Positions 1 to 39,742 of a DNA stretch of 39,742 nt are shown here, piece after piece. Location of the stretch: positions 1-39,742 of the forward strand of contig JABDCE010000021.1 of assembly GCA_013288285.1 (NCBI GenBank), given 5' to 3'. Within the stretch, counting starts at the first letter, position 1, and the number at the start of each line of letters is the position of its first letter. The DNA comes from Bacteroidota bacterium. GTDB lineage: Bacteria > Bacteroidota > Bacteroidia > Chitinophagales > Chitinophagaceae. Both the position numbers and the translations under genes were made by a program. Below the pieces are notes generated by a model. The model was not told the origin of the DNA and made no database searches. It saw nothing but the letters and a program-made list of their open reading frames with translations.

Positions 1-693
1 CTGGCTTAGGCCGGAATGAGAAACATGAAAGCGATAGAGGTATATGATAGCTACAATTATGGTCAGGTAGAAGCCATACTTCCACCATGGAGGCAGACTG
101 TTGTCGAGTTCCTGTATACCGTCATAATTGTGGTCAAGCAGTATTTCACGTTCCTTTTCAACCGAGGCAGCTTTATTAAATATATCCCAAAACCAGTTTT
201 TACGTTCAATAGCGACTGCTTTAATGTTAACAGGGTCTTCACCTTTAATTACTTTCAGCAAGACCTGTATGTTCATTGCAAGAAAGAAAATAACCAATAG
301 TTCCAGGCAAAGTACTATCACCAGCAAACAGAAGTCACTGAATGGAAGGCCACTGACTGAATTAGGTATCTGCCAGGCTTTGGTGTCATCGGCATACGCG
401 GATACAGGCAGAAGGAAAGCCAGGAAAAGGGCGACGATAAGACCAGCTTTGTTTCCTCCTTCGTTTCGGTCTTTTCTGTTCTTCTCTTTTACCACACTGC
501 TCAGTTGCAGAAGTGTATGGCCAAGCATACCGATAATAAATAACAGAATCACTACCAAGCCAACAAACATGTATAGGGTAGGGTTGATATTGGTGGCCTT
601 AGTGTCGGAAGCAAGCTCTGCTGCTTTGACCGGTGCCAGGAAAAGTACTGTTCCAATGATGGAAAGAAAAGTTCTAATAGTTTTTCGTTGCAT
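1..693 (-). CDS. ccoP: cbb3-type cytochrome c oxidase subunit CcoP (C-terminus cut off by window edge)
   Basis: CcoP is the membrane-anchored dihaem c subunit that passes electrons to the CcoN catalytic core of the cbb3 oxidase. Only the N-terminal 231 residues are inside the window, so the haem c domains are not visible. The diagnostic stretch near residues 189-215 reads YDGIQELDNSLPPWWKYG, the conserved CcoP N-terminal motif just before the transmembrane anchor. Ahead of it is an N-terminal extension with a signal-like hydrophobic start (residues 8-24) and further membrane segments, an arrangement I associate with Bacteroidota CcoP. The start at 693 is 23 bases after the ccoQ stop. It belongs to the ccoS-ccoNO-ccoQ-ccoP operon. 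Identity rests on the motif plus gene order. Confidence 0.93.
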   Translation of the reverse strand, partial: MQRKTIRTFLSIIGTVLFLAPVKAAELASDTKATNINPTLYMFVGLVVILLFIIGMLGHTLLQLSSVVKEKNRKDRNEGGNKAGLIVALFLAFLLPVSAYADDTKAWQIPNSVSGLPFSDFCLLVIVLCLELLVIFFLAMNIQVLLKVIKGEDPVNIKAVAIERKNWFWDIFNKAASVEKEREILLDHNYDGIQELDNSLPPWWKYGFYLTIIVAIIYLYRFHVSHSGLSQ

Positions 694-716
694 TTTTTGG
701 TTATTTGCTGTGATTA

Positions 717-890
717 TTATTTATTCTCGTTCTCTGGAAAAGGGATGGCTTTCATTGAGTTGATGTAGGACTTGTCAGCCCTTAGCGCCCATGTTGCCAC
801 CGAGATAAAAAAGATAAAGAAGATGGCAAGAGATGTCAGGGGAAAGATGCCCACGCCTGTTATCGTTTCCAGATAATGTATGAATTTCAT
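717..890 (-). CDS. ccoQ: small membrane protein CcoQ/FixQ-like of cbb3 oxidase
   Basis: This 57-residue protein starts MKFIHYLETITGVGIFPLTS and has one hydrophobic helix (about residues 13-35) followed by a polar tail ending ENENK. CcoQ/FixQ is a single-helix subunit that stabilises the cbb3 complex. The call rests on size, topology and position between ccoNO (7 bases upstream) and ccoP (23 bases downstream), because CcoQ proteins conserve little sequence. Confidence 0.8.
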   Translation of the reverse strand: MKFIHYLETITGVGIFPLTSLAIFFIFFISVATWALRADKSYINSMKAIPFPENENK

Positions 891-897
891 GATCGTG

Positions 898-3051
898 TTA
901 TTTTAAAGTTGTTTGTTCAGATAATTTTATATCGGTACCCACACGTTGCAAATAGGCAATGACGGCTATTATTTCTTTCTGGCTTTTGGCAGTGATCTTG
1001 TCGGTTGCCAGAGTCTTTACAATCCCATCGGCTTGTTTCATCAGATCGGCATTGGCGCGTTTGTCGTAGCCACGCTCGTAAGGTACCCCGAGTGTTATCA
1101 TGGCGCGAATCTTGGCTGCGGTGGTTCCAGTGTCAATATTGTCGGTAAATAACCATGGGTAATTGGGCATTATTGACCCAGGAGAAATACTTGATGGCTC
1201 ATACATGTGGTTAAAGTGCCAGCTATTTGGATATTTGCCACCTATACGCGCCAGGTCTGGCCCGGTACGTTTGCTGCCCCACTGGAAAGGATGGTCATAG
1301 ACGAATTCACCAGCCTTGGAATATTCTCCATACCGCACTACTTCGCTTCTGAATGGCCGTATCATTTGGCTGTGGCAGAGATAACATCCTTCACGTACAT
1401 ATATGTCTCTGCCTTGCAGCTCAAGCGGCGTATAAGGCTTTACACTTGCTATGGTTGGAATATTTGATTTGACCATAAAAGTGGGTATCATCTCTATCAT
1501 CCCGCCTATTGCTACTACTATGAGGCTGCCAACCAACATAAACATAGGCCTGCGTTCTATCCAGCTATGCCAGTGCCTGTTAGGTTGCGGTGTATACTCT
1601 TTTGTCAGTGCGGGCGCCTCTGCAGGTTCGTCGTTAAGCACATTGCCCATTTTTACTGTCCTGTACAAATTATAGCACATTATCAGCGTGCCTATGAGAT
1701 ACAATACCCCGCCAACACCGCGCATAGCATAAAAAGGAGCCATTTGCTTTACTGTATCCATGAATTGATATTTCAGCGTGCCTTCCGCAGTAAACTCTTT
1801 CCATGCTAGACTTTGCATAAAGCCGGCCCAATACATAGGCACGGTATAGAGTATAATGCCCAGTGTGCCGATCCAGAAATGCCTGTTGGCCAACTGAACA
1901 GAATACAATTTGGTACGGAATATTTTAGGGATGAGATAGTAGAGCACACTAAACGTGAGGAAGCCGTTCCAGCCAAGGGCGCCAACGTGAACGTGGGCGA
2001 TTGTCCAGTCTGTAAAGTGGCTGATAGCGTTCACGCTCTTCAAACTCAGCATAGGGCCTTCAAAAGTGGCCATACCATAGGCTGTAACTGCTACGACCAT
2101 AAATTTGAGCACCGGGTCGACGCGTACTTTATCCCATGCACCGCGAAGTGTAAGCAGGCCGTTGAGCATACCGCCCCATGATGGTGCTATGAGCATGATG
2201 GAAAACACAGTGCCGAGCGATTGCGCCCAATCGGGGAGGGCTGTGTAGAGCAAGTGGTGTGGCCCGGCCCATATATACAGGAATATAAGTGCCCAGAAGT
2301 GAATAATGGACAGGCGGTATGAATAAACAGGCCTTTCGGCTGCCTTAGGCAGAAAGTAATACATGAGGCCCAGGTATGGAGTGGTAAGAAAGAAGGCAAC
2401 TGCATTGTGGCCATACCACCATTCAACCAGGGCGTCCTGCACACCGGCATACCAGGAATAAGACTTAAACAAGGTGACAGGTAGTTCAACCGAGTTTACA
2501 ATATGCAGCATAGCTACCGTAACAAACGTGGCAATATAAAACCAGATTGCTACATATAAATGCCGTTCTCTGCGCTTCAAAATGGTACCAAACATGTTCC
2601 ATCCGAAGGCAACCCATACGATTGCGATCAGGATGTCTATTGGCCATTCGAGTTCGGCATATTCCTTGCCGGATGTAAAACCCATTAACAGGGTTATCGC
2701 TCCCAGGACAATAATTGATTGCCATCCCCAAAAGTGGAATTTGCTTAGCTTGTCGCTGAACATGCGTGCTTTGCACAGTCGCTGAAGCGAATAATACACA
2801 CCCATAAATATGCCGTTGCCTACAAAAGCAAAGATCACGGCATTGGTGTGTACCGGTCTTACCCGGCCAAAAGATGTGGGTGCAGTTCCAAAGTTCAAAT
2901 TGGGATAAACGAGCTGAAAGGCTGCCAGGATACCGGCGAGCATTCCAACGACTCCCCAAAACATTGTTGCATAAGCAAACCACGTTACAATCTTATTGTC
3001 GTAATAAAACTTCTCATTTTGAGTAGTAGTAACATTTACGGTCATATTCAT
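898..3051 (-). CDS. ccoNO: fused cbb3 cytochrome c oxidase subunits I and II (CcoN-CcoO)
   Basis: This 717-residue protein carries the catalytic haem-copper subunit CcoN (about residues 1-480, many membrane helices) fused to the monohaem cytochrome c subunit CcoO (about residues 500-717). It reduces O2 to water at low oxygen while pumping protons across the inner membrane. CcoN-type His-rich motifs are visible ([37 protein letters not shown]). In the CcoO part the haem site is CYLCH at residues 556-560, followed by the family motif [20 protein letters not shown]. The likely distal Met ligand is in [11 protein letters not shown]. The N-O fusion is a known Bacteroidota form. The gene follows ccoS by 3 bases and is expected to be controlled from the ccoS promoter with its FNR-like sites. 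Confidence 0.97.
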
Positions 3052-3054
3052 ATT

Positions 3055-3219
3055 CTATTGGTGTGTATTGTTTTTTACTGAATCGTCGTCAAATAGTATG
3101 CGCATTGAAGCTCCCTTTATGTCGCTATACTGATCTGTATAGACGCTCCAGATAAATGCTCCGAGAAAAGAGCCGGCAACTAATACGCTTATTATTACCA
3201 GGATGAAAAATGCACTCAT
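3055..3219 (-). CDS. ccoS: cbb3 oxidase maturation protein CcoS
   Basis: This 54-residue protein has one N-terminal membrane helix (MSAFFILVIISVLVAGSFLG) followed by FIWSVYTDQYSDIKGASMRI. The W-x-V-x-x-x-Q-Y/F-D/S pattern and the acidic tail (ILFDDD) are typical of CcoS. CcoS is needed for cofactor insertion into the cbb3 oxidase. It is the first gene of the oxidase operon, 3 bases ahead of ccoNO. Its upstream region holds a -7 box and two FNR-like dyads, so it probably sets operon expression. Confidence 0.92.
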   Translation of the reverse strand: MSAFFILVIISVLVAGSFLGAFIWSVYTDQYSDIKGASMRILFDDDSVKNNTHQ

Positions 3220-3235
3220 AGTAAATTATTTTGAA

Positions 3236-3301
3236 CAAAATTATATGCTGGCAATCCGGCGTTTTATGACCTGGCTCAACACAAAACCTGATTATGGTCA
3301 T
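3236..3301 (-). promoter_or_regulatory. ccoS operon promoter with two FNR/CRP-like dyads
   Basis: Read on the minus strand, a -7 box TAATTTTG (3236-3243) lies 16 bases before the ccoS start. Exactly 22 bp upstream is dyad TTGAGCCAGGTCAT (3266-3279). A further 8 bp upstream is dyad ATGACCATAATCAG (3288-3301). Both fit nTGAY/nTGAG-N4-RTCAn. With a start site a few bases past the -7 box, their centres fall near -42 and -64. No TTTG is present at -33, as expected for an activator-dependent promoter. The activator identity is inferred. Confidence 0.72.
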
Positions 3302-3371
3302 GGTTAATGATCCCATGCAGACAGATGTCGGGTAAACTATTTCCGGATATCATAATGCAGGTACATCGCCG

Positions 3372-3587
3372 TTATTCATGAATTTTAACTTTGATCAGTT
3401 CCCGGGTATGAAAAGGGCAATAATGAACTTCTTCCTTGCCATCTTTATTTTTATCGAACCATATACAGTCGAGCATGTCATCTCTGTATTCATTTGCATA
3501 TACATCAAAATGCCTGCCTCTTATGGTCATGTCCGGACCACCTGATATAAGCCGGGCCTTATCTCCGACAACAAATTCTGGTGCCAT
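3372..3587 (-). CDS. small DUF2158 (YodC-like) protein
   Basis: The open frame extends upstream to 3737, but the family-like part begins at an internal Met: MAPEFVVGDKARLISGGPDM. That start lies just after a -7 box (TAAATTTG, 3597-3604), giving a very short leader, so I place it at 3587 and a 71-residue product. The pattern of V-G-D, L-x-S-G-G-P-x-M and a later CxWFD (CIWFDKNKDGKEEVHYCPF) resembles the DUF2158/YodC family, small soluble proteins of unknown function. The start is preceded by two FNR-like dyads spaced like those of ccoS, so it is probably induced with the oxidase. Confidence 0.7.
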   Translation of the reverse strand: MAPEFVVGDKARLISGGPDMTIRGRHFDVYANEYRDDMLDCIWFDKNKDGKEEVHYCPFHTRELIKVKIHE

Positions 3588-3596
3588 TTTTTTTGT

Positions 3597-3662
3597 CAAA
3601 TTTAGTCTTGCTGATAAGCGTATAACATGACCATCATCATAGCAAAAAATGTTTCTTGTCAG
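3597..3662 (-). promoter_or_regulatory. promoter of the DUF2158 gene with FNR/CRP-like dyads
   Basis: On the minus strand the -7 box is TAAATTTG (3597-3604). The dyad ATGATGATGGTCAT (3627-3640) sits exactly 22 bp upstream. After 8 bp comes CTGACAAGAAACAT (3649-3662), whose first half-site fits and second half is degenerate. The spacing equals that of the ccoS promoter. Confidence 0.6.
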
Positions 3663-3735
3663 GAGCATCGGGGAACATGCAGATGCCTGGTAGCTTCGGG
3701 CAGAGGCCAGTTGATCCGTCCGGCATGAGGTAAAC

Positions 3736-3802
3736 ATGATATGAATCAGCTATTGCAGCTGACAACGGTCATGTGTCGGGCTTCGCTTAGCTGGTAAATT
3801 TG
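3736..3802 (+). promoter_or_regulatory. promoter of the 127-residue protein gene with two FNR/CRP-like dyads
   Basis: On the plus strand, dyad ATGATATGAATCAG (3736-3749), a 9-bp spacer, dyad CTGACAACGGTCAT (3759-3772), a 22-bp spacer and the -7 box TAAATTTG (3795-3802) precede the ATG at 3820. The layout matches the ccoS promoter within one base. The leader is about 12 nt and A-rich. Confidence 0.65.
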
Positions 3803-3819
3803 TAAAAAAAATAAAGCAT

Positions 3820-4203
3820 ATGAATAAGATAAACATCAGTCATGTAAATAACATGCACAACCAGTGGCTACGCACTTTGACTTTTTACAAAACAGAGTTT
3901 GCGATCCAGAAAGGACTATTAACGGAGATTGCAGGTAAATATACCGGCGCCGATGTGTTGAAGGAAGTAGAGCACCTGGAAAATCAGTTTAAAATTCAGA
4001 GCGACAACATTGACAAGATATCTCATGAGATACATGGCAACATCAGCCAAATTGCGCAACAGGCCCATCAGTCAACAGCCGGTTATATAGATGATGTATT
4101 GGTTAAAGAACACACAAACCTGGGTGTGAAAACTGATGACCAGACCAAACTATCAGCTGAGTTGGTTAAGGAATTCAGAAGATTTGCAGAGAAGACAATG
4201 TAA
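3820..4203 (+). CDS. uncharacterised 127-residue helical protein, likely low-oxygen induced
   Basis: I do not recognise a family. The protein (starts MNKINISHVNNMHNQWLRTL) is polar and predicted to be helical throughout, with a heptad-like stretch around residues 45-80 (LKEVEHLENQFKIQSDNIDK) that could form a coiled coil. There is no signal peptide or membrane helix, so it is probably cytoplasmic. It is transcribed divergently from the DUF2158 gene and ends just before a strong terminator, so it is a single-gene unit. Its promoter carries two FNR-like dyads, which suggests a role when oxygen is limiting. Function is unknown. Confidence 0.8.
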   Translation: MNKINISHVNNMHNQWLRTLTFYKTEFAIQKGLLTEIAGKYTGADVLKEVEHLENQFKIQSDNIDKISHEIHGNISQIAQQAHQSTAGYIDDVLVKEHTNLGVKTDDQTKLSAELVKEFRRFAEKTM

Positions 4204-4243
4204 AAATGGTGAGTGGTGAGGGCGGGGCTTTTTTGCTCCGTCG

Positions 4244-4274
4244 AAGGGTTCCTGAAATATGGAACCCTTTTTTT
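4244..4274 (+). terminator. intrinsic terminator after the 127-residue protein gene
   Basis: A perfect 9-bp stem AAGGGTTCC / GGAACCCTT with an 8-nt loop is followed by a run of T (4268-4274). It lies 40 bases past the stop at 4203. Confidence 0.9.
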
Positions 4275-4367
4275 ATTGGATGCCATTGATGATATTAATG
4301 CGTTCGATTTATTTGAGAAGCAGTTCACGGAATAATGCAATTAGATTTAGCGGGCTGCTGTAGGCTT

Positions 4368-6809
4368 CTATTCGTGAGTTCTTATTGCCAGGCCTTTTCG
4401 CCAGGCTATGAGGTTACTTAGCCCGCTTGACAATATAACGATGCTTAGTGTGCTGCAAGGCATAAGTATGGCGGCCAGTACCGGTCTCATAGCCCCAGTC
4501 ATAGCAAAATATAGTCCGGCACAATTGTAGAAGATAGATATAACAAAGCTGATATTGATAATGATCCTGCACCATTTGGACAGATCAAGGAGGGCCTGTA
4601 ATAAAGAGACATTTTCCGCTTTCAGAATGGCATCGCATGCTGGGGTAAAGTTATTTACATCGGCAGCCAGGGTTATGCCCACATTGCTTTGCTGCAGTGC
4701 TCCCGCGTCGTTAAGCCCATCGCCTATCATTATCACCTTTTCTCCTTTTGCCTGCAACCCGTTTATGTAGTTGAGCTTGTCAACCGGCTTCTGCTCAAAC
4801 ATTAGATTGCTACCGTTGCCAAACACCTGCTGCATTTGTGATTTTTGATTCGCATTGTCGCCTGAAAGCAGTGACAGGGAATAGAACTTTTTCAATGTGC
4901 CAATGAGGAATGGAATAGCGCTGCGAAGAGCAGACCGCATATGGATGTTGCAGATGTTTCTTCCAAGGCGTATGTAAACGGTGGCCTTTTCGTTCCTGTC
5001 GATGCCTACGAATTCAGCGGAGCCTACTTGTAAAAGCATTCCTCCGTAGAATGCCTCTATGCCTTTCCCAGGTATTTCCTGCCAGCTTGTTAATGGCAAA
5101 GCTGTTGTTTGGCCAAGCCATGCTGTCAATGTTTTACTTATGGGATGGTTACTTTGCCTTACTACGGAAAATACAAGTATTTTTTCAGCGTCATTTAGCT
5201 GGTAGCCGCTTACTATTATGTGACTATTCGTTCCGTCTGTGACCGTGCCGGTCTTATCAAAAACTATGTGGTTGGCTTTAGTCATCTGCTCAATGACAGT
5301 GGCATCGCGCAGGTAAAGGCCATTTAGTCCAAATATTCTGAGGATGTTGCTGTTAGTAAATGTGGCTGCCAGCAGCAGGGCACAAGGGCACGCAACAATG
5401 AGCATGGCGGAGACACTGGTGATGATCTTTGATGGATCGTGCAGCCACCAGTAAGCGGCAGTTAACGCGGCCAGGGAAAAGAGCACTGCCGTAAAATATT
5501 TGCTCAAGAGTTGAATAGTACTGCCTTTTTTATTGTCCTCCGCTTTGTTTTTCCGGAATGCATAGTGATTCCACAGTGAAGTAAGGTAACTGCCTGCAAT
5601 AGGTTTTACAACGTGTATTATCAGTTCTTCGCCAATTTGCCGGCCACCGGCATATACCATATCTCCTTTGAGCACCGGCACTGGTTCTTCCTCCCCGGTA
5701 ACAAAGCTATAATCTATTAGTGCATTATCATTGAGTACAATTGAGTCTGCCGGTACTATTTCTTCATGATGCAAGATCACGGTGTCGTTTTCTTTCAGGT
5801 CGCCCAGCTGCCTGGTTTCGTTGCCCGTTGGTGTTTGTACGGTTACTGCAATCGGGAAGTAGGATTTATAGTCCCGTGTGAAAGACAACGACTGGTACGT
5901 TCTGTCTTGGAGTACACGGCCGGCAAGCATGAAGAACACAATGCCGCTCATGCTGTCCAGGTAACCGGGGCCGGTATTGCCCAGTATCTCATAGATACTA
6001 CGGGAGAAAGTGATGATCAGCGCCAGTACTATGGGTGCATCAATGTTGAGGGTTTTCTGTTTCAATCCGCCCCAGGCGGTCTTGTAAAATTCTGATGCCG
6101 AATAAAAGAATACAGGCAGTGAAAGTAGTAAGTTCAGGTACCTGAAGAGATGCATGTATTGACTTTCTATCCCTAGTTTGCCGCCCAGGTATTCGGGGAA
6201 GCTCATCATCATGATGTTGCCGAAGCAAAACCCGGCCACGCCAAGTTTTATGATCTTCTTCTTATTGTAGGGTTTCGCCTTCTTCACACTAACATCGTCA
6301 AGGGATATGTAAGGCTCGTAACCTATTGTTGTAAGCAGTTCGACCAGGTTGCGGAATGTTGTTTTTTTTCTGCTGAAATGTATACTGACCTCTTTGGTGG
6401 TAAAGTTGACCCGGCTCTCGCTCACACCCGGATCCATCCTGTTTAAATGTTCCAGTAGCCACATACACGAACTGCAATGAATGGAAGGTATATACAGACT
6501 TACGATTGTTTTGTCTCCGTTTGTGAATTGATACAGTCTATTGCAGATAGACTCATCATCTAAGAACGAATATTTGTCGTTCCGTATCGGTTTTATTTGA
6601 GAAAGGCCGGGATGGGATTGCAGGGTATAATAATTGCATAGCCCATTTTCTTCCAGCAGCTCATACACCAACTTACATCCCTGACAACAAAATACATGAT
6701 CATCCACGCGGACCTTATCCCCAATGCATGCTGCACCGCAGTGGAAACACACGGGTGCCGTAACTGTCTTTCGTGGCGGGAGAAGTGTGTCGCTATTTGC
6801 CAGGTACAT
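4368..6809 (-). CDS. ccoI: copper-transporting P1B-type ATPase CcoI/FixI for cbb3 oxidase assembly
   Basis: This 813-residue heavy-metal P-type ATPase supplies copper needed to build the CcoN CuB centre. The N-terminus has a Cys-rich domain (CFHC at 21-24, CCQGC at 41-45) typical of FixI/CcoI, then a heavy-metal-associated domain with HCSSC at 111-115. The transmembrane ion-binding motif CPC is at 474-476, the phosphorylation motif DKTGT at 518-522, and the hinge motif GDGLND lies towards the C-terminus. The gene start overlaps the end of the upstream Cys-rich protein gene by 17 bases, indicating translational coupling. It is separated from ccoNOQP by other genes but functionally linked. Length and domain order are normal. 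Confidence 0.95.
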   Translation of the reverse strand: MYLANSDTLLPPRKTVTAPVCFHCGAACIGDKVRVDDHVFCCQGCKLVYELLEENGLCNYYTLQSHPGLSQIKPIRNDKYSFLDDESICNRLYQFTNGDKTIVSLYIPSIHCSSCMWLLEHLNRMDPGVSESRVNFTTKEVSIHFSRKKTTFRNLVELLTTIGYEPYISLDDVSVKKAKPYNKKKIIKLGVAGFCFGNIMMMSFPEYLGGKLGIESQYMHLFRYLNLLLSLPVFFYSASEFYKTAWGGLKQKTLNIDAPIVLALIITFSRSIYEILGNTGPGYLDSMSGIVFFMLAGRVLQDRTYQSLSFTRDYKSYFPIAVTVQTPTGNETRQLGDLKENDTVILHHEEIVPADSIVLNDNALIDYSFVTGEEEPVPVLKGDMVYAGGRQIGEELIIHVVKPIAGSYLTSLWNHYAFRKNKAEDNKKGSTIQLLSKYFTAVLFSLAALTAAYWWLHDPSKIITSVSAMLIVACPCALLLAATFTNSNILRIFGLNGLYLRDATVIEQMTKANHIVFDKTGTVTDGTNSHIIVSGYQLNDAEKILVFSVVRQSNHPISKTLTAWLGQTTALPLTSWQEIPGKGIEAFYGGMLLQVGSAEFVGIDRNEKATVYIRLGRNICNIHMRSALRSAIPFLIGTLKKFYSLSLLSGDNANQKSQMQQVFGNGSNLMFEQKPVDKLNYINGLQAKGEKVIMIGDGLNDAGALQQSNVGITLAADVNNFTPACDAILKAENVSLLQALLDLSKWCRIIINISFVISIFYNCAGLYFAMTGAMRPVLAAILMPCSTLSIVILSSGLSNLIAWRKGLAIRTHE

Positions 6810-7344
6810 TTATTGCTTTTTGTGCTTCGATAACCTTAGGAATCAGATAGTTTTCTTCAAGAAAAAATAGTTCTACCATATCGCTTTCTATTAAAGCGAG
6901 CAGATTTCTCAGTATCCTGTATTGATCGGGGAAAAGTGTTTCGGCATATAATGGCAGGGATAATAGCTGCAGATCGCTCTGAATACTTTTTAAATTTTTT
7001 ACAGCCGCAGAAAGGTCGAATAATTGAACATCGTGATTGAGTTTACAGCTCCCGGTGCAATTTGCACAATCGTGATCGCCTGTAACCTTTTCTACCAGCC
7101 CATTTAAGTATGGGATGAAACGGTCCCGACGCTCTCTCAACGACCCTGCAATTCTATCAAGAACGGACTGACACTGTTTGAGGTAAGCATCATCTATTTT
7201 CAGGGGGGCAAGACTCTTTATTTTATCAGTCTGTTCAGACACATCAGTACATAGCCGTTCAATGCTTTCATAGTATTCAACCCTCAGCTTTTCGATGAGG
7301 TCTGGCAATGGTAAATTTGAATGTTGACCCTTTATATTTATCAT
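6793..7344 (-). CDS. uncharacterised helical Cys-cluster protein coupled to ccoI
   Basis: A 183-residue soluble protein (starts MINIKGQHSNLPLPDLIEKL) predicted to be almost entirely helical. Residues about 91-104 hold a compact cluster, DHDCANCTGSCKLNHD (C-x2-C-x3-C flanked by His and Asp), a plausible metal site. The protein looks like a helical bundle, but I cannot find the HxxxE/HxxxxD pattern of true hemerythrins, so I do not assign that family. It overlaps ccoI by 17 bases and follows the PAS sensor gene by 37 bases, so a role in copper handling or oxidase assembly is plausible (inference from context). Confidence 0.75.
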   Translation of the reverse strand: MINIKGQHSNLPLPDLIEKLRVEYYESIERLCTDVSEQTDKIKSLAPLKIDDAYLKQCQSVLDRIAGSLRERRDRFIPYLNGLVEKVTGDHDCANCTGSCKLNHDVQLFDLSAAVKNLKSIQSDLQLLSLPLYAETLFPDQYRILRNLLALIESDMVELFFLEENYLIPKVIEAQKAINVPGK

Positions 7345-7381
7345 TTTAAAAGTTTCTTTTGATCGTTAGTATGCTTTCGGG

Positions 7382-8869
7382 TCAGATGCGTACCGCCAAT
7401 GGCAGCATACGGTATTGCTTTTCGTATTGTTCTCCCTGTGAAATAGTATGTGTTTTTTCAGATATTTCCCGGATGACTTGATCAAGCTTCTCGCTTGCCG
7501 TTTTAATGCCGTCTAAAATGATGGCGTTATCCTGGTCGGTAGGGTCGTTGTAGTTTAGCAGTGGCATAAGGCCCATGATATTTGCCAGGGGGGCTCTTAC
7601 TTTGTGAGACTGAATCCATGCTATTTCTGAGAGCACGCTATTTTGCCCTTCCAGCTTTTTTTTGTCATCTGAGATACGCTGCAGCATTTTTTTCTGGTCA
7701 GTAATGTCTGTGAAGTAGATGGATGCACCGTTAGCGGTGGGGTATACTTTGTATAGAAACCATTTTTCCAGAATGGTACAGTACTCTTCAAAACTTACGT
7801 CAACACCAGCACTCATGGCCAGTACACACTGATTGAAGAAATCTTTCTGAATGGCAATATGCGCAACCTCCCAGAAGCTTTGTCCAATAAGTTCAATGGT
7901 GTTGTTGCCATAGATAGCCTGAAAAATTTTATTCACAAACGTTAATTTGAAGTCTTTGTCTATTGCAAAAAAGCCATCGTTAATGCTGTTGAGTACATTT
8001 TCCAGTTCGCGTGCTTTTTTCTGCCTTTCTATTTCAGCTAATGTTTCATTCGTAACATCTTGTGTGATGCCGCTGACTACGTTAGTTTTTCTCTGTTTGT
8101 CGTACAGTAATTTGCCTTTTGCGTGTAAGTATCTTATTTCTCCGTTTTTGTGAAGTACGCGAATGTCACAAACTGTATGCCCCAGGGTAGTTACTTCTTC
8201 CATGTGTTCGTAAAACTTTGTTCTGTCGTCAATATGAATTGAACCAAAGAATGTATTCTTGTCGCTTAACATTTCATCAGGGCGGTATCCAAAAACTGAA
8301 AAACAGGCTACGTTCACATATAGGATGTCGTGCGTGTTGGCGTCTATTGACCAAACCACCTCGTCAATCGAATTAAGCACAATATCAATCTCTCTCTTTT
8401 GATTGGAAATGGTCGCTTCTGATTGAATATTTTTGATCTCTATGATGTATTGACATACTAAGGCGGTGAGTAGAAGGATTGAAAATTCTATAACAGAGTC
8501 CAGATCCTTTTCTGCTAAAAACTCGTTCAGACTGAACAGATAACTGGCAATAATAATAACCATTATGGCGGCCGCAAGCCCGATCTTTCTGTATTTCACC
8601 TCTTCATAAAATGAGCGGGCCATGGGTAATACGGTATACAGGAATACTGCGGTAATAGCGGCGCAGATGAAGTGTATGCCATCTGTTTGCAATATTTGAC
8701 TATGTATGTCTGTAACGGTATGATCCGCTATAAAAAGACCTGCGATCAAAGCAAGTACAACATATAGTCTATTTCTAAGAATTACTTTCATGCGCTCAGA
8801 AGAATACGTTGTGAGCGTAGCTGGTAAGTTGTCTGACGTTGATGTACCCGATTCTTTTTTCAAATACAT
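7382..8869 (-). CDS. membrane PAS-domain sensor with HisKA-like segment but no ATPase domain
   Basis: The open frame can start at a TTG (8905), but the ATG at 8869 (MYLKKESGTSTSDNL) is more likely, giving 495 residues. Four hydrophobic segments lie in about residues 30-165, followed by two PAS domains (about 185-300 and 305-420). The C-terminal helix pair carries WIQSHKVRAPLANIMGL, resembling the phospho-acceptor His region of a histidine kinase. The protein ends about 70 residues later without any N, G1 or G2 box, so it lacks a HATPase domain. In Bacteroidota such PAS proteins ending after the SHxVRxPLA segment are common (from memory). It probably senses redox or a small ligand at the membrane. 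It heads the sensor / Cys-cluster / ccoI unit. Confidence 0.82.
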   Translation of the reverse strand: MYLKKESGTSTSDNLPATLTTYSSERMKVILRNRLYVVLALIAGLFIADHTVTDIHSQILQTDGIHFICAAITAVFLYTVLPMARSFYEEVKYRKIGLAAAIMVIIIASYLFSLNEFLAEKDLDSVIEFSILLLTALVCQYIIEIKNIQSEATISNQKREIDIVLNSIDEVVWSIDANTHDILYVNVACFSVFGYRPDEMLSDKNTFFGSIHIDDRTKFYEHMEEVTTLGHTVCDIRVLHKNGEIRYLHAKGKLLYDKQRKTNVVSGITQDVTNETLAEIERQKKARELENVLNSINDGFFAIDKDFKLTFVNKIFQAIYGNNTIELIGQSFWEVAHIAIQKDFFNQCVLAMSAGVDVSFEEYCTILEKWFLYKVYPTANGASIYFTDITDQKKMLQRISDDKKKLEGQNSVLSEIAWIQSHKVRAPLANIMGLMPLLNYNDPTDQDNAIILDGIKTASEKLDQVIREISEKTHTISQGEQYEKQYRMLPLAVRI

Positions 8870-8931
8870 GAGTAAATAGATTTCTGTTGTGAAATGATAG
8901 TGCAATTTGGAGAATTGATAAACGTTAATAA

Positions 8932-8967
8932 ATGACCTTCGTCAGTCATTTGCAGAATTTGCGTCAT
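8932..8967 (-). promoter_or_regulatory. FNR/CRP-like dyads upstream of the PAS sensor operon
   Basis: On the minus strand CTGACGAAGGTCAT (8932-8945) fits nTGAC-N4-GTCAn. Eight bp upstream is ATGACGCAAATTCT (8954-8967), of which only the first half-site fits. The -7 position 22 bp downstream reads CAAATTGC, a poor match to TAnnTTTG, so the core promoter is uncertain. Confidence 0.45.
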
Positions 8968-10360
8968 GCCTTGTCCGTTTCTTCAGCTGTTTCAAGGATT
9001 TCCGGCTGCGCTTTCCTGATGGCATTGATACCGCCTTCCAGGCTGCTACAAATCGGAATCCGTTGGCAAGCAGGAATGAGGCTGCTATCATGGACCTGTA
9101 ACCGCCGGCGCAGTAGATAAGCCAGCTATTGTTTTTGTCGAGGCCGGCGATCCTGCCTTTTAACTCATTCAATGGTATATGCGTAGAGCCTGATATATGG
9201 TCCCGGGATACTTCGAGCCTGTTCCTTACATCAAGCAGATCATAATTGAAGTTTATCGCCAATTTTGACATATCAGCTCCACTCACGGTAAGAATGTGCT
9301 CATACTTGTATTTTTGGGTGAACCATGTATCCATGCCACCATTCAGGTAGCCAAGCACATTGTCAAATCCTATTCTCGCCAGCCGCTCAATAGCTTCCTT
9401 TTCCTTGCCTGGATCAACGATTAGTAATATGGGTGCTTCTGGCGAGATAAAGAGCCCTGCCCATACTGCGAAATCACCGTTTAGCCCGATATTCAATGCT
9501 CCTTCAATAAATCCGGCAGCAAATGCTAATGGGTCCCGCGTATCTAACACTACGGTGCCCGGGCGTCGCAGGCTATTGAATTTGCTTAACGAAAGAGGGG
9601 TTAGTGACATCTTCAGCACGCTATGATATAATTCTGTACCTTTTTTGTTGAGCACAGCGTCTTTGAAGAAATAACCGGGGGCAATGGGAAGATCAGCGGT
9701 GACTGCCTTGATAAACTGGTCTTTGTCTTCTATAAGCAGCGCGTAGTTTGTGGACCGCTCCCCGCCAATAGTGGAAAAAGATGATGATCCGATGTTTTTT
9801 CCGCAAGCCGAGCCAGCACCATGTCCCGGATAAACTATTGTTTCATCGGGCAACGTTTTTATTTGACTCTGCAGAAAATCATACATCATCGCAGCCAGTG
9901 TTTCCTTCGGTAGGTTTCCGCTCAACAGGTCGGGCCGCCCAACATCGCCCACAAAAAGCGTATCGCCCGTGAACAAATACCTGGAGTCGCTGTTTTTGTC
10001 GCTGAAAAGGAAACAGGTGGATTCAATGGTGTGGCCGGGTGTATGCAGTACTTCTATTTCTGAATTGCCGACGCGGAGTACCTCGTGATCAGAGGCGATA
10101 TAGGCTTTGTATTCGGGCATAGCATTGGGGCCGAATACGATGGCTGCACCCGTTGCGTTGGCAAGGTCTATGTGGCCTGAGACAAAATCGGCATGAAAGT
10201 GAGTTTCCAGTATATACTTAATTTTGGCGCCGCGTTCTTTAGCCAGTTCTAAGTATGGTTCTGGATTTCTGAGTGGGTCTATAACTACCGCTTCTTTGTC
10301 GCTTTCGATGTAGTAAGCTGCATGAGCGAGGCAATTAGTATACAACTGTTTGACGTACAT
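8942..10360 (-). CDS. metallo-beta-lactamase / double-rhodanese sulfur-transfer protein, C-terminus frameshifted
   Basis: The protein combines an N-terminal metallo-beta-lactamase domain like persulfide dioxygenases (metal motif THFHADFVSGH at residues 53-63) with two rhodanese domains. The first rhodanese lacks a catalytic Cys (LLIVDPG in its place); the second has CAGGYRS. Such proteins oxidise or transfer sulfane sulfur. I choose MYVKQLYTNC at 10360 because the upstream extension to 10504 covers the promoter and has no family character. Near 9045 the frame shifts. Adding one base there (GTAGCA-A-GCC) turns the odd basic tail into LEGGINAIRKAQPEILETAE and moves the stop to 8964-8966, giving 465 residues. 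The annotated frame instead reads on to 8942. It is either a real mutation or a sequencing/assembly error. Confidence 0.88.
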   Translation of the reverse strand: MYVKQLYTNCLAHAAYYIESDKEAVVIDPLRNPEPYLELAKERGAKIKYILETHFHADFVSGHIDLANATGAAIVFGPNAMPEYKAYIASDHEVLRVGNSEIEVLHTPGHTIESTCFLFSDKNSDSRYLFTGDTLFVGDVGRPDLLSGNLPKETLAAMMYDFLQSQIKTLPDETIVYPGHGAGSACGKNIGSSSFSTIGGERSTNYALLIEDKDQFIKAVTADLPIAPGYFFKDAVLNKKGTELYHSVLKMSLTPLSLSKFNSLRRPGTVVLDTRDPLAFAAGFIEGALNIGLNGDFAVWAGLFISPEAPILLIVDPGKEKEAIERLARIGFDNVLGYLNGGMDTWFTQKYKYEHILTVSGADMSKLAINFNYDLLDVRNRLEVSRDHISGSTHIPLNELKGRIAGLDKNNSWLIYCAGGYRSMIAASFLLANGFRFVAAWKAVSMPSGKRSRKSLKQLKKRTRHDANSAND

Positions 10361-10405
10361 AGTGTGCTTTTTTTGTGAAGACTGCTGGATTAGCGTCGAA
10401 TTCGA

Positions 10406-10471
10406 CAAAAATAGGAGAAGGCTATGCCCTAAAATATGATCATGGTCATGTAAAAGGTTGATGGTCATCAA
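10406..10471 (-). promoter_or_regulatory. promoter of the MBL/rhodanese gene with a perfect FNR box
   Basis: On the minus strand a -7 box TATTTTTG (10406-10413) is preceded after 22 bp by ATGACCATGATCAT (10436-10449) and after 8 more bp by TTGATGACCATCAA (10458-10471). The latter is a perfect match to the FNR consensus TTGAT-N4-ATCAA. No -33 TTTG is visible. The architecture equals that of the ccoS promoter, centres near -42 and -64. Confidence 0.78.
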
Positions 10472-10590
10472 CTTGAGGTTGTCCCACCTCTGCCATGCAG
10501 ACAACGGTTTTACCTATCGGAGAAAAAATGGTTATGCCGGAGCGTTAAAGGGATAATATCTGCTATATTCGCCGGCAGATAACAGAGCAA

Positions 10591-11883
10591 ATGCATACCC
10601 TGGTACAATTACAGAGCGGCGCGCTGAAAGGAGCAGTTTCATTGAACCTGTCTGAGGAGCTTTCTCATTTTCCGAGGGAGATATTTGAACTTGCAGATAC
10701 GCTCGAAGTTCTGGATTTGTCGCGCAATAAACTGGCTGAACTGCCGGCGGATATGGGGCGGCTGAAGAAATTAAGGATACTTTTTTGCTCGGAGAACCAA
10801 TTCACAGTACTGCCGGAAGTGCTGGCCGATTGTCCGCTACTGGATATAGTTGGGTTCAAGGCCAATCAAATAGCGCATATACCTGCAAGAGCCCTTAACC
10901 CTAACCTGCGCTGGCTGATACTTACCGACAACGAGATAACCAAACTGCCGGACACGATAGGGGGCTGCGCCCGGATGCAAAAACTGATGCTGGCGGGTAA
11001 CCGACTGAGCGAACTGCCGGAAGCGCTGAGCCAATGTAGCAATTTAGGGCTATTGCGCATATCGGCCAACCGGCTGGAGGCGCTGCCTGAATGGCTGCTG
11101 CGGATGCCGAGGCTGGGGTGGCTGGCTTTTTCTGGAAATGTATTTAGCAGGCGGGCAGACAGCAGGGACGATCTGCCCTTCGTGGGCTGGCATGAGCTAC
11201 ATTTGCATGAGCTGCTGGGCGAAGGGGCATCGGGCGTTATATACAAAGGGACAAAACATTACGAGGCTGAACCAAAAGAGGTGGCCGTGAAAATATTTAA
11301 GGGCGCGGTAACGAGCGATGGATTGCCGGAGGATGAAATGAATACGTTTATAGCAGCCGGCAGGCATGCGGGACTGGTGCCGGTAATAGGGCAGATAGCG
11401 GCCCACCCTGACGGTAAGAAGGGCCTGGTGATGGAACTGGTAGGCGCTCACTATAGGAACCTGGGCCTGCCGCCGAGTTTTGAAAGTTGCACACGCGATG
11501 TCTTTACACCCGGAGCCGCTTTATCTGCAACACAGGCGCTGAAGATAGCCGCTACCATTGCATCGGTAGCCAATCAACTGCACCGTAACGGCATTATGCA
11601 TGGCGACTTGTATGCCCACAATACATTAGTGGACGACAAGGGCAATACGCTGCTGGGCGATTTTGGTGCGGCATCGATGTATGAAACAACAGACGAGCGG
11701 CTGGCGCGCTCATTAGAGCGGATAGAGGTATACGCTTTTGGCTGCCTGCTGGATGACCTCGTTTTTTTGTGTGGCGGACATGAGGAATTGGAGGCACTGC
11801 GGAATGCATGTATGGCGCCTGATGTGCTGTCGCGGCCGGCCTTTGAAGAGCTGGACGGTAAACTGGCCAACATGGCGTGCTGA
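10591..11883 (+). CDS. leucine-rich-repeat protein fused to a eukaryotic-like protein kinase
   Basis: This 430-residue protein has about seven LRR units in residues 15-185 (repeated L-x-x-L-x-L-S-x-N-x-L-x-x-LP pattern), then a compact Ser/Thr-type kinase domain. Kinase motifs are visible: glycine loop GEGASGVIYKG at 210-220, VAVK with Lys234, catalytic loop HGDLYAHN at 337-344 (HGD in place of HRD) and DFG at 357-359. The catalytic Asp339, Asn344 and Asp357 are present, so it is likely active. There is no signal peptide or membrane helix. It is transcribed divergently from the MBL/rhodanese gene and followed by folK after 33 bases. The substrate is unknown. Confidence 0.88.
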   Translation: MHTLVQLQSGALKGAVSLNLSEELSHFPREIFELADTLEVLDLSRNKLAELPADMGRLKKLRILFCSENQFTVLPEVLADCPLLDIVGFKANQIAHIPARALNPNLRWLILTDNEITKLPDTIGGCARMQKLMLAGNRLSELPEALSQCSNLGLLRISANRLEALPEWLLRMPRLGWLAFSGNVFSRRADSRDDLPFVGWHELHLHELLGEGASGVIYKGTKHYEAEPKEVAVKIFKGAVTSDGLPEDEMNTFIAAGRHAGLVPVIGQIAAHPDGKKGLVMELVGAHYRNLGLPPSFESCTRDVFTPGAALSATQALKIAATIASVANQLHRNGIMHGDLYAHNTLVDDKGNTLLGDFGAASMYETTDERLARSLERIEVYAFGCLLDDLVFLCGGHEELEALRNACMAPDVLSRPAFEELDGKLANMAC

Positions 11884-11916
11884 AATCTATTATTTCAATA
11901 AGTAACTTTACCTGTG

Positions 11917-12405
11917 ATGAAGACTGCATACCTGCTACTGGGCAGCAATGAAGGCAATCGAACCGAGTGGCTGAAGCGAGCCATAGCGCTCATAGATGAA
12001 GGCTGTGGGGCAATAATGAAACAATCGGCGGTGTATGAAACGGCCGCCTGGGGCATAACAGCGCAGCCTGACTTCCTGAATATGGTGGTGGAAGTGGAAA
12101 CGGACCTGGCGCCTGCAGATCTGCTTGCCTGCGTGCTCCATGTTGAAAACCAGCTTGGGCGAAAAAGGGATGTAAAATGGGGCCCGCGCACTATAGACAT
12201 AGATATATTGCTGTATGGCAGTGAAATAATAGACCAGCCGGAATTGAAGGTGCCACACCCATACCTGCAGGAGCGCCGTTTCACGCTCGCACCGTTGGCG
12301 GAACTGGCCCCTGATTATATTCACCCTGTGCTGCACCAAACCATTAATGAACTACTGGCGGTATGCCCGGATGAGTTGGAGGTGAGACGTAAGGGAGCGC
12401 TATAA
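11917..12405 (+). CDS. folK: 2-amino-4-hydroxy-6-hydroxymethyldihydropteridine diphosphokinase
   Basis: FolK transfers pyrophosphate from ATP to the hydroxymethyl dihydropterin in folate biosynthesis. The 162-residue protein shows LLLGSNEGNR at the start, the central QPDFLNMVVEVET segment, the HPPK signature KWGPRTIDIDILLYG and the later VPHPYLQERRFTLAPL. The open frame includes a GTG one codon earlier (11914), but ATG at 11917 is preferred. It follows the LRR-kinase gene closely and may be co-transcribed. Confidence 0.96.
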   Translation: MKTAYLLLGSNEGNRTEWLKRAIALIDEGCGAIMKQSAVYETAAWGITAQPDFLNMVVEVETDLAPADLLACVLHVENQLGRKRDVKWGPRTIDIDILLYGSEIIDQPELKVPHPYLQERRFTLAPLAELAPDYIHPVLHQTINELLAVCPDELEVRRKGAL

Positions 12406-12415
12406 AGCTCGAATT

Positions 12416-12445
12416 TCCAATTTATTTAGAAAATCCAATTTATTT
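12416..12445. repeat. 12-bp direct repeat upstream of the Y-family polymerase gene
   Basis: TCCAATTTATTT occurs at 12416-12427 and again at 12434-12445, an 18-bp period. It lies just before the polymerase start, beside a possible -7 like TAATTTAG (12459-12466). It could be an operator, but the regulator is unknown. Confidence 0.5.
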
Positions 12446-12470
12446 GACAAAATAGTCCTAATTTAGCCTT

Positions 12471-13901
12471 GTGAACCACAAGGGCGACTATTTCAGGAAT
12501 TCCATAGGCATAAAAACGGCCCCGCTGGTCATGTACCTTGACATGAACAGCTACTTTGCCAGTTGTGAGCAGCAGCGGCACCCAGAACTGCGTGGCAAGG
12601 CGGTAGGGGTGCTTACGTATGATGGTCCGAATGCGGCAGTCATAGCTGCATCGATAGAAGCCAAGAAATTTGGAATAAAGACGGGAATGCGGTTGGGCGA
12701 CTGCCGCTTGCTGTGTCCCCACCTGATAACCACGGTGACGCACCCTGCCTGGTACCGGCAGATACATGTGGACGTGATGAACATACTGCGCAGCTACTGC
12801 GACGATGTGATACCTAAGAGCATAGACGAGGCTGTGGCCAATTTTCACTCATACTACCTGGTATATAAAGACCTGACGGAGGTAGCGAGACAGATAAAGG
12901 CGGATATAGCCCGGAAATATGACTATCTAAAATGCTCGATAGGGATAGCGCCAAATTCATTCCTGGCGAAGGTGGGCACGGAACTGCAAAAGCCGGATGG
13001 GCTGGTGGTGATCACCCCGGAAAATATAGACGAACACCTGGCCAAAATGAAACTGACGGACCTGCCCGGTATAGCCAGTGCCAACGAACGCCGGCTGCGT
13101 ATGATAGGTATACAGACCCCGGTTGAGATGCGGCATTCGTCGGCTGCGCTGCTGCGCAAGGCGTTTGGCGGGGTAGTGGGTGACTACTGGCACCGGCGGC
13201 TGAATTTTGGCGAGGTGGATATGTATAGCAAAACGGAAAACCGCACGATGAGCGCCACCCGTACCATGAGCCGGCAGCAGAGCAGCGACCGGCAGCAACT
13301 GGAATCTATGGTGATATCGCTATGCACACGGCTGGAACAGCGGATGGTGAAAAGCGGAACTTTTTGCCGGGAGGTGTACTTCAGTATAAAGTACCGGGAC
13401 AATACTAGGTGGGAGACCACGATAAAGCTGGCTGACCCGCTGCAGGACGCTGTGGAAATGCGCAGCTACATCAACGAGCGCATCAGGGAATTTGAACGGA
13501 GCAGGAACGTAGCTACCGTGTTCACAGACAAAACAACGAACCTGACGATAGCCATACAGTCGTTTGTGAAGGATACGGTGATGCAATACAGCTTGTTTGA
13601 CAACCGCATGAAGAAGGACGTACTGCGCAAGGTAGTGTACCAGATAAAGGACCACTATGACCAGAAAAACATAGTGCGGAAGGGCAGTGAAATGTTTAGT
13701 CCGTATGTGATGAAGGATGCTATTGGATTTGGTTCGGTAAGGGATATGGGGCTGAACAAAGACGGGCAGGTGAAGAACAAGCACATGCTGGAAGAGGATG
13801 AGCAGCCGGGGCAGCCGCGACAGGTGGTGATAAAGCGTAAAGAACCGGTGGTGCAGCCAGTGGAGGAGGAGATATTTAACGATATATGGGATGGCGAATG
13901 A
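12471..13901 (+). CDS. Y-family (DinB/Pol IV-like) translesion DNA polymerase
   Basis: This 476-residue protein copies damaged DNA with low fidelity. The catalytic palm motifs are visible: MYLDMNSYFASCEQ with Asp24, and SIDEA at 117-121 supplying Asp119 and Glu120. The helix-hairpin-helix thumb follows (LPGIASANERRLRMIGIQT) and then a little-finger domain. The tail (about 430-476) is charged and probably disordered, a possible site for a sliding-clamp peptide, though I see no clear QxxLF motif there. The start is a GTG; the next in-frame ATG at residue 21 would truncate the first strand. A radical SAM gene follows after 54 bases, so the two may form a DNA-damage unit. Confidence 0.92.
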   Translation: MNHKGDYFRNSIGIKTAPLVMYLDMNSYFASCEQQRHPELRGKAVGVLTYDGPNAAVIAASIEAKKFGIKTGMRLGDCRLLCPHLITTVTHPAWYRQIHVDVMNILRSYCDDVIPKSIDEAVANFHSYYLVYKDLTEVARQIKADIARKYDYLKCSIGIAPNSFLAKVGTELQKPDGLVVITPENIDEHLAKMKLTDLPGIASANERRLRMIGIQTPVEMRHSSAALLRKAFGGVVGDYWHRRLNFGEVDMYSKTENRTMSATRTMSRQQSSDRQQLESMVISLCTRLEQRMVKSGTFCREVYFSIKYRDNTRWETTIKLADPLQDAVEMRSYINERIREFERSRNVATVFTDKTTNLTIAIQSFVKDTVMQYSLFDNRMKKDVLRKVVYQIKDHYDQKNIVRKGSEMFSPYVMKDAIGFGSVRDMGLNKDGQVKNKHMLEEDEQPGQPRQVVIKRKEPVVQPVEEEIFNDIWDGE

Positions 13902-13955
13902 GGCGCAATAAAAGGAACAACATTATTCACAACATACCAGAGAGGAGAGTAAGTT

Positions 13956-15029
13956 ATGATAAACCAGGTAGCTAACGACAGAATGGAAAAGGGAAGGGGT
14001 GCGCAGTATAACCCCAAGAATAAATTTCTGAAGGGGGAGTATGTGCAGGAGCATGTGGAAGGCATAGACGACTGGGAGCAGGAGAAGCGGGAAACTGAGT
14101 ACATCTATGACGACAGCAAGACGCTGGTGAACAAAGTGACGAGCCCAGATGTGGGCATGATGTATTCGGCCAATCCCTACCAGGGCTGTGAGCATGGGTG
14201 CATCTATTGTTATGCCCGCAATTCGCATGAATACTGGGGGTATAGTGCGGGTGTGGATTTTGAGAGCCGCATAGTAGTGAAGAAGAATGCGCCGGCGCTG
14301 CTGCGCAAATTCTTCGACAATAAGAACTGGGAGCCTGCGTCTATATCGCTGAGCGGCAATACAGACTGCTACCAGCCCATAGAACGCAAAATGAAGATCA
14401 CAAGGGCGCTGCTGGAAATATGCCTGGAGTACCGCAACCCGGTGGGCATCATATCGAAGAATGCGCTGGTGCTGCGCGATATGGACATCATACAGGACCT
14501 GGCAAAAATGAACCTGGTGCGGGTGTTCTCATCTATCACTTCGTTGGATGAAGACCTGCGCAGGGTGCTGGAGCCACGTACGGCATCGTACCGGTCGCGG
14601 CTGAAGGTAGTGGAGACGCTGGCCAAAGCTGGCGTGCCAACAGGGATAATGAACGCGCCGCTGATACCGGGGCTCAATGATATGCACATGCACGATGTAT
14701 TGAAGGCAGCCAGTGAAGCTGGCGCTCTGTGGGCTGGGTACACTGTGGTGCGGCTGAACGGCGCCATAGGGGGGATCTTCAAAGACTGGTTGCATAAGAC
14801 ATTTCCCGACAGGGCAGATAAGGTATGGCACCAGATCAGTGAGTGTCACGACGGGCAGGTGAATGACAGCCGCTGGGGAAACAGGATGAGCGGCGATGGG
14901 AAATTTGCCGAGCTGATAAAAACACAGTTCCAGATATACTGTAAAAAATACCACCTCAATGAAACGCATATGGAAATGAACACCAAGGATTTCAGGAGGC
15001 CCAAGGTGGGGCAGTTGCGGTTGTTTTAA
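13956..15029 (+). CDS. PA0069/SplB-like radical SAM protein
   Basis: This 357-residue protein has the radical SAM cluster motif C-x3-C-x2-C at Cys78, Cys82 and Cys85 (GCEHGCIYCYARNSHEYWG), then the AGVDFE and SLSGNTDCYQPIE stretches characteristic of the PA0069/Rv2578c family. That family is related to spore photoproduct lyase, but its reaction is unknown to me. The C-terminal region ends RPKVGQLRLF. It lies 54 bases downstream of the Y-family polymerase gene, hinting at a nucleic-acid role (inference). The start ATG follows an AGAGGAGAG purine stretch that could act as a ribosome site. Confidence 0.88.
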   Translation: MINQVANDRMEKGRGAQYNPKNKFLKGEYVQEHVEGIDDWEQEKRETEYIYDDSKTLVNKVTSPDVGMMYSANPYQGCEHGCIYCYARNSHEYWGYSAGVDFESRIVVKKNAPALLRKFFDNKNWEPASISLSGNTDCYQPIERKMKITRALLEICLEYRNPVGIISKNALVLRDMDIIQDLAKMNLVRVFSSITSLDEDLRRVLEPRTASYRSRLKVVETLAKAGVPTGIMNAPLIPGLNDMHMHDVLKAASEAGALWAGYTVVRLNGAIGGIFKDWLHKTFPDRADKVWHQISECHDGQVNDSRWGNRMSGDGKFAELIKTQFQIYCKKYHLNETHMEMNTKDFRRPKVGQLRLF

Positions 15030-15071
15030 TGGGATGGAAGCTAGAATTAGATTTTTTAGCTATTTCATCCT

Positions 15072-15079
15072 TAAATTTG
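15072..15079 (+). promoter_or_regulatory. -7 box of the Uma2 gene
   Basis: TAAATTTG matches the Bacteroidota -7 consensus TAnnTTTG and lies 14 bases before the preferred ATG at 15094. No clear TTTG is seen at -33. Confidence 0.5.
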
Positions 15080-15093
15080 CTCAAAGACGCGAT

Positions 15094-15681
15094 ATGACCT
15101 TAGCGGAACTGGATCTGAATAAAACATACACTTACGCTGATTATTTCAAGTGGAAATTTGAAGACAGGGTGGAGCTTATAAAAGGGAAACTTTTTAAGAT
15201 GAGTCCTGCCCCTAATCGTATCCATCAGCAGCTATCGGGTTCTGTGCATGGGCAATTGTGGAGTTTCCTGAGAGGTGGTAAATGCCAGGTGTTTGCCGCT
15301 CCGTTTGATGTGCGCCTGCCACGGAAGTCTAAAGAAGATAAAGATATCATAACTGTATTGCAACCGGATATCTGCGTTATTTGCGATCCTGCTAAACTAG
15401 ATGATAAAGGATGTATAGGCGCTCCGGATATCGTAGTAGAAATACTTTCACCGGGGAATAATTCAAAGGAGCTCAAAAACAAATATGAGGTCTACGAAGA
15501 ATCCGGCGTGAAAGAATACTGGGTGGTATCTCCACAGGATAATACATTTATTATATACACGCTTATTAATGGCAAATATGACGCATCGAGGCTTATGGTT
15601 GCCGGTGATGTGATTACATCTGCTATACTCCCGGGCTTTTCTCTCGACCTTACCGAGTTGTTTGATGATATAAACAAGTAG
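15094..15681 (+). CDS. Uma2 family (DUF820) putative endonuclease
   Basis: From the ATG at 15094 the product is 195 residues (MTLAELDLNKTYTYADYFKW). The fold is the PD-(D/E)xK-like Uma2 type. The typical motifs are ELIKGKLFKMSPAP near the start, LQPDICVICDP in the middle, and APDIVVEILSPGN followed by KNKYEVYEESGVKEYWVV. The conserved Asp, Glu and Lys (PDIVVEILSP...K) are present. The frame opens earlier at 15034, but a -7 box TAAATTTG (15072-15079) falls inside that extension, so the later start is better. Biological role in Bacteria is unsettled. It is a single gene between the radical SAM and DedA genes. Confidence 0.9.
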   Translation: MTLAELDLNKTYTYADYFKWKFEDRVELIKGKLFKMSPAPNRIHQQLSGSVHGQLWSFLRGGKCQVFAAPFDVRLPRKSKEDKDIITVLQPDICVICDPAKLDDKGCIGAPDIVVEILSPGNNSKELKNKYEVYEESGVKEYWVVSPQDNTFIIYTLINGKYDASRLMVAGDVITSAILPGFSLDLTELFDDINK

Positions 15682-15774
15682 CTCCGGTGTAGCCTATTTC
15701 AGGACGATTCGGAGATAGATTCTGAATGGAATGTTCGTTTTTTTATCTATTTTCACGGCTCCAAGATGTAAACT

Positions 15775-16458
15775 ATGCACGAAATAATAGATTTATTAAA
15801 GACATTACTTGCAGACCCTGATAAACTAATGAATTTTATTACAACCCATGGCGGGTTGTATGTGGTGATGTTCATCATATTTGCAGAAACGGGGTTATTT
15901 GTCGGGTTCTTCCTTCCCGGTGATTCTATTTTGTTCATTACTGGTATACTCATTGCCAATTCTCCGGCGCCATTTGCCAATGAATTTGTTGACTTGCTGT
16001 ATTGGGTCTCGTTAATAAGTATTTCGGCCATTGTGGGGAATATGCTGGGCTTCTGGTTTGGCAAGGAAACAGGCCACCTGTGGTTTGAGAAGCGGGATAC
16101 CTGGCTGTTCAAACAGAAGCATCTGAAACAAGCTCACGATTTTTACGAAAAGAAGGGCAATCTCGCCATCATACTTGGGCGGTTTCTTCCCATAGTGCGC
16201 ACTTTTGCTCCATTGGTGGCGGGCATTGTGAAAATGGACAAGAAGAAATTCGTGTCGTATAGCATAGTAGGTGCATTTGCCTGGGTCATCAGCATGATAC
16301 TTGCCGGCTATTTCCTGGGGCATAATGAGTTCGTGAAGAAGAACATTGACAAGATTGTTATTGCGCTGATAGTGGTGACCACTGCTCCTGTGTTGTTCAA
16401 AATGATCTTTGGTAAGCACGAACCAACTACAGCGGGTAACGACGGCGGCAAATCATAG
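15775..16458 (+). CDS. DedA family membrane protein
   Basis: The 227-residue protein has the DedA/SNARE-associated domain: ETGLFVGFFLPGDSILFITG near the N-terminus, GNMLGFWFGKETG, then GRFLPIVRTFAPLVAGI and the later AFAWV segment. The conserved Glu, Pro-Gly-Asp and the FxPxxRTxAP motif are all present. DedA proteins are inner-membrane transporters or flippases linked to lipid carrier recycling and membrane homeostasis. The gene ends 3 bases before an MFS transporter gene, so they are probably one transcript. Confidence 0.93.
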   Translation: MHEIIDLLKTLLADPDKLMNFITTHGGLYVVMFIIFAETGLFVGFFLPGDSILFITGILIANSPAPFANEFVDLLYWVSLISISAIVGNMLGFWFGKETGHLWFEKRDTWLFKQKHLKQAHDFYEKKGNLAIILGRFLPIVRTFAPLVAGIVKMDKKKFVSYSIVGAFAWVISMILAGYFLGHNEFVKKNIDKIVIALIVVTTAPVLFKMIFGKHEPTTAGNDGGKS

Positions 16459-16461
16459 TCT

Positions 16462-17685
16462 ATGAAACAAAATCAGAACATCGCGATACTGAGTGTTCCG
16501 GTTATTGTAGCCGCCCTGGGCTATTTCGTTGATATTTATGACCTCCTTTTATTCGCATTCATCAGGATAAGCAGCCTCATGAGCCTGGGTTATACACAGG
16601 ATCAATCTGTGAACATGGGCCTTGATATCATGTCGTACCAGATGGTAGGTCTGTTGCTGGGTGGCATATTGTGGGGTGTGATAGGGGATAAGAGAGGCCG
16701 CATGAGTGTACTCTTCGGTTCTATCATTATCTATTCTTTGGCTAACATCGCCAACGGTTTTGCGCATGATATATTTACTTACAAACTTTGCCGCTTCATA
16801 GCTGGCATAGGCCTGGCCGGTGAACTGGGCGCGGGCATCACGCTGGTATGTGAGCTTATACCTAAGGAGAAGAGAGGGTACGCGACTTCTTTTGTAGCCG
16901 GCGTAGGGCTTACCGGGGCCATACTGGCGTATTTCATTTCCAGGTGGTTTGACTGGCGCATCTGTTATTTTATCGGGGGTGGTTTAGGATTGCTGCTGCT
17001 GTGTATGCGCGTAGGTGTATATGAGTCAGGCATGTTTGCTATGGAGAAAAAGGAGCGGATACAGCATGGCAATTTCCTGATGTTCTTTACCAATTACAAC
17101 AGGTTCAGAAGGTATATGCTGGGCATCATGATAGGTCTGCCTATCTGGTATGTAATGGGCATATTGGTGCAACTGTCGGATAAGTTCGGGAAGCAGTTCG
17201 GGATAAAGGAGAAGATCATGCCGGGCAGGGTGATGGTGTATATGTATATCGGTATTTCCATTGCTGATTTCCTGTCGGGTATCCTCAGCCAGCAGTTAAA
17301 GAGTCGTAAGAAAGCGCTGTACATTTATTACTTCGTAATGATAACGGGTATCATCCTTTATTTCTTCCAGGCTGGTGGCTCGCTGGCCGGCATGTATACC
17401 GTATGCATCATTATGGGAGTAGGCACCGGTTTCTGGGCACTGTTCGTGACCATTGCGGCAGAACAGTTTGGTACCAACCTGCGTGCTACGGCCACCACCA
17501 CCACACCTAATATGGTGCGGGGATCGCTGGTGATTGTGGCCATATTGTTTGAGTATCTCGAAAACCATTTCAGTTTCATCACCTCAGGGGCTATCACGGG
17601 TTGTGTGGTGGTATTGCTTGGTTGCTTTGCGCTATACAAGGCTGATGAAACATACGGCAAGGACCTGAATTTCCTGGAGGAGTAG
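16462..17685 (+). CDS. major facilitator superfamily transporter (first of tandem pair)
   Basis: A 407-residue protein with about 12 hydrophobic segments. It shows the MFS loop 2-3 signature GVIGDKRGRMSVLFGS and the block RFIAGIGLAGELGAGITLV. It belongs to the sugar-transporter/AAHS-like side of the superfamily, but the substrate cannot be told. It starts 3 bases after dedA. It closely resembles the next gene along its whole length, sharing VIVAALGYFVDIYDLLLF near the start and a GFWALFVT / FGTNLRAT pair near the end. Confidence 0.9.
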   Translation: MKQNQNIAILSVPVIVAALGYFVDIYDLLLFAFIRISSLMSLGYTQDQSVNMGLDIMSYQMVGLLLGGILWGVIGDKRGRMSVLFGSIIIYSLANIANGFAHDIFTYKLCRFIAGIGLAGELGAGITLVCELIPKEKRGYATSFVAGVGLTGAILAYFISRWFDWRICYFIGGGLGLLLLCMRVGVYESGMFAMEKKERIQHGNFLMFFTNYNRFRRYMLGIMIGLPIWYVMGILVQLSDKFGKQFGIKEKIMPGRVMVYMYIGISIADFLSGILSQQLKSRKKALYIYYFVMITGIILYFFQAGGSLAGMYTVCIIMGVGTGFWALFVTIAAEQFGTNLRATATTTTPNMVRGSLVIVAILFEYLENHFSFITSGAITGCVVVLLGCFALYKADETYGKDLNFLEE

Positions 17686-17772
17686 CCTGACTTCGGAGGC
17701 TAAAAATCGAATTATCGGGGTGTTTCGGGAATGGCGGCTATTTCATATCTTGCCCTTTATTCAAAACAATAC

Positions 17773-19002
17773 ATGTCCCAAAATAAAACGCTCGGTATTT
17801 TAAGCATACCCGTCATTGTGGCCGCACTGGGCTACTTTGTAGATATATACGACCTGCTGCTGTTCAGCATTATCCGCATCAAGAGCCTGAAAGGGCTTGG
17901 CCTCTCAGACGCGCTGTGCGATACTGAGGGTAAGTTCATCATCAGTATACAGATGTACGGCCTGCTGCTGGGTGGCATACTCTGGGGCATACTTGGCGAC
18001 AAAAAGGGGCGGCTGAGTGTGTTGTTTGGATCCATTATCCTTTATTCGGCGGCCAATATCTGCAATGGCTTTGTGCAGACGGTGAACCAGTACGCCCTTG
18101 CGCGCTTTATAGCGGGTATAGGCCTGGCTGGTGAACTGGGCGCAGGAATAACGCTGGTGTGTGAGTTGATCCCGAAAGAAACCAGGGGAAAGGCAACCTC
18201 AGTGGTAGCAGGTGTGGGGTTAACCGGTGCGGTAGCCGCCTATTTTGTTGCTCATTCTTTCGACTGGCGTATCTGTTATTTTGTTGGCGGTGGACTGGGA
18301 TTGTGCCTGTTGTTCCTGCGCATACATGTGTTTGAGTCGGGCATGTACCAGAGTATGCAGGAGAAACAAGTAGTGAAGGGTAATTTCCTGATGTTCTTTA
18401 ATAATGCGCGGCGCTTCAAGACGTATATGCTGGCAATTTTGATAGGCCTTCCCACCTGGTATGTGATAGGCATCCTTATCACGTTCTCAAAGGAATTCGC
18501 TAAGAACTTCGGGTTCAATGCCAATGATCCCGTGGATCCAGGCAAGGCGGTGATGCTGGCTTATGTAGCTATTTCCATAGGCGATCTGCTGATAGGTTTC
18601 GTAAGCAACTGGCTTCAGAGCCGCAAGAAAGCCTTGTATATATTCTATGCCATAACCGTTATCAGCATTGTCCTTTTCTTCTGCCAGCAGGGAGGTAACT
18701 CCACAAGCATGTATGCTATATGTATGCTTATGGGTTTTGGTACGGGTTTCTGGGCATTGTTCGTGACCATGGCGGCAGAACACTTTGGCACTAACTTACG
18801 GGCTACTACCGCAACCACAGTACCTAACATGGTAAGGGGTGCGTTGCCGCTGATGATCATACTCTTCAATAATCTGAAAGAGCACTATGGGTATATTAAT
18901 GCCGGCGCCATCACGGGCGCCATCATTATGACCATAAGCATCATTGCGGTATTTATGACCGATGAAACGTTTGGTAAAGACCTGCATTTTGTAGAGGAAT
19001 AG
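17773..19002 (+). CDS. major facilitator superfamily transporter (second of tandem pair)
   Basis: From ATG 17773 (MSQNKTLGILSIPVIVAALG) the product is 409 residues with about 12 membrane helices and the MFS signature GILGDKKGRLSVLFGS. The upstream in-frame start at 17731 adds a segment absent from its neighbour, so the later ATG is preferred. It is a paralogue of the preceding transporter: the same RFIAGIGLAGELGAGITLV block, the same C-terminal ending (DETFGKDLHFVEE against DETYGKDLNFLEE). The 87-base gap may hold its own promoter. Substrate unknown. Confidence 0.9.
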   Translation: MSQNKTLGILSIPVIVAALGYFVDIYDLLLFSIIRIKSLKGLGLSDALCDTEGKFIISIQMYGLLLGGILWGILGDKKGRLSVLFGSIILYSAANICNGFVQTVNQYALARFIAGIGLAGELGAGITLVCELIPKETRGKATSVVAGVGLTGAVAAYFVAHSFDWRICYFVGGGLGLCLLFLRIHVFESGMYQSMQEKQVVKGNFLMFFNNARRFKTYMLAILIGLPTWYVIGILITFSKEFAKNFGFNANDPVDPGKAVMLAYVAISIGDLLIGFVSNWLQSRKKALYIFYAITVISIVLFFCQQGGNSTSMYAICMLMGFGTGFWALFVTMAAEHFGTNLRATTATTVPNMVRGALPLMIILFNNLKEHYGYINAGAITGAIIMTISIIAVFMTDETFGKDLHFVEE

Positions 19003-19015
19003 GCGCTGCAATATC

Positions 19016-19465
19016 TCAATGGTCTGAAGCCACTGGATATTGTTCCAGCACTTTTTTCATGTTCTCCAATACCGTGTTCCAGTTCTGAGCGGCATGTTCC
19101 TGTTCCTTTGCGTCTTTAACATTATCCTGGGTAATGGTAATAATAGTACGTCCATATTCCGATTCCAGCGTGTAGATCACATTGTTGTAATTCTCGGGTT
19201 TATCTTCTTTGCCGCTATTGCCGCTGAGGTAGGTAGTATGCAGCTTCTTCTCTGGGACTATCTCTATTATTTTCCCTTTGTCTTCATAAGGTTTGCCCTG
19301 CCAAACCCCTCTATACCTTATGTCGCTGCCTTTTTTCCAGTCGGTGACGGTGTCTGTGCCAAATAAGTATTGCTTTATAATAGCCGGGTCAGTAAGCGCC
19401 TGCCATACTTTGGAAATCGGAACATTTATTTTGGTACTGGCTGTAGCTGTTAGTGAGTTTTCCAT
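19016..19465 (-). CDS. SRPBCC / AHSA1-like domain protein
   Basis: This 149-residue cytoplasmic protein has the START/Bet v1-like fold pattern: ATASTKINVPISKVWQALTD at the start, then FGTDTVTDWKKGSDIRYRG and a long C-terminal helix (AQNWNTVLENMKKVLEQY). Members bind hydrophobic ligands or, in eukaryotes, Hsp90, but bacterial versions are mostly uncharacterised. It lies 55 bases downstream of the AlkD-like gene on the same strand and faces the second MFS gene tail to tail. Confidence 0.88.
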   Translation of the reverse strand: MENSLTATASTKINVPISKVWQALTDPAIIKQYLFGTDTVTDWKKGSDIRYRGVWQGKPYEDKGKIIEIVPEKKLHTTYLSGNSGKEDKPENYNNVIYTLESEYGRTIITITQDNVKDAKEQEHAAQNWNTVLENMKKVLEQYPVASDH

Positions 19466-19520
19466 TTTATCGGATTTTTAGAAAAGCCGCAACAGAATCA
19501 TGCCAACTGTGCCGACGTTA

Positions 19521-20204
19521 CTACCTTCTAACTGATTTCAGTTTATTTTTCGCGTCTTCATCCAGCTTTTCTATGGCTATGGTAAAAGCGATAGCGCTGA
19601 TGCTTTTTATATGCTTAGTGAGGAACGCAAGCGTTTGTTTAGGATAGACATTCCCCATCTCCCGTAGCGACCAGCCTACACCTTTCTGAACATAATATTC
19701 CTTATCTGCAAGGAGCGGCTCAATTAAAGCCGCTATCTTCTCATACGGTAAGTGCACTTTCAGCGTGCGGCTATAGTAGAGCAGGCTTACCACAGATTGT
19801 CTGCGTTTCCACTGGTCTTTATCCTTATTCCAGGCTACCAACTGCTTGTATACCTTATCAGGGTAAGCCTCAAGAATTTTTGAGTTTATTTTGGCAAGGG
19901 CATCGCACAGCGGCCAGTCTGTAACGTCATTCTGCCAGGATACCGAGGTTTTCCAAATTGCTGAAAGGAGCTCGGGCTTACTAATGTATTTCTCCAGGAA
20001 CAGGTACGCATGAAATTTAGGACGAAATTCGTTTGAGTTTTTCCAGACGTAATCCCATAAAAGCAACTGCTCATCGAATGGCAGGTGTGCGGAAGAATAA
20101 CCTTTCTTAAATGCAGCACGATGTGCAGGGATGACATGGTCGGTTTCCCGTACCCTCAACAACACTTCCTTGTGATGATCTTGAAAATGCTTTTTCCCGC
20201 TCAT
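19521..20204 (-). CDS. AlkD-like DNA alkylation repair (HEAT-repeat) protein
   Basis: The 227-residue protein has the helical-repeat pattern of the AlkC/AlkD family: WKTSVSWQNDVTDWPLCDAL, then WKRRQSVVSLLYY and QKGVGWSLREMG. The W-x-R-R-x-x-V-V segment and the QKGVGWSLRE block are diagnostic. True AlkD excises positively charged alkylated bases; catalysis here is inferred. The gene starts 3 bases after the mqnE stop, so it is co-transcribed with mqnE. Confidence 0.88.
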   Translation of the reverse strand: MSGKKHFQDHHKEVLLRVRETDHVIPAHRAAFKKGYSSAHLPFDEQLLLWDYVWKNSNEFRPKFHAYLFLEKYISKPELLSAIWKTSVSWQNDVTDWPLCDALAKINSKILEAYPDKVYKQLVAWNKDKDQWKRRQSVVSLLYYSRTLKVHLPYEKIAALIEPLLADKEYYVQKGVGWSLREMGNVYPKQTLAFLTKHIKSISAIAFTIAIEKLDEDAKNKLKSVRR

Positions 20205-20207
20205 AGC

Positions 20208-21359
20208 TTAGCTGGCTACCGGTTGTTTGTACACCTTTATCTCGTTGTACAACGTATCGCGCTCCACAGGTATCCTGCCTACAGCGTCTATCATATCACA
20301 TAACTCTTCTGTACTGAGTGATGGTTTCTGTTCTTCAGCGCCTGCCATAGAGTATATCTTAGTGGTATCGTCTATTGTTCCATCAAGGTCATTTACCCCA
20401 AAAGACAAGGTAAGCTGCGCAGTCTGCCGGCCCAGCATTGGCCAGTATGCTTTCAAGTTGCGGAAGTTGTCCATAAACAGGCGGGATATAGCATAGAGGC
20501 GCAGGTCCTCTGTTATTGTCGTCTCTGTGATGTGCGACATATCATTGTTCTTATTGCGGAACTTGAGCGGAATGAAACAATTAAATCCACCCGTCTTGTC
20601 CTGCAACTGCCGCAGCCGGCTCATGTGGTCTATGCGATGCCCATAGTTCTCAATATGCCCGTAAAGCATAGTAGCATTGGAGTGCATACCCAGGTTGTGC
20701 GCCGTTTCATGAATTTTCAGCCACCCATCAGCATCCACCTTGTCTGCACATATAACCTCGCGAACCTCGGGGTGAAATATTTCTGCGCCGCCGCCCGGCA
20801 TAGATTCCAGCCCTGCTTCTTTAAGTTTTTGCATGCCTTCTTCTATGGTCAGCTTTGCTTTACGTATCATGTAGTCGAGCTCCACTGCCGTAAATCCTTT
20901 CCGGTGCAGCTCTGGCCTGTGCGCCCTTATTTTACTCAGCAATTCGCAAAAGAACTCAAAGTTCATTTTGGGATGTACGCCACCTACGATGTGTACTTCT
21001 GTAACCGGCTGGCCGTCGTATTTGCGCACTATGTCCATCATCTGTTCCATACCCAGTTCCCATCCGTCATCCCTATGCTTGTACTGCCGGGAATAGGAGC
21101 AGAAATTGCACGTGAATACGCATACATTGGTAGGCTCTATATGAAAGTTGCGGTTGAAATAGACCTTGCCGTGATGCAGGCGGTCGGCCACATGGTTGGC
21201 CAGTGCGCCGACAAAAGCCAGTTCACCTTTTTCAAATAAAAGAACGCCCTCCTCTTCAGTCAGGCGTTCCTCATTTTGTACTTTTTCTGCTATACGCAGG
21301 AGATTGGTATCTAAGTTTGCTTGTTTGAATATTGCTGTAAGCCCTTGCTTCACGATCAT
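20208..21359 (-). CDS. mqnE: aminofutalosine synthase
   Basis: MqnE is a radical SAM enzyme joining 3-[(1-carboxyvinyl)oxy]benzoate and SAM to give aminofutalosine in the futalosine route to menaquinone. The 383-residue protein has Cys80, Cys84 and Cys87 in CVFTCNFCSYSR, then EVHIVGGVHP and SMPGGGAEIFHPEVREVIC. The GGGAEIF form separates MqnE from MqnC. The start ATG overlaps the stop of the upstream metalloprotease gene (ATGA overlap, 21356-21359), an unexpected pairing. Menaquinone fits with the cbb3-bearing respiratory chain. Length is normal. Confidence 0.95.
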   Translation of the reverse strand: MIVKQGLTAIFKQANLDTNLLRIAEKVQNEERLTEEEGVLLFEKGELAFVGALANHVADRLHHGKVYFNRNFHIEPTNVCVFTCNFCSYSRQYKHRDDGWELGMEQMMDIVRKYDGQPVTEVHIVGGVHPKMNFEFFCELLSKIRAHRPELHRKGFTAVELDYMIRKAKLTIEEGMQKLKEAGLESMPGGGAEIFHPEVREVICADKVDADGWLKIHETAHNLGMHSNATMLYGHIENYGHRIDHMSRLRQLQDKTGGFNCFIPLKFRNKNNDMSHITETTITEDLRLYAISRLFMDNFRNLKAYWPMLGRQTAQLTLSFGVNDLDGTIDDTTKIYSMAGAEEQKPSLSTEELCDMIDAVGRIPVERDTLYNEIKVYKQPVAS

Positions 21360-22783
21360 TGTAACAAAATTTTCCGGGTAATGTTATTTCCGGAAGCAAA
21401 GTTACACTTAACGAAGTAAATACCCTTACTCATTGCTGATAAGTCTATAGAATAAACGTCTTGTGGTGTACCTGTTATCTGCCGGCTGTATACCTGCTGG
21501 CCCAGTAGATTTGCCACAGTTAATTGTTTTAGCTGATCGGTAGTACTGGTAAACGATACATTAATTGCCCCGCTTGAAGGGTTAGGCGATATATTTAGGT
21601 TTTCGTTCATTCCTACCGGAGTCACGCCTGCATCGGCAGGCCAAAGGAGCAAGGAAGGATTTTGTGTAAGGCTGTAGCTCTCGCCACCTGGTGCTACCAT
21701 AGACGCCATTACGGCTGCCTGCTGCACCGTGAATAAGCACATGGCAGGATCATCGGTATAATTCATGTAGTCGAGGGTAGATACGCCAATGGGCTGCATC
21801 AGGACTCCGCTACTATCTTTACATGCGTCATAAACCGTTCCTCCGGGGATGGTATCGGTTGGTATACCATATTTGTGGTTCGACTCGGGTGGGGTATCGG
21901 CAATGCCATCATCTGCGCCACTACCCCATGGGCATCCGCCACCATCATCGCCCCAGGTATGCCATATCTCAAAAAAGTGGCCGATCTCATGGGTCAGTGT
22001 CCTGCCTTCATTATACTGGCCGGCAGGGGGGAAGATGAGATCTATAGCATTTGATGTAGTGCCTAATGCAAGGTAAGTGATTGTAACACCTTCGTCATTA
22101 AGTGTTGTTGGGGTCGTGTACGACTTTGGATAAGATAGCCCAAGATTGCCGGTAGCATCGGCATAGCAGAAACACCATACATTCAGATATTTGGTAACAT
22201 CCCATGCGTCCAGGCCACCTGAAGAGGTGCTCTTGGCACTGGAATAATCGCCATAAGCATCTACATAAAAGCCTGCCGGTGTAAGCGGTGTTGTTAACGC
22301 CGGCGTAGGCAACAGCAGCACCTCGTATCCGGGTGTTCCCCAGCCAATAGGCTGTGTATGCGCCAGTGCAAAATGAATACCTACATTGCCATACCGCGAT
22401 TTCCACCCGGATGGAATATTTACTGAATCGGCATTCTGCCTGTTGTAATCACGATTGAGGACTGCGATCTGCGAATCGCAACGGATCGCTATGCCTGCGT
22501 AACCGCCCATCTGGGCAAGCTGGTCGGCATCGACCATAATATGGAAGATGACCGGTATGGCGGATACGTCTGTAGTCTTAGCGGCAGAAGATGAATGAGC
22601 CTGGAGATAGTTATCTGCAATACCCTGGAGCGACGCCCGCTGCTGTTCAAATTTATCGGCCCATGACGGGTCTTTCGCGATCATTGCGGCTTTCAGATCT
22701 TCGATACCACACTTTCTCTGCCCATAAGCAGTGGAAAGAACAAAGCATAAAACCCCACCGAAAATGAATAACGCCTTTTTCAT
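21356..22783 (-). CDS. secreted M43 (pappalysin/cytophagalysin-like) metalloprotease with T9SS sorting domain
   Basis: The 475-residue protein begins with a signal peptide (MKKALFIFGGVLCFVLSTAY, cleavage probably after YGQ). The zinc site is HEIGHFFEIWH at 265-275, a metzincin HExxHxxxxxH pattern followed by TWGDD. A Met-turn candidate is STLDYMNYTDD. The last about 80 residues form a type IX secretion C-terminal domain (ISPNPSSGAINVSF ... GIYFVKC ... RKILLQ). It is therefore exported across both membranes and anchored or released. In place of the usual Gly of HExxHxxGxxH it has Glu272. It overlaps mqnE by 4 bases, so the two share a transcript. Confidence 0.93.
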   Translation of the reverse strand: MKKALFIFGGVLCFVLSTAYGQRKCGIEDLKAAMIAKDPSWADKFEQQRASLQGIADNYLQAHSSSAAKTTDVSAIPVIFHIMVDADQLAQMGGYAGIAIRCDSQIAVLNRDYNRQNADSVNIPSGWKSRYGNVGIHFALAHTQPIGWGTPGYEVLLLPTPALTTPLTPAGFYVDAYGDYSSAKSTSSGGLDAWDVTKYLNVWCFCYADATGNLGLSYPKSYTTPTTLNDEGVTITYLALGTTSNAIDLIFPPAGQYNEGRTLTHEIGHFFEIWHTWGDDGGGCPWGSGADDGIADTPPESNHKYGIPTDTIPGGTVYDACKDSSGVLMQPIGVSTLDYMNYTDDPAMCLFTVQQAAVMASMVAPGGESYSLTQNPSLLLWPADAGVTPVGMNENLNISPNPSSGAINVSFTSTTDQLKQLTVANLLGQQVYSRQITGTPQDVYSIDLSAMSKGIYFVKCNFASGNNITRKILLQ

Positions 22784-22811
22784 ACCTGCCGATTTAAAAT
22801 ACTGACAATAA

Positions 22812-22819
22812 CAAAGTTA
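22812..22819 (-). promoter_or_regulatory. -7 box for the metalloprotease-mqnE operon
   Basis: Minus-strand TAACTTTG fits TAnnTTTG and lies 28 bases before the start at 22783. A convincing TTTG at -33 was not found. Confidence 0.5.
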
Positions 22820-22910
22820 TCATACTTCAGTGTATAAACGTGTAATACAAATTCATACAAATGTCATGATTAGACTTTATTTGTATAAAAAGGTTTAATA
22901 TGATGGAGGG

Positions 22911-23513
22911 TTATTTCTTTTTGCGGCTGTTTATCTCGTCCCGGATGCTGATGGCGCGTACATAGTCTTCCTGTTCCAGAACGGTGTGCAGCAGTTTTTC
23001 CAGATCTTCAAGGTTCATGCCCTTCATATCGGTATCAGGTACACGGCTGCTTACGGGTACTGCTGTAGCGGCAGAATCGCCTGCAGGTTCGCCGGTCTCT
23101 GATTGTTCGAGGTAGAGGCCTGCTGCTTCCAGTATTTTTTCGTAGGTATAGATCTTACAATTGGCACGCACGGCCAGTGCCAGGGCATCAGATGTACGGG
23201 AGTCTATTTCTATTTTATCGCCATCGTGGCGGCACATCAGTTTAGAGAAAAATATACCTTCTTCCAGTTTGTAGATCACCACTTCCGTAAGCTCTATGCC
23301 GAAGGTGGTCATGAAATTAGAGAACAGATCGTGGGTGAGCGGGCGGCTGGGCTGCATGCGTTCCAGCGCCACAGCGATAGCCTGCGCTTCGAAACCACCG
23401 ATGACGATGGGTAAACGACGAAGGCCGTCTACCTCGCCCAGCACCACAGCGTAAGAATGAGTTTGTGTAATACTATGAGATAAAGCTACTATTTCGAGTT
23501 CTATTTTTTTCAT
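22911..23513 (-). CDS. bifunctional nuclease (BFN/DUF151) domain protein with UVR motif
   Basis: Residues 1-135 form the BFN domain: GLRRLPIVIGGFEAQAIAVA, then THDLFSNFMTTFGIELTEVV and EIDSRTSDALALAVRANCKI. The C-terminus (about 165-200) holds a UvrB/UvrC-type helical motif, LEKLLHTVLEQEDYVRAISI. Plant BFN homologues have DNase/RNase activity; the bacterial role is uncertain. The 200-residue BFN-UVR layout is usual in Bacteroidota. It lies 80 bases downstream of the topoisomerase gene. Confidence 0.93.
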   Translation of the reverse strand: MKKIELEIVALSHSITQTHSYAVVLGEVDGLRRLPIVIGGFEAQAIAVALERMQPSRPLTHDLFSNFMTTFGIELTEVVIYKLEEGIFFSKLMCRHDGDKIEIDSRTSDALALAVRANCKIYTYEKILEAAGLYLEQSETGEPAGDSAATAVPVSSRVPDTDMKGMNLEDLEKLLHTVLEQEDYVRAISIRDEINSRKKK

Positions 23514-23593
23514 CTGGCAATCCTTGCTATACTTATCAATTACTTTGTGAAGGTAGTAAATTTTACAAAAAATTCATTCCACCGCAGGTGACC

Positions 23594-26110
23594 TTAAAAA
23601 AGCGTGGGGGCATCCGGTTCCCCGGTTTCCTCGCTTATTTCAGGCACCAGCACTATTTCCTTAGCATCATCGCTCGCGATATAGGTACCAATGGTTTTCC
23701 AGCCGGTAACATCTATCGTATCATTAATTGCTACTTTTTCTTCTTTTAAGTCTGTTTTTTTCTTTCCTGTCCTGATGATAATGACCGGTTCAGTCTGCGT
23801 TGTAACAAGTTTCAGATAATTGCCTTCGCCGTCTTTAATGAACGAATACTTTGTTTTCAACGTCTGGCTTTCAATCACAAACCGTTTTGCATTAAACTGC
23901 TTTGACTTTGCCTCGTAATAAACAGCCGACACTGTCTTTTTGGGGCTGAATTTTTCTATCAGCATGATATTGTCAGTATCATACCTGTTGGTCATTTCAT
24001 AGTCTGTCAGCTCGTAAGTACCGTCTTTATAAAATACTATTATCCGATCTTTCTCATCAAACCGGCCCAGCAATCTGCCACTACCTTCTTTATTGAGCCT
24101 GCCATAGGTCTCATCATAGTATATTTTGAGCGCAGACAGGGTAGAGCGGCCCTTTTCTTTGAATTTGACACTGCGGACAGGATACTTAGTTAATTGGTTG
24201 CCCTGGGCGCTACGGCCTTTTATCTCCAGTTCTTCAAAATAAAAATCAAATACTTTGGTGCGCGCCTTACTGCCCGGCGATAGGGTGATCTGCAGCACTT
24301 CCGCTTCACCGTTTGGATTTACAGAAAAGTACTGCACCTTGCTTCCGGAGTTGCCCTTGGTGAGGTCGTATTCCTTATCGCGCGTTATCCCCGTCACGTT
24401 GAAGCGTTTGGCATAGGTAATGCCCGACTTACCGTCCATGTACAGCATATTGTAGGTAGTACGTTCGTCATTTTTCTGGAAAATGGCGATGTATGATATG
24501 TCTTTACCTACGAAGTTCTTTTCAGCAACTTTGGTAACCACCATTTTTCCGTCTTTACGGAATACGATGATGTTGTCAAGATCTGAACAATCAAAAGCAA
24601 ACTCATCTTTCTTAAGGCTGGTGCCAATGAATCCTTCCTTGTAGTTCACATACAGCTTAGTGTTGGCAATAGCAACTGCGTTGGCCTGTATGGTCTCAAA
24701 CGGACGTATCTCTGTCTTACGTTCCCGGCCCTTTCCGTATTTCTTCAGCAGGTTTTCGTAGTACTTTATCGCAAAATCATTGAGGTTGGCTATGTTGTTC
24801 TTTACCTCTTCTATGTCTGCTTCTACACCTTTGATATGCTCATCGGCCTTGAATGCATCAAATTTTGAAATGCGCTTGATGCGTATCTCAGTGAGTTTAA
24901 CAATATCCTCCTGCGTGATCTCACGGCGAAACTTCTTTTTGTATGGCTTCAGGCCATCGTCAATAGCTTTCAGCACGCCCTCCCAGGTAGTCTGCTCTTC
25001 AATATCACGGTATATACGCTTCTCTATGAATATCTTCTCGAGTGACGAGTAGTGCCAGTCTTCATTGAGCTCTGCCAGCTTTATTTCCAGCTCACGAAGC
25101 AGCAGGTGCTTCGTATGCTCCACCGAGTGTTTCAGCAGGTCGCTTGCACCCACGAAGTGTGGCTTATCGGCAATGATGATACAAGCATTGGGCGATATGG
25201 ATATTTCACAATCCGTGAATGCGTAAAGGGCATCAATGGTCTGGTCGGTAGATACGCCCGGTGCCAATTGTACCGCCAGTTCCACATCTTTTGCCGTATT
25301 GTCGGTAACGCTTTTTATTTTGATCTTGCCGCTTTCATTGGCTTTCAGGATACTGTCTACCAGTTGGGTAGTAGTAATGCCATAAGGCACGTCGCGGATG
25401 ATGATGGTCTTCTTATCTACTTCCTCTATACGGGCGCGAACACGCACTTTTCCGCCACGGGCGCCATCGTTGTAGTTAGCAACATCTACCATGCCCCCGG
25501 TCATAAAATCAGGGTATAGCTCGAACTTTTTGCCTTTCAGGTGCTTTATGGCGCTATCTATTACCTCACAAAAATTATGGGGAAGTATCTTGGTGCTCAG
25601 GCCCACTGCTATGCCCTCCGTGCCCTGTGCCAGCAGCAATGGAAACTTCATTGGCAGTGTAACCGGTTCATTTTTCCGACCATCGTAACTTAACTGCCAT
25701 GAGGTGGTCTTTGCATTAAAGGCAACTTCGAGTGCAAATTTAGATAGACGGGCCTCAATATAACGTGCGGCTGCAGCGCTATCGCCCGTGCGAAAATCGC
25801 CCCAGTTTCCCTGTGTTTCTATCAGCAGGTCTTTTTGTCCCAGGCCCACTATGGCATCGCCGATAGAGGCATCGCCATGCGGGTGGTACTGCATGGACTG
25901 GCCAATAATATTGGCCACCTTATTGAACCGGCCATCGTCCATTTCCTTCATGGCATGGAGTATGCGCCGCTGTACGGGTTTAAGCCCATCTTCTACAGCA
26001 GGCACCGCCCGCTCCAGGATAACATAGCTGGCATAGTCGAGAAACCAGCTCTGATACATGTCATTTATCATTACCGTGTTCTTCCCGGCAAATTCATTCT
26101 GTTCATCCAT
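23594..26110 (-). CDS. parC: DNA topoisomerase IV subunit A (GyrA/ParC family)
   Basis: This 838-residue protein is the DNA-cleaving subunit of a type IIA topoisomerase that decatenates daughter chromosomes. The catalytic Arg116-Tyr117 lies in DSAAAARYIEARL. The quinolone-region block (HPHGDASIGDAIVGL) and DGLKPVQRRIL are intact. The coiled-coil gate is at about 400-460. The C-terminal domain is degenerate and lacks a GyrA-box, favouring ParC over GyrA. No partner parE is in the window, so the ParC call over GyrA is from domain character only. Confidence 0.9.
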   Translation of the reverse strand: MDEQNEFAGKNTVMINDMYQSWFLDYASYVILERAVPAVEDGLKPVQRRILHAMKEMDDGRFNKVANIIGQSMQYHPHGDASIGDAIVGLGQKDLLIETQGNWGDFRTGDSAAAARYIEARLSKFALEVAFNAKTTSWQLSYDGRKNEPVTLPMKFPLLLAQGTEGIAVGLSTKILPHNFCEVIDSAIKHLKGKKFELYPDFMTGGMVDVANYNDGARGGKVRVRARIEEVDKKTIIIRDVPYGITTTQLVDSILKANESGKIKIKSVTDNTAKDVELAVQLAPGVSTDQTIDALYAFTDCEISISPNACIIIADKPHFVGASDLLKHSVEHTKHLLLRELEIKLAELNEDWHYSSLEKIFIEKRIYRDIEEQTTWEGVLKAIDDGLKPYKKKFRREITQEDIVKLTEIRIKRISKFDAFKADEHIKGVEADIEEVKNNIANLNDFAIKYYENLLKKYGKGRERKTEIRPFETIQANAVAIANTKLYVNYKEGFIGTSLKKDEFAFDCSDLDNIIVFRKDGKMVVTKVAEKNFVGKDISYIAIFQKNDERTTYNMLYMDGKSGITYAKRFNVTGITRDKEYDLTKGNSGSKVQYFSVNPNGEAEVLQITLSPGSKARTKVFDFYFEELEIKGRSAQGNQLTKYPVRSVKFKEKGRSTLSALKIYYDETYGRLNKEGSGRLLGRFDEKDRIIVFYKDGTYELTDYEMTNRYDTDNIMLIEKFSPKKTVSAVYYEAKSKQFNAKRFVIESQTLKTKYSFIKDGEGNYLKLVTTQTEPVIIIRTGKKKTDLKEEKVAINDTIDVTGWKTIGTYIASDDAKEIVLVPEISEETGEPDAPTLF

Positions 26111-26513
26111 TATACTACACTCAGAAATTTAAGGACTGCAAAATAATCTATCGCAGATTAATAACGATAAACAATTTATACACACGGTGGTGAGAAGATA
26201 ATGCTTTAGACCGGCTGTGTGTAGGTTGGTGATATCAACTGAATGAAAATCCGAAATTAGTGGTAACACGTAAATAAAGGAAAGTAATTAGTTGTCGATC
26301 ACTTATTTATTTTATGCTGTAAATAGAATACACAATAGGTTGTTAATCAAATTTTTGTGGTTATTGAATTGTATTATTATTTTGTAATTTGGATTGCAAT
26401 GGTTTGTTAGGTATTATTTTCATTAAATTTTGTTAATCATTTGTTTCTTACGATTCTTTTCATTTATTTTGTTGTCGAAGTGTTAATGATTAACAGATAA
26501 AAACTAACATTTT
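26111..26513. other. AT-rich intergenic region with repeated TGTTAATSA words
   Basis: About 400 bases without a gene between divergent parC and the 94-residue protein gene. It is strongly AT-rich and contains TGTTAATCAA (26340s), TGTTAATCAT (26431-26440) and TGTTAATGAT (26481-26490); the last is part of a perfect odd palindrome GTTAATGATTAAC (26482-26494). A lone DnaA-box-like TTATACACA lies at 26176-26184. I see no full origin. Confidence 0.5.
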
Positions 26514-26798
26514 ATGTTTAAGAGACAGGCAAATATTGTAGTAGACACCGATAAGTCTGACCGGCTTGATGAGATCATTAAGTCGATTGACGGACTGATA
26601 TTCTCTATTAAGATGGATTCTTTTCAGTCCATATCCGCACACCGGACAGGGAATGGCAAAAAAGCGCTGGAGTATACCACACACGAAATGATGGCGAAGA
26701 AAAATATACTGTTTAATCTCATTCCGCGGGATGAACTATATGCAATAACAAAAAAGAAAAGTCCGGCGAAAACGGACAGCGCTATACCACTTAACTAA
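26514..26798 (+). CDS. uncharacterised 94-residue protein
   Basis: A small basic soluble protein (starts MFKRQANIVVDTDKSDRLDE) with no family I recognise. The middle (LDEIIKSIDGLIFSIKMDSF) looks amphipathic. The C-terminus is Lys-rich (ITKKKSPAKTDS). The long AT-rich upstream region and a good terminator 46 bases downstream mark it as an independently transcribed gene, so it is probably real, but function cannot be inferred. Confidence 0.6.
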   Translation: MFKRQANIVVDTDKSDRLDEIIKSIDGLIFSIKMDSFQSISAHRTGNGKKALEYTTHEMMAKKNILFNLIPRDELYAITKKKSPAKTDSAIPLN

Positions 26799-26844
26799 AC
26801 TTTTGGAGTCCCATATCTCCAGCTCTCACACTATGAACATAACT

Positions 26845-26873
26845 AAGCAAGCGTTTCTACGCTTGCTTTTTGT
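26845..26873 (+). terminator. intrinsic terminator after the 94-residue protein gene
   Basis: Stem AAGCAAGCG / CGCTTGCTT (9 bp, 6-nt loop) is followed by TTTTTG. Confidence 0.88.
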
Positions 26874-26943
26874 TTGAGGTGACTTTCGATAAGCGGCCAG
26901 CCTCCACAGTTTTACATTTCAATCCATTCCTTACCTTTAAGCC

Positions 26944-27744
26944 ATGAATCGTTCGCAATTAAGAGACATCATTTTTAAGAAGAAGTCGGTGCTGTGTGTG
27001 GGCCTGGATACCGACCTGGCCAAAATACCCAAACACCTGTTAACGGAAGAAGACCCCGCCTTTGCTTTCAATAAAGCCATCATAGATGCTACGAAAGACG
27101 ATGCTGTTGCGTACAAGATCAATACAGCATTCTACGAAGCACAGGGTATACCCGGCTGGGTAAGCCTGCAACGGACGCTGGAATATATACCCAAAGATAT
27201 TTTTACGATAGCAGACGCAAAGCGTGGCGATATAGGCAATACATCTGAACAATATGCGCGTACCTTCTTTCATACCTACCCTTTCGACAGCGTGACGATA
27301 GCACCATACATGGGTGAGGATAGTGTAAAGCCCTTCCTGCAGTTTGAAGGTAAGTGGTCTATAGTGCTGGGGCTGACCTCCAATGCCGGTAGCGCAGATT
27401 TTCAATTGCAGCAATGCGGCGGCGAACTACTGTATCAGAAAGTACTAAAAACGGTAGCATCGTGGGGCACACCGGAGAATACGATGTTTGTAATAGGCGC
27501 CACCCGCAAAGAGCAGCTACAGGAAGTGAGGGCACTGTTGCCGGAGCATTTCTTCCTGGTGCCGGGCGTAGGCGCGCAGGGGGGTGATGTAGATACTGTG
27601 TGCCGCAATGCTTTTAATAAAGATGCAGGTGTGCTCATCAATGTATCACGTGGCATCATCTTCGCCAGCACGGGGACTGATTTTGCAGAGCGGGCCAATG
27701 TAGAGGCAATGAAGTACCAGAAAGAAATGGCAGTGTTTTTTTAA
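26944..27744 (+). CDS. pyrF: orotidine-5'-phosphate decarboxylase
   Basis: PyrF decarboxylates OMP to UMP, the last step of pyrimidine synthesis. The 266-residue protein is of the longer subfamily. Visible are CVGLDTDLAKIP at the start, the catalytic ADAKRGDIGNTSEQYA with the Asp-Lys-Asp pattern, and the phosphate-binding VPGVGAQGGDVDTV and NVSRGIIFAS near the end. It is followed by the DUF2851 gene after 21 bases. Confidence 0.96.
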   Translation: MNRSQLRDIIFKKKSVLCVGLDTDLAKIPKHLLTEEDPAFAFNKAIIDATKDDAVAYKINTAFYEAQGIPGWVSLQRTLEYIPKDIFTIADAKRGDIGNTSEQYARTFFHTYPFDSVTIAPYMGEDSVKPFLQFEGKWSIVLGLTSNAGSADFQLQQCGGELLYQKVLKTVASWGTPENTMFVIGATRKEQLQEVRALLPEHFFLVPGVGAQGGDVDTVCRNAFNKDAGVLINVSRGIIFASTGTDFAERANVEAMKYQKEMAVFF

Positions 27745-27765
27745 AGACCGATTAACAATACCATC

Positions 27766-29034
27766 ATGAACGAAGCCTTATTCCAGTTTATCTGGCAGCA
27801 TAGTTTGTATAAAGTAACTAACCTGCATACTGTAGATGGTGAGCCGCTTACCATAATGCATAGCGGCAGGCTGAACAGAGATGCGGGTCCTGATTTCCTA
27901 GAGGCCAAGATCAAGGTGGGCAATACTATATTGGTGGGCAATATAGAACTACACATAAAGAGCAGCGACTGGCTGAAACACGGTCACCAGAATGACGCTG
28001 CATATCAACATTTGATACTGCATGTGGTATACGAGAATGATGTGGCCAATGTGGCCGGCAATACGCCGGTACTGGTGCTGAAACCCGGAGTAACACACGA
28101 ACTGATCAATAAGTATGCTGTACTGATGCAGTCGCCACAGCCGTTGCCGTGTGCAGGGCAGCATACGAAGGTGCGGGAGATAACCAAGGAGGGTTGGCTG
28201 AGCCGCCTGCTGGCAGAGCGGTGGGAACAAAAACTGGGCGACTGGAACGTGCTGCTGGAAAATGCCGCTGAAGACTGGCGTAACCTGCTCTACTGGCGCA
28301 TGGCAGCTAACTTCGGGTTTAAGACAAATGCCACACCCTTTTTGCTCTTGGCGCAATCTCTGCCCTTGAATCTGCCGGTAAAACAAAGAGAGCACCTCGA
28401 CCAGATAGAAGCCTTACTCTTTGGGCAGGCAGGTATGCTGGAAGGTGACTTTACCGATGAATACCCACGACTGCTACAGAAAGAATATGACTACCTGCGC
28501 AAGAAATACAACCTTACGCCTATACCCGGCCATCTGTGGAAGTTCCTGCGTATGCGGCCCGCCAATTTTCCTACCATACGCATTGCCCAGTTTGCGGCGC
28601 TCATTCATAAGTCGGTGCATTTGTTCTCCCAGATCATCGAGACCCACTCTGTAAAGGAGATAGCGCCACTGTTGGATGTGACGGCAAGCAGCTACTGGGA
28701 CACCCATTTCCAGTTTGACGTGGCGCAGAAGGAAGCCACACCTAAATCGCTGGGTAAAACCTCCATACAGAATATCATCATCAATACCATTGCGCCCATA
28801 CAGTTTCTCTATGCAGCAAAACAGGGTACCAGTGATTTGCAGGAGAAAGCATTACAGTTGCTGGAGGCGGTACCTGCGGAGAAGAACAACATCACTACTA
28901 TGTGGGCGGAAAACGGCTGGAAAGCCGCTAGTGCAGCGCAGTCACAGGCACTCATTCAGTTATACAACAACTACTGTGGCTCCAAGCGATGCCTGGAGTG
29001 CACAGTAGGGCTCAACATCCTGAAAGCGGTCTAA
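27766..29034 (+). CDS. DUF2851 family protein
   Basis: This 422-residue protein matches the Bacteroidota family DUF2851 by its N-terminal segment: SGRLNRDAGPDFLEAKIKVG followed by GNIELHIKSSDWLKHGH. The E-x-H-x-K and D-W pattern resembles a PD-(D/E)xK nuclease core, but no function is established to my knowledge. The C-terminal tail has a Cys cluster (YCGSKRCLECTVG) that may bind metal. It is probably co-transcribed with pyrF. No signal peptide. Confidence 0.85.
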   Translation: MNEALFQFIWQHSLYKVTNLHTVDGEPLTIMHSGRLNRDAGPDFLEAKIKVGNTILVGNIELHIKSSDWLKHGHQNDAAYQHLILHVVYENDVANVAGNTPVLVLKPGVTHELINKYAVLMQSPQPLPCAGQHTKVREITKEGWLSRLLAERWEQKLGDWNVLLENAAEDWRNLLYWRMAANFGFKTNATPFLLLAQSLPLNLPVKQREHLDQIEALLFGQAGMLEGDFTDEYPRLLQKEYDYLRKKYNLTPIPGHLWKFLRMRPANFPTIRIAQFAALIHKSVHLFSQIIETHSVKEIAPLLDVTASSYWDTHFQFDVAQKEATPKSLGKTSIQNIIINTIAPIQFLYAAKQGTSDLQEKALQLLEAVPAEKNNITTMWAENGWKAASAAQSQALIQLYNNYCGSKRCLECTVGLNILKAV

Positions 29035-29041
29035 GTATTGC

Positions 29042-29449
29042 CTACGGCCAGTTATAAATGATCGTTTGTTTGCAGTCGGGGTGCAGTGTCTGGCTTACCG
29101 GGCAGGTATCGGCAATGTGCTTTATTTTTATCTTCTCCTTATCGGTATAAGGCCCACAGCCGGGAAAGCTCATCGTTATCTTTATTTCACCTATTTTCCT
29201 CGGGTTCGATGTCATTATCTTCTCTACTTCGCAGATAGCGCCATCTATGTTTATGTCGTGGGTACTCTCAGCTATGGCCAGTGTAGTGAGTATACATGAG
29301 GCGAGGGCTGTGGCTACGATATCAGTAGGGGAGAAGCGCTCTCCTTTTCCATGGTTATCCACCGGGGCGTCAGTTTCTATAATGCTGCCTGAACGCAGGT
29401 GAGTAGCTTCTGTACGCAGGCTGCCGGTATATACAACTTTAGAAGTCAT
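29042..29449 (-). CDS. OsmC family peroxiredoxin-like protein
   Basis: From ATG 29449 (MTSKVVYTGSLRTEATHLRS) the product is 135 residues. The OsmC/Ohr fold is indicated by FSPTDIVATALASCILTTLA with one conserved Cys and a second near the end (ADTCPVSQTLHPD). OsmC/Ohr proteins reduce organic peroxides through two Cys residues. The open frame extends to a TTG at 29467, but the -7 box TAAATTTG covers that position, so the ATG is preferred. It converges with DUF2851. Confidence 0.9.
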   Translation of the reverse strand: MTSKVVYTGSLRTEATHLRSGSIIETDAPVDNHGKGERFSPTDIVATALASCILTTLAIAESTHDINIDGAICEVEKIMTSNPRKIGEIKITMSFPGCGPYTDKEKIKIKHIADTCPVSQTLHPDCKQTIIYNWP

Positions 29450-29464
29450 GGCAATATTTTTATG

Positions 29465-29472
29465 CAAATTTA
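29465..29472 (-). promoter_or_regulatory. -7 box of the OsmC gene
   Basis: Minus-strand TAAATTTG lies 15 bases before the ATG at 29449. No TTTG at -33 was found. Confidence 0.5.
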
Positions 29473-29539
29473 GTTGTTAAATACGGGATACCGATTCACT
29501 ATATAGGAAATTTATTGTAACTTTCGGTTTGTTTCAAAT

Positions 29540-30349
29540 ATGAAGGGCCTATTCAGAGTAACTTTTTTGATCGTTGCGGTCTGCACTGCAAGCCTGTCTT
29601 CGTTTGCGCAATCCGCACCGAAGCCGGATACTGTAAAAAAAGCGAAGGTCCCCGTTCCCATCAAACCCAAAGGCCCCAAACCATTAAACCATGAATGGAG
29701 CGCAGGTATAAGGCTCAATACAGACGGCTGGAGCATATATACTGATCTTGGGAAAATAAAAGCGAAAAATCCGAGGCAAAGCGACATGTTTTACAATGAG
29801 ACTTTCTGGCAACTGGAGTTTACCGAAAAGAAAGACGCCAGGGAGCAGAAAATTGATGGAAACGACCCATCCGGCAACCCGAGCAAGTATGTATATGGAA
29901 AGATCAATGACTTTTACGCATTCAAGCTGGGCATAGGTTTCCGCACACTTATTGCCGGCAAGCCCGATCCGGGATCTGTGTCTATACACTGGGTAAATGT
30001 GCTGGGGGCGTCTCTGGGGCTGCTGAAGCCATACTATATCAATGTGTATACCGACCCCAGTGCCATAAAATATTCAGATGCCACACAGGCCGACTTCCTC
30101 GACCAGAATGTTATAGAAGGGAGCGCAGGCTTCACCAAGGGCCTCGACCAGATAAAGTTCATTCCCGGCGGACATTACAAATCAGCCTTACATTTCGATT
30201 TTTCTACCAATCGTAAAAATGTGTTAGCTGTAGAGGCAGGCGTAAATGTCGAGTATTATTCCCAGGCCATACCTATAATGGCTAACGATAAGGGCGTACC
30301 ATACTTTGTCGACTTCTTCATTGCGGCCCAGTTTGGCCGTCGCTGGTAA
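29540..30349 (+). CDS. secreted outer-membrane beta-barrel-like protein, unknown function
   Basis: The 269-residue protein starts with a signal peptide ([20 protein letters not shown], cleavage near SFAQ-SA). A Pro/Lys-rich linker follows, then alternating polar/hydrophobic strands ([48 protein letters not shown]). It ends in an aromatic residue (AAQFGRRW), common for outer-membrane barrels. I know no named family. It lies directly upstream of lipA, whose promoter overlaps its end. Confidence 0.78.
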
Positions 30350-30356
30350 GGATTAT

Positions 30357-30387
30357 TTTGCCAACTACACTAAGGGTTGTAATTTTA
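30357..30387 (+). promoter_or_regulatory. lipA promoter (-33 TTTG, -7 TAATTTTA)
   Basis: TTTG (30357-30360), a 19-bp spacer and TAATTTTA (30380-30387) fit the Bacteroidota promoter with one mismatch in the -7. The lipA ATG at 30396 follows so closely that the transcript would be nearly leaderless. Confidence 0.6.
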
Positions 30388-30395
30388 CACTGATT

Positions 30396-31325
30396 ATGCA
30401 AGAGTTGCCCATTGTCAGTTCTATAGATACTACTGCGGAAAAGCGAGTAAAAAAGCCGGATTGGCTGCGGGTAAAGCTGCCCATGGGCGAGAATTTCAGG
30501 CACGTTCGCGGCCTGGTCACCACCCACAAGCTGCATACCATCTGTGAGAGCGGCAATTGCCCAAATATGGGCGAGTGCTGGGGTGAAGGCACAGCTACCT
30601 TCATGATATTGGGCAATATCTGTACCCGTTCCTGTGGGTTTTGCGCGGTAGCCACCGGCAGACCGGAGCCTGTGGACTGGGATGAGCCGCAGCGTGTGGC
30701 GGAGGCCATCTACCTCATGAAGGTGAAACATGCGGTCATCACATCAGTAGACAGGGACGAACTAAAGGACGGAGGCTCTGAAATATGGGCCAATACCATA
30801 AAAGCGGTACGCGCACTGAACCCCGATACCACACTGGAAACACTGATACCTGATTTTAAGGGCGACTGGAATAATCTGCAGCGCATAATAGACGTAGCGC
30901 CAGAGGTAGTGTCGCACAACCTGGAAACAGTGGAAAGACTTACCCGCAAGGTAAGGATACAAGCTAAATACCACCGCAGCCTGGAAGTGATCCGCAGGCT
31001 TAAAGATGGCGGTATGCGCACCAAGAGCGGCATCATGCTGGGCCTGGGAGAGGAAAAGGAAGAAGTGCTGCAGTCGCTGCAAGACCTGGCCGATAACGGC
31101 TGCGATGTAGTGACCATGGGCCAATACCTGCAACCCAGCCAGAAACACCTGCCGGTAGCGCGTTTCGTACACCCCGATGAGTTTGCTTTCTTCCGTGAGG
31201 AAGGCTATAAAATGGGCCTGGATTATGTGGAGAGCGGCCCGCTGGTACGTTCATCTTACCACAGTGAGCGCCACGTGTTTGCGGGCGAGGGTAGAATGAA
31301 GTGGGAGAAAGAAAAGGAACAATAA
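30396..31325 (+). CDS. lipA: lipoyl synthase
   Basis: LipA inserts two sulfur atoms into octanoyl chains on carrier domains. From ATG 30396 ([10 protein letters not shown]) the product is 309 residues. The auxiliary cluster Cys50, Cys55 and Cys61 ([12 protein letters not shown]) and the radical SAM cluster Cys76, Cys80 and Cys83 (CTRSCGFC) are intact, and the C-terminal [11 protein letters not shown] contributes the RSSY motif. The open frame extends to 30306, but that overlaps the previous gene and its promoter. Length is normal for the family. Confidence 0.97.
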
Positions 31326-31326
31326 T

Positions 31327-31980
31327 CTACTCCTGCCACAGGAAGGGAAATAAGATGATCCCCAGGGCTATAACCAATATATCTATCCCGATAAGTATGA
31401 CCGCCAGGCCCCACCAGCCAGGTATATAAACTGGCGACAGCGCCGACAGCGCCAGCTTGCTCAGTATCATCAATACAGGCGTCACCAGCGGAAAGCCTAG
31501 TATGGCCATAAGCGCGGCATTCTGCTGCGCCCTTGCCGCAATAGCCGATAGAAAGGTAAATACCGCAGACAAGCTGATGCTGCCTGTAATGGCGATAACC
31601 ACGAACAATCCACCTTGCTCCAGCGGCCAGCCCAGCATGATGTAGTATAGGAATAGGCTGACTAAGCTCATAATGAGCATAATGGTAATACTATACAGCA
31701 TCTTGGCCAGCAGGAAGGTAGTAGGTTTTACTACGGTGAAGTAATAACGGAAACGGTTGGGATGCTCCTGCAGGAAGCTTTTAGCTACAGAGTTCACCGC
31801 TACAAATAACTGGGTAAGCCAGAACAAGGCATTCCACACCCTTGCTTCGGGCTGGCCGGCCATCATGTACACCACAAATACCGTAGCGCCCACATACAGC
31901 AGCACTCCGAAAAGTGTGTGCTTCTGCCGCCACTCCATAAGGAGGTCTTTTTTTACCAGCGATATGAAGGGTGAAGACAT
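31327..31980 (-). CDS. ccmB: haem exporter protein CcmB
   Basis: From ATG 31980 (MSSPFISLVKKDLLMEWRQK) the product is 217 residues with about six membrane helices. The start motif LVKKDLLMEWRQ, LFWLTQLFVAVNSVAKSF and GFPLVTPVLMI match CcmB, the membrane part of the ABC complex of cytochrome c maturation system I. The longer frame to 32079 adds no conserved sequence. No ccmA or ccmC is next to it, so it stands alone here. It converges with lipA, 1 base apart. It fits with the c-type haems of the cbb3 oxidase. Confidence 0.9.
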   Translation of the reverse strand: MSSPFISLVKKDLLMEWRQKHTLFGVLLYVGATVFVVYMMAGQPEARVWNALFWLTQLFVAVNSVAKSFLQEHPNRFRYYFTVVKPTTFLLAKMLYSITIMLIMSLVSLFLYYIMLGWPLEQGGLFVVIAITGSISLSAVFTFLSAIAARAQQNAALMAILGFPLVTPVLMILSKLALSALSPVYIPGWWGLAVILIGIDILVIALGIILFPFLWQE

Positions 31981-32076
31981 TGTGGTTGAGTAATTTGGGA
32001 TTAGCCACCCGGAATTGGGCAACTGCCAACTGTAATAGTCCGCAAAAATAAGATTCCTCAGCCATTTCATATAATT

Positions 32077-32188
32077 CAAATTCCCAAATTCTCAAATCGT
32101 CGAATTCTCAAATTGTCGAATCGCCGAATTGTCAAATTATCAAATTCTCGAATTGGCAAATTGCCGAATTATCTAATTGTCAAATTAT
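32077..32188. repeat. 14-copy tandem repeat with 8-bp period (unit CRAATTNN)
   Basis: Fourteen consecutive 8-mers, all starting C-[AGT]-A-A-T and most reading C[AG]AATT plus two variable bases (for example CAAATTCT, CGAATTGT, CAAATTAT), fill 112 bp exactly. They lie between the divergent ccmB start and the tRNA promoter. The purine at position 2 and the last two positions vary while the AATT core is held, so each unit has a phased A/T tract. Confidence 0.85.
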
Positions 32189-32210
32189 ACTTACTTTTTT
32201 TCGTTTGCAG

Positions 32211-32242
32211 TTTGTTTTTTGTGAAACCAACCTCTATATTTG
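32211..32242 (+). promoter_or_regulatory. promoter of the tRNA genes
   Basis: TTTG (32211-32214), a 20-bp spacer and a perfect -7 box TATATTTG (32235-32242), about 46 bases before the tRNA-Gly. Confidence 0.75.
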
Positions 32243-32288
32243 CACTCCCAAAGCACACAAGCCGAGGGGTTAGTTCTTACCAAAGTAT

Positions 32289-32361
<73 letters not shown>

Positions 32362-32362
32362 C

Positions 32363-32397
32363 AAAAGATTCCAAGCCGGTGGTTTGGAATCTTTTTT
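32363..32397 (+). terminator. intrinsic terminator after tRNA-Gly
   Basis: Stem AAAAGATTCCAA / TTGGAATCTTTT with a 9-nt loop, then T run. It starts 2 bases after the tRNA. The T run may allow partial read-through to tRNA-Leu. Confidence 0.82.
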
Positions 32398-32440
32398 GTT
32401 TATGGCTTTTCCGGGATTGTTTACCGCCGGAAATGATAAT

Positions 32441-32526
32441 GCCCTGGTGGCGGAATTGGTAGACGCGCAGGACTTAAAATCCTGTTTGCTGCAAGGCGAG
32501 TACGGGTTCAATTCCCGTCTGGGGCA
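32441..32526 (+). tRNA. tRNA-Leu (anticodon UAA)
   Basis: An 86-nt class II tRNA: acceptor GCCCTGG / CTGGGGC, anticodon stem CAGGA / TCCTG with loop CTTAAAA (TAA at 32475-32477), a long variable arm, and T arm GGGTTCAATTCCC. Its 3' end borders the integrase region and is the probable attachment site of the element. Confidence 0.96.
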
Positions 32527-32531
32527 CTAAG

Positions 32532-32554
32532 CCCTCCGAAAGGAGGGTTTTTTT
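32532..32554 (+). terminator. intrinsic terminator after tRNA-Leu
   Basis: Stem CCCTCC / GGAGGG with GAAA tetraloop, followed by seven T. Confidence 0.92.
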
Positions 32555-32639
32555 ATGCCTAAAATGCAGTAAAATCAATACTTTCCTGACATTCGTTATT
32601 TTTAAATTTCCTATCATTTCACACATTTTGTCCCTCCTG

Positions 32640-32662
32640 TGTCCCCCCGGAGTTGGGGGACA
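32640..32662. promoter_or_regulatory. inverted repeat over the integrase promoter
   Basis: TGTCCCCC (32640-32647) and GGGGGACA (32655-32662) form an 8-bp dyad with a 7-base centre. It overlaps the -33 element of the integrase promoter, so it could be an operator or an integrase arm site. Confidence 0.5.
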
Positions 32663-32683
32663 AATTTAGTTTACTTACCTTTA
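32653..32683 (+). promoter_or_regulatory. integrase gene promoter
   Basis: TTG (32653-32655), a 20-bp spacer and TACCTTTA (32676-32683), one mismatch to TAnnTTTG. The ATG at 32720 follows after 36 bases. Confidence 0.5.
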
Positions 32684-32719
32684 TCCAACCAAACACAAAC
32701 AAACGAAAATACAGATATC

Positions 32720-33784
32720 ATGAGCGTTACACTAAGAAGGAAACCGAATAGCGATGGTAGTATATCACTTTATCTTGATGTATACCACAACAAAAAGAGG
32801 CATAAAGAATACCTCAATGACTGCAAATTGTATAAAGCTACCAATGCAGTTGACCGAAAACACAATAAAGAAACCCTTGAACTGGCTGAAAATATTGCAA
32901 TAAAGAGAGCGCAGGAACTTGTAAGCCAGGGTTATGATGTATTGGCATCGTTCAAAAGTAATGTTGACTTCCTGGATTATTTTGAAACTTACATCAAGAA
33001 GTATACGAAGAAAGACAAAAGGAATATGGAAGGTGCACGTAACCGGTTCAAAGACTTCATGAAGAAAGAGGGCATTAAAAGCCTCACGATGAAGCAACTT
33101 ACCGAAAACATTGTCCATAAGTACGCGGAGTATTTGAGCGATACGTCGGAGGGCGAAGGGGCAAGCAGTTACTTCAAGCGATTTAAGAAGATGATTAAAC
33201 AAGCGGTAAGGGAGAAGGTGATCCTAAGTAACCCGGCGGCGGACGTTAGCATCAAGCGGGATGATAGCATAGTAAAGGATGTTCTTACCATTGAAGAGAT
33301 TAAGATATTGGCTGGGACACAGATAACCAACACTGAGATAAGGAATGCCTTTTTATTTTGTTGTTTTACCGGACTAAGTTGGATTGATGTGAAAGAGTTA
33401 AAATGGAAGCACATAAATCTTAGAAACTTGCTACTTACCAAGGTTAGGGCCAAAACAGATACCGAGACAGTTGTTAACTTGAACAGCACAGCCCTTTCAA
33501 TGCTACCAGATGCAGGGGAACCGCAAGATCTTGTGTTTACCCTGCCAAGTAATGCCGGGGCACTTAAATCGCTAAAGAATTGGGTTAACAAAGCTGAGTT
33601 GGGAAAACACATCACTTGGCACTGTGCTCGGCACTCATTTGCGACAAATTTAATATATTATAAAACAGACGTGACAATAGTTGCTAAATTATTGGGGCAC
33701 AGTACACTTAAATATACGCAAAGATACGCACACATAGCCGAAGAACTGAAAAGAAATGCAGTAAATAGTCTACCCCAAATTTAA
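32720..33784 (+). CDS. tyrosine recombinase (site-specific integrase)
   Basis: From ATG 32720 (MSVTLRRKPNSDGSISLYLD) the product is 354 residues: an N-terminal arm-binding part, a SAM-like core-binding domain (about 100-195) and a catalytic domain. Catalytic residues seen are Lys in TKVRAKTDTE, His301 and Arg304 in WHCARHSFAT, His327 in LLGHST, and Tyr336 in QRYAHI. The first catalytic Arg, normally in TGLR, is replaced by Ser220 (FTGLSWIDV). The same loss is known in IntDOT of CTnDOT. The gene lies 194 bases from the 3' end of tRNA-Leu, the typical place for an element integrase. Confidence 0.94.
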   Translation: MSVTLRRKPNSDGSISLYLDVYHNKKRHKEYLNDCKLYKATNAVDRKHNKETLELAENIAIKRAQELVSQGYDVLASFKSNVDFLDYFETYIKKYTKKDKRNMEGARNRFKDFMKKEGIKSLTMKQLTENIVHKYAEYLSDTSEGEGASSYFKRFKKMIKQAVREKVILSNPAADVSIKRDDSIVKDVLTIEEIKILAGTQITNTEIRNAFLFCCFTGLSWIDVKELKWKHINLRNLLLTKVRAKTDTETVVNLNSTALSMLPDAGEPQDLVFTLPSNAGALKSLKNWVNKAELGKHITWHCARHSFATNLIYYKTDVTIVAKLLGHSTLKYTQRYAHIAEELKRNAVNSLPQI

Positions 33785-33815
33785 GCATCTCTAATTTTGA
33801 AACTCATAGTTTGAT

Positions 33816-34535
33816 ATGAAACGACACCTTAACGCCTTTCAGCTTTATATTCTGCGGCAACTAAATGGGTTATTTCCAATGCATGTTGATATTTCTATTT
33901 ATAAATCGGCATGGTTAACCAACAACTTAACCGATACCTTGGAGCAAGTGGGCAATTGGGTAGAAGAGATGGTGATTGAATCCTATATTGGTGGAAACCC
34001 GGCCAAAGTATCACCTGCTCTGTATAATTTTTTTGCAGATGAGAATGGCTATCCTTCCACCTCAGCTTATGGCATTACGCAAAAGGGAAGAGACTATTTA
34101 GCTGCCGTACCTCCGAAGAAAAGCTACACAACAACGAACAATAATGAAAATGCTGTAGAGCCTAACCTGGTTGAAAAAAAATTGAAAATGAGTGATCGCC
34201 CGTCTTTTTCAAAGGCTGCTCTTAGTCAGGTTCTGAGTAGTGATGTGATCGATAAATTTATTGAGCTTGAGAATAGATTAATCGATGATGGCTACTTTAA
34301 TGAGCACGGAAAATGGATAAAAACATCAGATGAATGCGCCGCATTTATAAATAAACTTATTGTTAGGAGGTATTTTCTACAAAAGAGAAATTTTGAAACT
34401 TGGATAACAAAGACCTGTAAGCCATTTTTTGAGAATAGGTATCAAATTTTGTTTACCCGACAGATGCAATACAAGTATCGCAATAGCAATAAGCTGGCAC
34501 CCTACTTTAGGTTCATTGAAGAATTACGAAAATAA
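33816..34535 (+). CDS. uncharacterised 239-residue element protein
   Basis: I do not recognise a family. Residues 1-100 (MKRHLNAFQLYILRQLNGLF) look helical with a small winged-helix-like ending (SAYGITQKGRDYLAAV). A Thr/Asn-rich linker (about 108-118) follows. The C-terminal half (SKAALSQVLSSDVIDKFIEL, then EHGKWIKTSDECAAFINKLI) is helical and basic, ending YFRFIEELRK. It may bind DNA. It follows the integrase by 31 bases and is probably co-transcribed. A weak terminator-like hairpin comes after it. Confidence 0.75.
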   Translation: MKRHLNAFQLYILRQLNGLFPMHVDISIYKSAWLTNNLTDTLEQVGNWVEEMVIESYIGGNPAKVSPALYNFFADENGYPSTSAYGITQKGRDYLAAVPPKKSYTTTNNNENAVEPNLVEKKLKMSDRPSFSKAALSQVLSSDVIDKFIELENRLIDDGYFNEHGKWIKTSDECAAFINKLIVRRYFLQKRNFETWITKTCKPFFENRYQILFTRQMQYKYRNSNKLAPYFRFIEELRK

Positions 34536-34613
34536 ATATTTCCGATTTTGCCTTTTTTATGACTTTGGTTGTTTCCAATTTTACTTTAATAATGCTTTGA
34601 AATATTTACCTGT

Positions 34614-34633
34614 AACGGCTTTCAGGCCGTTTT
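34614..34633 (+). terminator. possible weak terminator after the 239-residue protein gene
   Basis: Stem AACGGC / GCCGTT, 6-nt loop, followed by a short T stretch (TTTTAT). Short stem and short T run make it weak. Confidence 0.4.
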
Positions 34634-34705
34634 ATGCCATTACTAATTTTCTCCATTTCCTGCATTGCGTCGGACATTTGGCTTGCCATTTCAGAACGGA
34701 GTGGT

Positions 34706-34721
34706 AACAGTGGCCACTGTT
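34706..34721. promoter_or_regulatory. 16-bp perfect palindrome before the HTH gene
   Basis: AACAGTGGCCACTGTT is a perfect 16-bp dyad with no loop, 26 bases before the ATG at 34748. The lack of loop makes it a protein-binding operator candidate, possibly for the adjacent HTH protein, not an RNA terminator. Confidence 0.6.
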
Positions 34722-34747
34722 CTTTTCTAACTCTTAATTCATAGAAA

Positions 34748-35068
34748 ATGAACAGGAAAAGTATTACCCTGCAAGATCTGCAGGCTATCCACAGCAAGCT
34801 CGATAATATTCAATCCGCTATGCTGTCAGGTAAGACCGTGCTCACCTTTGACGACGTGGTGTGCTATACCGGTTTCAGCAAATCGTATTTGTACAAACTT
34901 ACCAGTGGCGGCATAATACCGCATTCCAAGCCAAATGGAAAAAATATCTATTTCGATAAGATGAGTATTGATATTTGGCTCCTGAGTAATCGGGTTAAAA
35001 CCAATGTGGAGATTGAGGCCGAAGCAACGAATTATGTAACGCTGAAAAATAAAGGAGGTAGATCGTGA
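34748..35068 (+). CDS. excisionase/MerR-like helix-turn-helix protein
   Basis: A 106-residue protein with an N-terminal coiled-coil-like helix (LQDLQAIHSKLDNIQSAML) and a HTH_17-type winged domain: LTFDDVVCYTGFSKSYLYKL, then GIIPHSKPNGKNIYFDKMSI with W at residue 77. Such domains are found in excisionases and in AlpA-like activators of element genes. Its end overlaps the next gene start by 4 bases (GTGA), so it is translationally coupled to the primase. Confidence 0.85.
   Translation: MNRKSITLQDLQAIHSKLDNIQSAMLSGKTVLTFDDVVCYTGFSKSYLYKLTSGGIIPHSKPNGKNIYFDKMSIDIWLLSNRVKTNVEIEAEATNYVTLKNKGGRS
35051..35059 (+). promoter_or_regulatory. Shine-Dalgarno for the primase GTG start
   Basis: AAAGGAGGT lies 5 bases before the GTG start at 35065, inside the end of the HTH gene. 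Such a strong ribosome site is unusual in this window and fixes the start. Confidence 0.75.
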
Positions 35069-36522
35069 ACGGAGCAAAATTTACGTCTGGGGAAGGACAC
35101 GCCAAAGGTACGTCAAAAAGTAAAGCGCAGCAGGAATTTGAGCCGATTAACCATGAGGAACTACTGGACACCTTACTTGATGGGATACAGCCGGTAGATT
35201 TTAGAGAACTGACCGAGACCACAGGCAACGACAAGCTAAGTAACAAACACTATCTCGTTACGTGCATTGAACAGGTACTGATCACCGCTCGCAATAATAG
35301 CTGGGGGTTATGTACGAACAACGAGGCTATTTACCTATACAACCGTGCGTACTGGAAAGCGATCGATGAGCCGACGTTTCAGGTCTTTTTAGGGAGAGCC
35401 GCCGAACGCATGGGTATAGATAGACACAACGCCCGGTATTACCAGTACAGGGAACAACTGTATAAACAATTCCTTTCGGCGGCGAATTTGCACAGGCCGG
35501 AGCCGGATAGCGATACAGTGCTTATCAACTTACAGAACGGCACTTTTGAAATAGGAGCCGATGCACAGAGACTACGCAGCCCGGAGCCTGCTGATTTCTT
35601 AACTTATCAGTTACCGTTTGAGTATGACCCATCGGCCGATGCGCCGTTATTCCACACCTATCTAAATCATGTGTTGCCTGACCCGATCCTGCAGAAGATA
35701 CTCGCAGAATACCTTGCCTATTTGTTTGTCAGGCCGAGTGTGTTGAAGCTAGAAAAGATGCTGCTCATATATGGTAGTGGCGCAAACGGCAAGTCGGTGC
35801 TGTTTGATATAGTAAATGCGTTGCTTGGCTCACAGAATGTCTGTAGCTATTCGTTACAGTCTTTGACTGATGAGAGTGGATATTACCGTGCAATGCTTGC
35901 GGATAAGCTCGTAAACTACGCATCGGAAATCAACGGTAAACTGGAATCAGCATCCTTTAAGGCGTTGGTTTCCGGTGAACCTATCCATGCCCGGCTACCA
36001 TACGGCAATCCTTTTACACTTACTAAGTATGCAAAGCTGATTTTCAACTGCAATGAACTACCCAAAGAGGTGGAACAGACCCATGCGTTTTTCCGGCGAT
36101 TCCTGATCATCCCGTTTGATGTAACCATCCCTGAAGCCGAGCAGGATAAGCAGCTATCCCAAAGGATAATCAGGAGCGAGTTATCGGGCGTTTTTAACTG
36201 GATGTTGTCCGGGCTGGCCAGGCTATTAACCGAAGGCAACTTCACGCATTCCGATGTTGTGGAAAAGCAAACGGACGATTATAAGCGGCAATCTGATTCG
36301 GTTTTGATGTTCGTTGATGAGGAAGGTTGGGTGGAGGATTTGTCACAGTTTAAGGACTTAAAAACTGTCTACGGAGAGTATAAAGGTTACTGTGAGGAAT
36401 GCGGCTATATGAAATGCAGCTTAAGGAAATTCAGCGACCGGCTCAGGAGGCAGGGTTTTAAAATGGAAAGAAAAAACTATGGGTTCGTTGTTTATATGAA
36501 TAGAAAAGTGTTTGTAAAGTAG
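35065..36522 (+). CDS. P4/D5-type primase-helicase (SF3 NTPase)
   Basis: A 485-residue protein with a D5-N-like region (about 130-225) and an SF3 helicase core. Walker A is GSGANGKS at 237-244. The later KYAKLIFNCNELPK contains the sensor-like Asn, and FFRRFLIIPFDV is the arginine-finger segment typical of phage/plasmid primase P4 C-terminal domains. The N-terminal catalytic primase domain of P4 alpha is absent; primase function may come from the DUF6371 protein downstream. It is required for element DNA replication (inference). The start is the GTG at 35065 with a strong Shine-Dalgarno, overlapping the HTH stop by 4 bases. Confidence 0.9.
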   Translation: MNGAKFTSGEGHAKGTSKSKAQQEFEPINHEELLDTLLDGIQPVDFRELTETTGNDKLSNKHYLVTCIEQVLITARNNSWGLCTNNEAIYLYNRAYWKAIDEPTFQVFLGRAAERMGIDRHNARYYQYREQLYKQFLSAANLHRPEPDSDTVLINLQNGTFEIGADAQRLRSPEPADFLTYQLPFEYDPSADAPLFHTYLNHVLPDPILQKILAEYLAYLFVRPSVLKLEKMLLIYGSGANGKSVLFDIVNALLGSQNVCSYSLQSLTDESGYYRAMLADKLVNYASEINGKLESASFKALVSGEPIHARLPYGNPFTLTKYAKLIFNCNELPKEVEQTHAFFRRFLIIPFDVTIPEAEQDKQLSQRIIRSELSGVFNWMLSGLARLLTEGNFTHSDVVEKQTDDYKRQSDSVLMFVDEEGWVEDLSQFKDLKTVYGEYKGYCEECGYMKCSLRKFSDRLRRQGFKMERKNYGFVVYMNRKVFVK

Positions 36523-36530
36523 TTCACTTC

Positions 36531-36582
36531 CTTCACTTGTTGCACCGGGTACCCAAAAGTGTACCTGGTGTAGCAGGTGAAG
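36531..36582 (+). other. long intercistronic hairpin (22-bp stem)
   Basis: 36531-36552 pairs with 36561-36582 as RNA with 22 consecutive base pairs (18 Watson-Crick and 4 G-U: positions 37/76, 40/73, 42/71 and 47/66 of 365xx) and an 8-nt loop (CCAAAAGT). It starts 8 bases after the primase stop and is not followed by a T run, so it is not a classic terminator. It could be an RNase III-type processing or stability element or a replication hairpin. Confidence 0.8.
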
Positions 36583-36601
36583 TACAAAATAAAACATTTC
36601 T

Positions 36602-37486
36602 ATGAATTTGATTAGAATAAAAGAAACTCCAAGGGCTAACTTGGAGTTTGATAAAAAAAACAGGTACAGGGTAAGGCAATGCCCCTGCGGTAAGAGTAAT
36701 AACGACTGCAAGTTTATACCCTATATAGGCTTTGACGATAAAGGGTATTGCCATGCCTGTGGTCAGACATTTTTACCTGGCAGTAATGATAACCTTAGCC
36801 CCAAAGAATACGGAGCGGCTGTTAAAGATCCCTCGTATATAGAATATGAGACCTTTAGCGAAAGCCTTAAGAACTCTGGGTGTAATAATTTTGTTACATT
36901 CCTATCTGACCTTTTTGCTGAAGAGATTAGGTCGAAGTTAATAAGTACATATAATATTGGCACTTCCAACCACTGGCATGGTGCAACAGTCTTCTGGCAA
37001 GTAGATATCAATGGCCGTATCAGGGACGGCAAAATAATACACTATAGCCCATTAACCGGTAGAAGATCGAAGGACCGGTACCATAGTCCGAATTGGATAC
37101 ACAGTGTCTTAAAACTACCTGATTTTAACCTCAAACAGTGCTTATTCGGTGAGCACTTATTACCAGCAGAAGCAAATAAACCGATAGCAATAGTCGAATC
37201 CGAAAAGACCGCCATTATCGCAAGCGCCTACATGCCGGAATACATCTGGCTTGCATGCGGTGGCCTGACAGGGCTCAATGCCGAAAAATGCGAGGTGTTA
37301 AGGGGAAAGAACATCACTCTATTCCCTGATCTGAACGGATATGAGAAGTGGACTGAAAAGGCAAGAGAGCTTTCACATATTGCCGGGTTCTCAGTTTCTA
37401 ACTACCTGGAGAGAATCGCTACTGCTGAAGCAAAAGAGCAAGGATTGGATATTGCAGATTACTTGGTGAACGATAACTTAAAATAA
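36602..37486 (+). CDS. DUF6371-like zinc-finger / Toprim-like replication protein
   Basis: A 294-residue protein with an N-terminal zinc-ribbon-like region (Cys27, Cys29, Cys36, Cys50, Cys53: CPCGKSNNDC and CHACGQTF), resembling a primase zinc finger, and a C-terminal Toprim-like part (AIVESEKTAIIASAY, LACGGLTGLN, ITLFPDLNGYEKW). The family seems to be Bacteroidota DUF6371 (from memory). It lies 19 bases after the intercistronic hairpin and follows the P4-type helicase, so it probably supplies primer synthesis for the element. Confidence 0.8.
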   Translation: MNLIRIKETPRANLEFDKKNRYRVRQCPCGKSNNDCKFIPYIGFDDKGYCHACGQTFLPGSNDNLSPKEYGAAVKDPSYIEYETFSESLKNSGCNNFVTFLSDLFAEEIRSKLISTYNIGTSNHWHGATVFWQVDINGRIRDGKIIHYSPLTGRRSKDRYHSPNWIHSVLKLPDFNLKQCLFGEHLLPAEANKPIAIVESEKTAIIASAYMPEYIWLACGGLTGLNAEKCEVLRGKNITLFPDLNGYEKWTEKARELSHIAGFSVSNYLERIATAEAKEQGLDIADYLVNDNLK

Positions 37487-37513
37487 GTTTGTACTCCTGC
37501 AAATTTTGCTTCT

Positions 37514-37539
37514 CCTGTGTGTAGCGGGTGTAACAAGTG
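37514..37539. repeat. diverged copy of the upstream hairpin arm
   Basis: The stretch from CCTG through GTGTAGCGGGTG to AACAAGTG repeats, with changes, the 3' arm of the 36531-36582 hairpin (CCTGGTGTAGCAGGTG). Its GTGTAACAAGTG matches the reverse complement of the hairpin 5' arm in 11 of 12 positions. Each copy lies 8-45 bases after one of the two replication genes. Confidence 0.5.
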
Positions 37540-37604
37540 TTGATGTAAGAACAACTTTTTTAATCGATGCTAATACCACGATACTGGTTGGATTTTAAAT
37601 TTAA

Positions 37605-37649
37605 TTGACACATCTTGACTATGAAGGGATCGGTGTATATTTGTGTCAA
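37605..37649 (+). promoter_or_regulatory. strong promoter flanked by an inverted repeat
   Basis: TTG (37615-37617), 18-bp spacer and a perfect -7 box TATATTTG (37636-37643). It is flanked by TTGACACA (37605-37612) and TGTGTCAA (37642-37649), a perfect 8-bp inverted repeat that covers the expected start site. This looks like a repressor-controlled promoter for the structured RNA and the genes after it. Confidence 0.68.
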
Positions 37650-37708
37650 ATGATCTGCTTATAAGAAAATAAAAAATAACATTAAGGTTTCGCACTGTAC
37701 TCGCTTGG

Positions 37709-37813
37709 CCGTCCAAACTACCACGTTAAAAGGCAAGAACAGAGTAAGCTGCAGTGCACCCGTAAGGGTGTAGCTGTGCTTCTGTTCTTGAAGGCCGTGG
37801 TAGGCCTGGACGG
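37709..37813 (+). ncRNA. compact multi-stem structured RNA (unnamed)
   Basis: The segment folds into nested stems. P1 is CCGTCCA/TGGACGG (37709-37715 with 37807-37813); P2 is CTACCACG/CGTGGTAG (37718-37725 with 37796-37803). P3 is AAGAACAG/CTGTTCTT (37735-37742 with 37782-37789), then AAGC/GCTT, CAG/CTG and a CACCC/GGGTG top stem with a GTAA (GNRA) loop (37762-37765). All stems are Watson-Crick, separated by small internal loops, and nothing in it is coding. It lies about 60 bases after a perfect promoter. I cannot match it to a named RNA class. It could act as a free RNA or as a 5' leader of the 318-residue gene. Confidence 0.72.
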
Positions 37814-37863
37814 CGGAAGATGTCGGTTGCACCCGATTTTTTTGATGAAGTCCAAACTACCAC
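37711..37863 (+). repeat. 14-bp direct repeat GTCCAAACTACCAC bracketing the RNA
   Basis: The copies are at 37711-37724 (5' strand of P1/P2) and 37850-37863, three bases before the ATG at 37867. The 3' strand of P1/P2 can pair with either copy, so two exclusive folds are possible, the second of which would cover the start region. Confidence 0.85.
37823..37843 (+). terminator. terminator-like hairpin with T7 run after the structured RNA
   Basis: TCGG / CCGA with a 6-nt loop, then seven T. The stem is only 4 bp, so termination would be weak or conditional. The layout RNA-weak terminator-gene allows both a short RNA and read-through. Confidence 0.5.
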
Positions 37864-37866
37864 AGA

Positions 37867-38823
37867 ATGAACAATCCTAATTTACGGCTACGCGCCCAAA
37901 AGGAATACGTAACGCAACTACAGAGAAAACTTACAAATAAGTTAGTTGCCCGGGCCCGCACCTCCGAATTGAGAGAGGTCACAAAAAATATTACTGGTTG
38001 TTTTGTTGTGCCAGTATTCACCGACAACGGAGAGCAAACTGATGTCGTGATCAGAGAAAGCATAACGCCAACACTTTCACTCGTATTAATAATGTCAGTG
38101 ACCAGGACCGCTGACATGGCCCAACCAAAGTTTATAGCGGCACTAATATTTGTCCCAAATTCATTTCTTACAACTAAGTTTTCTGCTGGAACGGACATTG
38201 GTGGGCGAATAGCCATTAAGTACTCTTTTGGTAAAGGGCTTGACGGGAACATTGTGTATGGCACAGGCACAAAAATTCCTTGCAGACGACACGATGGTCT
38301 CGTCATTTACCGTCAGCACTTCTGGTATCCTGAATTATCCGAAAAGGAGAAAAAGAAAATGACACCGGAACAGATTGCCGATTATGAGGCTAAATCTAAA
38401 GATGACCCGGCACCTATTATTGCCAATATAGAAGAAATCAGGCTGGACCAAATAAATTCCGGTAAAATCGTTTTATGCGAAGAAAGAGTTATTGTCATGG
38501 ACAACGGGCGCGGAGGGTGCATAGAAGCAGATATAGATGAACCGGAAGAGTATAACATAATTGTAAAGCAGGGTGACAGGTATGCTATGTTAGTTGGCGA
38601 CATAAACTTGATGATGGAAACAGGCTTGCAAGCGGGTGATGAAATTAAGAACGGAAGAATTATAGTTAAAGAGTCTTTTGCGCCGGTTGATCCCAATGAT
38701 CCGGAGTATATGATTAAAAAGAAGAACAGTATGATATGCAGGAAGGAAGGGAAAGTGATCTATTCACATTCATACTTCACTTATGACCGTAAAGATGCTG
38801 ACGTTATCATACAGGGCGATTGA
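37867..38823 (+). CDS. unrecognised 318-residue protein linked to the structured RNA
   Basis: No family is recognised. Residues 1-40 are basic and helical (MNNPNLRLRAQKEYVTQLQR). Residues 40-160 hold mixed strands with a hydrophobic run (ITPTLSLVLIMSV) but no clear membrane helix, then a charged linker SELSEKEKKKMTPEQIADYE (with K/E repeats) at about 160-180. The C-terminal 120 residues are rich in beta strands and Asp/Gly turns (VIVMDNGRGGCIEADIDEP, AMLVGDINLMMETGLQAGDE). Two Cys pairs are not arranged as a metal site. The start ATG lies 3 bases after the second GTCCAAACTACCAC repeat and has no Shine-Dalgarno. The WG-repeat gene follows after 63 bases. It probably forms a unit with the RNA upstream. 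Confidence 0.8.
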   Translation: MNNPNLRLRAQKEYVTQLQRKLTNKLVARARTSELREVTKNITGCFVVPVFTDNGEQTDVVIRESITPTLSLVLIMSVTRTADMAQPKFIAALIFVPNSFLTTKFSAGTDIGGRIAIKYSFGKGLDGNIVYGTGTKIPCRRHDGLVIYRQHFWYPELSEKEKKKMTPEQIADYEAKSKDDPAPIIANIEEIRLDQINSGKIVLCEERVIVMDNGRGGCIEADIDEPEEYNIIVKQGDRYAMLVGDINLMMETGLQAGDEIKNGRIIVKESFAPVDPNDPEYMIKKKNSMICRKEGKVIYSHSYFTYDRKDADVIIQGD

Positions 38824-38886
38824 CCCATCACTTTTAACCAACATTAACGTCAATAAATTATTAGACCATCACAAAAATATATCAAC

Positions 38887-39742
38887 ATGGCAAATGACAA
38901 TTTATCGGATTTAATCCCATACCGCAACGGTAATAGATGGGGATACTGCGATAGCCATAAAAAGATTATAATTGATTGTGCCTACCGTGATGTAGAAATA
39001 TTTTCAGAAGGGTTAGCTGCTGTGCGGCCATTGGAGTCTTACGATTCGGAGCGCGGTATGCAATACCCAGGATGGGGTTATATTGATCAAACTGGCAAAA
39101 ATATTATTGACTTCCAATTTACAGATGCATCATCTTTTAATAATGGATTCGCCAATGTACACAATGACTATCACGTCGTTACACGTGGATATTATATCGA
39201 CAAACTGGGTAATCCGGTTGGTGAGCGCGAGTACAGGAAAAGGATCTATGAATCTTCCGAAATTGTAAATGAGCATGATGAATGGACAGAGCAGACTAAT
39301 ACTGGCACACACTTTTATAAATATGACAGATGGCACCTAATTGATAGCGCCGGAGTATTGGAAATTCCAGTCGCTCCAAAATTTGCCGGTCTTATTACAG
39401 AAGGACTGGTTATAGTTAACATAAACGGCGGGCTTGGTTTCTATGACATAACAAAACGACAAAATATTCCCGGTAAATATGAGGACGTGTTGTTTTTTCG
39501 GGAAGGATTAGCAGCAATAAGACTAAATCGAAAATGGGGTTTTATTGATAATAGTGGCAAAGAGGTGATTCCAGCTAAGTATGGGAAAGTGGAATCCTTT
39601 AGTGAGGGAATAGCCCTGGTGAAATCGAACGGGAAATATGGATTTATAGATAAGAGTGGTGAAGCGATAGTTGACATAACCTATGAATTTGCTGAAAGCT
39701 TTTCGGATGGTTTAGCATTGGTAAGTGTAAACGAGAAATTTG
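38887..39742 (+). CDS. WG-repeat protein (cut by right window edge)
   Basis: At least 285 residues with no stop before the window end. The start is MANDNLSDLIPYRNGNRWGY, with no signal peptide, so it is probably cytoplasmic. It has repeated WG/KWR units of about 30 residues: RWGYCDSHKKIII, GWGYIDQTGKNII, KWGFIDNSGKEVI, KYGFIDKSGEAIV, each linked by F-S-E/D-G-L/I-A. WG repeats build beta-propeller-like scaffolds for protein binding. It follows the 318-residue gene in the same direction without a visible terminator between them, so it is probably the same transcript. The role is unknown; in an element it may be a recognition or assembly component (inference). Confidence 0.88.
   Translation, partial: MANDNLSDLIPYRNGNRWGYCDSHKKIIIDCAYRDVEIFSEGLAAVRPLESYDSERGMQYPGWGYIDQTGKNIIDFQFTDASSFNNGFANVHNDYHVVTRGYYIDKLGNPVGEREYRKRIYESSEIVNEHDEWTEQTNTGTHFYKYDRWHLIDSAGVLEIPVAPKFAGLITEGLVIVNINGGLGFYDITKRQNIPGKYEDVLFFREGLAAIRLNRKWGFIDNSGKEVIPAKYGKVESFSEGIALVKSNGKYGFIDKSGEAIVDITYEFAESFSDGLALVSVNEKF

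Follow-up and report, generated by a model that had tools for sequence, protein, structure and literature searches.

The stretch of DNA analysed here (the window, 39,742 nt of a Bacteroidota contig) holds, just in front of an orphan gene, a long hairpin that is a member of an RNA family without a match in Rfam, and this so far unrecognised family looks like a class of RNA on/off switches. Judged from sequence comparison, the RNA is probably a cis-acting, bistable leader that would gate the gene behind it by a mechanism of the attenuation type. An earlier sequence-only reading had proposed either a leader with two exclusive folds gating the gene or a free RNA acting with the encoded protein; covariation and the conservation of competing pairings give strong support to the former, while the latter is not supported, as the downstream proteins differ between loci.

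In the window, the hairpin at 37710-37815 (the rod; parts in Table 1) has a predicted folding energy of −55.7 kcal/mol and a z-score of −7.57, with equally stable folds in 0 of 200 shuffled sequences, and a longer leader folds with a z-score of −5.0. This confirms the structured RNA with several stems that had been noticed from the letters; taken as 37708-37814, the hairpin has a z-score of −7.6. The claim that a strand of its base stem recurs exactly 139 bases on and 3 bases before an ATG also held: the 14-nt repeat GTCCAAACTACCAC is present at 37711-37724 and at 37850-37863, in these two copies and with no tandem RNA repeats in the window, and S′ is complementary to both S and S2, so that the 3′ strand can indeed pair with either copy. 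As for the weak terminator suggested between RNA and gene, the 4-bp stem TCGG/CCGA before the T7 tract is readable, but what relatives conserve is a longer 11-bp pairing of segments 3 and 4 (37766-37776 with 37824-37834) that ends just 5′ of the T-tract. The described promoter was found in its place, TATATTTG lying between the arms TTGACACA and TGTGTCAA of an 8-bp inverted repeat; its motif, TAnnTTTG, is one that we take to be a Bacteroidota promoter motif. No Rfam family matched the window RNA.

Table 1. Features of the RNA, its promoter region and the surrounding locus in the window
Feature	Position	Strand	Remark
tRNA-Leu	32441-32527		adjoins mobile element
Mobile-element context overall	32639-37486	+	beside tRNA-Leu
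Tyrosine integrase	32639-33784	+	mobile element
HTH_17 gene	34748-35068	+	mobile element
D5/DUF5906 primase-helicase	35065-36522	+	mobile element
DUF6371 gene	36602-37486	+	mobile element, upstream of RNA
8-bp inverted repeat around promoter	37605-37649	.	TTGACACA 37605-37612 / TGTGTCAA 37642-37649
Promoter-motif match TATATTTG	37636-37643	+	motif TAnnTTTG
Segment 1	37686-37706	+	potential partner segment 2, 15 bp, −16.5 kcal/mol
S, 5′ strands of rod stem 1 (37708-37715) and stem 2 (37718-37725)	37708-37725	+	contains first repeat copy
Stem 3, 5′ strand	37734-37743	+	partner 37781-37790
Segment 2, hairpin tip 5′ strand	37746-37760	+	partner segment 1 or segment 3
Segment 3, hairpin tip 3′ strand	37766-37776	+	partner segment 2 or segment 4
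Stem 3, 3′ strand	37781-37790	+	partner 37734-37743
GGC/GCC alternative hairpin (37793-37795 with 37804-37806)	37793-37806	+	loop holds stem 2 3′ strand
S′, 3′ strands of stem 2 (37796-37803) and stem 1 (37807-37814)	37796-37814	+	complementary to S and pre-ATG copy
Segment 4	37824-37834	+	partner segment 3, terminator-like
T-tract (T7)	37837-37843	+	directly 3′ of segment 4
S2, second repeat copy	37850-37863	+	3 nt before ATG 37867; complementary to S′
Downstream gene P0001, 318 aa	37867-38823	+	without Pfam, PHROGs or PADLOC match

The far end of the mobile element is outside our view, because the contig stops at 39742 and no repeat of the tRNA region of at least 13 nt was found further along it. 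P0001 gave zero matches in Pfam, PHROGs and PADLOC, and it is followed by a WG-repeat protein (38887-39741) that extends past the contig edge. A protein search of 99 genomes returned one partial relative besides the window's own copy, and viral, genome, phage and plasmid collections gave none at the limits used. The C-terminal part of P0001 (residues 208-317) occurs as a free-standing 122-aa frame with 68% identity in a same-genus genome (L003:440-769), and a covariance search of that genome (G003) found no member of the RNA family. In a DNA search of 396 genomes, the best non-window match was 23 bases long (E 1.2e-4); matches occurred in 353 genomes at E ≤1, and those outside the window were short, were judged to be A/T-rich chance and were rejected as homologues. 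The protein-first route to relatives was dropped, since conservation sits in the RNA and not in P0001.

Because P0001 has almost no relatives, we used DUF6371 genes, present in 8 of 35 same-genus genomes, to fetch seven loci besides the window. Two of the seven had a hairpin of the same build with other stem letters near the DUF6371 gene, and one DUF6371 locus (L050) carries the RNA further downstream of the gene. As MAFFT misaligned the first three hairpins, a covariance model built from the window hairpin alone was used first, on 13 loci and then on the 35 genomes of the genus. The two DUF6371-locus hairpins ranked best after the window among the 13 loci (42.6 and 28.8 bits), and the genus genomes yielded eight more full-length matches at E 0.013 or better. 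For the wider search we used a covariance model of ten loci with eight candidates scored per genome; at E 0.05 it matched 99 of 394 related genomes, with up to five copies per genome among the candidates scored; these genomes fall in 53 of 179 genera and include 21 of the 35 of the window's genus. A phylum-wide draw gave matches at E 0.001 in 14 of 395 genomes, three in the window's family (the window's genome included) and eleven in other families of the class or phylum. A pattern scan beyond these added four contigs from uncultured Bacteroidetes MAGs, and viral contigs showed no match to the family. The 93 distinct loci analysed below comprise nearly all matches above about 66 bits among the matches listed, plus a few; L091 was left out because it duplicates one of the two L128 loci, and the weak or odd L094 (37.5 bits) and L167 (no T-tract) were kept. 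L128 has two copies in one genome (4918-5063 and 7005-7146) with 2 kb between them; the frames behind them are unrelated, one lipoprotein-like and the other response-regulator-like. L113 carries a DUF805 RNA (RF03081) at 2641-2707, about 1 kb behind the family RNA; kinship between the two was rejected, their structures being unrelated.

Covariation supports the rod across these loci. Among the first ten, two of which are close relatives, 38 of 41 predicted pairs showed two-sided change. In the 93-locus alignment, which was fitted to the rod, 93.2% of pair cells were paired (61.0 in shuffled alignments), 1289 cells carried two-sided changes (379 shuffled), and the covariation score was 0.841, a value reached in 0 of 500 shuffles, as against 0.226 shuffled and a maximum of 0.116 for slid partners; at least one two-sided change was seen in 41 of 43 pairs, compared with 37.0 after shuffling. 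The covariance check put forward in the earlier reading thus returned homologous loci with covarying stems. Most stem letters are free to vary, the internal-loop pattern recurs across relatives, and A-rich and GGC/GCC internal loops are conserved. The GGC/GCC pairs were paired in 92, 92 and 91 of the 93 loci, the inner pair being CG in 70, GC in 13, TA in 6 and AT in 1. G-U combinations outnumbered A-C combinations by 306 to 67 in the family alignment, and the conserved folding strand is therefore the plus-strand RNA.

Pairings that compete with the rod are conserved as well. Segments 3 and 4 paired below −8 kcal/mol in 92 of the 93 loci, with medians of −16.1 kcal/mol within a locus, −10.9 between loci and −5.7 after shuffling; the between-loci background is high (69% below −8 kcal/mol) because the segments are partly conserved in sequence. 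For segments 1 and 2 the corresponding medians were −10.7, −7.4 and −6.3 kcal/mol, 57 of 93 loci lay below −10 kcal/mol versus 19% between loci, and the helix ended 0-7 nt 5′ of the rod in 70 of the 71 loci below −9 kcal/mol, while the control pairings 1:3 and 1:4 were flat and without signal over the 93 loci. When the nascent RNA was ended at the tip loop, at least six 1:2 pairs were predicted in 88 of 93 loci, compared with 160 of 277 combinations with the flank of another locus. The 3′ half, cut by model columns and aligned with MAFFT without structure, folded into a terminator hairpin plus a nested GGC/GCC hairpin, with two-sided change in 14 of 17 pairs, 94.4% of pairs formed and a median z of −4.9 against mononucleotide shuffles. 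RNAalifold gave no consensus for the 5′ half, where support for 1:2 comes from the pairing-energy, nascent-fold and helix-end tests. The 10 nt after segment 4 held a median of 7 T over the 93 loci (background 2.8), although segment 4 and the T-tract were included, unpaired, in model R2, so that the loci were partly selected for both; one locus had no T there (by eye, L167). As pairing potential, then, the terminator strand is shared with a competing antiterminator helix, which is itself competed by a more 5′ segment.

For the window, the predicted nascent fold forms 1:2 once segment 2 is out and later 2:3 and the rod as the rest emerges. The fold with 1:2 and 3:4 (fold B) has an energy of −58.2 kcal/mol against −73.9 for the rod. 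Being 15.7 kcal/mol more stable, the rod is therefore the expected default, and fold B would need kinetics, or a factor that holds or delays the 5′ half.

Upstream of the rod, TAnnTTTG occurred at positions −140 to −30 in 36 of 92 loci, compared with 6.6 in shuffles and 0-9 of 88-89 in other upstream stretches. The 8-bp inverted repeat was not enriched in relatives (4 of 37 motif-bearing loci versus 4.9% of shuffles), and the supposed operator flanking the promoter is not a family feature. Many loci (e.g. L092, L098 and L114) have in common CTATGNNTARATAA about 50 nt 5′ of the rod, a start codon with a stop within a few codons, which could be a leader mini-ORF or a protein site. A leader peptide common to all loci seems unlikely: mini-ORFs of up to 10 codons were found upstream in 64 of 93 loci versus 47 after shuffling and 21-29 in other upstream stretches.

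Conservation of the second repeat, also proposed as a check, was borne out in about a third of the loci and is absent from the remaining two thirds. In 31 of 93 loci, 8 nt or more of the rod's 5′ strand recurred exactly within 130 nt downstream. The same was true of 99 of 1104 pairs formed between loci and of 9 of 93 stretches taken upstream. Of the 31 copies, 30 ended −2 to 5 nt ahead of the first ORF's ATG, and the remaining one fell within the reading frame. In 33 of 79 loci, S′ is complementary to the pre-ATG region at −14 kcal/mol or better, against 4.9% between loci; the match is often split into a stem 1 block and a stem 2 block whose spacer differs from the one in the hairpin. We therefore regard the copy, which changes together with the hairpin, as kept for pairing and not merely left over from an old duplication. 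Inspection by eye shows a pre-ATG copy also in L189, from another family of the class, and in L198, a weakly scoring locus of the window's family. In the available part of the window's genome (58% complete), the repeat-plus-ATG pattern without mismatch was found at the window site only, and with up to three mismatches at six others versus six in a backward control.

The genes behind the RNA are close and varied. An ORF of at least 50 aa began within 60 nt of the T-tract in 79 of 93 loci, compared with 296 of 1730 random places; the distance was 20-28 nt in 52 of the 79, and 14 of the 93 had no such start. By a rough heuristic, 52 of the 79 downstream proteins have a signal-like N-terminal stretch. 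Pfam assigned ten chosen proteins to ten different kinds: response regulator, ECF sigma factor, LytTR, acyltransferase, collagen-like protein, NHL-repeat protein, histidine kinase-type ATPase, RDD protein, Fib_succ_major/aspartyl protease protein and helicase. The commonest protein clusters directly behind the RNA, collagen-like lipoproteins, reached at most 6 of 93 loci. Neither the clusters nor Pfam on the ten chosen proteins gave a functionally coherent gene set, and no protein family was shared behind the RNA across the 93 loci; the differing families therefore favour a general gate and disfavour a dedicated RNA-protein pair. Within 3.6 kb of the 93 loci, one transposase family, presumably IS1595-like, recurred at 19 loci, DUF6371 at 7 and integrase at 7; the transposase occurs on either side and strand of the RNA. 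At eight loci of other genera (L161, L164, L168, L171, L172, L173, L177 and L180), the genes that follow the RNA, some of them several hundred nt away, are sigma factor-like, FecR-like or TonB-dependent receptor-like; these names were given by eye, except for the L173 sigma factor (Pfam).

Given the rod, the competing 1:2 and 3:4 pairings, the T-tract, the short distance to the ORF and the pre-ATG complementarity, the best-supported mechanism is attenuation as the shared output, with start-codon masking probably added in about a third of loci. In fold A, the rod, S would be paired with S′, stem 3 closed and 2:3 formed as the tip, leaving segment 4 and the gene start region free and the gene expressible, which would make the rod the ON state. 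In fold B, 1:2 would form, 3:4 would form directly before the T-tract, and the 3′ strand of stem 2 would sit in the loop of the GGC/GCC hairpin; this intrinsic-terminator-like structure would end transcription ahead of the gene. At roughly one locus in three, the window among them, S′ may also pair with the pre-ATG copy and so block translation of read-through transcripts. Our best guess for the input is a co-transcriptional race, in which something that engages the 5′ half (segment 1 or S) would tip the RNA to fold B.

Several described systems resemble parts of this arrangement. In trp-type attenuators, 1:2 and 3:4 with a T-tract compete against 2:3, and the family RNA has the same set of pairings; it differs in having three rod stems interleaved with those segments, in the inconsistent occurrence of a candidate leader peptide across loci, and in that the genes behind it are not biosynthetic operons. 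C4 antisense RNA precedes a gene in the same transcript and matches, by two complementary blocks, the region where that gene starts. The family RNA is likewise upstream with two such blocks (33 of 79 loci), but has no Rfam match, another fold and a terminator with T-tract as a conserved part; a P4-like collinear antisense was rejected, the block order being incompatible with one duplex. C4 antisense RNA (RF01695) of P1-like phages is named in PMC2864571. For IsrK of prophage Gifsy-1, PMC4825925 describes a partner strand inside the orf45 reading frame and a short form that activates in trans. Its own promoter in a mobile element, its terminator with read-through into the gene and its alternative folds deciding translation have predicted counterparts here, whereas our RNA has no Rfam isrK match, places the copy before the ATG (in a third of loci) and differs in fold and host phylum. 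No IsrK- or C4-type Rfam match was found in the window or on the RNA of 16 member loci; an isrJ-like Rfam hit in L119 is located away from the family RNA. By analogy, IsrK appears to be the nearest described logic and trp attenuation the nearest architecture, and we claim membership in neither. Flavo-1 (RF01705) and the structured 5′ regions of Flavobacterium psychrophilum (PMC9723704) are, like the family, structured Bacteroidota RNAs, many of them outside Rfam. Flavo-1 had no match on the window RNA or the 16 member loci scanned, the passages of PMC9723704 covered describe no element of this build, and the portion of the open-licence PMC literature covered, passages of PMC9723704 and PMC2864571 included, gave no description of the family.

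The IsrK comparison raises the possibility of a dual RNA acting also, or mainly, in trans: a T-tract-ended small RNA of about 190-200 nt would use S′ to pair with pre-ATG copies, or S to pair with the S′ of a read-through mRNA. It would then work as a repressor like C4 or an activator like IsrK, with immunity between related mobile elements as one example of a role. We consider this unlikely. It would accommodate the T-tract and own promoter motif, the position of S′ in the loop of a conserved hairpin, the potential of a third of loci to pair with the start region in two blocks, and the mobile context, and IsrK is described in PMC4825925 as working so; yet the copies found are in cis at short distance, and a second exact target is absent from the available 58% of the genome. 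Copies within a genome were, moreover, not significantly more different than between genomes (4 pairs versus 6.7 expected, P 0.16), and distinct specificities within one genome were rejected on these numbers. That a small molecule or ion binds the rod at its A-rich and GGC/GCC internal loops and selects the fold, as in a riboswitch, seems improbable: two exclusive folds with a terminator-like expression platform and a recurring internal-loop pattern would suit an aptamer, but the gene set is incoherent, the GGC/GCC loop letters covary mutually as in a helix, and most stem letters are free.

The mobile context, together with stems that vary within a constant build, might also indicate a structured site in the DNA of mobile elements, attC-like or an origin, whose fold forms in the single strand. 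The strand asymmetry of G-U over A-C, not expected of an attC-like DNA hairpin, the promoter enrichment, the T-tract and the short distance to the ORF start make this very improbable. Scarcely any weight falls on an RNA-protein element, for instance a type III toxin-antitoxin system, where the protein encoded downstream would be bound by the RNA: the window RNA does stand directly before a gene of unknown function, but downstream proteins are unrelated between loci and the repeat has two copies only, without tandem RNA repeats. The preferred reading remains the cis-acting bistable leader. A broader version of it, which we put forward tentatively and think somewhat doubtful, is a phylum-wide class of re-addressable RNA gates that travel with mobile elements and place a double lock (terminator plus start-codon masking) on any gene behind them, with S, S′ and S2 free to change together and possibly with trans action between copies.

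Overall, we describe a large RNA family with very good structural support, from a phylum in which RNA regulation has been little mapped, and a general two-state switch that appears to be tied to genes that are unrelated and often mobile. Should this reading hold, the switch would be a portable gate with a variable address, which would help to explain how newly acquired genes are restrained and could be used as a control part for Bacteroidota.
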